Source: a virus. From it: 40,012 nt of DNA. The stretch lies in IMG/VR virus record IMGVR_UViG_3300049617_000031, positions 1 to 40,012 of that record; one strand, 5' to 3'. The first letter of the stretch is position 1. Each line of letters starts with the position of its first letter. Below the pieces are notes generated by a model, which had not been told where the DNA came from, searched no databases, and saw only the letters and a program-made list of their open reading frames with translations. Positions 1 to 40,012 of the stretch are shown piece by piece. The translations under genes and the position numbers were made by a program.

Positions 1-112
1 CGGGGTTGCTGGTGCCGGAGACGTAGAAGTTGTAGTAGCCGCCCGGGAGCGTGGTCCCGAGCGACGACAGCGGTCGCGGTATCGGATCATAGAACAGTTG
101 CCCAGTCGCCAT
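1..112 (-). CDS. Tailspike or tail-appendage protein, N-terminus only
   Basis: The first 37 residues are visible, beginning MATGQLFYDPIPRPLSS; the gene leaves the window at base 1. The stretch with RPLSSLGTTLPGGYYNFYVSG resembles the N-terminal head-binding segment of tailspikes and fibres in many short-tailed phages, which is knowledge from memory. The ATG shares its A with the TAA stop of the preceding 52-codon gene (TAATG), so translation is probably coupled. Being last in the leftward virion operon, after the ejection-type proteins, fits a receptor-binding protein. The catalytic or receptor-binding part lies outside the window, so any enzymatic activity is unknown. Confidence 0.6.
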   Translation of the reverse strand, partial: MATGQLFYDPIPRPLSSLGTTLPGGYYNFYVSGTSNP

Positions 113-270
113 TAGAAATACGGTCCTTTGTTAACCTTCTGGAACTGCGGCAGGTCTGCACGCGTACGTACCAGCTTTGCCCGCTTCGGCGGGGTGAATT
201 GAGTCGGCGCTTTACCGCCCGTCAGCCATTCTTTAAGCGAGGCCGCGCGCTGACTCTTGAGGTCTGTCAT
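112..270 (-). CDS. Small hypothetical protein (52 aa) before the tailspike
   Basis: A 52-codon frame that overlaps the stop of the 950-residue virion gene by ATGA and the start of the tailspike by TAATG. It begins MTDLKSQRAASLKEW and ends QFQKVNKGPYF. It is basic, has no membrane segment and no motif I recognise. The two overlap junctions fill the gap exactly and are the main evidence that it is real. A virion-assembly or tail-related role is inferred from position only. Confidence 0.65.
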   Translation of the reverse strand: MTDLKSQRAASLKEWLTGGKAPTQFTPPKRAKLVRTRADLPQFQKVNKGPYF

Positions 271-3119
271 TCTTCCTCATGATCAAATTTTCCAACTACT
301 ATTTTCGCCGGAAACTTGGGTTTGCCGGGGCGCACCTCGAACACGTGGTCACCGACCGCGTGGTACGCACCGCCGCGGTTGTCGTTGTCCATCATCCTGA
401 CGTCGTACCCGAGCTTCTTCAGATTGCTGTAAGCGCCGGCCTGGCCGTGAGAGACTTGCGCGTCACTGTGCAGCACCTGACCGCGAGCATGCGCGTCATC
501 CGCCGCCCGCTGCAGCGTGCGCGTCCCCCAGCCCTGGCCTTTGTTCGTCATCTGCGACGTGCTGACCTGCGTCACGCCGCGCTCCGGGTACTCGTTGGCG
601 ACGAGGCTCCCAGTCTTGTCCGGTGTCGTGTACCGGTGGATGACCGCGCCTTCGGCATCCTCCGCAGCGCTGTGCGTCACCGCGTCACGCTGCGGCAGGA
701 CACCTACCGAGCCGCGCTGCTTGCCGTTGCGGTCGACGAGCCGCTTCGCTACTTTTCGGTCGCGCGCGGTCTCGCCTATTTTACCGCTGGCGCGATCTAC
801 CGCATTTTCGATACGCCGACCGATGAACCGTCCGACTACCGGGATCTCGTGCGCGAGGCTTCCGGCCAGCTGTCCGCCCGCCTCCAGCGCGTGACCGACC
901 GCGCCCGTGCGCTCGGTCTGCGCCGCGGCGCCGGGGTAGTGCTTGTCCATGTGCAGCGTGTTCCCGGCGTCGCTGACCGTCTTCAGGTTCTTCAGGACGT
1001 CGGGCCGCTCCTTGAACAGCGCCGGCATGTTCCGCTGGTACCGGTCGGCGGCGTTGTAGAACTTGCGCGCGTTCCAGGTGCCGTCCGCGTTCGTCGCCGC
1101 GTTATGCATCCGGCTGATGACGTGCGCCTGGATCTCGCGGATCGCGGCCGCGCTCGACTCTGCCAGCTCACCGCCGCCGAGGTGTGCGCCGGCCTTCAGC
1201 ACGTTCAGGACGTGCTCGTGCTGCTCGGTGGGCAGGTCCGCGATGTAGTCCGCCACCTTGTGGGTGGGGATCGCGTGGTTGATGCCCTGGCTGTCGGCCG
1301 GCGTCAGGAGCTTCTTGATCCCGGTCGGCTCCTCCAGCATCTGGTACTCGTGACGGCGCGCGGCGCGGGCGGTCTGGAACAGGCCCGGGCCGCCGTGCTC
1401 GGCGACGTCCATGTCCAGGTGGTTCTTGAGGTCCGTGGCGACGCCCATCGCGCTCGGGTTCTTGCCCTTCTCGTTCAGGAACTCACGGAGCCGCTCCGCG
1501 GCGTTGACGCTGCCCGGGGGCGCGCCCTTGTCTGGGTCGCCGGTCGACCAGAGCCGCTCCATGCGCAGCTTCGCGGCTTTCTGGAGCCCGATCTCGGCGT
1601 CGTTCGTGAAGTTCGAGTCGTCGTTCAGGTAGTCGGTGACGCGCTGAAGCTTCGGGATCGGGCGCCCGGCGTTCGTTTTGCGGGCGGCGTCGTACAGGTT
1701 GTCGGTCGCCTTCCCGAACCAGTCCTGGATCCCTTGGATCGCGTTCCGTATCACCCGCCCGCGGTCGTCCAGGGTGTTGCTGTCGACGCTGTTCGCGAAC
1801 TCGGACCCGACGCTGTCGTGCACGTTCTCTGTGGCCTTGTGCAGGGCCGCGTTCTCGCTCGCGATCTGCTGGCGCATCGGCTCGCTGCCGACCTCTTTCA
1901 TCTGCCAGTCGTCGCCCGTCGCGTTGTAGTCACCGTTGATGGCCGACGTCCGTCGGGTCGGGAGGCCGCCCTCGGACAGTTGGTCGAGCGCGTCTAAGTG
2001 CCCAGCGCGCTCGCTCTGCTTCTCCGGTTGCGGGGTCTCCTGCGGACCCTCCTTCGCCGGCTCGTTGAACAGGGGCGCGGAGCCGCGCTGGCTGTCGCTG
2101 GGTGACTGGATGGGTCCGGCGGCCGGCGGCTGTTGCGCGGCAGCCTCTTCGGCCGCCCGGCGGCGCGCTACGCCCTCGCGGACAATCGCGCGCTGGTCCG
2201 GGGTCAGGGACATGTCCAGGGGTGCGTCATCCGTCGCGGGTAAGGCGACCGTGCCCGGGGTGGGTGCTTGGGTGGGTTCGGCCGCCGACGGTTCTGCGGC
2301 CGCCGTAGACGGTTCTGGAGCTGGTGCCGGGGCGGCGGGTTCGGGAGTTATAGCCGCCGGGTGGACCGCCGCGTGGACGGTACCCTCCGGGGCCGGGATC
2401 GGGTTCGGCTGCGCGCGAAGGTCCGCGCCAGACAACGGCGCGCCTACCGGCGGCGTCAGGTTGGGGGCGGCTGGGGGAGCCTTCGGTGCCCTGACCCGTT
2501 CGGCCGCGTCGAGGCCGGCGTGGAAGCCTTTCCCCGCCGCGCCCACGACAGGTAGGCCCGCCACGTCAGTGAAGACGTCCTGTGTCACGTCGTGAAGCGC
2601 TCGGTACGCGGCATCAGACATGTGCGGTTTGAGGTTGGAATCGGCTAGCGCGCCGATGATCGTGCCGGGCGCGGCGAGAACGCCGTCTGCTAGCCGCACG
2701 CCCTCCGCCGAGGCAGGCACGTAGTTCCCAAGGTTTGAGACCTCGGACGACCACTCGCGCGCCTTACGGTTGGCGAAATCTTCCGCGTCAGCGAAGTTGT
2801 CCGGGTCCATCGCGCCGGCCACCAGCCCGGCGGTGCCGAGGACCGCGTGCGTCCCCAGGCTGACGGCGCCGCCGGCCGCCCCGGCAAGCGCTGAGGCGGC
2901 GAGGCGCGGGACGCCGGTCATCGCCGACACAGCCTCCTTGGCGGGGTTCTTGGGCTGCATCTCCTTTACGAAGTTGTCAACCTCGCCCTGGTTCGCTGGC
3001 TCGCGGCCGGCGTAGGTCTTGAACAGGTCGCGGACGTTGTCTGGGTGCGGTGTCGCACTCGTCGGGTCGAACTCGTCAGCTTCCGTCGCGGTGGTGGGAT
3101 CGAAGTCCGTTACTGCCAC
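267..3119 (-). CDS. Large internal virion / ejection-type protein with GNAT-like C-terminus
   Basis: 950 residues. The N-terminus is acidic. Residues of about 65-105 are Ala/Gly-rich and hydrophobic, as in proteins that insert into membranes during DNA ejection. A Pro/Ala-rich linker spans about 210-350, and the rest is predicted helical. The last 110 residues contain NKGQGWGTRTLQRAADDAHA, then SHGQAGAYSNLKKLGYDV, a layout like the acetyl-CoA-binding loop and end of GNAT acetyltransferases. Third of three large consecutive genes (616, 620, 950 aa) in the position where short-tailed phages encode ejection proteins. The start overlaps the previous gene by 10 nt. Ejection role is inferred from size, order and composition; the GNAT call is a visual match. 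Confidence 0.6.
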   Translation of the reverse strand: MAVTDFDPTTATEADEFDPTSATPHPDNVRDLFKTYAGREPANQGEVDNFVKEMQPKNPAKEAVSAMTGVPRLAASALAGAAGGAVSLGTHAVLGTAGLVAGAMDPDNFADAEDFANRKAREWSSEVSNLGNYVPASAEGVRLADGVLAAPGTIIGALADSNLKPHMSDAAYRALHDVTQDVFTDVAGLPVVGAAGKGFHAGLDAAERVRAPKAPPAAPNLTPPVGAPLSGADLRAQPNPIPAPEGTVHAAVHPAAITPEPAAPAPAPEPSTAAAEPSAAEPTQAPTPGTVALPATDDAPLDMSLTPDQRAIVREGVARRRAAEEAAAQQPPAAGPIQSPSDSQRGSAPLFNEPAKEGPQETPQPEKQSERAGHLDALDQLSEGGLPTRRTSAINGDYNATGDDWQMKEVGSEPMRQQIASENAALHKATENVHDSVGSEFANSVDSNTLDDRGRVIRNAIQGIQDWFGKATDNLYDAARKTNAGRPIPKLQRVTDYLNDDSNFTNDAEIGLQKAAKLRMERLWSTGDPDKGAPPGSVNAAERLREFLNEKGKNPSAMGVATDLKNHLDMDVAEHGGPGLFQTARAARRHEYQMLEEPTGIKKLLTPADSQGINHAIPTHKVADYIADLPTEQHEHVLNVLKAGAHLGGGELAESSAAAIREIQAHVISRMHNAATNADGTWNARKFYNAADRYQRNMPALFKERPDVLKNLKTVSDAGNTLHMDKHYPGAAAQTERTGAVGHALEAGGQLAGSLAHEIPVVGRFIGRRIENAVDRASGKIGETARDRKVAKRLVDRNGKQRGSVGVLPQRDAVTHSAAEDAEGAVIHRYTTPDKTGSLVANEYPERGVTQVSTSQMTNKGQGWGTRTLQRAADDAHARGQVLHSDAQVSHGQAGAYSNLKKLGYDVRMMDNDNRGGAYHAVGDHVFEVRPGKPKFPAKIVVGKFDHEEE

Positions 3120-4972
3120 TGACCGTTGCCCTTGTAGGTTTTGGAGTTGCCGTTCTTGTCGGTGTAGCGCTTACCCACAACGAACTTATCGCTCGCGGGC
3201 GCAGGCTTCGTCGCGTCCTCCATCGGGAAGTGCTTCTGGTTCCAGCTCGGGAACTGGTTCGCATCCTTCCGCGCGGCCAGGTACGCCGGGACGCGCTTCG
3301 CAGAGTCAATAGCATACTGCGCCGTCATCGCGCCCCGCGCAATCATCTCACGGAGTGCGGTCGGGTCCGTGGCGGCGGACGGGTTCAGGTCGTGCTGGAC
3401 CTGGTCCGACTCCTTCTCCGTCATCTTGGAGAAGATCCCCTTACCCGACTGCAGGGCCGCGTTGCCCAGGTACTTCACGACTTCCTGGTAGTCGCCGGTC
3501 ATGTGACTTTGCCAGCCGGCGGGCAGCCACTTGGAATACTTCGCGAGCTCCGCGTTCCAGGCGCCGCCGTCGTAGTTACCCTTCGCGAGGACATCCTGCG
3601 CGGCCTTGTAGAACGTGAGCGCGGCGCTTGCGGCGCCGACACCTTGGCTTGACGTCTTGGCGAGGTCGTTCCGTGCGGCGGTCTGTTTGTTCATGTCGTC
3701 GAGGACGGCCGGGGGCGGGGTCGCGCCCACCTTCGGTACGTACGGCGACCCGTTCAGGGTCGGCTTGTAGTCGTAGTCCGTGTCCTGCAGCGCGGTGGTC
3801 AGCTGCGGGTCGACGTTACCTTGGGCGTTGCGCGCGGTGCCGACGCCGTTCACAGGTGCGGGCGCGCCGTTGACCGGGGGCGGAGGGGTGGCGCTCTGCT
3901 GCGTCGCCTTGTCGATGGCGGCCTGCGCCACCTTGTGCGCCTCCTGCTTCGGTGCGCTGTTCGCGCTCAAGGTAGAGCTGGCACCGGGCAACCCAGCGCG
4001 TGACGCGTTCACCATGACCCAGTCGCCCGGGCTGTTGATGTTCTGCGCCCCAAGCATCTTCGCCGCCTGCCACATCGGCACCTGGATCGTGCCCCCGTTC
4101 CCGTCAGGGACGGTAGTGGGCGCGAGCGCCTCGTGCGCGAGCTTGACGTACTGCTCGGACGACAGCCCAACCTTCTCGACGCCGGGGATCGGGATACCGG
4201 TCGCTTCGTCACGGTAGACCCCGGCCTTGTCCTCTTTCGCGGCGCGGCCCGTGTACTGGTGAAGTTCGCCCGCGGCGTGCGCGGCGAACAGGCGCGCTTG
4301 GTCCTCCTCGTCACGCTCCGCGTCGGGGTCCTTCGCGAACTGCTTCTGGATCGCGGCGTAGGTCTCGGGGTGCGAACGCTCAAGGACGCTCATCGCTTGG
4401 CCCTCGGGTGCGTCGGTGACGGCGGAGAGTGCGTCGAAGTCGTCCCGAGCCTGCATCTGGCTCGCCTGCGTCCGCTGCTGCTTCCAGAGGTCGATCCGCG
4501 TCATCACACTCTTCGGCCCCATGCCGTACTTGTCTTCGGGGTCAGCCGCGTACGCGTTGTTGATGGCGTCCATCGCACCGGGCGGGACCGCCGGCACGAA
4601 GTACTTCGCGCGCATCGCGGCGGAGATCGCCTCCGGGTTCAGGATCGACGGGTCTGCGGCGCCGGAGTTGTCCTCCGCCTCTTGGAGTTTCTCGGGCGGG
4701 GTCGCGGGCGCGGACCCTTTACTTTGGGCGGGCACGCCAGACTGGTCATCCGCAGCTTGCGCCGCCGTCATCCCGTGCAAGCGTGACAGGATCAGCGGCA
4801 TCCGCGCCGCCATCAGCTGGTTCTGCATCGCCTGCGCCTGCGTGGCCTGCTGCGTGTTCTGGGTGTTGGCGGCGGTGTTCGCCTGGCTCGTGATCGCGGT
4901 AGGGCCGTAGTTGGCCGACTCTATGTTCGCAAGCGCGGCGTTGAACGAGCCGTTGTCAGAAATGTCAGCCAT
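3110..4972 (-). CDS. Internal virion / ejection-type protein
   Basis: 620 residues starting MADISDNGSFNAALANIESA. The N-terminal 70 residues are rich in Gln, Ala, Thr and Asn; the middle is mixed helical with many charged residues; residues of about 330-400 are Pro/Ala/Asn-rich. No enzyme motif recognised. The N-terminal pattern (repeated short polar helix followed by a Q-rich stretch) is like internal proteins co-ejected with DNA in podoviruses. The ATG overlaps the stop of the 616-residue gene by TAATG, and its own stop lies 10 nt inside the next gene, so the three are a coupled set. Function inferred from context. Confidence 0.55.
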   Translation of the reverse strand: MADISDNGSFNAALANIESANYGPTAITSQANTAANTQNTQQATQAQAMQNQLMAARMPLILSRLHGMTAAQAADDQSGVPAQSKGSAPATPPEKLQEAEDNSGAADPSILNPEAISAAMRAKYFVPAVPPGAMDAINNAYAADPEDKYGMGPKSVMTRIDLWKQQRTQASQMQARDDFDALSAVTDAPEGQAMSVLERSHPETYAAIQKQFAKDPDAERDEEDQARLFAAHAAGELHQYTGRAAKEDKAGVYRDEATGIPIPGVEKVGLSSEQYVKLAHEALAPTTVPDGNGGTIQVPMWQAAKMLGAQNINSPGDWVMVNASRAGLPGASSTLSANSAPKQEAHKVAQAAIDKATQQSATPPPPVNGAPAPVNGVGTARNAQGNVDPQLTTALQDTDYDYKPTLNGSPYVPKVGATPPPAVLDDMNKQTAARNDLAKTSSQGVGAASAALTFYKAAQDVLAKGNYDGGAWNAELAKYSKWLPAGWQSHMTGDYQEVVKYLGNAALQSGKGIFSKMTEKESDQVQHDLNPSAATDPTALREMIARGAMTAQYAIDSAKRVPAYLAARKDANQFPSWNQKHFPMEDATKPAPASDKFVVGKRYTDKNGNSKTYKGNGQWQ

Positions 4973-6822
4973 TACGAACCATCCCCAATCAGGTTGCTGA
5001 AATCGTTGCTGCTCGTCCAGTCAGGCGCCCCGGAGCCGCTCGTGTCCGTGTCACCATAGTTTGCGGACCCTGCGTATTGCGACGTGTCGGCAGAGCCGAT
5101 GATGTTGCCGTACTGGTCATATTGCAAGGTCTGCCCAGCCGAGGGCATAACGATAGAACCACCCAACCCTTGTGGATTGGTGCTGTTAGCGCCGAGCAGC
5201 GTGCCGCCGTTCGCTAACTGCACGCCGGAGCTGAGAGCGCTGCCCGCCAACCCCGTAACACCGCTACTGTTGCCGCCGCTACCGCCGCTGCCGCCGCCGG
5301 TCAAGTAGTTACCCGCCGCACCGAGCAAACTGGTGCCAGCTCCGTTGGAGCTGAACAGGCCGCCAACGGAGTTCGACGCGCCGAGCACGCCGCTCGCTTG
5401 CGCTTGGCCCTGGTTCTGCTGCAGCTGGCTGATGTTGTTGCCCGCAGCTTGGTTCGCCGTTTGCAGGCTCTGGTTCGCTGTCGTGCCCAGCCCGGCCGCG
5501 CCCATCAGCTGATTGATGTAGGTATTATAATCTTGCGCGGCGGTGCCTGCCACGTACTGACCGACAGCTTCCGCCGTGTTCGGCGTGTAGGCGTTGCCCA
5601 TCGCCGCGGCTTGACGCTGGATCGCTTGCGTTCCCTGTTGCACAGCGAATTGGTAGCCTGGCATGTTCTCGAAGTTCGAATAGTTGGCGGGCGCGCCGTT
5701 GGTGCCGAGCGCACTTCCGAGCGCGGTGTCGGCGCCCTGCCCGAGCTGCTGCTGCGTGCTCCAGATGTTGTTGATGTTGCCGAGCGTATTTTGCTGCGTG
5801 CCGATGGCGTTCGCGTCGGCCGTGGTCTGCGCTTCCGCGGCGTTTTGCGAACCGTAAACGCCCGCGCCTGCCTGCAGCAGCCCAGGCACCGCGGTGCCGA
5901 TGGTGCTCGCTAACGACGTGTCTATACTTGTCATGCCTGAAGTGTTCCCCTGTCCTGTGGCGCCTGCGCCTAGATAGTTCGCCCCGCCCAGCGCGAGACC
6001 TCCCAATACGTTCGCACCCGTTGAGCTGGTGCCGCTGCCGCCTAGATAGTTAATACCAGTTTTCGCCACGCCACCCGCAAGACTGCCGAGTTGCGAGCTG
6101 CCCGTGAGTGAGCTGGTCAGCCCGCTCGCGGCGCCGCTTGCACCACCCAAGAGTGCAGCGTTGCCAATGTTTCCGCCGTTCGCCGCCGCCCCAATAGCGC
6201 CAGTCCCTGCGCCGATTGCGCCCTTGACCAAGCCGCTAGAAACAGCGGAATTAAGACCCGTAGAACTAGATAGTGCGGAAGATAGGGGAGACGCTAAAGA
6301 TCCCGCCGCACCGCCCACAAAGCTAGTAGCTAATTGGCCGCCAGTGACCGGCCTGCTATTTCCGTAGTCGTTCACTGCAGTCCCAGCAGCGGCTCCAACG
6401 CCTGTGCCAATGGCTGTTCCTGCTGCTCCGCCTATAGCCGCCCCGCCGAGCGCCGCACCTGCGCCTCCGGTAATAGCTGCGGTACCTGCGGCAAGAATAA
6501 TGGGTACCGCCACGTCAAGGAAATTACCGAATGCGTTACCCGACTCGCCAGTTTGGAACCCTGATGCGGCGTTATGTGCTGGCGTGCTTTGACCAAACTC
6601 CGACCCGGCTATGTAGTTAGTCGGGTTCCAGTTTATTTGCCCGTTGCCGTACCCAGAAAGTTGGTTAGATACGTCGGTCGGGGAGTTGTTAAAGCTGCTG
6701 TTCGGTCCCTGCATGGAAAGAGGGACGTTGGGATCGTAATAGCCGGAGGATAAAAATGCGTTCTGCCTCTGCTGATTGGCGGCAGCTATTTCGGCTGGTG
6801 TAGAGAGAGGCGGATTAGCCAT
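4972..6822 (-). CDS. Gly/Ala/Ser-rich internal virion / ejection-type protein
   Basis: 616 residues beginning MANPPLSTPAEIAAANQQRQ. Residues of about 105-335 are a long Gly/Ala/Ser-rich hydrophobic region with short repeats such as GGAGAALGGAAIGGAAG, capable of forming or entering a membrane. A polar helical part (about 340-475) rich in Gln and Ala follows, then a Gly/Ser/Asn-rich tail. This composition is typical of pore-forming ejection proteins. It directly follows the Rz gene, sharing TAATG, so the lysis cassette and ejection genes are on one transcript. No catalytic motif is visible. Confidence 0.55.
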   Translation of the reverse strand: MANPPLSTPAEIAAANQQRQNAFLSSGYYDPNVPLSMQGPNSSFNNSPTDVSNQLSGYGNGQINWNPTNYIAGSEFGQSTPAHNAASGFQTGESGNAFGNFLDVAVPIILAAGTAAITGGAGAALGGAAIGGAAGTAIGTGVGAAAGTAVNDYGNSRPVTGGQLATSFVGGAAGSLASPLSSALSSSTGLNSAVSSGLVKGAIGAGTGAIGAAANGGNIGNAALLGGASGAASGLTSSLTGSSQLGSLAGGVAKTGINYLGGSGTSSTGANVLGGLALGGANYLGAGATGQGNTSGMTSIDTSLASTIGTAVPGLLQAGAGVYGSQNAAEAQTTADANAIGTQQNTLGNINNIWSTQQQLGQGADTALGSALGTNGAPANYSNFENMPGYQFAVQQGTQAIQRQAAAMGNAYTPNTAEAVGQYVAGTAAQDYNTYINQLMGAAGLGTTANQSLQTANQAAGNNISQLQQNQGQAQASGVLGASNSVGGLFSSNGAGTSLLGAAGNYLTGGGSGGSGGNSSGVTGLAGSALSSGVQLANGGTLLGANSTNPQGLGGSIVMPSAGQTLQYDQYGNIIGSADTSQYAGSANYGDTDTSGSGAPDWTSSNDFSNLIGDGS

Positions 6823-7340
6823 TACTTCGCTATGACGCCAGCGCCGACCAGCGCCTGGATGTAGTCCTGCAGCAGCTTGATCTTCTCGAGCAGGTGCTGT
6901 ATCTCCTCGTCGGCGGCGGTGCCGTCAGTGCTCACGGCTGGGGCGGGGTTAAATCCTGCATCAGCTTGTGCTGCACCGATGGGTACGTCGGCTCCGGCGA
7001 CATCGCCTCCGGCGGGGGCGCTGGGGCCACCATGCACGGGGCCGGCACCTGGCGCTGCTGGAACGCGGCACACGAGCACAGGCACACGGGTAGGCTCAGG
7101 GATAGGAGCAAGAGACTCATACTCAGCGACAGCGGCCGCGACCTTTGACTTGACAACATTCTCCACCTCTTCGTTGTGAACGACCTGTGCGGCTACGACC
7201 TTCGCGTCCGCCGCCTTGATTTTCTCCTCACCAACCGCACGCTCATGGTGCGTGTAGACACCGAACCCGACGAGCAGCGTCGCGATGGCGGCACCGTACA
7301 GCCAGTCTTTCAACGGAATCAACTTCAAAAAAGCGATCAT
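6822..7340 (-). CDS. Rz: i-spanin, Rz-like inner-membrane subunit
   Basis: 172 residues from the ATG that overlaps the stop of the holin-like gene (ATGA at 7337-7340). An N-terminal membrane helix lies at about residues 14-30 (WLYGAAIATLLVGFGVY). A charged, probably coiled-coil periplasmic part follows, then a Pro/Ala/Gly-rich segment and a C-terminal helix (EEIQHLLEKIKLLQDYIQ). This is the architecture of Rz, which with Rz1 fuses inner and outer membranes in the last step of lysis. A Rz1-like lipoprotein is encoded in another frame inside this gene, as in lambda. A longer upstream frame exists but would run into the holin gene; the overlap start is preferred. Confidence 0.75.
   Translation of the reverse strand: MIAFLKLIPLKDWLYGAAIATLLVGFGVYTHHERAVGEEKIKAADAKVVAAQVVHNEEVENVVKSKVAAAVAEYESLAPIPEPTRVPVLVCRVPAAPGAGPVHGGPSAPAGGDVAGADVPIGAAQADAGFNPAPAVSTDGTAADEEIQHLLEKIKLLQDYIQALVGAGVIAK
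6932..7159 (-). CDS. Rz1: o-spanin, Rz1-like outer-membrane lipoprotein (nested in Rz)
   Basis: 75 residues entirely within Rz in a different frame. It begins MLSSQRSRPLSLSMSLLLLS, a lipoprotein signal peptide, followed by a lipobox around LPVCLCSC with the probable lipidated Cys at 30. The mature part is short and very rich in Pro (APAPPPEAMSPEPTYPS), as in known Rz1 proteins. Nested out-of-frame location, lipobox and Pro-rich body together make the assignment strong. It would sit in the outer-membrane inner leaflet and bind the C-terminus of Rz. Confidence 0.8.
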   Translation of the reverse strand: MLSSQRSRPLSLSMSLLLLSLSLPVCLCSCAAFQQRQVPAPCMVAPAPPPEAMSPEPTYPSVQHKLMQDLTPPQP

Positions 7341-7528
7341 GTTGCGTCCGCCTCTTTTTGGTCGCGATACAGAATCCAGTGGTACACACCGAACGTCGCA
7401 CCCACGAACGTTGACCAAGTGATGAAGTTCGTCTCAGTAGGGTGCACGAACAGGTACACAGTAGACAGGCACAGCAGGCACAGCGCCTGCGCGGCCAGAA
7501 AATAATCGCGCCCGGTGAACGCGCTCAC
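7337..7528 (-). CDS. Holin-like two-helix membrane protein
   Basis: 63 residues starting from GTG, which overlaps the endolysin stop as GTGA. The segments YFLAAQALCLLCLSTVYLFV (about 9-28) and ITWSTFVGATFGVYHWILY (about 36-54) are two likely membrane helices, followed by a charged tail RDQKEADAT. Size, topology and position between endolysin and Rz fit a class II-type holin that releases the endolysin. A longer ATG-initiated frame extends 50 codons into the endolysin gene; that extension is polar, basic and probably not used. The small membrane gene upstream of the endolysin (7988-8278) is the alternative holin. Confidence 0.6.
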   Translation of the reverse strand: MSAFTGRDYFLAAQALCLLCLSTVYLFVHPTETNFITWSTFVGATFGVYHWILYRDQKEADAT

Positions 7529-8001
7529 GGGTACTCGCCCGTCAGGAAATAATTCGCGATGCGGTTCGAGCGCGTCGGCCCGACCTGCTTTGCCCACAGG
7601 CTCGCGAGTAGGTGGTCGTGAACGGTCCGCCATTCTTTTGCCGTAATGGCGGCGCGCGTCGGGCCAAACTGCACCCACCGGCTGCCCATGTTGAACGCGA
7701 TCTCAGCGAGCGCGTTCTTGCGGGCGTCGGTGTCGCACGACTCGAACTCAGGCCACTGCGATGCCAAGCGCATCGCGCCCAGGATGTCCGAGCTGAACCA
7801 CCTGTCGCTGGTTGACTGCGGTACCGTGAACCCGGCCCAGGTACGTCCCGGTGCCGGAGGCGGTAGCAGGTGCCCACGCCCGCAGGTCCACAGGCCGCCG
7901 ATGTCCTGGTAAGCGATGAGGCGGTCGCCTTCCGCAGCATCCAGGTCAACCGCCAGACGCCGGTCAACCGACGGATCAAGAACGGTCTCACTTGTAATCA
8001 C
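7525..8001 (-). CDS. Endolysin, T4-lysozyme-type muramidase (GH24-like)
   Basis: 158 residues from a GTG start. The segment EGDRLIAYQDIGGLWTCGRG holds a Glu-Asp-Thr triad at residues 24, 33 and 39, the same 9- and 6-residue spacing as Glu11-Asp20-Thr26 of T4 lysozyme. Trp38 and the CGRGH loop also match the family. It should cut the bond between N-acetylmuramic acid and N-acetylglucosamine in peptidoglycan. No clear signal peptide or membrane anchor is visible, so release through a holin is expected. The start overlaps the upstream membrane gene by 14 nt. Length is normal for phage lysozymes. Confidence 0.85.
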   Translation of the reverse strand: MITSETVLDPSVDRRLAVDLDAAEGDRLIAYQDIGGLWTCGRGHLLPPPAPGRTWAGFTVPQSTSDRWFSSDILGAMRLASQWPEFESCDTDARKNALAEIAFNMGSRWVQFGPTRAAITAKEWRTVHDHLLASLWAKQVGPTRSNRIANYFLTGEYP

Positions 8002-8278
8002 GCGGGGGTTTCCTCACCTGAACTTGGATGTCGTGCACGGTGTCCTTGATGTCGTCCAGGGACTGCTTCATTGCTGCGTTCTGCTGCTGAATGTTGGAGA
8101 GCTGGTCGTCGTGCTTGGTGACGTGTGTCTCGGTCTGCGCGTTCTTGGCCTGCAGCTCCACGATCTGCTGGTTCACCGTACCGACGTGGTAAACCGTCGT
8201 GTAGATGCTGCCCGCGACCGTGATTGCCACCGCCGAGGCGGAGATGATCGACTCCAGTGTCCACTTCAGCAGCGCCAT
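7988..8278 (-). CDS. Small membrane-anchored coiled-coil protein in lysis cassette
   Basis: 96 residues. A membrane helix lies at about 9-30 (SIISASAVAITVAGSIYTTVY), then a long heptad-like region with many Gln, Asn and Asp (QIVELQAKNAQTETHVTKHD) up to about residue 88. One membrane helix plus a cytoplasmic or periplasmic coiled coil fits either a holin or holin antagonist, or a structural anchor. It sits directly before the endolysin and overlaps it. No family recognised; lysis role is from context. Confidence 0.6.
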   Translation of the reverse strand: MALLKWTLESIISASAVAITVAGSIYTTVYHVGTVNQQIVELQAKNAQTETHVTKHDDQLSNIQQQNAAMKQSLDDIKDTVHDIQVQVRKPPRDYK

Positions 8279-8509
8279 TTACGGAGCCTTCGGTGGAGGG
8301 TTTGCAAGCAGCTGCGGTTGCGGGGCGTAGCGCTGCACGAACTGGTACGCCTCAACCCACGCGACAGCTTCCATACCGGTCGACTGCACGCGCCTCAGGA
8401 ACTCCAGCAGGTTGCCAGCTATATGCGGCGGGATCGCTGGCGCTACCTGCTGGATCTGCGGAAGCGTTGCGGTTGCGGTTTCGCCTTGCGGCGTGTTGGG
8501 TTCGTTCAC
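8279..8509 (-). CDS. Small hypothetical protein (76 aa)
   Basis: 76 residues, Pro/Ala/Gln-rich at both ends, with a central helix around AGNLLEFLRRVQSTGMEAVAW. Its stop abuts the start of the membrane-coiled-coil gene and its ATG overlaps the cupin stop by four bases (ATGA-type). No membrane segment or motif recognised. Probably translated with the lysis cassette; function unknown. Confidence 0.6.
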   Translation of the reverse strand: MNEPNTPQGETATATLPQIQQVAPAIPPHIAGNLLEFLRRVQSTGMEAVAWVEAYQFVQRYAPQPQLLANPPPKAP

Positions 8510-8838
8510 GTCACCTCACTATTAGTTATCGCACCAGAGCGCTCGCTATCCGGCAGCCCGCGATAAGACTCCGGCATGCCGTTCAAGAACAGGTTAAGGA
8601 TCACGGCGTTGACCACGGCGCGTATGGTGTGCATCTGCTTGCCGTCGAAATCTACAATATCGCCGAGTGCGTGAAAAGTTGTGCAGCCCGGCGTAATCAG
8701 CTCCACAACACCCTCAAGTACGATGACGTTGTGCGCGGTCTCTTCATCGTGAGAGTGCGTAGGCAAGGCGTCACCTGCCTGCATCTTGTAGAGGATGCCG
8801 AATATTTTTCCAGATTGGTACCAGTGGTATTTAATCAT
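8506..8838 (-). CDS. Cupin-fold small protein
   Basis: 110 residues. Residues 22-43 (GDALPTHSHDEETAHNVIVL, then EG) fit the first cupin motif with metal-ligand candidates His28, His30 and Glu32/Glu33. His70 in GKQMHTIRA fits the second motif. Cupins of this size bind a metal or small sugar and can be isomerases, epimerases or structural proteins. It lies between the Gly-rich tail-tip gene and the lysis genes, overlapping both neighbours by four bases. A role in modifying or stabilising a tail appendage, or in host-polysaccharide chemistry, is possible but only inferred. Confidence 0.65.
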   Translation of the reverse strand: MIKYHWYQSGKIFGILYKMQAGDALPTHSHDEETAHNVIVLEGVVELITPGCTTFHALGDIVDFDGKQMHTIRAVVNAVILNLFLNGMPESYRGLPDSERSGAITNSEVT

Positions 8839-9410
8839 GTGTAGTAGAACGCAATACCGCCGACCGCGCCGTTAGTCTTGCCAGCGTTAACAGCACCTAC
8901 CCCGCCGTGACCGCCGTTAGTGCCGAGGTTGGCGTTAACTCCCGCGACGGCCGCTCCGCCCATTCCGCCAAGCGATGTGTCAGTGCCTCCGGCGCCGCCG
9001 GTCGTGTTCGCAACGGTGCCGCCGCCGGCCGTACCGCCCGCTCCGCCTCTTCCGCTGGGGGCGTTACCGCCCACCGTGCCGCCATTGGCGGTCATGGTCG
9101 TAATGGTTTGCGTGCCGCTTGACACAGTCGAGTTTGCGCCGTTTGCCGCACCCACCGTATAACTGAGGGTCTTGCCGCCAACGACAGGTAGCGAAGTTCG
9201 GCAGTAACCACCTGCGCCCCCTCCTCCACCGCCAAGCGATGCGCATCCGGTGCCAGTCCCGTTGCCGCCTGCATTCGACGGACCCCAGACCTCAACTACG
9301 ACGTTCTGCGCCCCGGCCGGAACGGTCTCGGTGAACGTGCCCGCCGTAGTATGGGTGACGAGGGTGGGTGCTATCCCCGCCCCGCTCAGTAACATTTGCT
9401 GGATCCCCAT
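8835..9410 (-). CDS. Glycine-rich tail appendage / fibre-tip protein
   Basis: 191 residues starting at the ATG that overlaps the previous stop as TAATG. After a short N-terminus (MGIQQMLLSGAGIAP) comes a beta segment with FTETVPAGAQNVVVEVWG, a Gly-rich-domain start seen in many phage fibre tips. About 120 residues with runs such as GGGGGGAGG, NGGHGGVGAV and NTTGGAGGTD follow. Such Gly-rich segments can form polyglycine-helix bundles used in receptor recognition. It follows the 328-residue fibre-like gene, so the two may form one appendage. The family assignment is from composition and context. Confidence 0.6.
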   Translation of the reverse strand: MGIQQMLLSGAGIAPTLVTHTTAGTFTETVPAGAQNVVVEVWGPSNAGGNGTGTGCASLGGGGGGAGGYCRTSLPVVGGKTLSYTVGAANGANSTVSSGTQTITTMTANGGTVGGNAPSGRGGAGGTAGGGTVANTTGGAGGTDTSLGGMGGAAVAGVNANLGTNGGHGGVGAVNAGKTNGAVGGIAFYYT

Positions 9411-10396
9411 TAGGTGAGCCCCGCCCCAGAAATCACCCAAGCGGTTGTGGTAAATTTCAGTGCCGTGGCAACCCCTACTAGACCCAATGTTCTTGGGCCA
9501 GTAGCCCCTGAATTTCCCCAGTACAAGGTGTCTGAATTAATCGCTATCGTCGCAATGCCCGAACCTGAATTGACGAAAGTGATGGCGGTACCTATTGGGT
9601 ACGCCACAGACACATTCGCTGCAATAGTGAAGGTTTTTGCCGTAGTGCCGCCCATGTAAATGTGCTTGTTCGCGTCTGCAAGCACCGTAGTGTACGTCGT
9701 GCCTGCTTGACTGTTCTGCGGAATTCCCGCATAGACGGGGCTGAGCGAACCAGCACCGTTATTGATGTTCAGGTTGCCGTTCGCGTCGAAATATCCGATA
9801 CGAGCTGCGCTGTTCTGATTGGCGAAGTTAATGAGGCCGGCGGAGCGAATACCTATATCGTTCGCTGAGTCTCCGGTGACGATACCGCTGGCGGCTCCAG
9901 AAGCGCCAATGTACGAAGAAGCTGCCGAAGCGTTCGGAGTGAATTGCAGATATGTGCTGTTATTCGCGTCGGCGGACAGGTTAAGATCGGCGGCCCCGCC
10001 CGTCACATTGATCTTGAAGGCGATCCCGCCCGCTGAATACGTAGTCGTCACCGCACCGTTTGCGGCGACGGTAAGCGCCTGTGAACCGGATGAGTTGTTA
10101 ACAACCAGTCCGTTCTGGCCGGGAGCTGTGTTAACAGTGAGTGATACTTGACCCGCGGTAGAGTTTATCACGACAGGTGCCGTCAATGCGCCGGACCCGC
10201 TGTACGTGATTGTAGCGTACGGGCTGGAGATGTTGCCGGAGACCGTGATACCGCCAGCCCCGACGGCGTTCCGCACGTCCGCGCCCTTCAGCATGTTGTT
10301 GATAAAGCCGCGGAACCAGGACGCGGACCACTCATCCGGTATCGACAGCGCGGTCGTGCTCGACAGCCCTGGCTTCGACTTAAGCGTGATCGTCAC
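9410..10396 (-). CDS. Tail fibre-like structural protein
   Basis: 328 residues from a GTG start two bases after the gp10-like stop. The N-terminal 45 residues (SIPDEWSASWFRGFINNMLK) are helical and may attach to the tail. The rest is rich in Ala, Gly, Ser, Asn and Thr with alternating beta-like patterns, as in trimeric fibre shafts, and the final 100 residues (YTTVLADANKHIYMGG onward) look like a compact beta domain. No intramolecular chaperone or enzyme motif is seen. It sits between the tail-hub gene and the Gly-rich tip gene. Confidence 0.55.
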   Translation of the reverse strand: MTITLKSKPGLSSTTALSIPDEWSASWFRGFINNMLKGADVRNAVGAGGITVSGNISSPYATITYSGSGALTAPVVINSTAGQVSLTVNTAPGQNGLVVNNSSGSQALTVAANGAVTTTYSAGGIAFKINVTGGAADLNLSADANNSTYLQFTPNASAASSYIGASGAASGIVTGDSANDIGIRSAGLINFANQNSAARIGYFDANGNLNINNGAGSLSPVYAGIPQNSQAGTTYTTVLADANKHIYMGGTTAKTFTIAANVSVAYPIGTAITFVNSGSGIATIAINSDTLYWGNSGATGPRTLGLVGVATALKFTTTAWVISGAGLT

Positions 10397-10397
10397 G

Positions 10398-11942
10398 TTA
10401 CCACTTGCACGGCTCGACCCACGCGGTCACGTCGACCGCGAACGTCGGGGACGCGTCCGTCACACGGAACTGCATCACCAAGCTGTAGTGCTGGCCCAAG
10501 TTCCACCAGATCGCGCGGTTCCCTGTGTCGCCCGGGACACCGAGCGTCTGCGAGTCGTCAACCGCCGCGTTGAACGTCTCGCCCCAGTTGCCCGAGAGCA
10601 GCAAGCTGATGCGGGGCGCGACGGCGGGCGTCGGCCCCTGGCCGGCGGTCACCACCGCCTCGACACGGCGCACGATGACGCGGTTGTTGTTGTTGTACAG
10701 CGGTTGCGTCGTGAACGCGCACACCACGGGCGCGGCCGCGTTCCCGAACTCGGTCTGGACGGTGTCGTCCAAGAACCCGATGGTGCCCGTCTCTGAGTCA
10801 CCGATCAGCTGCTTCCCGAACGCGTTCAGGTACGACAGGCCGCGGTACTGGATCTCCTGCCCGTCGAGGACCGACACCAGGTCGAACCACTGCTGCGTCA
10901 CGCAGTCGTAGACGAGCGTCCGCTCCATCAGCGGTATCGTGAGAATATAGAACGGGTGACCGTTCCAGGTCGGGCTGCCCGCGGGCGAGGACAGGGCGTA
11001 GGTTCCGGTCAGCAGCCCAAGCTTCTCCGCGTTCGACAGCACCGCCTCGACGCCGGCCGTCGATATGCGTTCGGGCGTCTGGCCGTTGCGACGGCGCACG
11101 GTGAGGTCGTTGGCGACCCACATCACCGAGTTGTCCTGCAGCGCGATGCTGTAGGGGCAGTTGGGGTACACGCCGTACGGCATATAGGTGTCGGACGCTG
11201 AACTGAAGGGCGTGCCGGTCGGGTTGCCGGTGTTCACGTAGCCTTCAGATGAGCGCGATCCGAACATCAAAATTTCGCGGTGGTCGACGCACATCCCGTA
11301 GAACGGGTCGGTGCCAAACTGCCTAGAGAACGACGCAGCGGTGGTGAAGGTGATCTGCGCGTTGCCAGAAACCTGCCGACCGTCGTCGTTGAAGAACGTG
11401 TACGAACCGTTGCCGTTGTTATTGTTCGCCAGGAACACGATGTAGCTGTCGACGAACCAGCAGTCGATGGCGCCGCCCAGAGCTAAAAAGAACGAACTGG
11501 TGAGCTGCTGCACACCCCCACCGCCCGCGAACGGGGTGTAGGTGAAGCAGACGTCCGTCCCCGGCACCAGGATCACCAGGCACGCGCCGTTGTCCGTCAT
11601 CCGAACGAAGCTGCTGCCGATGATGCCGCTGGCCGATCCCGGCACCGGCGTGAACGCACCCGCCGCGCTCAGCGTATATAGGTCGAAACCGACCACCGCG
11701 TACACGACGCCGGCCATCTCCCAAATCCCGCGTATCGGGTTCGTTAGGCCAACGGGTGTGAAGTTCGAGAGCCCCGGCCACCGGCGGAGTACCGCCGGCT
11801 GCTGGTCCTTGATGTCGTCAGGCTGCGTCTGCTGCGCCGGCTCCGGGTAGCACCCGATCAACCGCTTCGAGCTGGCGCGCAAGTCGGCCAGCTGGTACGA
11901 GGCAATCGGGAGCGGTATCGAGGTCTGCTGCGCGCGGCCCAT
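10398..11942 (-). CDS. P22 gp10-like head-completion / tail hub protein
   Basis: 514 residues beginning MGRAQQTSIPLPIASYQLAD, followed by RLIGCYPEPAQQ and repeated beta-strand blades such as GIWEMAGVVYAVVGFDLYTL and ALQDNSVMWVANDL. This beta-propeller-like pattern and the sentence N-Y-P-x-P near the start match the family of P22 gp10 packaged-DNA stabilisation proteins, which close the portal channel after DNA packaging. P22 gp10 is 472 residues, so length is close. The gp4-like gene lies immediately upstream, three bases away, the expected order. Confidence 0.75.
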   Translation of the reverse strand: MGRAQQTSIPLPIASYQLADLRASSKRLIGCYPEPAQQTQPDDIKDQQPAVLRRWPGLSNFTPVGLTNPIRGIWEMAGVVYAVVGFDLYTLSAAGAFTPVPGSASGIIGSSFVRMTDNGACLVILVPGTDVCFTYTPFAGGGGVQQLTSSFFLALGGAIDCWFVDSYIVFLANNNNGNGSYTFFNDDGRQVSGNAQITFTTAASFSRQFGTDPFYGMCVDHREILMFGSRSSEGYVNTGNPTGTPFSSASDTYMPYGVYPNCPYSIALQDNSVMWVANDLTVRRRNGQTPERISTAGVEAVLSNAEKLGLLTGTYALSSPAGSPTWNGHPFYILTIPLMERTLVYDCVTQQWFDLVSVLDGQEIQYRGLSYLNAFGKQLIGDSETGTIGFLDDTVQTEFGNAAAPVVCAFTTQPLYNNNNRVIVRRVEAVVTAGQGPTPAVAPRISLLLSGNWGETFNAAVDDSQTLGVPGDTGNRAIWWNLGQHYSLVMQFRVTDASPTFAVDVTAWVEPCKW

Positions 11943-11945
11943 GCT

Positions 11946-12383
11946 CTACAGGCCCCAGCCAGGGCCTCCCCACGGGCCGCCTTGGCTGCGCGACAACTCC
12001 CCGAGGTCGCACTCGGTGTACTTCAGGTACCGCTTCGTGAGCCGGCGCATGGCCTGGAAAATCATGGCTCCCAGGTCGAACCCGTTCAGCGGGTCCGGGG
12101 ACGGCTCAATCGTGATGCCGTAGCGGGGGGCGATCCAACCCGCCAGGCAGTACTTCACGTCGCCGATGTCTTCGTCTCTGAGGGGCGCGTTGCTGTTCAG
12201 CTGCGCGGTAGTCTGCGGGTACCAACCGATGTTGCCCCAACCGTCACGCATCTGCGTGAGCATGTTGTCGTTCAGGATCGTCAAACCGTTCGCGGTCTGC
12301 GTCGGCGTGGGTTGCTTCCCCTCGCGGACAACGCCGACAATCTGGAACGCTTCGGTTATGATCGCCTGGTTGGTCTGAGCCAC
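11946..12383 (-). CDS. P22 gp4-like tail accessory / head-to-tail connector
   Basis: 145 residues from a GTG with a GAGAGG ribosome binding site four bases upstream. The helical N-terminus (ITEAFQIVGVVREGKQPTPT, then NGLTILNDNMLTQM) and the central AGWIAPRYGITIEPS segment are like gp4-type head-completion proteins. The C-terminus is Gly/Pro-rich (QGGPWGGPGWGL). P22 gp4 is about 166 residues. It would bind the portal and receive gp10; P22 gp4 also has muramidase activity, but I see no catalytic residues that prove this here. Confidence 0.7.
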   Translation of the reverse strand: MAQTNQAIITEAFQIVGVVREGKQPTPTQTANGLTILNDNMLTQMRDGWGNIGWYPQTTAQLNSNAPLRDEDIGDVKYCLAGWIAPRYGITIEPSPDPLNGFDLGAMIFQAMRRLTKRYLKYTECDLGELSRSQGGPWGGPGWGL

Positions 12384-12495
12384 GTCGCCTCTCTGTTGAA
12401 TTCAGTGCGGTCTCTCCCAGCTGCCACGTCTAACTTAAACAGGAGGACGTTCTCCGTTGGCGCCTACCGGGTGAGGGCGGCGGCGCTTTTTCTTC

Positions 12496-12909
12496 TTACT
12501 GCACGCGGATCCAAGAGCGCGGGTTCACCGCTGCACCGCTGGCCGGCTGGAAACCGTTCAGCGTGTAGCGGTACCGGAGAGTTCCGGTCGCGCCTCCGGC
12601 GGTGGTGGTCGCCGCCGGGGTGAGGGCCGTAGGCGTGCCGAGGACGCCGTTGACGATAACGTCGCCAGTGTTCGCCACCACCGAAAAACCCGTGAGGGTT
12701 TGTGTGGTGGTGATCTCAGACAGCGCACCGTCCACCGGATTCAGCGGCAAGTTGACCGTGATACCGGCCGTTGCGCCGGTGGGGTTCAGGATCAGTTGCC
12801 CCGTCTGCATTGTGATGGTCGAGTTCGCCACCAGCGTAGCGCCGGCGTAAAAATCGAACGGAATGCCGACGACGTCACCGTGCCCATATCCAATTTGGTA
12901 GTTAGTCAT
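12496..12909 (-). CDS. Small structural protein after coat, possible decoration protein
   Basis: 137 residues beginning MTNYQIGYGHGDVVGIPFDF, rich in Thr, Ala, Gly and Val with alternating beta pattern and few charges. This composition is typical of head fibres or decoration proteins. It follows the coat gene by 18 bases and precedes the gp4-like gene by a 112-base gap, where I see no gene. It is not similar to an enzyme family I know. Role inferred from position. Confidence 0.55.
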   Translation of the reverse strand: MTNYQIGYGHGDVVGIPFDFYAGATLVANSTITMQTGQLILNPTGATAGITVNLPLNPVDGALSEITTTQTLTGFSVVANTGDVIVNGVLGTPTALTPAATTTAGGATGTLRYRYTLNGFQPASGAAVNPRSWIRVQ

Positions 12910-12927
12910 TTTCTATATTCCTATGGG

Positions 12928-14211
12928 TTAGGCAGCCGACGCGACTTCGATGTTCCGCACGGCCAGCTCGGGGTAAGCGAGCACGGCGCCGACAATCGAA
13001 TCGAGGCGAGCCGGGAGCACGTCGTTAGACGGGTCCCACTGTTGCGCGAAGCGGATGTTGTACCCTTCGAACGCTTCCGCAGCCGTCATCTTGACGAGGG
13101 GGCTGAGGTCGAGCATCGGGGGGTTTGCAAACACAATCGCATCCCGGTACCAGCCGAGGGACTGCTTGATCAACGCGCCATTCAAGGAAGAGATCGCGGC
13201 AGCGCCACTCTGGCCGAAGACGCTTATTGCGGCACCCGCGGCAGGGACGTTGTCCACGTTCTGGTACGCGCCACCAGTGATGATGCCCGGCGCGATTGGA
13301 ATCGCGATAGCGCCGGCGGTGTCGCTGATGGTTGAGGTCACAACGAACTGCTTCGGACGGCCCAGCGACGCCTTCGTCTCAGGGTCGACCTCATTCACGC
13401 CAGCGATGCTGATCACGTCGCCGGCGTTCAAGGTCGTGAGACCCGCGGCCCAGCCGTTCGTGTTCAGCGTGAAGGTGGAAACGAACGCGTTACCGGCGCC
13501 CGGGTTCGACTGACCAGCGCCGTTGACGGCCGGAGCCGACGTGGTACTGAACGTGCCGATGACGTGCGTCGGAAGCTTCGTGTTACGAAAGCAAACGTAG
13601 CCAGCAGCCTTGTCCGCGATGACGCCTTCCAGCCACTGGTCAGAAACTGTCGACTCGGGGCTGAACAGGCCTTTGTTATCACGAACGAAGTAGCGCGACG
13701 TTTGCGGCGTGGCCGTGAACGTGCGACGGTCGTCTTCCGGCGCCAAAGCTTCCGTCAGGTACTGCTCGTTCTGGAGCAGCTGGTCGTAGGTTGCCGTGGT
13801 GTTGAAGGCGCCCGTGAACTTCGGGACGTTGTTGACTTGACCAGTGGTGAAGTTCTCAATGCCGGCCGCAAGGCGCGCCATTGCGGGTTCGAGCACCTGT
13901 TCTTCGAAGTTGTTCAGCAACATCGCGCGCTCCACCGAAGTGAAGTTGATGTCGACGCCGAGCTGCTGGTTGACCAGCAACGTGGCAAAACGCTGAACGC
14001 TGTTTTGCGCATTCATCTGCGGACCGGTACGGAGCGTGTACTGGAACGGCAGACGGATTGAGAGTTGTTGACCCAAAATTACCCCGTTGATGGGGCCGGG
14101 CAGCAAGCTCTGATAGTCGCGGTTCGTGCGACCCGTGAAGTTGCTCTTGGCGTGCAGCAAGACGAGAGCCTTGCGGGCGACCCATTGAGCGGTGATGAGT
14201 GAGTTAGCCAT
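12928..14211 (-). CDS. Major capsid protein, P22 gp5-like
   Basis: 427 residues, almost exactly the size of P22 coat (430). It starts MANSLITAQWVARKALVLLH, and the N-terminal arm continues with GRTNRDYQSLLPGPINGVIL and the QLSIRLPFQY segment, the pattern I know for P22-type coat proteins. A later region (FTLNTNGWAAGLTTLNAGDV and ISIAGVNEVDPET) resembles the inserted I-domain of this family. The AAAGGA site three bases before ATG supports the start. It lies downstream of the scaffold gene, as expected for procapsid assembly. Confidence 0.85.
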   Translation of the reverse strand: MANSLITAQWVARKALVLLHAKSNFTGRTNRDYQSLLPGPINGVILGQQLSIRLPFQYTLRTGPQMNAQNSVQRFATLLVNQQLGVDINFTSVERAMLLNNFEEQVLEPAMARLAAGIENFTTGQVNNVPKFTGAFNTTATYDQLLQNEQYLTEALAPEDDRRTFTATPQTSRYFVRDNKGLFSPESTVSDQWLEGVIADKAAGYVCFRNTKLPTHVIGTFSTTSAPAVNGAGQSNPGAGNAFVSTFTLNTNGWAAGLTTLNAGDVISIAGVNEVDPETKASLGRPKQFVVTSTISDTAGAIAIPIAPGIITGGAYQNVDNVPAAGAAISVFGQSGAAAISSLNGALIKQSLGWYRDAIVFANPPMLDLSPLVKMTAAEAFEGYNIRFAQQWDPSNDVLPARLDSIVGAVLAYPELAVRNIEVASAA

Positions 14212-14232
14212 GTATCCTTTCCGATTCTGTTT

Positions 14233-15441
14233 TTAGTTCAGTCCGCGTAACCTGCGTGCGTTTTCGCGGATGGACTGTTTGCTTCCTCTGTGCCGACGAG
14301 CGAACTCTTCCATCGACATGTTAGGGTCGACGATATCGCGCTCGCCCGGCCGTCCGCCGGCCCGTGTGGGTGTGGGGGGAGGAGGCGCCTTGGTGATGGA
14401 CTTCTTTTGCCCTGTTTGCGCATCGGGCTTGGAACTGTTCTGCTTGGACGCTGAAGTGTTTTCCGACTCGATCTTCGCGATCATCTTCCCGATAGTGATA
14501 AGCTGCTGGGCCGGGGACTGCTTCGCCGTTCGAATGGCTAGCGCGGTATCCTTCCCAAACTCATACAAAATGCGGGCGACGTGCTCTGACTGAGCCACTG
14601 CGATCCCTGCGTCTGGCGCTAGCTGGTTCGCAGCCAGCACCGGGTTCTCCGTCACGACCTTCTTGTAATCAGGGTTCGCTTTCGCAAACTTCTCGATCCG
14701 ATCTTCGACCACCGCGCGGCGCCGCGCCGCTTCATCTGCGACGGTCGCCTCGCGAAGTATCTCGCGAGCAGCGATCTTGGCCTGATCTCGTGACCACTTC
14801 TGCATCTTGGCCCGATATTTGTCGTTGTCGAAGGCGATATCCGGGTCGGCAAGATCCGGCATCGGCTCGTCTTCAACAACAGGAGGAGCAGCGGCAGATG
14901 CGGCCTGGGTCTCGGTGGGTTTTCCACCGTTCTTCAGCCGCTCCAACTCCGCCAGCGCGTCTTTGAGTTGGGTCTGCATGTGCTTGCCAAATATCTTTGT
15001 ACCTTCCAGCAGATCGTTCAGTTCGACTATGCGTTCCTCAGCAGACCCTTTCTTCGGGGCCGGTCGCGCGGCGGGCGCCTCTTCGTCCACCTCTTCGCCG
15101 GTCAAGTCCGTATTGGGATCCGATTCGCCGCTGAGTTCGGCGGTTGCGGTGGACGGGTCCGCGTCGTCGTCCGAAGTCCCCTCACCCGAATCGGTCGGGT
15201 CGCCGAGTGCGCCGTCTTCGTCGACGATGGGGGCATCTTCGTCGACCAACGGTTCCGGTGCTGCGGCTGCAGCTTTGCCACCCGGCGTGGCATCGACATT
15301 TTGGCCCGCGGCGACTGCGGCGACAGCGGCGGCATCGGCGGCACGGGCCGGAGTAGCGCCGCGGAACGGGTTGACCTTGTCGTCGACCTGCTTCTGCGGC
15401 TGCTTCTCGTAGTTCTCTAAATCTTCGCGCGAAAATCCCAT
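14233..15441 (-). CDS. Scaffolding protein
   Basis: 402 residues, highly charged and low in aromatic residues. Residues 40-150 are acidic and Ala-rich (EPLVDEDAPIVDEDG). A coiled-coil stretch follows with EERIVELNDLLEGTK and LKDALAELERLKNGG, then helices with many Arg, Ala and Glu. The C-terminus is basic (ARRHRGSKQSIRENARRLRG), matching the basic helix-loop-helix that binds coat in P22-type scaffolds. It lies between portal and coat. GGAG six bases before the ATG is a strong ribosome binding site. Length is longer than P22 gp8 (303). Confidence 0.75.
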   Translation of the reverse strand: MGFSREDLENYEKQPQKQVDDKVNPFRGATPARAADAAAVAAVAAGQNVDATPGGKAAAAAPEPLVDEDAPIVDEDGALGDPTDSGEGTSDDDADPSTATAELSGESDPNTDLTGEEVDEEAPAARPAPKKGSAEERIVELNDLLEGTKIFGKHMQTQLKDALAELERLKNGGKPTETQAASAAAPPVVEDEPMPDLADPDIAFDNDKYRAKMQKWSRDQAKIAAREILREATVADEAARRRAVVEDRIEKFAKANPDYKKVVTENPVLAANQLAPDAGIAVAQSEHVARILYEFGKDTALAIRTAKQSPAQQLITIGKMIAKIESENTSASKQNSSKPDAQTGQKKSITKAPPPPTPTRAGGRPGERDIVDPNMSMEEFARRHRGSKQSIRENARRLRGLN

Positions 15442-15500
15442 GAATGTCTCCTAGTACACTGCGATGCGCTGCAGCGAGGCGGTCTCACCAGACGTTACAA

Positions 15501-17960
15501 TCAGGCGGCTTTTTTGGCCTTCTTCGGTTTCGCAGCGGCCAGCGCCTTCGCGGCGGCGACCTTCTGCTCGTTCAACTCTTTCGCGTGCTGCACCGCCAGC
15601 GCGTGCTTCTCTCGCTGGCGCGCCATCTCAGCCTCGTGTGCCTGCGCTTCGCGCCGCATCTGCAGCTCGTGCGCCTGCTGCGCGCGGGCGGCTTCGGCGG
15701 CGGCGTCGATACGGGCCTGCGTGTGCGCGTGCAGGTAGTCGTTGGTGTCCTGCGCCTGCGCCTGCTGGTGCTGCTGGGCGGCGTGCGCCATGTCCTGCAG
15801 GTTTCCGACGTGCTTCGCCGCCAGGTCCATCTGTGCCGACTGCGCATCGTTCTGGCGGTCTTTCGCGTCCGCACCGATCTCGTGCGCAAGCTTGATGTTT
15901 GCCAGGTGCTTGCCGGCGACCTCGTAACCGATCTTTTCCTGCTCAATTGGGCTGACCTTTGCGCGCGACTGCGCGATCTGCGCGTCCGCGCTCATCTTTG
16001 CGGTCTTGCCCTGCAGCAGCTGCATTTCCAGTTGCTGCTGTTGCTCCTGCAGCTGCTGCTGCTGGCTTTTCTGTGAGCCGACGCCGGCCGCCTTTTCCTG
16101 CTCGTTCGGCTGGATCAGGCCCTGCTGTATCAGCGGTACGCGGAGCCGGTTCGCCATCTCCTGCGCGTCCGGGGAGTCGATGTTCTTCGCAATAAGGTCT
16201 TGGATCACGGGCGCCGCGCTCGGCATCGCCTCAGCAAACGAGATCAGCGTGTCGAGCGCTTCCTGGCGAGCGGACTGGAAGTTCGGGCCGATGGTGACCT
16301 CGACGTCGTACGCACCCTTCGAGAGGTCGTTAATGATGTCGCCAGTCAGCTCGTGCTCTTTGTTTACCTCGACCATCCTCTCCACACCGTCCTGGCCGAT
16401 GATGCGCTCGACGCGCTCCGAGTCCATGACCGTAGGGATCATGTCTACCATCATCTCCCAGGTCAGCTGCAGAGCGGAGTTGAACCCGTCGATAAACTCA
16501 TAGCTGCCGAGGTCCGAGCGCTTCGTGTGCTGCACGAGCGCCTTGCCGGAGACCCGGTTCATGTCGTCCGCGTTGCCAAGCGCCGGGTCGAAGTAGCCGA
16601 TGGTGGCCTGAATGTCTTGGATCGCCATCTGCGCGAGCGCCATCGCGCCCTGCGGCAGATCGAGCGGCGGCGTGCGGAACGGCATACCGCCTTCCGCGTT
16701 CTTGTCCACATTGTAAGGGAGGTACGGGCGGGAGGCGACGTTCGCCTGGTTCCACTCGTTCTCGTATCCCTTGATCATTGCCTCAGTCACGAGGTACGGT
16801 GCCTTCGGCAGCAGCGCGGCGCGCTCGATGATGTCCGACGCGCGAGAGTTGTAGCTGCGCTGCGAATCTTTGGCATGACGGATCAGTGACTGAAACTTCC
16901 GGCGGCCTTCGATGTTGATGTAGCGGCCGGGGCAGCGGATGACCGGGATCCGCTTCCAATCGTAGTAGTACGGGCCTTCGAGCACGGTCGACCCGTCAAT
17001 CTTTACCCACATGACCTGCCACTTGACGGTCTTGCGGATCATCTTCTCGCCGGTTTTCTTGTTCACGGCGATGCGCGTGACGCCGTTCTTTTCGAACGTG
17101 ACGCCCTTGGCTTCGAGGTGTGCTTCGGTTTTCTTGAGGTTGGCGTCGTACTCGCGCACGCTGCCGTCCGTCATCTTCGCGATCATCTTCTCGCGCGGGA
17201 CGCGCTCGAAGTACTCGGCGATGCGCACCTCTTTGTCCGTGTACCAGCCGTAGCTGTCGCGCGAGACGTTGAGGCTCTGCATGTTTCCGTTCGGGTACAG
17301 GGCCTCGTATACCTCGTCGGAGATGCGCTCCGCGACGATGCAGCGGTTGGCATCCGCCGCGCACGGGTCCGCACACTGCGGATCCCACACCACCGTCTGC
17401 GGGTTCGAGATGTTGATGATGCGCAGTACCTGGTCGAACGCACCCTCGCCGTCGTCCTGCATGTAGGTCGGCATGATGCGCCACGCGCCGAAGCCGCCCG
17501 CGACTGCGAACTTGAACTGCTCTTTGTAGATCTGGTCCGCGCGGCTGGCCTGCTCGATGGAGCGGCACAGCCCACCAAAAATGTCGGCGACCGCTTCGGA
17601 GGCGCCGTCGGACGCGGGTCGCACCTTGCCAGCAGGGCGCGTCTGGCGCATATCGGCGACAACCATGTTCACGGGCTGCAGGCAGCGGTTGAACGTGTAG
17701 CACGGCTTGCCGCGACGGTTCTGCAGGACGACCGGATCCCACTGACCCATCGCCTCTGCGTTGTAAATAAAGTTCAGGTCTTCCGAGTGCATGCGCCGGT
17801 TCTCTTCCCAGGCGCCGACACCGTCGTCATAAAAGTTGCGGATGCGCGAAAGCAGCGCGCCCTCGTCCTCGATCTCAAACCCAGGCGTATCGGGAAGCGT
17901 GCCGGATTGTCCCGGCACGTTTGCAATTAAGTCCCAGTTGTCGCCTGAGTTCCCGCTCAT
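15501..17960 (-). CDS. Portal protein, P22 gp1-like
   Basis: 819 residues, in the range of long P22-type portals (P22 gp1 is 725). The N-terminal third includes YNAEAMGQWDPVVLQNRRGK, CYTFNRCLQPVNMVVADMRQ and TRPAGKVRPASDG, the standard sequence theme of this family. The last 190 residues are Gln/Ala-rich helices (QQQQLQEQQQQLEMQLLQG) that would form the long C-terminal barrel in the capsid. The ATG overlaps the preceding stop as TAATG. It forms the dodecameric ring at one capsid vertex through which DNA is packaged and ejected. Confidence 0.88.
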   Translation of the reverse strand: MSGNSGDNWDLIANVPGQSGTLPDTPGFEIEDEGALLSRIRNFYDDGVGAWEENRRMHSEDLNFIYNAEAMGQWDPVVLQNRRGKPCYTFNRCLQPVNMVVADMRQTRPAGKVRPASDGASEAVADIFGGLCRSIEQASRADQIYKEQFKFAVAGGFGAWRIMPTYMQDDGEGAFDQVLRIINISNPQTVVWDPQCADPCAADANRCIVAERISDEVYEALYPNGNMQSLNVSRDSYGWYTDKEVRIAEYFERVPREKMIAKMTDGSVREYDANLKKTEAHLEAKGVTFEKNGVTRIAVNKKTGEKMIRKTVKWQVMWVKIDGSTVLEGPYYYDWKRIPVIRCPGRYINIEGRRKFQSLIRHAKDSQRSYNSRASDIIERAALLPKAPYLVTEAMIKGYENEWNQANVASRPYLPYNVDKNAEGGMPFRTPPLDLPQGAMALAQMAIQDIQATIGYFDPALGNADDMNRVSGKALVQHTKRSDLGSYEFIDGFNSALQLTWEMMVDMIPTVMDSERVERIIGQDGVERMVEVNKEHELTGDIINDLSKGAYDVEVTIGPNFQSARQEALDTLISFAEAMPSAAPVIQDLIAKNIDSPDAQEMANRLRVPLIQQGLIQPNEQEKAAGVGSQKSQQQQLQEQQQQLEMQLLQGKTAKMSADAQIAQSRAKVSPIEQEKIGYEVAGKHLANIKLAHEIGADAKDRQNDAQSAQMDLAAKHVGNLQDMAHAAQQHQQAQAQDTNDYLHAHTQARIDAAAEAARAQQAHELQMRREAQAHEAEMARQREKHALAVQHAKELNEQKVAAAKALAAAKPKKAKKAA

Positions 17961-18502
17961 TACGTGGGCATCTCGTCCACAATGGCGCGCTGGCCGTCAC
18001 CGACGAAAGCGCCGCCGAACGTGTTCGGTGGCAGGTACTGGGGCTGCCCGTCGTCCTTCCACTCGTAAATCGGCTTCTTGTCCTTCGTGACGCGTCCGCT
18101 GTCTACGAGCCGCTGGTACTTGATGCGTACCTGGTTACGGATCGCGCCGTTCTTGAAGTTGAACGGGGCAACCTTGCCCTTGCGCTCGATGACGAGGTTG
18201 TTCATGCCGGCCGTAACGTGCACGGTGTACGTGCCAAGCTGCACCTTGCGGCCGTCCGAGCCAACGCGGCGCGGGTCTTCGTCCTGCTGGCAGTCTTCGG
18301 TCGTCTTGCCGTCGGACGCAAGGATCTTGCGGAAGCGCCACTCCGTCACCTTTACGGTGTCGTGCTCAGTGACGTGCTCGGTCTCGCCGGTCAGCTCGTT
18401 CTTGCGCTCGACCTTACGCGGCACCTTCTGCTCAACCTTGTGGACCTCTTGCTGTCGGAGGCGGATGCCTTCCTCGTGGTTCAATTTCAACGTAACGCTC
18501 AT
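17960..18502 (-). CDS. Hypothetical protein between terminase and portal (180 aa)
   Basis: 180 residues, strongly charged, with an N-terminal block rich in Lys, Glu, Val and Arg (EQKVPRKVERKNELTGETEH) and a central part TVHVTAGMNNLVIERKGKVA. No membrane segment, no cysteine pairs, no recognised motif. It overlaps the previous stop (ATGA at 18499-18502) and the portal start (TAATG). The position suggests an assembly or head-related job. Confidence 0.65.
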   Translation of the reverse strand: MSVTLKLNHEEGIRLRQQEVHKVEQKVPRKVERKNELTGETEHVTEHDTVKVTEWRFRKILASDGKTTEDCQQDEDPRRVGSDGRKVQLGTYTVHVTAGMNNLVIERKGKVAPFNFKNGAIRNQVRIKYQRLVDSGRVTKDKKPIYEWKDDGQPQYLPPNTFGGAFVGDGQRAIVDEMPT

Positions 18503-18726
18503 GTGGTCTCACCCTCGTTGTTGGCGCGCGCCTGCGCGCGTGCGATTAAAAAATTCTCCATCTCGTGGCTGCACCCTCTCAACTGATCCATCATCTGATT
18601 GATCTCGACGCTGTCTTTCTTGTAGCCGTAAAAACACAGCTTTTTGCGACTGACGTCGACGAGCAGGAAAACGCCTCTGCGGCGAAACTCAAGCTCTATC
18701 GTGTCGATAGGCTTCACCCAGCCCAT
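18499..18726 (-). CDS. Small hypothetical protein after terminase
   Basis: 75 residues from ATG at 18726, or 72 from GTG at 18717 that forms a GTGA overlap with the terminase stop, the commonest junction in this genome. The sequence is basic (FRRRGVFLLVDVSRKKLCFY) with beta then helical character. No clear ribosome binding site separates the two starts. Function unknown. Leftward operon context only. Confidence 0.6.
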   Translation of the reverse strand: MGWVKPIDTIELEFRRRGVFLLVDVSRKKLCFYGYKKDSVEINQMMDQLRGCSHEMENFLIARAQARANNEGETT

Positions 18727-19490
18727 ACGCCGCCGGCTGTCACCATCTCGGGCGCCCAAGAAAACCACGGTAGGCCGCCCTCACTGTTCGGGGGCGCCTT
18801 CGCCACATCGAACCCGCTCATGACGTTGTAGCGCGTGGCGTCCATGATGTGATCGTTCTTCTTGATGATGTTGCCCTTCTCGTCGCGACGGTAGAGGCGC
18901 ACCTCTTTGAACCAGTTCGTCAACGTATCGAACACACGCAACTGCTGCGTCGAGAGCATGTCCCAGGTCTGCACCAGACCCGAGACGACGGTGTTGTCGG
19001 CTTTGCTGACCTTGAGGCCCAGCCGGCAATAGGCGTCGATCAGCAGTTCGCCGTCGGGACCGCGCGCTTTCTGTGCGGCTGGGTCGATGACGCCCGGTAT
19101 CCATGAGCCGCGCCGCATGATCGCGGCGGCGTGCACGGCAGGGTCCGCCTGCCCGCGGTAGTATTCGTCGTACGCCACCGCCGGGTAGCGCAGCTGCCCG
19201 GCGGCGTCCTTGAAACCGCTGTCGATATCCCACGCGAACCAGATGACGGCCGTGCAGTTCCAACCTGGGTCCATGCCGTACGAGCGCGGCCAGTGTGCCG
19301 GGATGTCGAACGGCGCAATCTTCATCACCTCTTCGGGGATGGGGTAGATCGCACCCGTGCCGTGCCCGGGGATGCCGGATTTACGTGCCTGGATCTGCCA
19401 CGACGGAACGCCCGCAAGAATCTGCTTCTTTTCCTTCTCGCCTAAATGTGGGACGTCATCCATATCGAGAAAAATCGCAGCTTTCGACAT
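18714..19490 (-). CDS. terL: Large terminase, nuclease domain (separate gene)
   Basis: 258 residues holding the RNase H-like nuclease half of a large terminase. Candidate catalytic acids are Asp74 in YGMDPGWNCTAVIW, Asp136 in WIPGVIDPAAQ, and Asp213/Asp217 in NDHIMDATRY. The segment KSGIPGHGTGAIYPIPEE is the usual link to the nuclease in P22-like enzymes. In most phages this is fused to the ATPase. Here it begins with its own ATG overlapping the ATPase stop as TAATG, and an in-frame TGA lies four codons upstream, so it cannot start earlier. It would cut concatemeric DNA at packaging start and finish, after non-covalent assembly with the ATPase piece. Confidence 0.85.
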   Translation of the reverse strand: MSKAAIFLDMDDVPHLGEKEKKQILAGVPSWQIQARKSGIPGHGTGAIYPIPEEVMKIAPFDIPAHWPRSYGMDPGWNCTAVIWFAWDIDSGFKDAAGQLRYPAVAYDEYYRGQADPAVHAAAIMRRGSWIPGVIDPAAQKARGPDGELLIDAYCRLGLKVSKADNTVVSGLVQTWDMLSTQQLRVFDTLTNWFKEVRLYRRDEKGNIIKKNDHIMDATRYNVMSGFDVAKAPPNSEGGLPWFSWAPEMVTAGGVWAG

Positions 19491-20404
19491 TACGTGTCCT
19501 CAATGACGACAGCGTCGACATCTTCTTCCTCTCCCAAGGCCCACCCGCTGGCTGGCGCGGCGTCCGGCTCCGGCGACAAGTCAGGCATGAAGTTAATCAT
19601 AAGATCCGACACGCCTAGCAGCGGCGTTTCCGTCAGCACCAGCGTACCGTTCGGCTGCCCCGGCACGGTGCTCATGAGACGCAGCAAGCACTCGGTGTAA
19701 ATCTCCAGCTTCGGTTCTTCGTCAAGATGGATCCGGTCCTGTTGCGTACCCTGAAACGCTTCGCGGCCTTGGTCGTACGACTTGAGCTGCAGCGTTGAGA
19801 GTCCGCCAGATACGTGCCGCACGAACACCGACTCGAATGCGTCCGCGAGGCCGTGCTTCACCGTCCGGCGCACGAGCAGGTCGCCCGGTATCATGCCGGT
19901 GCCGTACTTCTCGTCCTGGCCCGGCGGCCCACAGAACTTCGCTTGCAAAATGTCGCGCGTGTTCTTCGCGGTGTCGGTCGCGGCCCACATGTTGATCGGC
20001 CGGTCGAACCTTCGTCCCGGCCACCAGTCAGGGTACAGTCCGGTGAGGTGCAATGTGTCCGCGAAGCAGCCGCAGTGCGTCTTACCGGTTCTATTTCCAC
20101 CAAAAAGCGCGATCTCGTCGTCGGTCATCTCCAAAGCAAAAAACTTCATCTGCTTCGGGTAGTGCTTCCGGCCCAGCGGACAGTTTTTCAGTGTCGGGTG
20201 GTCACTCGGATCCTGAAACCAGGTCACTATTTGGGTCTGATCCTGCATCTGCGCCCGTTGCGTCAGCAGGTTCAGCAGCTTCATCGACTCCGCTGAGTTC
20301 AGTTTCCCGGTAGTCTGCCTCGATAGCATCTCTTTCAGACTCTCGGGGAGCGGAGAGTAGACCCTGTCGATCAAATCTTGATAGGAGGTGGGTAATTTGC
20401 GCAT
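19490..20404 (-). CDS. terL: Large terminase, ATPase domain (separate gene)
   Basis: 304 residues. Walker A is GGNRTGKT at 102-109, Walker B is IHLDEE at 225-230, and the coupling motif is TLVLTETPLLG at 254-264. Together these form the packaging motor ATPase. It stops after an acidic tail (SGWALGEEEDVDAVVIEDT), and the nuclease half is a separate frame shifted by -1 with a TAATG junction. No slippery heptamer is obvious at the junction. The ATG used here lies 203 nt inside the small terminase gene; internal ATGs at residues 26 and 41 (the latter with GGAG three bases upstream) would shorten the overlap to 128 or 83 nt. Confidence 0.85.
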   Translation of the reverse strand: MRKLPTSYQDLIDRVYSPLPESLKEMLSRQTTGKLNSAESMKLLNLLTQRAQMQDQTQIVTWFQDPSDHPTLKNCPLGRKHYPKQMKFFALEMTDDEIALFGGNRTGKTHCGCFADTLHLTGLYPDWWPGRRFDRPINMWAATDTAKNTRDILQAKFCGPPGQDEKYGTGMIPGDLLVRRTVKHGLADAFESVFVRHVSGGLSTLQLKSYDQGREAFQGTQQDRIHLDEEPKLEIYTECLLRLMSTVPGQPNGTLVLTETPLLGVSDLMINFMPDLSPEPDAAPASGWALGEEEDVDAVVIEDT

Positions 20405-21281
20405 TCACCTGGTCCGATGAGAGGTTTTGCTTGACGTTGAGGTCCACTTTCATGTTTTCGCCGAATTTTTCGGGAAACAAGTTGCCAGCGATGCGCCCCA
20501 GCAGGCGCGCGTCGCCCTTCGTGGCGGCCGCGGACGCTGCGTGATCGAAAACATTACGCGCGATGCGGTTGGCTTCGTCAAAATCTCTCTGAAAATCTGC
20601 ATTTTCGGACAGTTCTTTGTGGAACTGTACGTTCGTCGCGCCAACCGAGCGCAGCGCCTGCTTCACGTCGGCGGTGTTCGCGTACGTGATCAAGAAAGCG
20701 CGCTTTTTCTCGTCGGTCCAGTCAAAATATTCTGTGACTTCTTGCGTTCGAGTGACGCCCATCGACTCTTCGAGGCGGTTCACCGCCTCGCGAAACAGGG
20801 TGTTCCAGCTCAAGATCGCCAAAAACTCGGCTTCGGTGCGGCCCATCGCCTCCGCGGCCTCCGCGAAATCTTTCAGTTCAGCGTACCTCTCTAAAAAACG
20901 CTTCTCGGCGAGCGTCGGCTGCGCGGGGCGCTGGATAGATGCGGTGTGCTTCTGCGTATACGACCGTTTTTTGCGCAGATTTTCCAGTTCTGGTATGCCC
21001 TTACCGTAGACCGGCAGCTGGCCCTTCTGGATGCGTACGCAGTCGGTGCACATGCTGACGTTTGAAACGTAGCGTGCCGCGCGGTGCCCGGTGACGCAAA
21101 TCTCGCCGGTCCAAAAATGACTCCAGCCGCGCGCGACGGCTTCTTCTTTCCTGACGTACCGCGTCGGTACGTGGCTGTACATGTCCGGCTTGCCGTTGCG
21201 CAGAGGCGCGACCGACTCTGGCTTGATCCTCGGCCACTTTCCCCACTCGTGTTTCGGGCCATCAAGTGCGGGCGCGATCAT
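20202..21281 (-). CDS. Small terminase-like DNA-recognition protein
   Basis: 359 residues from the ATG that overlaps the GroES-like stop (ATGA). The N-terminal part has a likely zinc site: Cys62 and His66 in EICVTGHRAARYVSN, then Cys78 and Cys81 in SMCTDC. The middle (KDFAEAAEAMGRTEAEFLAI and AFLITYANTADVKQALRSVG) contains two helix-turn-helix-like units, and the C-terminus is helical (LLGRIAGNLFPEKFGENMKV) with an acidic tail. Position directly before the ATPase gene supports a small-terminase role. A longer frame in the track would extend 54 codons into the GroES-like gene and is not used. Confidence 0.65.
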   Translation of the reverse strand: MIAPALDGPKHEWGKWPRIKPESVAPLRNGKPDMYSHVPTRYVRKEEAVARGWSHFWTGEICVTGHRAARYVSNVSMCTDCVRIQKGQLPVYGKGIPELENLRKKRSYTQKHTASIQRPAQPTLAEKRFLERYAELKDFAEAAEAMGRTEAEFLAILSWNTLFREAVNRLEESMGVTRTQEVTEYFDWTDEKKRAFLITYANTADVKQALRSVGATNVQFHKELSENADFQRDFDEANRIARNVFDHAASAAATKGDARLLGRIAGNLFPEKFGENMKVDLNVKQNLSSDQVNAQITHLLSRFDRQGLLSAPRESERDAIEADYRETELSGVDEAAEPADATGADAGSDPNSDLVSGSE

Positions 21282-21820
21282 GCGCGGTGCCAATCCTCTG
21301 CGCCGCTCATGAAGTTCCCTTTCCGGTCGTAGCCTGCGCTCTGCTGCCACATCAGGCACTCGTTCAGCGACTCTTCCGGGTCGATGGAGTAGATTGCCTT
21401 CTGCCAGACGAACGCGAGGTCGCCGATACCGGGGAACCCGCACCGGTCAAAGTCGACCAGCGTTAGGTTTCTAAATCCGTATTCGACAACGTCGCCCGGT
21501 TTTACCTGCATGGGTATGATCGAACCCGTTTCGGGTCCGTCTTCGAACCACAGCGTCTTGCCGGAAAGCTTTGACTTCGCGAACTGCATAACCTTGCCGC
21601 CGGGGCCGAGCACGGGCGGGCCGTCGCTGATCTCCTGCTTAAACGCAACTTTGCGACGTTGGCGTCGGCCGTAGCCTACCGCAATTACGACACCCTTGCA
21701 TATTTCTATGCCTGGTGTCAGTAACGTGGAGTGCACGTACGGAAGTGGTTTAATTAAAACTCTATCCCGTAGCACGCGGACGCGTCGTCCAACTTCCTCC
21801 AATTCTGGTGTCAAAATCAC
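21278..21820 (-). CDS. GroES-like co-chaperonin domain protein (long)
   Basis: 180 residues. RVRVLRDRVLIKPLPYVHST at 12-31 and GIEICKGVVIAVGYGRR at 37-53 match the start and the beta-hairpin of the GroES fold, and VKPGDVVEYGFRN matches the later GxxV strand region. The segment STLLTPGIEI corresponds to the mobile loop that contacts GroEL. The C-terminal 60 residues are extra (SLNECLMWQQSAGYDRKG). The ATGA overlap with the small terminase gene suggests coupled expression with head genes. Phage co-chaperonins such as T4 gp31 alter host GroEL for coat folding; that role is inferred. No GroEL gene is present. Confidence 0.7.
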   Translation of the reverse strand: MILTPELEEVGRRVRVLRDRVLIKPLPYVHSTLLTPGIEICKGVVIAVGYGRRQRRKVAFKQEISDGPPVLGPGGKVMQFAKSKLSGKTLWFEDGPETGSIIPMQVKPGDVVEYGFRNLTLVDFDRCGFPGIGDLAFVWQKAIYSIDPEESLNECLMWQQSAGYDRKGNFMSGAEDWHRA

Positions 21821-21845
21821 TGTAGCGCTCTTTGAGCTGACTTAC

Positions 21846-22139
21846 TCATGGCGTCACCACAGCGTCAACGTCAGTATCCCTCATCAAACGGATAGCCTTT
21901 CCAACACCATACGATGAATCCATGCCGGCCGTTGCCGCAAATGTGACGACGTCCCCGACCTTTGTCTCCATCGGTGCGCGCTCGCCGCGCGGCAGCATCC
22001 GCCCCGGGCCGACCGCGACGACTTCGCCGCGCAGGATCCGCTGCCAGTCGGGGAGCTTGATGACGCCCTCCACCTTGTCGAGAGGCTCGACCGCAATAAG
22101 ATCGTCCAGCAGCTGCTGGGAGAATTCTATTTTCGACAT
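21846..22139 (-). CDS. GroES-like co-chaperonin domain protein (short)
   Basis: 97 residues, a standard GroES length, from ATG with AGGTG six bases upstream (an ATG one codon earlier is possible). LIAVEPLDKVEGVIKLPDWQ, then RGEVVAVGPGRML, then TKVGDVVTFAATAGMDSSYG and the C-terminal DTDVDAVV match the GroES order: N-terminal strand, mobile loop, GxVVAVGPG hairpin, KVGDxVxF strand. It is more canonical than its neighbour (21278-21820) 25 bases downstream; the pair may form mixed rings or have separate jobs. Likely acts with host GroEL in folding coat or other virion proteins. Confidence 0.78.
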   Translation of the reverse strand: MSKIEFSQQLLDDLIAVEPLDKVEGVIKLPDWQRILRGEVVAVGPGRMLPRGERAPMETKVGDVVTFAATAGMDSSYGVGKAIRLMRDTDVDAVVTP

Positions 22140-22176
22140 CATCCGCACCTCACTGCAGAATGAAAAACTCAGCTGT

Positions 22177-22620
22177 TCAGTAAGCAAGACCGCTCACGGT
22201 AGCGAGCGCACACAACTCCACAATCGCAATCACCGCGTTCGACGTGAACGGCTGACCCGTGACCGAGTCAATCGCCGTGAACTGCATACCGACCTGGCAC
22301 AGCTGCGACCCAACGTACGGGTACGACATCTGCCACACAGACCCCAGCACCTGGAGGTACATGGTGGACGCGAACGCCGGGTACGTGAACGGTGACCCGG
22401 CCGTACCGATGGCGCCGGTCGACGTCAGCGTTGTGGGGCCGGCCATGATCTGGCTGTTCGTGATGTCGTCGATCTCGATGCTGATCGAGGTCGGGATCAC
22501 GGGCGTGTTCGTGTGGTCGACGAACTGAAAGTCTAAAAAAAGGTCTGTCCCCGGGTACGCCTTGACGTTGGCGTACGGGAGGATGGGCTGGCCCTGTAGG
22601 TACCTGTTCCCTATGGGCAC
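22177..22620 (-). CDS. Hypothetical structural-region protein (147 aa)
   Basis: 147 residues from GTG (MPIGNRYLQGQPILPYANVK). Beta-rich pattern with DLFLDFQFVDHTNTPVIPTS and ISIEIDDITNSQIMAGPT suggests an Ig-like or decoration fold. No membrane segment. The start lies three bases after the stop of a 23-codon frame, which may couple its translation. Role unknown; it lies among head-morphogenesis genes. Confidence 0.6.
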   Translation of the reverse strand: MPIGNRYLQGQPILPYANVKAYPGTDLFLDFQFVDHTNTPVIPTSISIEIDDITNSQIMAGPTTLTSTGAIGTAGSPFTYPAFASTMYLQVLGSVWQMSYPYVGSQLCQVGMQFTAIDSVTGQPFTSNAVIAIVELCALATVSGLAY

Positions 22621-22623
22621 AGG

Positions 22624-22695
22624 CTACCGCCAGGATCTATCGAGGCGGATGCCGCAGTAGCAGACGCCGACCCGGATCTGGAGGAGGATGATCAC
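22624..22695 (-). CDS. Tiny possible coupling peptide (23 aa)
   Basis: A 23-codon frame starting at GTG that overlaps the preceding stop as GTGA and ending three bases before the GTG of the next gene. The peptide is MIILLQIRVGVCYCGIRLDR plus SWR. It fills an otherwise empty 71-base gap in a genome where gaps are rare. Its main job could be to carry ribosomes to the next start. It may also be chance; composition gives no proof. Confidence 0.35.
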   Translation of the reverse strand: MIILLQIRVGVCYCGIRLDRSWR

Positions 22696-23093
22696 TTCAG
22701 TTTCCTCATCGAGCGCTCGCCGGACATGCCCTTGAACTCGTGCGGCGACTTGTTCGAGAGCACGTGCTTCGCGCGCTCATGCGTCGCCTTGTGCTCTTTG
22801 GTCGTGATCCGGCCGGCGATCCAGTCTTCGGTCGCGTTCCGCATCGTGTGCTTCGCGCTCTCTTTGATCAGCTTCTTGTCGGGGATGGGTTTCGGCGCCT
22901 GGTACGACGCCAGCTCGCCGTGCTGCTGCATCGGCTCAGTGACGGAACCTTCACCCTTCGTAGTCTTGAAGGTGGCGGTGCCTGTCTTTTTGCTGACCTT
23001 CGCGCTCGGTTTGGCCGCCCGTTTCTTGTCTTGACCCTTAGGGGTCTTGCTGATGCCTAAAATGGCACCGAGCATGGGCGCTACATCAGCCAC
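22692..23093 (-). CDS. Lysine-rich basic protein (133 aa)
   Basis: 133 residues. After a hydrophobic N-terminus (MADVAPMLGAILGISKTPKG) it is very rich in Lys, Thr and Ser (DKKRAAKPSAKVSKKTGTAT), then a helical part with His and Arg (KEHKATHERAKHVLSNKSPH). High positive charge suggests DNA or RNA binding, perhaps a packaged protein. The start overlaps the previous gene by eight bases. No family recognised. Confidence 0.6.
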   Translation of the reverse strand: MADVAPMLGAILGISKTPKGQDKKRAAKPSAKVSKKTGTATFKTTKGEGSVTEPMQQHGELASYQAPKPIPDKKLIKESAKHTMRNATEDWIAGRITTKEHKATHERAKHVLSNKSPHEFKGMSGERSMRKLK

Positions 23094-23379
23094 TGTATAT
23101 CACTCCAAACGAGCCGCCAATCACACCACCCGCGGGAATGATCGTTGCAGGTGTAATAGTGACGACCAAACCACTGAGTGATATAGTCGTCCCTGCTGGA
23201 AGACTGCCATTGAACACGTCAATAGGCGACCCGAGATCTAGGCCACCTTTGTTGCCTAAACTGGTGTTTTGCAATGCTCCGAGGATAGTCTCTTTTGTGA
23301 GTGAGATTTTGAATGCGGTAGTAACGCCGTCACCAAAAATCTCGACATTATAAAATGCGCCAAAACCTGCGAGCGTCAT
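23086..23379 (-). CDS. Small beta-rich hypothetical protein (97 aa)
   Basis: 97 residues, beta-patterned and low in charge (FYNVEIFGDGVTTAFKISLT and GTTISLSGLVVTITPATIIP). Looks like a decoration or fibre-associated domain. No cysteine, no membrane helix. It lies three bases after its neighbour in the string of small leftward genes between 25 and 22 kb. Confidence 0.55.
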   Translation of the reverse strand: MTLAGFGAFYNVEIFGDGVTTAFKISLTKETILGALQNTSLGNKGGLDLGSPIDVFNGSLPAGTTISLSGLVVTITPATIIPAGGVIGGSFGVIYSG

Positions 23380-23382
23380 ATA

Positions 23383-23832
23383 TTAACCCCCTACTCCGCC
23401 CTGGCCGCCAATAATTTCAATCGTGCCCGATGCGGCGACGTTGAAAAAACTATTCGGTGGAACTTCAATGTAAAGCGCTTCGTTAGGAAGCAGAAACATG
23501 TTACTCGGGCCTGGTGCGGAGGGTACGGCGGCAGCGGCGGCGCTCACACCCCAGCTGAAACGCGTCGCTGCACTTAACGCGGTTGTGTTCACAACGCGAA
23601 ACGTCGCGACTCCGATCTGCCCGCTCTGTCCGCCATTCAACTGTGCGGGTGTGCCAGAGGTGATGGCTAACGAGGAGCCTTTCGGTTGGAACGTGGTATC
23701 TATGCTGATCGGAGTTCTCCCGACGCGTCCGGCCGCGGCCATTGGCGTAAAAGTTGTTTGTCGTGACCCTTGGGACAAGTCCAAGTAATGTGCATTATTT
23801 GTACGATCCGCGTTTGCCGGCGCACCAGTCAT
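23383..23832 (-). CDS. Small beta-rich hypothetical protein (149 aa)
   Basis: 149 residues. MTGAPANADRTNNAHYLDLS is followed by a beta-rich section (GVATFRVVNTTALSAATRFS) and NEALYIEVPPNSFFNVAASG, ending in IEIIGGQGGVGG. The EVPPN...FNVAASG pattern is like small phage surface proteins with a beta-sandwich fold. It overlaps the preceding gene by 38 nt, more than its neighbours, so a later start such as TTG near codon 17 cannot be excluded. Confidence 0.55.
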   Translation of the reverse strand: MTGAPANADRTNNAHYLDLSQGSRQTTFTPMAAAGRVGRTPISIDTTFQPKGSSLAITSGTPAQLNGGQSGQIGVATFRVVNTTALSAATRFSWGVSAAAAAVPSAPGPSNMFLLPNEALYIEVPPNSFFNVAASGTIEIIGGQGGVGG

Positions 23833-24091
23833 TGACGATGTCGCCCTGATCGACGTGCTTCAGTTCTTTCCGCTCGCGCTGCTTGTGCGGCGCCTGCTTA
23901 TCGACGGTGCTGGTGCCGGGGCGCTGACCACCCTTATGGGCGCGCTTGGCTACCTTTGAGGTTTCGCTGTGACCGCCGCCGTCGCTCTTACCGTCTTTGC
24001 CGGTGTGGTTAGGGACGTGCTTGTAGCTTCGCCCCTCGCTGTTCTTCTTTTTGTACTCAGGTCCGGCGTCTTTGGTGCTGCTGCGGATCAT
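23795..24091 (-). CDS. Small highly basic protein (98 aa)
   Basis: 98 residues, rich in Lys, Gly, His and Ser (EYKKKNSEGRSYKHVPNHTG and KVAKRAHKGGQRPGTSTVDK), ending in DIVNDWCAGKRGSYK. Charge and low complexity suggest nucleic-acid contact or an intrinsically disordered assembly factor. The ATG overlaps the upstream stop (ATGA). No domain recognised. Confidence 0.55.
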   Translation of the reverse strand: MIRSSTKDAGPEYKKKNSEGRSYKHVPNHTGKDGKSDGGGHSETSKVAKRAHKGGQRPGTSTVDKQAPHKQRERKELKHVDQGDIVNDWCAGKRGSYK

Positions 24092-24294
24092 TTTGTTTCC
24101 CCTTCGGCCCAGTCATTCATCTCGCGTTTGCGGTCAGAACGCTGCTCTTTCGAACGTGCGCCCTTCTTGGTGCGCTCATCGGCGTGCATGAACTCTTTTG
24201 CGACCGCAACCGAAGGGCCGCCCCCGCCTGGCTTCTTCCATCCATGTGCCGCGGCGCGCATCAAGCGCGCTTGGGCGGGGGAGACGCTCGGCAC
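24088..24294 (-). CDS. Small basic protein (68 aa)
   Basis: 68 residues from GTG immediately after the preceding stop. MPSVSPAQARLMRAAAHGWK and GGGGPSVAVAKEFMHADERT form a pattern I recognise from many small phage proteins of unknown function. The end is basic then acidic (SDRKREMNDWAEGETK). Function unknown. Confidence 0.6.
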   Translation of the reverse strand: MPSVSPAQARLMRAAAHGWKKPGGGGPSVAVAKEFMHADERTKKGARSKEQRSDRKREMNDWAEGETK

Positions 24295-24453
24295 TTACGA
24301 CTTCTTTACGTCGCTCGCCGCCGCGCTCGCGTCCGTCTTGGCTTGCGCCACGACGTTCGCAACGGTGATCGCCGTCTTGCTCTTGTAGAGTTGGTACGCG
24401 GCGTATGCCGCAACCGCAACCACTACGGCAACGATGAACGCGATGAGGCCCAT
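24295..24453 (-). CDS. Small membrane protein (52 aa)
   Basis: A 52-codon frame that exactly fills the space between its neighbours: one base after an upstream TAA, and its own TAA abuts the next GTG. MGLIAFIVAVVVAVAAYAAY is a single membrane helix, followed by a charged Ala-rich helix (YKSKTAITVANVVAQAKTDA). Function unknown; could anchor in the inner membrane. It is shorter than most gene finders report. Confidence 0.7.
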   Translation of the reverse strand: MGLIAFIVAVVVAVAAYAAYQLYKSKTAITVANVVAQAKTDASAAASDVKKS

Positions 24454-24454
24454 C

Positions 24455-24748
24455 TTAGCGCTCCGTCAGGGCTTTGTCGCCCAGCCTGTCGCCGCGGCCG
24501 CTGACCGCGTCCTGGTAAAGGCTGCGCGCGGTTGAAGCCAGTCCCTCGCTACCGCCGGAATCGCCTTCACCCTTCGATAGGCTGGTGGCTTCCGCGGAGT
24601 TACCAGACCACTTCGAGTTAACGCCGCGGTAGGGTTTACCTTCCTTGCCGTAGGTCTCTTCGACGCCAGCGCGCCGACCGCGAAGATACTCTTCGCCCTT
24701 CATGTCGGCTCTGTCGTCCATCTTCTCGCCCATTCCTTTCTTACCCAT
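24455..24748 (-). CDS. Small hydrophilic protein (97 aa)
   Basis: 97 residues from ATG with GAGGGG nine bases upstream. MGKKGMGEKMDDRADMKGEE is Lys/Met/Asp-rich, followed by Gly/Ser-rich linkers. Probably disordered. A longer frame upstream adds 16 codons that lack a ribosome binding site. Function unknown. Confidence 0.55.
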   Translation of the reverse strand: MGKKGMGEKMDDRADMKGEEYLRGRRAGVEETYGKEGKPYRGVNSKWSGNSAEATSLSKGEGDSGGSEGLASTARSLYQDAVSGRGDRLGDKALTER

Positions 24749-24780
24749 GTGTGAAAACCCCTCTTGATTGAATCGAAAAA

Positions 24781-24861
24781 TTAAATCGTGTACCAAACGC
24801 CTGGTGATACCATCTGGTATCTTCCGGGGCCGCCGTATCCGTTTAGTGCTGCTCCTATCAT
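24781..24861 (-). CDS. Tiny peptide gene (26 aa)
   Basis: A 26-codon frame beginning ATG that shares its A with the TAA of the 162-residue gene (TAATG). It reads MIGAALNGYGGPGRYQMVSP and ends GVWYTI. Gly, Tyr and Trp content is not random-looking, and the junction type matches real genes here. A 32-base gap follows before the next start. Function unknown. Confidence 0.5.
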   Translation of the reverse strand: MIGAALNGYGGPGRYQMVSPGVWYTI

Positions 24862-25349
24862 TATGGCGCGGTGCTCAAGAATGCGCCAACGCTCTGAATG
24901 GTGACCGTGGTAGGTGACGTGATAGTCACGACATACACCCTAGAAGTAACGGTAGCGATGGTACCGGCGTTAGTGCCTACAAGTGTCACGCCAGCGCCGC
25001 CCGCGAACGTGATCGAGCCTGAGTTCTGGTTGTTGATCGTCAACGTCCAAGAAGTGTTGAACAGATTCGGGGCACCGGGTGGTGGGTTGACTCCAGCCGC
25101 AAACGAGCCGAGCCCCTGCTTGTAGGCTGTCGCGACCGCGGTCTGCACCTGCGCGATGATGTTGATCGCGGAGTCTGTCGTATATGTTACGCCGGCCCCG
25201 CCGCTAACGTCCAGGTAGCAGTCGCCTGCACCTGCAATAGACGATGCCGGTAGCGTCGAGGTTCCTGCCGTGGTAGTCACGACCTGCGACTGTGCCAACG
25301 CAGAGACCGCGTTATAGAAATCGTCTCGAAAGACTCCCAATGCTGTCAT
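24861..25349 (-). CDS. Beta-rich hypothetical structural-type protein (162 aa)
   Basis: 162 residues. An N-terminal helix (GVFRDDFYNAVSALAQSQVV) is followed by long Thr/Val/Gly-rich strands (SITFAGGAGVTLVGTNAGTI and YVVTITSPTTVTIQSVG), like a head-fibre or tail-associated beta protein. The start is preceded by GAGGT seven bases upstream and by an intergenic region with hairpins, so this may be the first gene of a sub-operon. Confidence 0.6.
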   Translation of the reverse strand: MTALGVFRDDFYNAVSALAQSQVVTTTAGTSTLPASSIAGAGDCYLDVSGGAGVTYTTDSAINIIAQVQTAVATAYKQGLGSFAAGVNPPPGAPNLFNTSWTLTINNQNSGSITFAGGAGVTLVGTNAGTIATVTSRVYVVTITSPTTVTIQSVGAFLSTAP

Positions 25350-25487
25350 GAAATTTACCTCGCGCTCGCGCGCATAAACGTCAACGCCGTCATATTATTT
25401 GACGGATAAGCAGCACATCGTAGCGACGCTACGATCTGCATGAAAACCTAAAATACGCCCGGCGCGAAAACCTAAAGACCTTCGTGC
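25350..25487. promoter_or_regulatory. Intergenic region with two hairpins and a direct repeat
   Basis: 138 bases without a gene inside the leftward operon. One perfect hairpin has arms ATCGTAGC and GCTACGAT at 25417-25435 with a 3-base loop. A second has arms CCGTCA and TGACGG at 25387-25405. The 11-mer GAAAACCTAAA occurs twice (25442-25452, 25466-25476), 24 bases apart. No T-run follows the stems in leftward reading, so a simple terminator is unlikely. A regulatory or processing site for the head genes is possible. Confidence 0.45.
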
Positions 25488-25874
25488 TCATCCCGCATTG
25501 TTGCCAACGCTGGGCCCAACAGGATCTTGCGTCTGGCCAGACAGCGCATCGCTGTTCAGCCTTCCTAAGCGCGTGCCCGGCGCGGGTCGGTTCGTGGTCG
25601 CGCCGGTCGCGTCCAGGTAGTTCGTCGCCGCCTCGCAGCTCGCGAGCGTGACCGCTACCGGTTTGACGTACCCGGTCTGGTCCGTGGCGCCGCCACCTAT
25701 CGGGTTCTGGTCGCCGCCGTTCGCGCCCCACTTGTCGCCGTAGTAGGTCGCGGGGGCGTACACGTTCGGGTTCGCCGTCAGGTTCTGCCCGACCGGGTTC
25801 TGCTGGCGGACGCTGCCGGCGTAGGTGGTCGTCGTGATCGGCGACGTAATGCCCGGCCCGGTCGGCGTCGTCAT
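25488..25874 (-). CDS. Hypothetical protein (128 aa)
   Basis: 128 residues starting MTTPTGPGITSPITTTTYAG, rich in Thr, Gly, Pro and Asn. Contains VYAPATYYGDKWGANGGDQN and the helical LASCEAATNYLDATGATTN. It follows the four SRG-motif genes (overlap at 25874) and shares their low-charge, Gly/Asn-rich character but lacks the motif. Probably structural. Function unknown. Confidence 0.6.
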   Translation of the reverse strand: MTTPTGPGITSPITTTTYAGSVRQQNPVGQNLTANPNVYAPATYYGDKWGANGGDQNPIGGGATDQTGYVKPVAVTLASCEAATNYLDATGATTNRPAPGTRLGRLNSDALSGQTQDPVGPSVGNNAG

Positions 25875-26296
25875 CAGTTGCCGGTGTAGTTCTGCTGTGT
25901 CGCGGGGTACGTGAGCGCGTTTCCGGTGCGCGCCAGCACCGGAGTTGTCGCCGCAATGTTAGGGTTCGCCGCGCCGCCGTTCGCGGGGATGAACCCGCTC
26001 TGGCCGTAGGTAGAGTCGGCCATGATTACCTGCCCGCGCGACATCTGCGCCAGCAGGGAGTCGGTACCGGGCGTGGTGAGGACGTTCGTCGGGACCGAGC
26101 TGGCGATGACGTTCCCGTTCGACAGCTGCGTCGCCGTCAGCTGCTGGGGCGCGTTCTGGTTGCCGGGGAGTGCCTGCTGGGGCTGGCCGCTCGGGTTGGA
26201 CGGGTTGCCCTGCATGAGGCCGGTGCCGAGCGGCGCCGCCCCGGGGAACCCGGCGTTAGTGTCGACGGCGGCCGCGGGTCCGAAAAAGTTCGTCAT
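25874..26296 (-). CDS. SRG-motif family protein, copy 4
   Basis: 140 residues. Pro/Gln/Asn-rich N-terminal half; the central motif TDSLLAQMSRGQVIMADSTY aligns with the dSRG motif of three upstream neighbours (27303-27761, 26774-27301, 26298-26777). The rest is Ala/Asn/Thr-rich. No enzyme motif. Tandem paralogue arrangement suggests a set of related virion or assembly proteins. The assignment as paralogue rests on the motif and shared composition, not on high identity. Confidence 0.6.
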   Translation of the reverse strand: MTNFFGPAAAVDTNAGFPGAAPLGTGLMQGNPSNPSGQPQQALPGNQNAPQQLTATQLSNGNVIASSVPTNVLTTPGTDSLLAQMSRGQVIMADSTYGQSGFIPANGGAANPNIAATTPVLARTGNALTYPATQQNYTGN

Positions 26297-26297
26297 G

Positions 26298-26777
26298 TCA
26301 GCCCCCGTAGTAAATCGTCACGCCGCCGGACGGCGATGTTAACGTGCTCACCGGCTGCTGTGCCGACGCCTGGCTCGACTGCCCCGAGCTCGGGCCTTCG
26401 GTCTGGTTCGCGCCGCCGGCACCTAAGCTCTGGCCACCGTTCAAGTCGCTGTTCAGCGAGTCGACGCCGACCTGACCGTTCGTGCCGTTGGCGCCGCCGT
26501 CACCTAGCGCCGTCAGAATAGTGCGCCCGCCCGCGCCCGTACCGGCCGCAGCAGCGGACGTAACCCCGTAGCCGGCACCCTGCGCGTTCAGCGGGAGCGC
26601 GCCGCGCGAGGCGGACGCCAGCACCGAGTCGCCGCTCACGTTGTTCGAGTTCGGCGGGAACAGGCCCACGCCCGGGTTCACGGGCGAGAGCGTCGCCTGC
26701 ACGGGGTTGCCGGGCTGCGTTCCCTGGAAGCCGGTGTAGTTGAGTGGTGTGCCGTTCGGCGTGCCGTAGATGGTCAT
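26298..26777 (-). CDS. SRG-motif family protein, copy 3
   Basis: 159 residues beginning MTIYGTPNGTPLNYTGFQGT, close to the MTVYGQTDG start of copy 2. The motif GDSVLASASRGALPLNAQGA lies near residues 50-70. The rest is Gly/Asn/Gln/Ser-rich (GDGGANGTNGQVGVDSLNSD). The start overlaps the end of copy 2 by four bases. Structural role suspected. Confidence 0.6.
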   Translation of the reverse strand: MTIYGTPNGTPLNYTGFQGTQPGNPVQATLSPVNPGVGLFPPNSNNVSGDSVLASASRGALPLNAQGAGYGVTSAAAAGTGAGGRTILTALGDGGANGTNGQVGVDSLNSDLNGGQSLGAGGANQTEGPSSGQSSQASAQQPVSTLTSPSGGVTIYYGG

Positions 26778-27301
26778 CCCTGGAACCCTCCGGTGAGTAG
26801 CGTAACACCTGCGGTCGTGGTCGACCCGGCGAGCGGTGCGGAGACGACTGACTCCGTGCCGGTCGGCGTCGGGCCGTTGGCGGACTGCGCCACCGCGCCG
26901 GTACCGTCCACGAACTGCTGGTTGTTGACCTCGTTGATGTTCAGCGAGGTCGGGTTGTTGGCGACGCCCGACACCGGGGTACCCAAGTTCACCTGCGCAC
27001 CGTTGCCGGACGACAACGCCTCGTCGAAGGTGGCGCCGTCACCTTGCGACAGGCTGACGCCCGCGCTCACCGCCTGCCCGGCGATGGTTGCGATCATCTG
27101 GTTGCGGGGGATGATCCCGCGCGAGAGTGCTTCAAGGATGGGTATCTGCACGCCGGTCGCCTGCATCCCGCCGGCAACCGGCGCGGTTGTCGGCTGCTGG
27201 ATGAAGCCGGCGGTAGGCGACTGCGCGCCGTTCGCCGCGCCGAAGTTAGGGTTCAGGGGCTGCCCGACCACGATGCCGTCCGTTTGGCCGTAAACCGTCA
27301 T
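26774..27301 (-). CDS. SRG-motif family protein, copy 2
   Basis: 175 residues from the ATG at 27301, chosen because the resulting MTVYGQTDGIVVGQPLNPNF matches the MTIYG start of copy 3 and lies one base after the upstream stop; an ATG five codons earlier is possible. Motif IPILEALSRGIIPRNQMIAT at about 55-75. The C-terminal half is Thr/Gly/Asn-rich. Confidence 0.6.
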   Translation of the reverse strand: MTVYGQTDGIVVGQPLNPNFGAANGAQSPTAGFIQQPTTAPVAGGMQATGVQIPILEALSRGIIPRNQMIATIAGQAVSAGVSLSQGDGATFDEALSSGNGAQVNLGTPVSGVANNPTSLNINEVNNQQFVDGTGAVAQSANGPTPTGTESVVSAPLAGSTTTAGVTLLTGGFQG

Positions 27302-27302
27302 C

Positions 27303-27761
27303 TCAGTTGCCACCATATTGGATCGGGGACGCGAGCGCGGCGATCACGCCCGCGTCGTTCATCATCAACTTCGGGTTCACGACCTGCGTCTGCGAGGAGG
27401 GGCCAAACGTGCCCGGCGCCGTGTTGACGCTCGCATAGCTGCCGTTCACCGTGCCGCCAGCCGCCGCGTTGCCGTTGAGTCCGTTCGTGCCGTTCTGGCC
27501 GGCGCCCTGGCTTATCGCCTGCAGCAACGTCGGGTTCCCTTGCGGGGCCGCGGCGCTGTTGCCCGTGAACTGGCCGCCCGCGGCGATCACCTGGTTCAGC
27601 GAGACCTCGCCACGCGAGGCCGCCGCCATCACGGACTCAAAACTAGCTTGGTAAAGTGGCGTAGCTGTCCCGCCGCCGGAGCCGACGATCTGACCCGCAA
27701 GCGGGTTAGGGCCGAGCGGCGATACGCCGGTCGGGCCGGCACCATTGTTTCCCCATGACAT
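27303..27761 (-). CDS. SRG-motif family protein, copy 1
   Basis: 152 residues from ATG with GGAGG about nine bases upstream. Motif ESVMAAASRGEVSLNQVIAA at about 43-62, then Gly/Asn-rich (GQNGTNGLNGNAAAGGTVNG), ending NDAGVIAALASPIQYGGN. First of four tandem paralogues. A 245-base gap precedes it, making it a candidate first gene of a transcription unit. Confidence 0.6.
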   Translation of the reverse strand: MSWGNNGAGPTGVSPLGPNPLAGQIVGSGGGTATPLYQASFESVMAAASRGEVSLNQVIAAGGQFTGNSAAAPQGNPTLLQAISQGAGQNGTNGLNGNAAAGGTVNGSYASVNTAPGTFGPSSQTQVVNPKLMMNDAGVIAALASPIQYGGN

Positions 27762-28006
27762 GGTGAGATTCCTCCAGAGGTGTAAACGTCAATCATACCG
27801 ATTCCGGCATATGTTCAGGTATCTCACCACCCGTATCAAAATCAAGCCTGGCGTGTGGGAGCTTGCCACACTTCACTCAAGGGTGCGTACTGCACTTATA
27901 CGAACGCCGGAAAAAAGTTGCCGTGATTCCTTGACGAGGCGGCCGCCCCATTGTCAGAACCGCTCACGGCGGGCGCAACGCGAGAGCTAACCCCGCGTTG
28001 GGGTGG
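27762..28006. other. Intergenic gap with a short hairpin
   Basis: 245 bases with no convincing gene. A 6-bp stem (GTGTGG at 27853-27858 and CCACAC at 27866-27871) and a 5-bp stem near 27992-28006 (ACCCC/GGGGT around CGCGTT) are visible. A strong GGAGG ribosome binding site for the next leftward gene is at its low end. No sigma70 pair with good spacing was found in leftward reading; a phage-specific promoter is possible. Confidence 0.4.
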
Positions 28007-28345
28007 TCAAATCGAAGTGTTCTGGCCGACCGGTAAACCGATGTTCATGCGCGGCGCTTCGCCTTGGCCGGCGACGGCGGCCGGAGCAGTGGACCGGCTG
28101 GCGTAGCCGCCGACGATGTTGCCCGGCTGCGGGGGTGCGGTGTAAGGGGGGAAACGCTCCCCGCCGCCGGCCACGGCCGCCGGGGGTGCGTTATAAGGGG
28201 CGACCAGACCCCCTCTGCTGGCAGGGGGTGCAGGCGTCGGCCGCGCGGTCATATGCTGCGGGTTCAGGCCCGGGCGGATCGGTTGGCTCGGTGCCGCCGG
28301 CATCGGTCGCGCGCCGGGGTTCAGCCCGTTCTGGGGTCGTGGCAT
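28007..28345 (-). CDS. Proline/glycine-rich small protein (112 aa)
   Basis: 112 residues from ATG with AGGAG six bases upstream, a very good site. Composed of Pro, Ala, Gly, Arg with repeats like APYNAPPAAVAGGGERF and PPYTAPPQPGN, so probably disordered. The opposite strand has a long open frame caused by this composition; it lacks a ribosome binding site and is ignored. Function unknown. Confidence 0.6.
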   Translation of the reverse strand: MPRPQNGLNPGARPMPAAPSQPIRPGLNPQHMTARPTPAPPASRGGLVAPYNAPPAAVAGGGERFPPYTAPPQPGNIVGGYASRSTAPAAVAGQGEAPRMNIGLPVGQNTSI

Positions 28346-28364
28346 CGGAATCTCCTGAAGAACA

Positions 28365-28520
28365 TCAGCGCGGCAGGCCGCCGGTAGCGACGCGGCAGGC
28401 GTCGCAGAGTATGTGTCCCGGACGCGCGGGTCGCGCGCACTTCGGGCTCGGTGTGTATGGTTTGCCGGTGCCGGTGCCGTACCCGGCCTTGCCGTGGGCG
28501 CACTGGTTGTTAGCTGGCAC
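28365..28520 (-). CDS. Small cysteine-motif protein (51 aa)
   Basis: 51 codons from GTG, with AGGAG six bases upstream, overlapping the preceding stop by 11 bases. Cys7 and His9 near the start (NNQCAHGKAGYG), Cys28 (SPKCARPARPG) and the pair Cys39/Cys42 (HILCDACRV) could bind zinc in a treble-clef or ribbon-like knuckle. A competing 60-codon frame in the same space has neither a ribosome binding site nor motif. Many phage early genes encode such small Zn proteins. Function unknown. Confidence 0.6.
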   Translation of the reverse strand: MPANNQCAHGKAGYGTGTGKPYTPSPKCARPARPGHILCDACRVATGGLPR

Positions 28521-28785
28521 GCTGGTCTCCTGTGTCAAACTTCGCGTCGTCCGGTGTCCCGCACCCGACCACCGACATGTCGCCGCCGCCCGCGCGGATC
28601 AGAAACCCGGCCGCGATCCGTATCGCCGGAATGAACTCGTCCGACTTCATATCTTTCGGACCGGCGCAGGTCACGACGTACTCCTTGCCGTTCGCTTGGA
28701 GCACGAGGGCGATGACGTCGGTGTCCTTGTTGTCGTCAACCCAGTCGACGGCAAGCTGCCGCCAAACGGTGCGTGTCTCAGTCAT
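28510..28785 (-). CDS. Hypothetical protein (91 aa)
   Basis: 91 residues from ATG overlapping the previous stop (ATGA). MTETRTVWRQLAVDWVDDNK leads to a beta region (DVIALVLQANGKEYVVTC) and a helical end (IPAIRIAAGFLIRAGGGD). Looks like a compact globular alpha/beta protein. No motif recognised. Leading genes of the leftward arm are often host-takeover or regulatory; nothing here proves that. Confidence 0.6.
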   Translation of the reverse strand: MTETRTVWRQLAVDWVDDNKDTDVIALVLQANGKEYVVTCAGPKDMKSDEFIPAIRIAAGFLIRAGGGDMSVVGCGTPDDAKFDTGDQRAS

Positions 28786-29009
28786 CGGCGCGTCTTCCAG
28801 CGTTCGAGCGTCCGCAGCACCTGCGGGGTCGCGTTCTGGACTTCGTCGATAAACCACAGGATCTGCCCATCAATTCTGACGGGCAGCGGCGCCATCTTGC
28901 GCGCCAGCAGCCGCCCCAGTTCGCCGTGGCTGCATTTGAAGAGTGTCGTCAGGTTCTCGCGCGTGTACATGGTCGCCGCGTTCGCAAAAATCGCCACAAG
29001 CTCGGTCAT
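28782..29009 (-). CDS. Possible winged-helix or HTH small protein (75 aa), first leftward gene
   Basis: 75 residues beginning MTELVAIFANAATMYTRENL. The order of helices (TLFKCSHGELGRLLARKMA), a strand pair (LPVRIDGQILWFIDEV) and a last helix (PQVLRTLERWKTRR) resembles a small winged-helix DNA-binding domain. GGTGA four bases before ATG is the ribosome binding site and sits inside a perfect palindrome. First gene of the leftward arm, so a regulatory role is plausible but unproven. Confidence 0.55.
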   Translation of the reverse strand: MTELVAIFANAATMYTRENLTTLFKCSHGELGRLLARKMAPLPVRIDGQILWFIDEVQNATPQVLRTLERWKTRR

Positions 29010-29012
29010 GAT

Positions 29013-29027
29013 TTCACCAGGGGTGAA
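29013..29027. promoter_or_regulatory. Palindrome covering the ribosome binding site of the first leftward gene
   Basis: Perfect inverted repeat TTCACC-AGG-GGTGAA. In leftward reading the second arm includes GGTGA, the Shine-Dalgarno element four bases before the ATG at 29009. Could be an operator or an RNA hairpin limiting translation. A looser stem (GGGGT/ACCCC) overlaps it. Confidence 0.45.
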
Positions 29028-29142
29028 GTTGAACCCCCTCCACCCTAGTTAGTGCAAAAATAGAGAAGTCCGTGACACGATTTTCAGATGACGATGGTGA
29101 CGATTCTGGTGGCCTGACATAAACAGTTTGCGTACCCGCCCC

Positions 29143-29187
29143 TGGTGACGATGGTGACGATGGTGACGATGGTGACGATGGTGACTG
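29143..29187. repeat. 9-bp tandem repeat TGGTGACGA
   Basis: Four complete direct copies of TGGTGACGA (29143, 29152, 29161, 29170) and a partial fifth, plus a related pair near 29086-29098. Short direct repeats beside a strand switch can be protein-binding iterons at an origin, but the period and GC-rich flanks give no proof. Confidence 0.75.
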
Positions 29188-29438
29188 GAGTCTGGCCGTT
29201 GTAATAAACGATTTTGGCCCCCGCTGCGACGAACGGGGCGTACCGGTACTGACCGACCCCTATGGGGGTTTTCGGGTTCTATGCCGAGGAGTGGGCCGCT
29301 CGGACCTGGCGCCGCGACGGCAGGCGGCCAGCAGCCAAGCAACCAGGCAAGCGGGCGGCTGCTCGTACCACGAAACGGTCGTATCGTGGTATGAGGATGA
29401 ATTGCGCTCATGGAGACCGTGAATATTGTGAATGAAAC

Positions 29439-29729
29439 TCACCGATCTTTGACCGCAGTGCAACATTGTCGCAGGCTTGGTACCTCGGGTGGTCCCGACG
29501 GCCAAGAGCGGCGACCCGACGGCCAAGAGCGGCGACCCGACGGCCAAGAGCGGCGACCCGACGGCCAAGAGCGGCGACCCGACGGCCAAGAGTGGGGGAC
29601 GGAAGAGGGTGGGCAGGGAGGTGATGATACATGATCCTTACACAGTACGCACCCCCTTTCTTTTTCTATACGTACACACATAGTTAATCCCCTAAGGTAT
29701 CTAATAGGCGCGTACTGTGTAAGGATCAT
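29439..29729 (-). CDS. Possible repeat-bearing leader protein starting in the inverted repeat
   Basis: 96 codons from ATG with the strong GGAGGTGAT site five bases upstream. MILTQYAPIRYLRGLTMCVR leads to CVLCKDHVSSPPCPPSS and five copies of a seven-residue unit (SWPSGRR). Cysteines at about 28 and 31 are notable. The ribosome binding site is excellent but the low-complexity tail and lack of a visible leftward promoter leave doubt. Confidence 0.35.
   Translation of the reverse strand: MILTQYAPIRYLRGLTMCVRIEKERGCVLCKDHVSSPPCPPSSVPHSWPSGRRSWPSGRRSWPSGRRSWPSGRRSWPSGPPEVPSLRQCCTAVKDR
29494..29592. repeat. 21-bp tandem repeat (4.7 copies)
   Basis: Four identical 21-base units beginning CCCGACGGCCAAGAGCGGCG at 29494, 29515, 29536, 29557 and a shorter fifth. 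The length is a multiple of three, so the leftward frame from 29729 stays open across it as repeats of SWPSGRR. Copy number probably varies between relatives. Confidence 0.85.
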
Positions 29730-29744
29730 GTATCATCACCTCCC
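29616..29744. repeat. Perfect 35-bp inverted repeat with 59-base loop
   Basis: Arms 29616-29650 and 29710-29744 are exact reverse complements. Each arm, read inward, has GGAGGTGAT, a nine-base match to the 16S anti-Shine-Dalgarno end, then GATAC and an ATG. The loop (29651-29709) is less GC-rich than the rest of the genome. RNA made in either direction would form a 35-bp stem that hides its own ribosome binding site and might be an RNase III substrate. Confidence 0.9.
29631..29687 (+). CDS. Possible 18-residue leader peptide in the inverted repeat
   Basis: Rightward counterpart: ATG five bases after GGAGGTGAT, reading MILTQYAPPFFFYTYTHS then TAA. Shares its first seven residues with the leftward frame because the arms are identical. 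Short, aromatic-rich; could be a regulatory leader or merely a by-product of the repeat. Confidence 0.3.
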   Translation: MILTQYAPPFFFYTYTHS

Positions 29745-29746
29745 AA

Positions 29747-29775
29747 TTGACAGGCTCTAGTAGCAGGCTTACCCT
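29747..29775 (+). promoter_or_regulatory. Sigma70-type promoter for the rightward arm
   Basis: TTGACA (perfect -35) at 29747-29752, 17-base spacer, TACCCT (3 of 6) at 29770-29775, about 32 bases before the GTG at 29808. Lies immediately right of the inverted repeat. The best sigma70-like promoter seen in the window. Confidence 0.6.
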
Positions 29776-29807
29776 GTAGTTGATCCCTAACATTGTGAGG
29801 TGAGAGT

Positions 29808-30173
29808 GTGGTAACGAAGGTACACGCCGAACAGACAAGACTGCACGACCAGTACGCCGCCCTGCGCGTTCGCATCATCAACCACTACCGGCTGATGCCG
29901 CTGATAGGTCGCGAGGTGAGCGCTCACGCTTTCAAGCTACCGCCAAAGCTCGGGCACTGGCACGCTACTCACAGCGAGCGCGTGCGCGCGGTGTGCCCTG
30001 AGCTTGAGGATGCGGTGCAGGCCATCGAGGCGTTGATAGCGCAGCGCAGCCCGGCCGCGATCCTCGCCAAGTACGGTCCACAGAAGCGCGGGGGGTGGCG
30101 CAAACGCAGCCGGCCGAACAGCCAGCAAACGTTTGAGCTGGTGGGTGAATGGCCGCCGCGCAGGCGTGAGTGA
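29808..30173 (+). CDS. Hypothetical early protein (121 aa), first rightward gene
   Basis: 121 residues from GTG with GAGGTGAGA six bases upstream. Basic, helical: AEQTRLHDQYAALRVRIINH at the N-terminus and YGPQKRGGWRKRSRPNSQQT near the C-terminus. The central part holds VCPELEDAVQAIEALIAQRS. No motif recognised; high Arg/Lys at the C-terminus could bind nucleic acid. First gene after the strong promoter, so an early role is likely. Confidence 0.6.
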   Translation: MVTKVHAEQTRLHDQYAALRVRIINHYRLMPLIGREVSAHAFKLPPKLGHWHATHSERVRAVCPELEDAVQAIEALIAQRSPAAILAKYGPQKRGGWRKRSRPNSQQTFELVGEWPPRRRE

Positions 30174-30186
30174 TGCGGCAAGAGCT

Positions 30187-30241
30187 GGGCGCCTTGCACT
30201 TGTTCCCGCAGGGCGCCTTGCACTTGTTCCCGCAGGAACAA
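30187..30241. repeat. 24-bp direct repeat pair ending in a hairpin
   Basis: Two adjacent identical 24-base units (30187-30210, 30211-30234). The second plus following bases forms the stem TTGTTCC-CGCA-GGAACAA at 30224-30241. No U-run follows, so it is a weak terminator at best; processing or stabilising hairpin is an alternative. Confidence 0.7.
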
Positions 30242-30255
30242 CCGTAAAATAGTTG

Positions 30256-30284
30256 TTGCAAGAGTTGAAGAGATCGCTTAATAT
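30256..30284 (+). promoter_or_regulatory. Candidate promoter upstream of 30318
   Basis: TTGCAA (4 of 6) at 30256-30261, 17-base spacer, TAATAT (4 of 6) at 30279-30284, 33 bases before ATG. Lies in a 144-base gap after the repeat hairpin, in a locally less GC-rich stretch. Confidence 0.45.
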
Positions 30285-30317
30285 GGCGCCACGTACTGAA
30301 ACTTTGGAGCCGAAAAC

Positions 30318-30506
30318 ATGAGCACGACACTGAAAGAGTTGGTCCGCAACCAGACCCTCGCCGAGGGGCCGGACCTCGCGACCGGCGAGTACGACGACTA
30401 CATCGACATGGAGCTGAACGCGACGAGCAACGTCGAGCTGCTGGAGCGCATCAGCGACGTGTTCGAGTACGCGGCCGCCCAGATGGCTGTCAGGCCCCGG
30501 CTGTGA
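30318..30506 (+). CDS. Small acidic protein (62 aa)
   Basis: 62 residues, acidic, starting MSTTLKELVRNQTLAEGPDL; includes GEYDDYIDMELNATSNVELL. GGAG lies nine bases before ATG. Acidic early phage proteins of this size often inhibit host enzymes, but nothing specific is visible. Stop overlaps the next start (GTGA). Confidence 0.6.
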   Translation: MSTTLKELVRNQTLAEGPDLATGEYDDYIDMELNATSNVELLERISDVFEYAAAQMAVRPRL

Positions 30507-30751
30507 GCGCGCTCCTGTGGATCCTGTTCGGTCTCGTGCTCGGGAAGGTGCTCGACAAGCTGCTGCACCCCAAGCGCAAGCGGGTGCCGCGGCTGGTGTC
30601 GCGCGACCCAACCCTCAACGCCGGCTTCGCCGCGTACCGGCAGGCAGTGTATGACGCACAGTGCGCGCGACCGTTCATGCGGGCGCGGGCGGCGCCCCAG
30701 ATCGCACCCTACGACCGCCTCGAAATGTACCGCCCGAAACTGGAGACATGA
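30503..30751 (+). CDS. Small membrane protein (82 aa)
   Basis: 82 residues from GTG overlapping the previous stop. MSALLWILFGLVLGKVLDKL is an N-terminal membrane helix followed by a basic stretch (HPKRKRVPRL), then a soluble tail. Likely N-out or N-in anchor with cytoplasmic tail by the positive-inside rule. Function unknown. Confidence 0.6.
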   Translation: MSALLWILFGLVLGKVLDKLLHPKRKRVPRLVSRDPTLNAGFAAYRQAVYDAQCARPFMRARAAPQIAPYDRLEMYRPKLET

Positions 30752-30752
30752 C

Positions 30753-31235
30753 ATGGCCCGCAACCTCACCCGCCTCCTCACGATGATCTTCATCGCGCCC
30801 GTCAGCATCATCCTGTGGATGATCATCTTCATGCTCCTGATGACGGCCGCCAACTACGCCCGCGCCGACGAGAGCTACGACGGCCCGCACCACTTCAGTG
30901 TGAGCTTCCGCACCGAGACCAACGTAGCCGAGGTCCTGTGGCAGGCGGAGAACGTGGTCGACCTGCAGCAGACGCTGCGCATCGCTCAAGATCCTGAGCA
31001 CTATCACGAGTGCGGCACGTTGGGCCTCTTCACCGGACCGCACCCCAGCACCGCCGAGGTATGGGTCGGCTTGGCGGCGGCCGCCGTTGGGCACTACTAC
31101 GTCACGCGCGAGTTGGAGAAGTTGGGCGACAGGTACCCAGCCTTCCGCACCGTCTCGCGCGTGTGGAGCTACGGCACGCTCGGTGCGAAGACATGGAACA
31201 TGCAGCGCAACGCGCGCGTTGGGTTAGGATACTGA
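30753..31235 (+). CDS. Exported or membrane protein (160 aa)
   Basis: 160 residues from the ATG two bases after the preceding stop. Residues 5-33 (TRLLTMIFIAPVSIILWMII and following) form a long hydrophobic segment ending ANYARADE, a possible signal-peptidase site. The mature part includes VVDLQQTLRIAQDPEHYHEC and a second hydrophobic stretch (AEVWVGLAAAAVGHYYV). I recall similar small phage proteins with the QTLR.AQDP...YHE theme, function unknown. A longer upstream frame is basic and read through the neighbour, so rejected. Confidence 0.65.
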   Translation: MARNLTRLLTMIFIAPVSIILWMIIFMLLMTAANYARADESYDGPHHFSVSFRTETNVAEVLWQAENVVDLQQTLRIAQDPEHYHECGTLGLFTGPHPSTAEVWVGLAAAAVGHYYVTRELEKLGDRYPAFRTVSRVWSYGTLGAKTWNMQRNARVGLGY

Positions 31236-31257
31236 ACGTCAAACACAGGAGTTGAAA

Positions 31258-32019
31258 ATGAGCAAGGCACAGACCGACATCCGCACCCTGACCGACGGCA
31301 GCGTCGTCCACATCGACACGCAGAAAATTGCCGACGTTGTAAACCGCATGCACTTGCCGTCGGGGCTTGGCACGCACGAAAACGCTTGCAGCATCGCCGC
31401 AATCAACCTCGCGCTGACGGGTGAACTGACCGACAAGATTCCGGATTGCATGTCGGAAGTGATCGGCCGATGGATCATTAGCACGCAGGACGCGATGCCC
31501 GACTCGATGCGTAATTCGCCAGAATGGAAACGGCTGTTGCCGCTCGCCGCCGGTACTGGCAGAGAGCATGAGAAAGAGCGGCTCGACTTGCTGCTGAATC
31601 ACATGTGGACGGTCGCGCTGCCGTTGATTCAGCCGATAGCTGATGCTCAGGGATTCGGTGCCGAATGGCGCGCTATGCTAGCGGAAAAAAGTAAATCGGC
31701 GGCTGCGAGGGCGGCGACGGTGGCGATGGCTGCGGAGGCGGCGGCGAGGGCTGCGGGGGAGGCGTCGGGGTGGGCTGCGAGGGCGGCGACGGCGGCGGCT
31801 GCGGCGGAGGCGTCGGGGTGGGCGGCGGGGGAGGCGGCGAGGGCGGCGCGGGCGGCGCTGGCGGCGCTGGCGGCGGCGAGGGCTGCGGAGGCGGCGGCGA
31901 GGGCTGCGGGGGAGGCGGCGACGGCGGATGTGACGTGGGAAACACTAAACCCCTGCCAGTTGCTCGCCGACTTGATCGCCGTTGGCTCTGCCCCCAGCGG
32001 AGGATCAGAGCATGAGTGA
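31258..32019 (+). CDS. Alanine-repeat protein, copy A
   Basis: 253 residues from ATG with AGGAG six bases upstream. Residues 20-145 are a globular domain (IPDCMSEVIGRWIISTQDAM, LLPLAAGTGREHEKERLDLL, ADAQGFGAEWRAM). About 80 residues of Ala-rich repeats with Arg, Glu, Gly, Trp spacers follow, then a short end domain WETLNPCQLLADLIA. The next gene is a close paralogue with a different repeat. Similar proteins are widespread in phages from memory, with no known function. The repeat is encoded by GCG/GAG/GGG runs prone to slippage. Confidence 0.75.
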   Translation: MSKAQTDIRTLTDGSVVHIDTQKIADVVNRMHLPSGLGTHENACSIAAINLALTGELTDKIPDCMSEVIGRWIISTQDAMPDSMRNSPEWKRLLPLAAGTGREHEKERLDLLLNHMWTVALPLIQPIADAQGFGAEWRAMLAEKSKSAAARAATVAMAAEAAARAAGEASGWAARAATAAAAAEASGWAAGEAARAARAALAALAAARAAEAAARAAGEAATADVTWETLNPCQLLADLIAVGSAPSGGSEHE

Positions 32020-32704
32020 CAACAAAATGAACACCATCGACACACAGAAAATCGCTGAAGTCGTGAACCGCATGCACCTGCCCATAGGGCTGGGCGATAA
32101 GGAAAATGCTTGCTCCATTGCCGCAATCAACCTCGCGCTGACGGGTGAACTCACCGACAAGATTCCGGACTGCATGTCTGGAGTGATTGGCCGATGGATC
32201 ATTAGCACGCAAGATGCAATGCCCGATGCAATGCGAAACTCACCAGAATGGAAACGGCTGTTGCCGCTCGCTGCCGGTACTGGCAGAGAGCATGAGAAAG
32301 AGCGGATTGACTTGCTGCTGAATCACATGTGGACGGTCGCGCTGCCGTTGATTCAGCCGGTTGCCGACGCGCACGGGTTCGGCGATGAATGGCGCGCTAT
32401 GCTAGCAGAAAAAAGTAAATCGGCGGCAATGGCGGCGGCGGCGGAGGCGGCGGAGGCGGCGGAGGCGGAGGCGGCGGAGGCGGCGGCGGAGGCGGCGGTG
32501 GCGGCGGAGGCGGAGGCGGAGGCGGCGCGGGCGGCGGCGGAGGCGGCGGCGGAGGCGGCGCGGGCGGCGGTGTGGGCTGCGGCGGCGTGGGCTGCGGCGG
32601 AGGCGGCGGGGTGGGCTGCGGCGGAGGCGGCGGGGTGGGAAACACTCAACCCCTGCCAGTTGCTCGCCGACTTGATCGCCGCGGGGGGTAAAGAGCATGA
32701 GTGA
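32012..32704 (+). CDS. Alanine-repeat protein, copy B
   Basis: 230 residues from the ATG eight bases inside the end of copy A, preceded by GGAGG. Residues 10-140 are nearly identical to copy A (ENACSIAAINLALTGELTDK and the next 60 residues). The Ala repeat is shorter and made of AEAA units, with Trp near the end, and the same C-terminal WETLNPCQLLADLIA. Recent tandem duplication with repeat divergence. Low-complexity opposite-strand frames (poly-Pro) here are artefacts. Confidence 0.75.
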   Translation: MSDNKMNTIDTQKIAEVVNRMHLPIGLGDKENACSIAAINLALTGELTDKIPDCMSGVIGRWIISTQDAMPDAMRNSPEWKRLLPLAAGTGREHEKERIDLLLNHMWTVALPLIQPVADAHGFGDEWRAMLAEKSKSAAMAAAAEAAEAAEAEAAEAAAEAAVAAEAEAEAARAAAEAAAEAARAAVWAAAAWAAAEAAGWAAAEAAGWETLNPCQLLADLIAAGGKEHE

Positions 32705-32873
32705 CGCCAAACCTAGCGACGAGCGCAAGCGGCTCGAAAAACTTGAGCAACTGTTGCGCGATATAGAGCCGTATCTTGATTCCATCATCTGTTACGCCAG
32801 TACAATCACGGAGCACCCGCCGAACGGACTGCCAGCCCGCGTTCGCGATGCCTTAGCCGCCGCCGGACAATAG
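32697..32873 (+). CDS. Small helical protein (58 aa)
   Basis: 58 codons overlapping copy B by eight bases (ATGAGTGA), with the same leader AGAGCATGAGTGAC as copy B. Reads MSDAKPSDERKRLEKLEQLL then RDIEPYLDSIICYASTITEH; a charged amphipathic helix followed by a short domain. Too short for most gene callers but supported by junction and start-site repeat. Function unknown. Confidence 0.7.
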   Translation: MSDAKPSDERKRLEKLEQLLRDIEPYLDSIICYASTITEHPPNGLPARVRDALAAAGQ

Positions 32874-32941
32874 CTACTTGACTAGCTGTTGATTCCGAGG
32901 TTTGCTGTGTTACGCTGAAGTTACTACCGGGAGAAACCCCT

Positions 32942-33127
32942 ATGGGAAAGTTTTTGCGCGTCCTGTTTTTATCCATATCTCACCTCTACGTACTCACCTG
33001 CTTAGGCATCTTGTTTCTGATGCTTCATGACCAGATAGCGTTTCACCGAGCCGAGTTCCGAGTCCAAGCGCTTCAGGCAGAGGCGCTGCTCATTATCGCC
33101 CAAGAGCTGCGCGGCTCTACGACGTGA
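32942..33127 (+). CDS. Small membrane protein (61 aa)
   Basis: 61 residues from ATG with GGGAG eight bases upstream. MGKFLRVLFLSISHLYVLTC and LGILFLMLHDQIAF form a single membrane segment, followed by a helix (HRAEFRVQALQAEALLIIAQ). Base use is less GC-rich than neighbours. A weak TTGACT/TTGATT element lies 55-65 bases upstream. Function unknown. Confidence 0.6.
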   Translation: MGKFLRVLFLSISHLYVLTCLGILFLMLHDQIAFHRAEFRVQALQAEALLIIAQELRGSTT

Positions 33128-33555
33128 GCCTGGGCGCTTCGCTTGACGAGTGGGCTCACTTCGACTTCGTGCTCGGTCTGGGCGCGAACCTGCTCCCGTG
33201 CGTGCCGGCGTCGCCGGACGTAAAGGTCGCCGAGGGTAGCGCGCTCGCTGGCAAAATCGGGAAGATCCCGTCCATGTTGAACGGGCGCGGTGAGGCGCAT
33301 GGCTTGACGGGGTGGCAGAAGCGCGAGATCGAGCCGCAGGAGGTGGCGCACTGGGCGAGCGACCGCCGGTTGAACCTGTGCGTCCGCACTGGGCCGATCT
33401 CAGGCGTGTACGCGTTCGACATCGACGTCGATGACCGTCAGAAATCGGAGGAGATCGTAGCGCTGATCGAGCGAGAGCTGGGAGTTAAGCTGCCAAAACG
33501 GTATCGCGAGAACAGCGGCAAGTGCCTGCTGCTGTTTCGGATGGAGGGCGCATGA
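33124..33555 (+). CDS. Primase-polymerase N-terminal fragment (split gene)
   Basis: 143 residues from GTG overlapping the preceding stop (GTGA). This is the first part of a bifunctional primase/polymerase (Prim-Pol) domain: the metal-binding Asp99 and Asp101 lie in GVYAFDIDVDD, preceded by LNLCVRTGPISG, and the chain reaches the strand SGKCLLLFRM before stopping at EGA. In intact relatives this strand continues into a region found here only after the HNH gene. It starts replication primers and would need the product of 33989-36139 to be complete. Confidence 0.8.
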   Translation: MSLGASLDEWAHFDFVLGLGANLLPCVPASPDVKVAEGSALAGKIGKIPSMLNGRGEAHGLTGWQKREIEPQEVAHWASDRRLNLCVRTGPISGVYAFDIDVDDRQKSEEIVALIERELGVKLPKRYRENSGKCLLLFRMEGA

Positions 33556-33992
33556 GTAAGACGCCACAACGAAGCTACTACGAACGAAACAAAGCGAAGG
33601 TCAACGCCAAGGCCGCGGCGCGCACGAAGTCTCCAGAAGGGCGCGCGTGGTTTAAGAAATACAACCACGACCCGAAGACGTGGCCGAAGCGCGCGTGTTA
33701 TCAGATGAAACGCAGGACCAAAGAACTAGGGATAGCGTTTGATTTGCAGCCAGAGGATCTACAAGTTCCATCGGTCTGTCCGTTCACTTTACTGCCGTTT
33801 GATTTTGGCCCAAAAAGCGGCAAAGCATCTCCGCAGTCTCCGAGTGTGGATAGAATCAAACCTGACAGAGGGTATGTTCGTGGAAATGTCAGAGTCATAT
33901 CTAACCACGCGAACGGGGTTAAAAACAGCTGTACTGACCCTGATGTGTTTCAGCGTCTGGCCGATGACGCTAGCCTGTGGGGCTTCGTATGA
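33552..33992 (+). CDS. HNH homing-type endonuclease inserted in the primase gene
   Basis: 146 residues from ATG that overlaps the primase fragment stop (ATGA) and ends with ATGA overlapping the next start. The N-terminal 50 residues are basic with repeated aromatic/Lys spacing (YYERNKAKVNAKAAARTKSP). The nuclease part has CPFTLLPFDFG (Cys76), SPSVDRIKPDRGYVRGNVRV (Asp100, Asn112) and ISNHANGVKN (Asn118, His119, Asn121), as in phage HNH endonucleases. Less GC-rich codon use than both flanks suggests recent arrival. Probably cuts intron-free relatives of the primase gene and spreads by repair. Confidence 0.8.
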   Translation: MSKTPQRSYYERNKAKVNAKAAARTKSPEGRAWFKKYNHDPKTWPKRACYQMKRRTKELGIAFDLQPEDLQVPSVCPFTLLPFDFGPKSGKASPQSPSVDRIKPDRGYVRGNVRVISNHANGVKNSCTDPDVFQRLADDASLWGFV

Positions 33993-36139
33993 AAAAACGC
34001 AGGCTGAAGCTGGACAACAACCCTCGCGGGCCGGCGGTGGAGTGCCTAGGAGAGGGTCAACAATTCGTAGCGGCAGGGGCGCACAGCAGTGGCGTCCGAT
34101 ATCAGTGGCAAGATGGTTTACCCGAAGCGATCCCGACGCTGACGTTGGATCGGCTGAATTCAATATGGAACCTCTTGACCCGGCGATATGCGACGACTAC
34201 CTCGACCCCCGCGGCCCCGACTGTACCGGCGAAGGCGTCGGAGGCGTTGACGACGGAGGTGCTGACGCAGATCGACGACGAGGGCTGGCAGCGGCTGCTC
34301 GAATCTTTGCGGTACCTGCTCGACAAGGTCCAAGACAATGACAGTTGGAGCGAGTGCGGCTACGCGCTCTTGTCGCTGCAGAGCAGCGGCCGCCCCGCCG
34401 AGCAGCTGTGGCTGGACTTCTCGCGCAAGGCTGTAGGGTACGAGCCGGGCGCCGCCGAGGCGTGGTGGCAGGCCCACAAGCACCAGGCGCCGCGCACCGA
34501 CTGGCGGCACATCTTGAACATGGCCCGACAGCGCGGACTGCAGCGCGTCGCGGACCCGGCCGCGTTCCCGCCAGTTACTAACGAACTACCAGTTCATGCA
34601 GATTTAGTAGATGTCGTCCCGCCGGAGGTACCTCCACCCGCGCGGCGCGTGATCCTCCTCGGAGAGGCGCGGTTTGCTGAGATATTGGACGAGCTGGAGG
34701 AGGTGCTGAACCCGTACGTCTACACGCAGGGCGCGCACTTAGTCCGCACGACCGAGGCGCACAACGAGGCCGCCATCCAGCGTAGCGCCGACGCGCTGAT
34801 GCTGATCCCGGCGACGCGCGACTGGGCGCGCAAGCGCTTCGGGCAACTGTGCGACTTTAAGCGCTACGTGAGCACGCGTGAGGAGTGGGCTGCGGTAGCG
34901 CCGCCCGCCGAGCACGTCAACGCGATGCTGGGTTTAGGCGCTTGGAACACGCTCCGACCCTTGGACGCCATCGCCCGGGCGCCGTTCCTGCGCGAAGACG
35001 GAACCGTCTGCGACGTCGCCGGTTACGACCCCGCGAGCCGGACCCTGTACGTCCCCGGGATCGAGTTCTCGCCGGTACCCGATGCACCCTCGCGCGAGGA
35101 CGCCATCGCCGCCCTCGCGCGCCTGCGGGAGCCGTTTAACGAGTTCCCTTGGAAGGAGGCAGCCTCCGAGAGTGCGTTCATCTCGCACATCCTGGCGGAG
35201 GCTGCGCGCCTGGCGATGGAGCGGTGCCCGATGTACTTCTACGACGCGCCAATGGCCGGCACCGGCAAGTCGACGCTGCAGGAGATGGCGGCCCGTATCG
35301 TGCACGGCACGGAGCCGGCGATGCGCCCGTGGGTGCCCGACGAGGACGAGCTGCGTAAGTCCCTGTACGCGTGCCTGATGGCGGGCGACCGCTCGATCTG
35401 GTTCGACAACGTGCCGGACGGCATCAAGGTGCGGTCCGCGGTGCTGGAGGCGTTCCTGACGAGCGCGGTCTGGAAGGACCGAAAGCTCGGCGAGAGCGTC
35501 ACGACCGGGATACCGAACAAGACCGTGCTCGTTGCGTCAGGCAACAACCTGACGCCCGTGGCCGCGCTCGCGCGCCGTAGCATCGTGATCCGGCTGGACG
35601 CGAACACCGAGCACCTGCGTGAGCGCGTGTTCCGCATCGCGAACCCGCGCCGGTACGTGATGGAGCGCCGCGCGCAGATGCTCATCGACGCGCTCAGCAT
35701 TATCAAGGCGTACCTCGCCGCACCGCCCGCCAAGATGCCGGTCACGCTCCCCAGCTTCGAGCGCTGGTCGCAGCTCGCGCGCGAGCCGCTGATCTGGCTA
35801 GGGATGGTGGACCCGGTGATCACGCAGCTGAACGAGACGGACGACGAGACAAGGAACGTCGGCCCGATCTTCGAGAAGCTTCACGCAAATTTCGGTGAGC
35901 GCACATTTACGGCGGCCGACATGGCACGTATCGTGGGGAGCTTGTCCGATGAGCGCGGCGAACTGTCCGACGCGCTGATGCAGATGGGGTGCTCGGAGCC
36001 GAACAGCCCGATCAAGGTCGGGTACTGGTTGCGCGCGTCGAAGGACAAGATCGGGTCGGGATGGAAGCTTGTGCACGATGGGCATAGCAAGTTCGGCGTA
36101 CGGTGGCGCCTGCAACGAGCGAACGGAGACCTGACATGA
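33989..36139 (+). CDS. Primase-polymerase C-terminal part with SF3-like helicase
   Basis: 716 residues from ATG (ATGA junction); a GTG four codons earlier is possible. Residues 1-45 (ECLGEGQQFVAAGAHSSGVR, His32) complete the Prim-Pol domain begun in the previous fragment. About 85-185 is a PriCT-like domain (WSECGYALLSLQSSG and DWRHILNMARQRG). The helicase lies at about 380-620: Walker A DAPMAGTGKSTL (419-430), Walker B SIWFDN (469-474), sensor VLVASGNN (513-520), arginine finger in ALARRS (526-531). It would unwind the replication fork and, joined with the N-terminal piece, prime it. Confidence 0.85.
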   Translation: MKKRRLKLDNNPRGPAVECLGEGQQFVAAGAHSSGVRYQWQDGLPEAIPTLTLDRLNSIWNLLTRRYATTTSTPAAPTVPAKASEALTTEVLTQIDDEGWQRLLESLRYLLDKVQDNDSWSECGYALLSLQSSGRPAEQLWLDFSRKAVGYEPGAAEAWWQAHKHQAPRTDWRHILNMARQRGLQRVADPAAFPPVTNELPVHADLVDVVPPEVPPPARRVILLGEARFAEILDELEEVLNPYVYTQGAHLVRTTEAHNEAAIQRSADALMLIPATRDWARKRFGQLCDFKRYVSTREEWAAVAPPAEHVNAMLGLGAWNTLRPLDAIARAPFLREDGTVCDVAGYDPASRTLYVPGIEFSPVPDAPSREDAIAALARLREPFNEFPWKEAASESAFISHILAEAARLAMERCPMYFYDAPMAGTGKSTLQEMAARIVHGTEPAMRPWVPDEDELRKSLYACLMAGDRSIWFDNVPDGIKVRSAVLEAFLTSAVWKDRKLGESVTTGIPNKTVLVASGNNLTPVAALARRSIVIRLDANTEHLRERVFRIANPRRYVMERRAQMLIDALSIIKAYLAAPPAKMPVTLPSFERWSQLAREPLIWLGMVDPVITQLNETDDETRNVGPIFEKLHANFGERTFTAADMARIVGSLSDERGELSDALMQMGCSEPNSPIKVGYWLRASKDKIGSGWKLVHDGHSKFGVRWRLQRANGDLT

Positions 36140-36330
36140 GATTCATAGCGACATGGATGGAGAAACGGTCAGGGTACATCGACGCCACCGACGCGAAGGC
36201 GGCGGAAGGTGTAATGCGGCACCGGATCAGCCTGGTGACGAACCCGGACAGCATGCGGCTGCTATCCATTGAGCGTGAGACACCCACACCGCCACTGATA
36301 GTCTCCCCGCTCAAGAATGGTGAAGCATGA
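36136..36330 (+). CDS. Small hypothetical protein (64 aa)
   Basis: 64 residues between helicase and sigma-like genes with ATGA overlaps on both sides. MRFIATWMEKRSGYIDATDA then EGVMRHRISLVTNPDSMRLL; beta-alpha pattern, no motif. Perhaps a helicase- or sigma-associated factor, by position only. Confidence 0.6.
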   Translation: MRFIATWMEKRSGYIDATDAKAAEGVMRHRISLVTNPDSMRLLSIERETPTPPLIVSPLKNGEA

Positions 36331-37085
36331 CACGCTCCCCAGCGGAGGTGTTCACGGTGCAGCTAGCGCGTGCGGCCGCGACGCAGGCGAACAGGTTTTT
36401 GAGCGTGCGCAGGTTGCAGAAGGCGGACCGCGACGACGTGATCGCGGCCGCGATGGTTTGGTGTTGGGAGAATCGAAGTAACTACAGTTTGACGACTACA
36501 TTGGAGACATGGTTCATGAACGCCGTCCGCAACGCCTATCAGTCACTGCGGCGTAACGAACTGCCCGCATCCGTCGAGTCGATGGAGTCGTTCGGAGGCG
36601 CCGACGATACGTACAACATCGCCGAGGCGGAGTCAGCGGCGCAGGCACTGATCGATGCGCTGACACCCTCGCACAAGAACGTGGCGGTCCTGACGTTGCA
36701 CGGTTACACGCGTGAGGAGATGATCGAAAGCGGGATCCCCGAGCGCACGGTCAACGAGGCGCGCCGACGCATCAAGCAACTGCGGCGGTTGCTGCCCGAC
36801 ACTGACGGCGCGCGCCTGATCGCACGCACACTGCCTGCGACATTGTCAGATGATGTGGACGACCGGCTGTCAGAGATCGACGTCGCGCTGGAGCGGTTGG
36901 AGTTTGCGCCCGCCGCCGGCCAGGAGTGCCCGCCGTGCTGGAAGTGCAAGTGGTACGAGGGGTTAATGCCGGACGGCAAGCGCCCAACGCGGATGGAGAT
37001 CGCAGACAAAGAAGTGCGCGACGCGGTGAAGAACACCGAGGCGCGCAAGATAGAGATCGCACAACAAGTGAGGAGAAGTTTATGA
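36327..37085 (+). CDS. Sigma-factor-like protein with C-terminal Cys motif
   Basis: 252 residues from ATG overlapping the previous stop. Residues 12-76 (FLSVRRLQKADRDDVIAAAM, then LETWFMNAVRNAYQSLRR) resemble sigma region 2. Residues 108-155 (LTPSHKNVAVLTLHGYTREE, then ERTVNEARRRIKQLRRLL) fit the region 4 helix-turn-helix. C-terminally CPPCWKC at about 201-207 may bind zinc. Extracytoplasmic-type sigma factors are the nearest shape. It may direct host RNA polymerase to phage late promoters; the helicase position suggests middle expression. Region 2 is less certain than region 4. Confidence 0.6.
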   Translation: MTRSPAEVFTVQLARAAATQANRFLSVRRLQKADRDDVIAAAMVWCWENRSNYSLTTTLETWFMNAVRNAYQSLRRNELPASVESMESFGGADDTYNIAEAESAAQALIDALTPSHKNVAVLTLHGYTREEMIESGIPERTVNEARRRIKQLRRLLPDTDGARLIARTLPATLSDDVDDRLSEIDVALERLEFAPAAGQECPPCWKCKWYEGLMPDGKRPTRMEIADKEVRDAVKNTEARKIEIAQQVRRSL

Positions 37086-37327
37086 GCGTAGACGCGAAGG
37101 TGATGACGGTGGTGGGCGCGATCAAGCAGTCGTTACAGCAGGCAGGAGGTCCGGGGTCGAGTGTGAACACGCACCCGAACCCGTTTTTCCTGAACGTGAC
37201 GGGCGAGATCAATTTGAAGCACATGGCGGAACTGGTGATCGACCGCGTCGAGGCGTACGAGGCCGATCTTAAGGCGAAGATTGAGAAAGCGATCAAGGAG
37301 GCGGAAGCGAAGGCGGGCGCGCGATGA
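37082..37327 (+). CDS. Small hypothetical protein (81 aa)
   Basis: 81 residues from ATG with GAGGAG six bases upstream, overlapping the sigma-like stop. MSVDAKVMTVVGAIKQSLQQ is helical; GPGSSVNTHPNPFFLNVTGE forms a turn; a charged C-terminal helix with many Lys, Glu and Ala (ADLKAKIEKAIKEAEAKAGA) is probably a coiled coil. Function unknown. Confidence 0.6.
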   Translation: MSVDAKVMTVVGAIKQSLQQAGGPGSSVNTHPNPFFLNVTGEINLKHMAELVIDRVEAYEADLKAKIEKAIKEAEAKAGAR

Positions 37328-37602
37328 GCGACGAAACTCCTTACATCGAATCGACTCTTGCGCCAGCCGATGCGGCGGCGCGCGTCCGCAAGATGCGCGG
37401 CAAGACGTTTTTTATCTCAGCTAACCAGCGAGTTCCGATTGCAGAATGCCCAGACAAAGTGGGCCAGGTCAGCTTCGCCGTATCGGTGACGCGCAAGCAG
37501 GCACTGAAATTCCTTGCGGAGGTCTACAGCGAAGCTCTGACTGTGCGCGGTGCAATGGTCGTCTTGCGTGAGTACGCTAGTGGCGTATTTATCGGGGAAT
37601 AG
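37324..37602 (+). CDS. Hypothetical protein (92 aa)
   Basis: 92 residues (ATGA overlap with the previous gene). RVRKMRGKTFFISANQRVPI and FAVSVTRKQALKFLAEVYSE suggest a compact alpha/beta domain. No motif recognised. Confidence 0.6.
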   Translation: MSDETPYIESTLAPADAAARVRKMRGKTFFISANQRVPIAECPDKVGQVSFAVSVTRKQALKFLAEVYSEALTVRGAMVVLREYASGVFIGE

Positions 37603-37604
37603 GT

Positions 37605-37799
37605 ATGAGCGCAGAACACGATAACGAACTGATGGACCGCGCGCGGGCGACGTTCGACCCGTACTACCGCGCTGCGTTAGCACGTCACATCCGCCTAATC
37701 CGTGGATACCCCGTATACGACAAGCTGCCCCACGACTGCATGCATTCGGGGGCGCGGGGCGCGGATGGGCGTTGCGAAAATTGCGGCAGGTCGCTGTAA
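37605..37799 (+). CDS. Small Cys/His protein (64 aa)
   Basis: 64 residues from ATG two bases after the previous stop. The C-terminal part has Cys45, His47 (HDCMHSGARG), Cys57 and Cys60 (GRCENCGRSL), a possible zinc ribbon. N-terminal helix MDRARATFDPYYRAALARHI. Function unknown. Confidence 0.6.
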   Translation: MSAEHDNELMDRARATFDPYYRAALARHIRLIRGYPVYDKLPHDCMHSGARGADGRCENCGRSL

Positions 37800-37823
37800 A
37801 AACTGTGAACCGTGACTATCCAC

Positions 37824-37852
37824 TTGACACCCATAGGTACTAGATCTTGATT
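37824..37852 (+). promoter_or_regulatory. Weak promoter-like element
   Basis: Perfect TTGACA at 37824-37829 followed 17 bases later by TTGATT (3 of 6). Lies between the Cys/His gene and the methyltransferase remnant. Could serve the right-end genes. Confidence 0.35.
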
Positions 37853-37909
37853 AACTACTACAACGAAAACGACCCCAAGGCCGCCGCATGGCTGCGGGAT
37901 CGAGTATGA
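37847..37909 (+). pseudogene. Remnant of a phage cytosine-5 DNA methyltransferase start
   Basis: A 20-codon stretch, TTG start then INYYNENDPKAAAWLRDRV and a TGA. The NYYNExDPxAAAWLR signature is the conserved N-terminus of a large family of phage Dcm-like methyltransferases, which I recognise from memory. Nothing of the downstream catalytic domain follows. The next gene starts 28 bases later, so the body of the gene appears deleted and replaced. Confidence 0.6.
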
Positions 37910-37936
37910 CGGGTACTGAAAATGAAGGATCAGAGC

Positions 37937-38155
37937 ATGAGTGACCTAACGCTGTCGGATTATCGGAATGCGGCGCTTGCATCCGCTCGACAAGTAGACG
38001 CGCTCTATATGCGCATCCGCAAGCTTGAGGCTGAGTTGCGGTGGATACACGAAACGAGCCGTAAATCTTTGTTTGAGCGAACGCACCGATCAGCCGCCAA
38101 AGCAGCTCTTGAGGCTTTGTCCGAGATTAACCACAGGATTGCACCTTACAAATGA
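37937..38155 (+). CDS. Small coiled-coil protein (72 aa)
   Basis: 72 residues from the ATG within GGATCAGAGCATGAGTGAC, the same 19 bases found before alanine-repeat copy B; an ATG five codons earlier is possible. LSDYRNAALASARQVDALYM and RIRKLEAELRWIHETS form a helical, probably coiled-coil protein. The stop overlaps the next ATG. Function unknown. Confidence 0.6.
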   Translation: MSDLTLSDYRNAALASARQVDALYMRIRKLEAELRWIHETSRKSLFERTHRSAAKAALEALSEINHRIAPYK

Positions 38156-38895
38156 TCCATTACCACGGTACGCCCATGACCCCTGTTGCGGACATGACCA
38201 AGAGTTTCGCTGCCCGCCACGCTATGGTGAGTTTTGCTCACCCGGAACAGATGGAAATTTGCGCTGAAATTTGTCAATCCGTGGTAATCGACAACGGGGC
38301 ATTTACGGCTTGGAAGCAGGGCAAACCACACGACTTTCAAGGGTATGTTGATTGGTGCCGGAAATGGCTCAAACATCCGGCCGTTGATTGGTGCGTGATC
38401 CCTGATGTAGTTGACGGCAGCGAAGAAGCTAACGACGAGCATCTGTTGCGGTGGCCTTTGCCGGTGCATTATTCGGTGCCGGTCTACCACATGCATGAAT
38501 CCCTTGAGCGGTTAGATCGACTTGCTGCCGAGTACCCCCGAATTGCTTTGGGATCTTCTGGGCAATACGCGGTGATCGGTAATGACGATTGGTGGGCGCG
38601 CATTGCCGACATGATGAACATTCTTTGTGACAAAAACGGGTTTCCAAAAACAAAACTACACGGGCTTCGTATGCTAGATCCCGGCGTGTTTAGTAAGTTG
38701 CCTTTCGCCAGCGCCGACAGTACCAACGTCGCTCGAAATGTAGGCATGGACACTAGATGGAAAGGAACCTACATAACTCAATCTAGAGCAGTGCGGGCTT
38801 TAATTCTAATGGAACGAATTGAGCGGCACGCAAGCGCGTCTTATTGGAGCCGAGAAGCAGTTTCACAGTACCAAAATATGGAGTTACTAGGATGA
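38152..38895 (+). CDS. TGT/DpdA-like base-exchange family protein (putative)
   Basis: 247 residues from ATG overlapping the previous stop. The order of motifs DNGAFTAW (47-54), CVIPDVVDG (81-89), a His pair VYHMHESLERL (113, 115), ALGSSG (132-137), KLHGLRML (168-175) and SADSTN (187-192) is like the TIM barrel of tRNA-guanine transglycosylase, whose Asp nucleophiles and LHG...DS segments occupy similar places. DpdA relatives insert 7-deazaguanine into DNA. The match is visual and moderate. It is followed by a deoxyribosyltransferase-like gene (ATGA overlap), and base composition is less GC-rich than the surroundings. No preQ0 synthesis genes lie in the window. Confidence 0.5.
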   Translation: MIHYHGTPMTPVADMTKSFAARHAMVSFAHPEQMEICAEICQSVVIDNGAFTAWKQGKPHDFQGYVDWCRKWLKHPAVDWCVIPDVVDGSEEANDEHLLRWPLPVHYSVPVYHMHESLERLDRLAAEYPRIALGSSGQYAVIGNDDWWARIADMMNILCDKNGFPKTKLHGLRMLDPGVFSKLPFASADSTNVARNVGMDTRWKGTYITQSRAVRALILMERIERHASASYWSREAVSQYQNMELLG

Positions 38896-39326
38896 ATATT
38901 TATCTTTGTGGGCCGATTAACGGATGCACAGATGCAGAGGCTAACGACTGGAGATCTTCTGTCAAGGCGCGTTTTTCTGGTTGTATTGATCCGATGGTTA
39001 GGGATTACAGGGGAAAAGAAGCGCACGCATATCGGGAGATCGTGGAACTAGACAAGCGCGACGTACGTATGGCCGACATAGTTTTGGTGAACTACGACAA
39101 ACCCAGCGTCGGCACTAGTATGGAGGTTTTTTACGCGTGGACGCTTGGAAAGCCGATTATCGTATGGTCTCGGCCTGATACGGTTATATCTCCTTGGCTG
39201 CGTTACCACTCAACTTGTTTAGTGCATTCAATGGATGAAGTAATTTCCGCAATTGCAAGATGTTCTTGTCCCGCACAAAAGGAAGTCGGCGTCCGCATTG
39301 CCGATTTGCCAGTTCACCATGGCTAG
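38892..39326 (+). CDS. Nucleoside 2-deoxyribosyltransferase-like protein
   Basis: 144 residues from ATG overlapping the previous stop. MNIYLCGPINGCTDAEANDW is the family start (IYLxGP), DP at 33-34 follows, VELDKRDVRMADIVLVNYDK matches the central D..xI..AD.v.vn block, and GTSMEVFYAW (Glu78) is the catalytic region of this family, ending GKPIIVW. Such enzymes swap or remove bases on deoxynucleosides; relatives also act as nucleoside 5-monophosphate hydrolases. The pair with the TGT-like gene suggests nucleotide or DNA-base chemistry. The last 30 residues are Cys-rich and less typical. Confidence 0.75.
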   Translation: MNIYLCGPINGCTDAEANDWRSSVKARFSGCIDPMVRDYRGKEAHAYREIVELDKRDVRMADIVLVNYDKPSVGTSMEVFYAWTLGKPIIVWSRPDTVISPWLRYHSTCLVHSMDEVISAIARCSCPAQKEVGVRIADLPVHHG

Positions 39327-39393
39327 TGGTCATGGGAGCTAACCGGATAAGCGTGCTGTGAACTGCGACACGCACGGCCGGATCTCGACGACG

Positions 39394-39399
39394 TATAGT
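39394..39399 (+). promoter_or_regulatory. -10-like element TATAGT upstream of 39433
   Basis: TATAGT in an otherwise GC-rich 106-base gap between the deoxyribosyltransferase and the next gene; no matching -35 at 16-18 bases. Might serve an alternative sigma factor such as the phage-encoded one. Confidence 0.25.
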
Positions 39400-39432
39400 T
39401 TATCCATCGACAACGAGACAGGAGACTTGAAA

Positions 39433-39606
39433 ATGAACACCCGACACGCACGTGAATTACTCGCCGCCAACTTCGCCGCAGCCGCGCGGCTTGCGGCAGC
39501 CAAGCTAGCCGCCGCCGAGCGCGAACGCATCGCACTGCGCGCCGCGAAGGCCGAACGGTACAACACGGCAGATATGCCCCTCACACTCAAGGTGCAGGCA
39601 GAATGA
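39433..39606 (+). CDS. Small alanine-rich helical protein (57 aa)
   Basis: 57 residues from ATG in AGGAGACTTGAAAATG, similar to the site before alanine-repeat copy A (AGGAGTTGAAAATG). ARELLAANFAAAARLAAAKL is a long Ala/Leu helix. A longer frame upstream from GTG lacks a site. Function unknown. Confidence 0.6.
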   Translation: MNTRHARELLAANFAAAARLAAAKLAAAERERIALRAAKAERYNTADMPLTLKVQAE

Positions 39607-39701
39607 AAACATCTGATATTTTCGACGTATTCGCCTACGGCCTGGTTTTTACCGGCCTAATCATCGACACAGCTTTGATTCTACTGGGGGTGTACCCATG
39701 A
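39603..39701 (+). CDS. Tiny membrane peptide (32 aa)
   Basis: 32 codons between ATGA overlaps on both sides. MKTSDIFDVFAYGLVFTGLI then IDTALILLGVYP is one hydrophobic helix. Junctions support reality. Function unknown. Confidence 0.6.
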   Translation: MKTSDIFDVFAYGLVFTGLIIDTALILLGVYP

Positions 39702-40012
39702 AATACGAATTCACGGGAGAAACTAAGGTAGCGCTCGGCGTCACACTCAAACGCATACGTGTGGTGACCGCGTTCGCCGGTCTGGAGATCGGCGCCGTAG
39801 GCGGCTGGATTGCCGACGAAAAGAATTTATCGCAGTTCGACAACGCATGGGTGTTCGACAACGCGCAGGTGTTCGGCGACGCATGGGTGTTCGACAACGC
39901 GCAGGTGTCCGGCGACGCGCAGGTGTCCGGCGACGCATTGGTGTCCGGCAACGCGCGGGTGTTCGGCGACGCATGGGTGTTCGGCAACGCGCGGGTGTCC
40001 GGCGACGCATGG
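39698..40012 (+). CDS. Hexapeptide-repeat protein, partial
   Basis: Starts ATG in an ATGA junction with MKYEFTGETKVALGVTLKRI; runs off the window. From about residue 47 it is a six-residue repeat (NAWVFD, NAQVFG, DAWVFD, NAQVSG, DAQVSG ...), ten units visible. The pattern x-A-x-V-x-G is that of a left-handed beta-helix; in phages such proteins are known only from annotation as repeat or polymer-forming proteins. The 18-base DNA repeat could change length by slippage. Function unknown. Confidence 0.75.
   Translation, partial: MKYEFTGETKVALGVTLKRIRVVTAFAGLEIGAVGGWIADEKNLSQFDNAWVFDNAQVFGDAWVFDNAQVSGDAQVSGDALVSGNARVFGDAWVFGNARVSGDAW

Follow-up and report, generated by a model that had tools for sequence, protein, structure and literature searches.

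The window, that is, the whole stretch of 40,012 nucleotides of viral DNA analysed here (IMG/VR record IMGVR_UViG_3300049617_000031), carries at positions 33124-36139 three overlapping open reading frames (ORFs) in three different frames, of which the outer two encode the parts of a primase-polymerase (Prim-Pol)/helicase and the middle one an endonuclease-like protein (Table 1). The N-terminal fragment ends in ...SGKCLLLFRMEGA and holds motif I (D99/D101) and motif II (S131-G-K133); its Pfam match to the Prim-Pol family (PF09250; E = 4.9e-7) covers profile positions 23-103 of 158, that is, a truncated domain. The C-terminal fragment starts with MKKRRLKLDNNPRGPAVECLGEGQQF and contains the rest of the Prim-Pol domain with motif III (E18) and H32, followed by a PriCT_2 domain (residues 107-168; Pfam E = 7e-5) and a P-loop helicase (GTGKST). 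The coordinates, frames and ATGA overlaps given in a preliminary description of this DNA all held, as did its central claim that an endonuclease ORF with a frame of its own separates the two parts of a Prim-Pol/helicase gene, with no residue lost and no recognisable intron or intein; the point of resumption needs correction, as the C-terminal fragment starts 17 residues ahead of the ECLGEGQQF quoted there.

Table 1. Coordinates of the split Prim-Pol locus and of related split genes (window positions unless a contig is named).
Feature	Position	Strand	Ends or basis
N-terminal Prim-Pol fragment, 143 aa	33124..33555	+	GTG 33124 to TGA 33555; alignment with 50 intact homologues
Shine-Dalgarno (GGAGG) and ATG within Prim-Pol codons R-M-E-G-A, serving as endonuclease start	33541..33554	+	
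ATGA overlap of N-terminal fragment stop and endonuclease start	33552..33555	+	
Endonuclease ORF, 146 aa	33552..33992	+	ATG 33552 to TGA 33992; phrog_3322/phrog_1035 (endonuclease, EndoVII/HNH-like)
ATGA overlap of endonuclease stop and C-terminal fragment start	33989..33992	+	
C-terminal fragment, 716 aa	33989..36139	+	ATG 33989 to TGA 36139
Terminase large subunit, ATPase half, 304 aa	19490..20404	-	PF03237
Terminase large subunit, nuclease half, 258 aa	18714..19490	-	PF17289
HNH-type gene splitting the Prim-Pol/helicase gene in the PriCT_2 region	L008 4503-4985		phrog_1035/phrog_333

Ahead of the locus lie two tandem paralogous ORFs (31252-32019 and 31982-32704, +) with similar N-terminal parts and long Ala/Glu/Gly-rich tails that derive from GC-rich repeats; the second has no family match. 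Beyond it are genes for a queuine tRNA-ribosyltransferase-like protein (38152-38895, +; phrog_887) and a nucleoside 2-deoxyribosyltransferase-like protein (38844-39326, +; PF05014), and a beta-solenoid repeat protein (39698-40012, +; PF18836, YdcK type) with DNA repeats runs off the contig end.

Close relatives of the C-terminal fragment were found on ten viral contigs and on one bacterial metagenome-assembled-genome contig, and near-identical DNA was not found in isolated phages. At the position of the split, the gene is uninterrupted in eight of the ten viral loci and in a ninth relative, L109; a single ORF runs through the site in L002, L004, L005, L006, L007, L009, L010, L011 and L109, which provides the homologues free of the HNH gene that the preliminary description had asked for. 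Aligned with these nine genes, the junction is free of gaps: FRMEGA at the end of the N-terminal fragment and M-KKRRLKLD at the start of the C-terminal fragment correspond to FRMEGE-C-KKRKIKLD in L002 and to FRME(G/E)(E/T/P)CKKRKIKLD in most intact genes. The two fragments thus abut, as had been proposed, with zero residues missing, and a conserved cysteine has become the start methionine of the C-terminal fragment. The other Prim-Pol relatives listed likewise match across the site in one segment, the exception being the contig L003 (there under the name L040), to which we return below.

As a sequence search of solved structures yielded no relatives of the full protein, the Prim-Pol profile or the endonuclease, a fold search was needed. 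The intact domain of L009, modelled from a 50-sequence alignment (pLDDT 94.8), matched the pRN1 Prim-Pol best (1rni; Z 13.8 over 172 residues, rmsd 3.0) and also NrS-1 (6a9w; Z ~9.8), which together with the Pfam match places the protein in the archaeo-eukaryotic primase (AEP)/Prim-Pol fold. In this model the cut maps to the loop that connects strands 132-138 and 145-148. D99, D101, E159 and H173 (L009 numbering) are invariant in 50 homologues, and the DxD of motif I (D99 and D101) lies in the N-terminal piece of the window, the acidic residue of motif III (E18) in the C-terminal piece. The histidine of motif II is absent, and intact relatives have S-x-K in its place; this does not exclude AEP membership, given that Lys or Arg has been reported at this motif for DR0530-like AEPs (PMC5862659). 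Of the active site first proposed (Asp99/Asp101 in one piece and His32 in the other), the aspartates stand and His32 is indeed conserved, but it is not the AEP motif II histidine, and the set would be better given as D99/D101 and K133 (N-terminal piece) with E18 and H32 (C-terminal piece), where K133 and E18 are assigned to motifs II and III by their position in the sequence. As motifs I and II are absent from the C-terminal piece, it is not a complete primase in its own right, a possibility that would have undone the original reading. With the motif residues divided in this way, any active site must draw on both chains and, judging from conservation and precedent, is probably formed from two separately made proteins.

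The inserted gene matches phrog_3322 (E = 1.7e-25) and phrog_1035, the latter annotated as endonuclease VII, that is, families of HNH/EndoVII-like phage endonucleases. The earlier label of HNH finds backing in the phrog_3322 match but not in Pfam, where no match (HNH, PF01844) was obtained, nor in the motif itself, as the canonical D-H is D-R in the window copy and in that of L003. A search with the window protein as a single sequence found no relative, and a search with the two endonucleases as an alignment returned, besides the L003 copy, a single weak match in a region that contains a stop codon. Given the arginine at the position of the general-base histidine, the lack of a Pfam match and the low confidence of an AlphaFold model built from the two-sequence alignment (pLDDT 41.6), the endonuclease may be inactive. 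Its composition is foreign to the gene that it interrupts, with a GC content at third codon positions of 56% in the window and 49% in L003, versus 80-85% in the surrounding gene pieces of the two phages and 83-85% in those of the window. An endonuclease distantly like that of the window also occurs on another contig (L027 1195-2306), downstream of a UvrD_C fragment and in ATGA overlap with a serine recombinase gene.

The same three-ORF arrangement recurs on L003, an unrelated contig, with an endonuclease between the same codons. The two endonucleases are 59% identical over aligned positions, the 5' part of the L003 gene being 42 codons longer, and the N-terminal Prim-Pol piece of L003 is one residue shorter than that of the window. 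Because the layout, down to the codon, is shared by a second phage, it cannot stem from a single error of sequencing or assembly, which also disposes of the frameshift artefact that had been named as a possible refutation. Between the window and L003, dN/dS is ~0.18 for the N-terminal piece, ~0.19 for the C-terminal piece and ~0.15 for the endonuclease, the last value being limited by a dS near saturation; pairs of intact genes give a similar 0.13-0.16 for the C part. All three ORFs are thus under purifying selection and neither Prim-Pol half resembles a pseudogene, which would be indirect evidence that a working enzyme is made from the two halves.

These values bear on the possibility that the insert inactivated the primase and that the phage is either defective or uses another replication protein. 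An enzyme would not normally survive a cut between its catalytic motifs and, as the window is a fragment, another primase could be encoded elsewhere. Nevertheless, both fragments keep their full length and a constrained sequence (dN/dS ~0.18-0.19) in two phages that have diverged to 75% identity, the borders are overlapping starts and stops rather than random stops, and the window holds no second copy of the Prim-Pol/helicase gene. We consider such a loss of function unlikely, although it is the strongest of the alternatives.

Many phage HNH genes sit in introns, and an intron (group I or other) that carries the ORF and is spliced out to give one intact protein would accord with this habit, more so as the gene would regain its intact length if exactly 436 nucleotides were removed between GCA and ATG. 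The insert is, however, coding from end to end with four-base overlaps on both sides, and the two inserts at this site differ by 42 codons in their 5' parts. Splicing in L003 would leave one residue fewer, and in both phages the C-terminal piece has a start codon where the conserved cysteine stands. No group I or group II intron structure was recognised: an Rfam scan of the window yielded no match at the gathering threshold, a further scan gave none at E ≤ 1, and the intron reading was rejected on these grounds. We regard it as quite improbable.

The Prim-Pol split is not isolated. In L008 the gene is intact at the site used in the window, yet it is cut ~165 codons downstream by another HNH-type gene (Table 1), again with overlapping ends and nothing lost. 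The terminase large subunit is also encoded in two halves in the window, joined by a start/stop overlap (TAATG), and this split is present in 11 of 11 members examined (the window and all ten relatives with the region), whereas in EBPR podovirus 1 both halves lie in one annotated gene, gp39. In L118 (from the phage of L008) a complete 166-aa HNH-like gene (2275-2775, -) stands exactly between the terminase halves; in L117 (from the phage of L009), of which the aligned 5' flank is identical to that of L118, that gene is reduced to a few bases from either end. An endonuclease can thus disappear while the split that it occupied persists. It is conceivable that the Prim-Pol gene, too, was split first and that the endonuclease arrived afterwards, in an intergenic gap where it did no harm, an order of events that would be possible for the terminase, which is mostly split without an endonuclease. 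For the Prim-Pol gene, by contrast, no member is split at the site without an endonuclease, and the gene is unbroken there in the nine close relatives as well as in the remaining full-length matches listed, so that we give this order even slightly less weight than an intron.

The start of the inserted gene points to how it may have found its place. Its Shine-Dalgarno sequence is made of Prim-Pol codons and has a pairing energy of -9.8 kcal/mol in the window and -9.3 kcal/mol in L003, within a range of -9.3 to -10.2 kcal/mol over the endonuclease starts (-10.2 kcal/mol in L008). In all nine intact genes this position is occupied by an out-of-frame ATG or GTG, the energies ranging from -6.5 to -9.8 kcal/mol, against a median of -2.2 and a 5% quantile of -6.6 kcal/mol for out-of-frame ATG/GTG codons across these genes, a background that contains the latent sites themselves. 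Such latent sites in uninterrupted genes imply that the endonuclease settled on a ready-made start. The start of the C-terminal piece is preceded by a weaker Shine-Dalgarno sequence supplied by the 3' end of the endonuclease gene (-4.7 kcal/mol in the window, -5.9 in L003 and -9.5 in L008) and, in combination with the ATGA overlaps, these sites suggest coupled re-initiation. That ribosomal frameshifting yields a long Prim-Pol-HNH-helicase fusion, or that the insert is an intein, seems scarcely credible: the ORFs do overlap, each frame being one base off the preceding one, but the endonuclease and the C-terminal piece each have their own start after a Shine-Dalgarno-like stretch, a fused HNH would lie within the Prim-Pol fold, and the endonuclease is in another frame, with no intein domain found in profile searches.

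The insert and its flanks have moved horizontally. A tree of the helicase half places the window and the intact L002 as sisters (100/98), and a clade of the window with L003 is rejected (AU p 0.0045), whereas in a tree of the flanks (-45 to +40 codons around the insert) the window and L003 are sisters (100/99) and a pairing with L002 is disfavoured (AU p 0.025). Identity between the window and L003 surpasses that with other members chiefly around the insert; in the flanks, the excess at third positions is only slightly above the gene background. The foreign composition of the insert also speaks for its mobility. The conflict between trees and the local identity support homing with co-conversion of the flanks, of which they would be the expected footprint. 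Phage genomes are mosaic, and general recombination could therefore mimic such a conflict.

On balance, we think it probable that a free-standing homing endonuclease split an intact Prim-Pol gene and that the two pieces form an active enzyme. According to this model, an intact Prim-Pol/helicase gene was invaded by the endonuclease gene at a point between motifs II and III, where the newcomer adopted a pre-existing out-of-frame Shine-Dalgarno sequence and ATG/GTG as its own start, and its 3' end came to give the downstream piece a start codon and part of a ribosome site. One polycistronic message would then yield three proteins by coupled re-initiation at the ATGA overlaps, and the two Prim-Pol pieces would fold together non-covalently into an active primase-polymerase-helicase, like the halves of Aeh1 NrdA. 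Provided that the putative nuclease is active and its target is the uninterrupted site, the element could home into intact relatives upon co-infection while being safe in its own genome, because the insertion destroys the target site.

A broader reading, to which we assign even chances, is that homing endonucleases, with the help of latent ribosome-binding sites, have in this clade repeatedly converted essential enzymes of a single chain into permanently multi-chain ones, with a Prim-Pol active site made of two polypeptides as one outcome. Living relatives would then represent the stages, that is, the intact Prim-Pol and the Prim-Pol split with an endonuclease at two sites, followed by the terminase with an endonuclease, with a deletion scar and split for good. 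In the papers searched, few cases combine relatives of all four kinds (uninterrupted, interrupted, interrupted elsewhere and scarred), and the clade would allow tests of how lasting multi-subunit enzymes arise through selfish genes, of whether the places where such genes can settle are set by latent ribosome-binding sites, and of whether two chains can form a primase active site. This natural break point would, in addition, lend itself to switchable split polymerases.

Among known systems, pRN1 ORF904 and the Prim-Pol of phage NrS-1 (1rni and 6a9w) share both the fold and the Prim-Pol-plus-helicase layout, but they are single polypeptides, whereas here there are two, and canonical AEPs have His at motif II where the window has Lys. 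The inserted protein recalls the F-CphI/Endo VII-motif homing endonucleases (PMC6083498) in its phrog_1035 match and in a nuclease-like motif at the C-terminal end, yet neither of the defining features of that family, the DHDH core and the CX2C pairs, is present in it. The ShiLan-type insertions in phage methylase genes (PMC11855218) are likewise mobile out-of-frame HNH ORFs that are neither introns nor inteins; ShiLan, however, keeps the host frame open and gives one long protein, whereas in the window the host gene really is broken into two ORFs. That split genes occur beside homing endonucleases was already appreciated in the preliminary description, and the literature bears this out. T4 gene 60/39 is split near mobA, and Aeromonas phage 25 gene 43 is split with a seg gene, its pieces co-purifying with polymerase activity (PMC2988022); both are replication genes, as here, but encode a topoisomerase and a B-family polymerase, respectively, and neither is an AEP primase-polymerase. 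A split primase-polymerase with a homing endonuclease was not found in the literature searched, and one may exist outside it. A close parallel is nrdA-a/mobE/nrdA-b of Aeromonas phage Aeh1 (PMC2988022, which cites the PNAS 2007 work), in which a free-standing HNH endonuclease also interrupts an essential enzyme gene in a functionally critical region; its two halves form ORFs of their own and were shown to give an active enzyme. Aeh1 differs in the gene and in the endonuclease family. In the window both borders are four-base overlaps without residue loss, and enzyme assembly, shown for the NrdA halves, is only predicted for the Prim-Pol pieces. The split primase-polymerase thus adds a new case to a known kind of endonuclease-split phage genes.

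What the first reader, a model, noticed from the sequence alone, without database searches (positions are those of the whole stretch)
38152..39326. Possible DNA-base modification pair: TGT/DpdA-like protein plus nucleoside deoxyribosyltransferase
The two genes overlap and share a less GC-rich composition unlike the flanking genes, so they probably arrived together. The first has a motif order like tRNA-guanine transglycosylase (DNGAF, PDV, LHG, ADST); the second has the IYLCGP and GTSME motifs of deoxyribosyltransferases. A base exchanger and a deoxynucleoside base-swapping enzyme next to the stump of a cytosine methyltransferase suggests that one DNA-protection system replaced another. No preQ0 synthesis genes are visible, so the modified base, if any, may come from the host or be new.
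Basis: inference. Interest (0 to 1): 0.82.

Follow-up and report, generated by a model that had tools for sequence, protein, structure and literature searches.

The report
Phage two-gene guanine-swapping DNA modification module
This phage carries two overlapping genes, one resembling enzymes that swap guanine in nucleic acid for a modified base and one resembling enzymes that cut or exchange bases on DNA building blocks; the second turns out to be a recurrent, previously unlinked companion of phage DNA-guanine-swapping genes and of the genes that make or import their base.

Summary
Gene A (38152-38895) is predicted to be a TGT-superfamily barrel (best matches Cap10, Z 16.1, and archaeosine TGT, Z 15.3). 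It is homologous to DpdA of Pantoea phage MED16, whose DNA carries a 7-deazaguanine. Gene B (38892-39326) is an NDT-superfamily enzyme. The pair is not a local accident. In 57 of 80 viral contigs found with B alone, a TGT-like gene lies beside it on the same strand, from three PHROG families, in either order, often with a 4-bp ATGA overlap. B also sits in or beside preQ0 synthesis operons (QueD, QueC, QueE, FolE) or a preQ0-transporter gene, unlike random contigs or other phage NDTs. So B is a 7-deazaguanine-pathway accessory enzyme, and A+B is best read as a DNA-guanine modification module. B's active site is a mosaic (transferase proline, no 5'-OH aspartate) reported for DmtZ, a phage dNMP hydrolase/deoxyribose-phosphate transferase. 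I therefore propose that B moves or frees 7-deazaguanine on deoxynucleotides; activity and direction are untested. The methyltransferase 'stump' is a genuine 20-codon match, but 'one system replaced another' is not established. The record ends 686 bp after B, so missing preQ0 genes mean little.

The parts
38152..38895 (+). Gene A: TGT/DpdA-like putative DNA-guanine transglycosylase, 247 aa (PHROG_887); candidate catalytic Asp47 (codon 38290-38292) and Asp189 (codon 38716-38718)
   Evidence: PHROG_887 E 1.2e-68; AF2 pLDDT 85.9, Z 16.1 Cap10, 15.3 ArcTGT, ~14.5 Zymomonas TGT; 36% identity to MED16 DpdA; D47 and D189 invariant in 33 relatives
38892..39326 (+). Gene B: NDT-superfamily putative 7-deazaguanine (deoxy)nucleotide glycosyl enzyme, 144 aa (PHROG_19940); Tyr4, Asp54, Glu78 (codon 39123-39125)
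   Evidence: PF05014 41.8 bits, cut-off 28.8; AF2 pLDDT 82.9, best fold matches NDT 7o62 Z 16.4, DNPH1 Z 14.9, MilB Z 14.7; conservation in 93 relatives
38892..38895 (+). ATGA overlap of the A stop and the B start (likely translational coupling)
   Evidence: sequence; the same kind of junction in 28 of 53 measured pairs in relatives
37922..38155 (+). 77-aa ORF upstream that overlaps A by ATGA; no informative homologue; possible third member of the transcript, membership uncertain
37847..37909 (+). 20-codon fragment resembling the N-terminus of a phage DNA-cytosine methyltransferase (not part of the module)

Best explanation
A and B form a compact 7-deazaguanine DNA-modification module. A binds phage DNA and, as TGT and DpdA do, swaps selected guanines for a 7-deazaguanine base (preQ0 or a derivative such as ADG) supplied by the host's queuosine pathway, by uptake, or by phage genes beyond the truncated record. 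B breaks and can re-form the N-glycosidic bond of a (deoxy)nucleoside 5'-monophosphate through a covalent Glu78 intermediate. Its most likely role is to keep the scarce modified base available to A (releasing it from nucleotides of degraded DNA or tRNA) or to move it onto deoxyribose 5-phosphate as a second, nucleotide-level route, as DmtZ does for 2-aminoadenine. The result would be DNA that some host restriction enzymes cannot cut. Shown here: families, predicted folds, coupling, recurrent pairing and the 7-deazaguanine gene context of relatives. Inferred: DNA as A's substrate, the identity of the base, B's substrate and direction, and the protective role.
For: Fold and homology of A. DpdA-only phage MED16, whose DpdA is a relative of A, has dADG in its DNA (PMC8306585). 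Pairing: B adjacent to A in 19 of 48 A loci. A same-strand TGT-like gene lies within 1.5 kb in 53 of 80 B loci; four more B loci have a PF23859 DpdA there and one a PF01702 TGT (L123). Three PHROG families (887, 15826, 1279) take part. After dereplication 56 of 78 viral B genes have such a neighbour; the tree needs at least 24 changes of partner type and 11 of gene order. 7-Deazaguanine context: B inside preQ0 operons of phages ZHS, Erebus and RHph_X3_2; QueD directly before B-A in a marine clade; QueD or QPTR over cut-off in 14 of 50 B contigs against 0 of 49 other contigs; QueC in 4 of 50; QueD-QueC-FolE2-B-TGT in L123; bacterial B beside QueF in L177. Other phage NDTs lie among thymidylate, NMN-transport and ribonucleotide-reductase genes. 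Active-site mosaic of B matches the description of DmtZ (PMC12884076).
Against: Many phages carry A without B (A in 108 GenBank records against 13 with B, largely different phages; 29 of 48 IMG/VR loci), so B is not essential to A. 22 of 78 dereplicated viral B genes have no TGT-like neighbour in the stretch held, and one clade (L078, L085, L086, L101) lacks it throughout, so B may have another role. The window record has no preQ0 synthesis or transport gene. Foldseek alone ranked only generic TIM barrels, with E not below 2.5e-3, and profile alignment of A with E. coli TGT failed, so residue-level equivalence rests on motif order. DNA of MED16 was modified at only ~0.13% of G with little effect on restriction (PMC8306585). 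No activity was measured.
Confidence: 0.68

Rival explanations
1. B is simply a base-salvage hydrolase (like QueK or Qng1 in queuine salvage): it releases free preQ0, ADG or queuine from nucleotides made by tRNA or DNA breakdown and feeds A; it has no transferase or biosynthetic role.
For: Phages with QPTR transporters and no synthesis genes also carry B; queuine salvage is known to need nucleoside or nucleotide hydrolases of unrelated families (PMC11130926); DNPH1/MilB-like Ser at Glu-6.
Against: The transferase-type proline is invariant in 93 of 93 relatives; the DNPH1 phosphate ligands Ser17 and Arg19 correspond to Pro8 and Asn10 in B; B is also present where the phage makes its own preQ0.
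Confidence: 0.3
2. A modifies tRNA, not DNA: a phage-encoded TGT variant that sets queuosine-type modification of host tRNA during infection.
For: Same superfamily as TGT; PHROG and GenBank label 'queuine tRNA-ribosyltransferase'.
Against: A has no CxCxxC zinc motif of canonical TGT and is ~130 residues shorter; no Pfam TGT match; its relative MED16 DpdA comes from a phage whose DNA carries dADG; phage 9g DpdA did not complement an E. coli tgt mutant (PMC6884629).
Confidence: 0.1
3. A is a Cap10-like protein that binds or handles a 7-deazaguanine-tagged protein rather than nucleic acid, i.e. part of a defence or counter-defence system.
For: The best structural match is Cap10 from type IV CBASS (Z 16.1), a TGT-family enzyme remodelled to bind a modified protein N-terminus (PMC11996544).
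Against: Z is within 1 of ArcTGT; no PADLOC hit for A or B; the partner is an NDT-like enzyme, not CdnD/Cap9; both Asp of the TGT motif order are invariant.
Confidence: 0.05
4. The pair is a chance neighbourhood of two unrelated cargo genes picked up in a low-GC island.
For: Low GC; many phages carry A alone.
Against: Adjacency with three TGT-like families in both orders across divergent phages; no TGT-like or Que gene in 31 random contig stretches.
Confidence: 0.02

Closest known systems
DpdA of Pantoea phage MED16 (DpdA/TGT_1 cluster, PMC8306585)
   Same: Homologous to A over 198 residues at 36% identity with the same motifs; phage has DpdA but no preQ0 genes
   Different: MED16 has no annotated B-like gene beside dpdA; the C-terminal parts differ
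Phage DpdA systems with preQ0 synthesis (9g, CAjan, Rosebush; PMC6884629)
   Same: TGT-like base exchanger; relatives of A and B lie in such operons
   Different: The window record carries no preQ0 gene; an NDT-like partner is not described there, apart from the remark that phages may harbour undetected 2'-deoxyribosyltransferases
DmtZ of Gordonia phage Ghobes / Arthrobacter phage Wayne (PMC12884076)
   Same: Phage NDT-superfamily enzyme in phages with modified DNA; transferase Pro together with a small uncharged residue at Glu-6; a Trp that can align with the lid Trp
   Different: Sequence similarity is very weak (9.4 bits, local); DmtZ has Asn where B has Asp54, acts on dAMP/2-aminoadenine and belongs to PurZ phages
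DNPH1/Rcl and MilB nucleoside-5'-monophosphate N-hydrolases
   Same: Fold (Z 14.9 and 14.7); catalytic Tyr, Asp, Glu; Ser at Glu-6
   Different: B has the transferase-type Pro34 and lacks the Ser17/Arg19 phosphate ligands of Rcl
Cap10 of type IV CBASS (PMC11996544)
   Same: Best structural match of A (Z 16.1)
   Different: No CBASS partners seen; A keeps the TGT-type Asp pair, invariant in its family

Membership tests
DpdA (7-deazaguanine DNA transglycosylase) | TGT-superfamily barrel | tested here: met
   AF2 pLDDT 85.9; Z 16.1 to Cap10, 15.3 ArcTGT, 14-14.6 bacterial TGT over ~220 residues
DpdA (7-deazaguanine DNA transglycosylase) | Homology to a DpdA whose phage DNA is known to be modified | tested here: met
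   MED16 DpdA: BLASTP E 2e-42; A-family profile E 8e-61; also preQ0-operon DpdAs of ZHS and Erebus at 1e-21 and 2e-19
DpdA (7-deazaguanine DNA transglycosylase) | Match to Pfam model PF23859 (DpdA) | tested here: not met
   No Pfam hit for A. MED16, Erebus and ZHS DpdA also miss it, so the model covers one subfamily (PHROG_1279 type). A is not filed as a PF23859 member
DpdA (7-deazaguanine DNA transglycosylase) | Catalytic Asp pair equivalent to TGT Asp102/Asp280 | tested here: inconclusive
   D47 and D189 invariant in 33, motif order matches, but profile alignments with PF23859-type DpdA (15% probability) and E. coli TGT were too weak to prove residue equivalence
DpdA (7-deazaguanine DNA transglycosylase) | Inserts a 7-deazaguanine into DNA | not testable with these tools
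   needs nucleoside mass spectrometry
Canonical bacterial/archaeal TGT (tRNA) | Zn-binding CxCxxC...H motif and C-terminal extension | tested here: not met
   A's sequence holds no CxCxxC and ends ~58 residues after Asp189; no PF01702 hit
Nucleoside 2-deoxyribosyltransferase superfamily (PF05014) | Pfam match over cut-off, and fold | tested here: met
   41.8 bits, cut-off 28.8; Z 16.4 to 7o62
Nucleoside 2-deoxyribosyltransferase (nucleoside-specific NDT) | Asp/Asn six residues before the catalytic Glu (binds the 5'-OH) | tested here: not met
   Ser in 92 of 93 B relatives; Asp in TbNDT and 9183 NDT
NDT transferases | Water-excluding proline | tested here: met
   Pro34 in 93 of 93 relatives, aligned with Pro of TbNDT and 9183 NDT; equivalence to DmtZ Pro57 is inferred
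DNPH1/Rcl N-hydrolase | Phosphate ligands Ser17, Arg19, Ser87 | tested here: not met
   Ser72 matches Ser87; Pro8 and Asn10 replace Ser17 and Arg19 (alignment)
DmtZ | Sequence membership | tested here: inconclusive
   only a 9.4-bit local match around Glu/Trp
DmtZ | dNMP:base deoxyribose-5-phosphate transfer | not testable with these tools
   enzyme assay needed
Type IV CBASS Cap10 | Cap9 and CD-NTase partners | not tested
   PADLOC was searched only with A and B, 0 hits

The most novel reading that the evidence does not exclude
[quoted passage not shown] Phages of this type would then modify guanine at two levels, in the nucleotide pool and by base exchange in DNA. B would be a new, widespread enzyme family of the 7-deazaguanine pathway.
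Probability: 0.33. Interest if true: 0.78.

Novelty: new variant of a known kind. Interest (0 to 1): 0.64.

Why it matters
DpdA-type guanine replacement is a known phage anti-restriction strategy, but many phages have a DpdA and no visible base supply, and how 7-deazaguanines reach some phage DNAs without DpdA is unexplained (PMC6884629). This work links an unannotated NDT-like family (PHROG_19940, 'unknown function') to that pathway by strong, repeated genomic association with several TGT-like families, preQ0 synthesis genes and the preQ0 transporter. It also links an unannotated TGT-like family (PHROG_15826) to the same partner. If confirmed, B is a missing metabolic step and a gene marker for finding modified phage genomes, and its substrate is a direct, simple enzyme assay.

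Tried and rejected
Sequence search of A against the PDB found nothing, single or profile. Foldseek listed only generic TIM barrels; TGTs appeared only in the VIA-align second look. hhalign of A with E. coli TGT failed, and A with PF23859-type DpdA gave 15% probability, so catalytic residues were not mapped by profile. A first control with the Enterococcus 9183 NDT found only two viral loci, so it was replaced by random contigs and by annotated neighbourhoods of other phage NDTs. Near DNA search found no relative of the phage in GenBank for bases 1-25000. The key 2023 paper on phage 7-deazaguanines (PMC10516641) is not in the library, so an earlier mention of B there cannot be excluded. Idea dropped: 'new base', because relatives' contexts point to 7-deazaguanine. 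Idea dropped: chance pairing. Idea not settled: B pulls the exchange by removing released guanine; nothing tested bears on it.

Full report
What is there. The window is a complete IMG/VR virus record of 40012 bases classed as linear, with no completeness estimate. Near its right end three ORFs overlap by ATGA: a 77-aa ORF (37922-38155), gene A (38152-38895, 247 aa) and gene B (38892-39326, 144 aa). A+B is 50.0% GC in a 62.0% GC record; only 6 of 1554 windows of equal length are as low. A 20-codon stump at 37847-37909 resembles the N-terminus of phage cytosine methyltransferases. The record ends 686 bases after B, so gene content beyond is unknown.

What A is. A has no Pfam or NCBIfam match but matches PHROG_887 'queuine tRNA-ribosyltransferase' at 1.2e-68. 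It has relatives in 108 GenBank phage records. An alignment of 33 relatives keeps, among others, D47NGA, P84D85, VPVYHMHE, GSSG, HGLR and A188-D189-S190 invariant. The AlphaFold2 model (pLDDT 85.9, pTM 0.85) gave only generic barrels by Foldseek. Re-alignment by VIA put TGT-superfamily structures on top: Cap10 Z 16.1, archaeosine TGT 15.3, Zymomonas TGT about 14.5, over ~220 residues. A is 36% identical to DpdA of Pantoea phage MED16 (E 2e-42). That phage has DpdA but no preQ0 genes and carries dADG in its DNA at about 0.13% of G (PMC8306585). A profile of A relatives also finds the DpdA genes that lie in full preQ0 operons of phages ZHS and Erebus (1e-21, 2e-19). A lacks the zinc motif of canonical TGT (sequence) and does not match the Pfam DpdA model PF23859, which the MED16, ZHS and Erebus proteins also miss.

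What B is. B matches Nuc_deoxyrib_tr (PF05014) above cut-off. Its model (pLDDT 82.9) resembles NDTs (Z 16.4) and the monophosphate N-glycosidases DNPH1 and MilB (Z 14.9, 14.7). In 93 dereplicated relatives the glutamate Glu78, Trp20-Arg21, Pro34 and Gly74-Thr75 are invariant; Tyr4, Ser72 and Trp102 are kept in 90-92, Asp54 in 88, and a D-Y-R-G-x-E signature (38-43) is typical (numbers there are +2). The residue six before the Glu, an Asp in nucleoside NDTs, is Ser, as in DNPH1 and BlsM; Pro34 aligns with the proline of NDT transferases. The same combination, transferase proline plus a small 5' pocket, was described for DmtZ. DmtZ is a phage enzyme that hydrolyses dAMP and transfers deoxyribose 5-phosphate to 2-aminoadenine (PMC12884076). 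DmtZ itself is only a very weak sequence match, so this is an analogy in active-site design, not shown membership.

The pair is conserved. Of 48 IMG/VR loci found with A, 19 carry B directly before A, in the order opposite to the window. In the converse search B alone recovered 80 loci (one contig, L059, is the contig of L034). In 53 of these a same-strand TGT-like gene lies within 1.5 kb. Four more (L050, L062, L065, L083) have a PF23859 DpdA there, and L123 has a PF01702 TGT. The TGT-like partners belong to PHROG_887, PHROG_15826 (annotated 'unknown function') and PHROG_1279 (PF23859 DpdA). In 78 dereplicated viral B genes, 56 have such a partner, 29 in order B-T and 27 in order T-B. The B tree needs at least 24 changes of partner type and 11 of order (short alignment, many open forks). 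The window's nearest B (L050, 75-78% identical) has a different TGT family beside it. The measured junction is a 4-bp overlap in 28 of 53 pairs (the start nearest the upstream stop was chosen, which favours overlaps). Caveat: the B profile was built from B genes found next to A, so the sampled B clade is not random.

The pathway context. B lies inside preQ0 operons of Edwardsiella phage ZHS (QueC, FolE, TGT, B), Aminobacter phage Erebus (QueE, QueC, QueD, B, FolE, TGT) and Rhizobium phage RHph_X3_2 (QueE, B, QueC, QueD, FolE). A marine clade has QueD-B-A. L123 has QueD-QueC-FolE2-B-TGT. A bacterial contig (L177) has B beside QueF, and another (L171, Cesiribacteraceae) has B-A. By Pfam model over whole contigs, QueD passes its cut-off in 6 of 50 B contigs and the QPTR/YhhQ transporter (PF02592, preQ0/preQ1 carrier; PMC11130926) in 8 others; neither passes in 18 A-only and 31 random contigs. 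QueC is strong in 4 of 50 B contigs and in 1 of the 49 others, with 2 weak hits. Control contigs are on average shorter and some B contigs are near-duplicates, so these counts are indicative. Other phage NDTs sit among thymidylate, NMN-transport or ribonucleotide-reductase genes.

How it most likely works. A exchanges guanine in phage DNA for a 7-deazaguanine. Base supply in this phage would be the host's queuosine pathway or unseen phage genes. B acts on the N-glycosidic bond of a deoxynucleotide, either to free the modified base for A or to place it on deoxyribose 5-phosphate. The association with both synthesis and uptake genes argues that B is not the only source of base. Its presence beside three different TGT-like families argues for a role in the shared chemistry rather than as a subunit of one enzyme. 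The steps from 'DNA substrate' onward are inference. Rivals (pure salvage hydrolase, tRNA modification, Cap10-like protein handling) are listed with tests.

Known or new. DpdA-only phages and dADG are known. HRTV-29 has been reported to carry both DpdA and an NDT-like gene, with NDT listed under pyrimidine metabolism (PMC8651126). In the papers I could search I found no report linking this NDT family to 7-deazaguanine; the main 2023 paper is not held. I rate it a new variant of a known kind: a DpdA-type module with an unrecognised second enzyme.

Noticed in passing
window 39835-40010: Tandem array of 18/36/54-bp units at the very end of the record; in the ORF from 39698 it encodes repeats like NAQVFGDAWVFDNAQVSGDA (beta-helix/hexapeptide-like). 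It runs off the end, which may be why the assembly stopped there.
   Followed up: partly
window 31252-32019 and 31982-32704: Two adjacent ORFs share a long near-identical segment (DTQKIA..VNRMHLP.GLG..ENACSIAAINLALTGELT), a likely tandem duplication.
   Followed up: no
window 8506-8838 (-): A 110-aa cupin-like ORF (HSHDEE...NVIVLEGVVELITPG) on the minus strand.
   Followed up: no
L111, L105, L115, L127, L109, L088, L073, L084 beside B: PHROG_15826 ('unknown function') looks like a TGT-superfamily branch (hhalign 95% with the A family) that also pairs with B.
   Followed up: partly
L078:1415-2374; L085, L086, L101: A well-supported B clade has no TGT-like neighbour; in L078 an IMPDH/GMP-reductase-like gene follows B. 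It may show another use of B.
   Followed up: no
L002, L005, L006, L013, L020-L022: Relatives of A without B often lie near DNA methyltransferase genes of different kinds, as if A occupies a modification-gene site.
   Followed up: partly
GenBank Salmonella phages such as BTP1 and SPN3UB: A relatives at 47-50% identity, annotated hypothetical or queuine tRNA-ribosyltransferase; in BTP1-like phages the match also touches an EaD/Ea22-annotated feature. Candidates for DNA base analysis.
   Followed up: no
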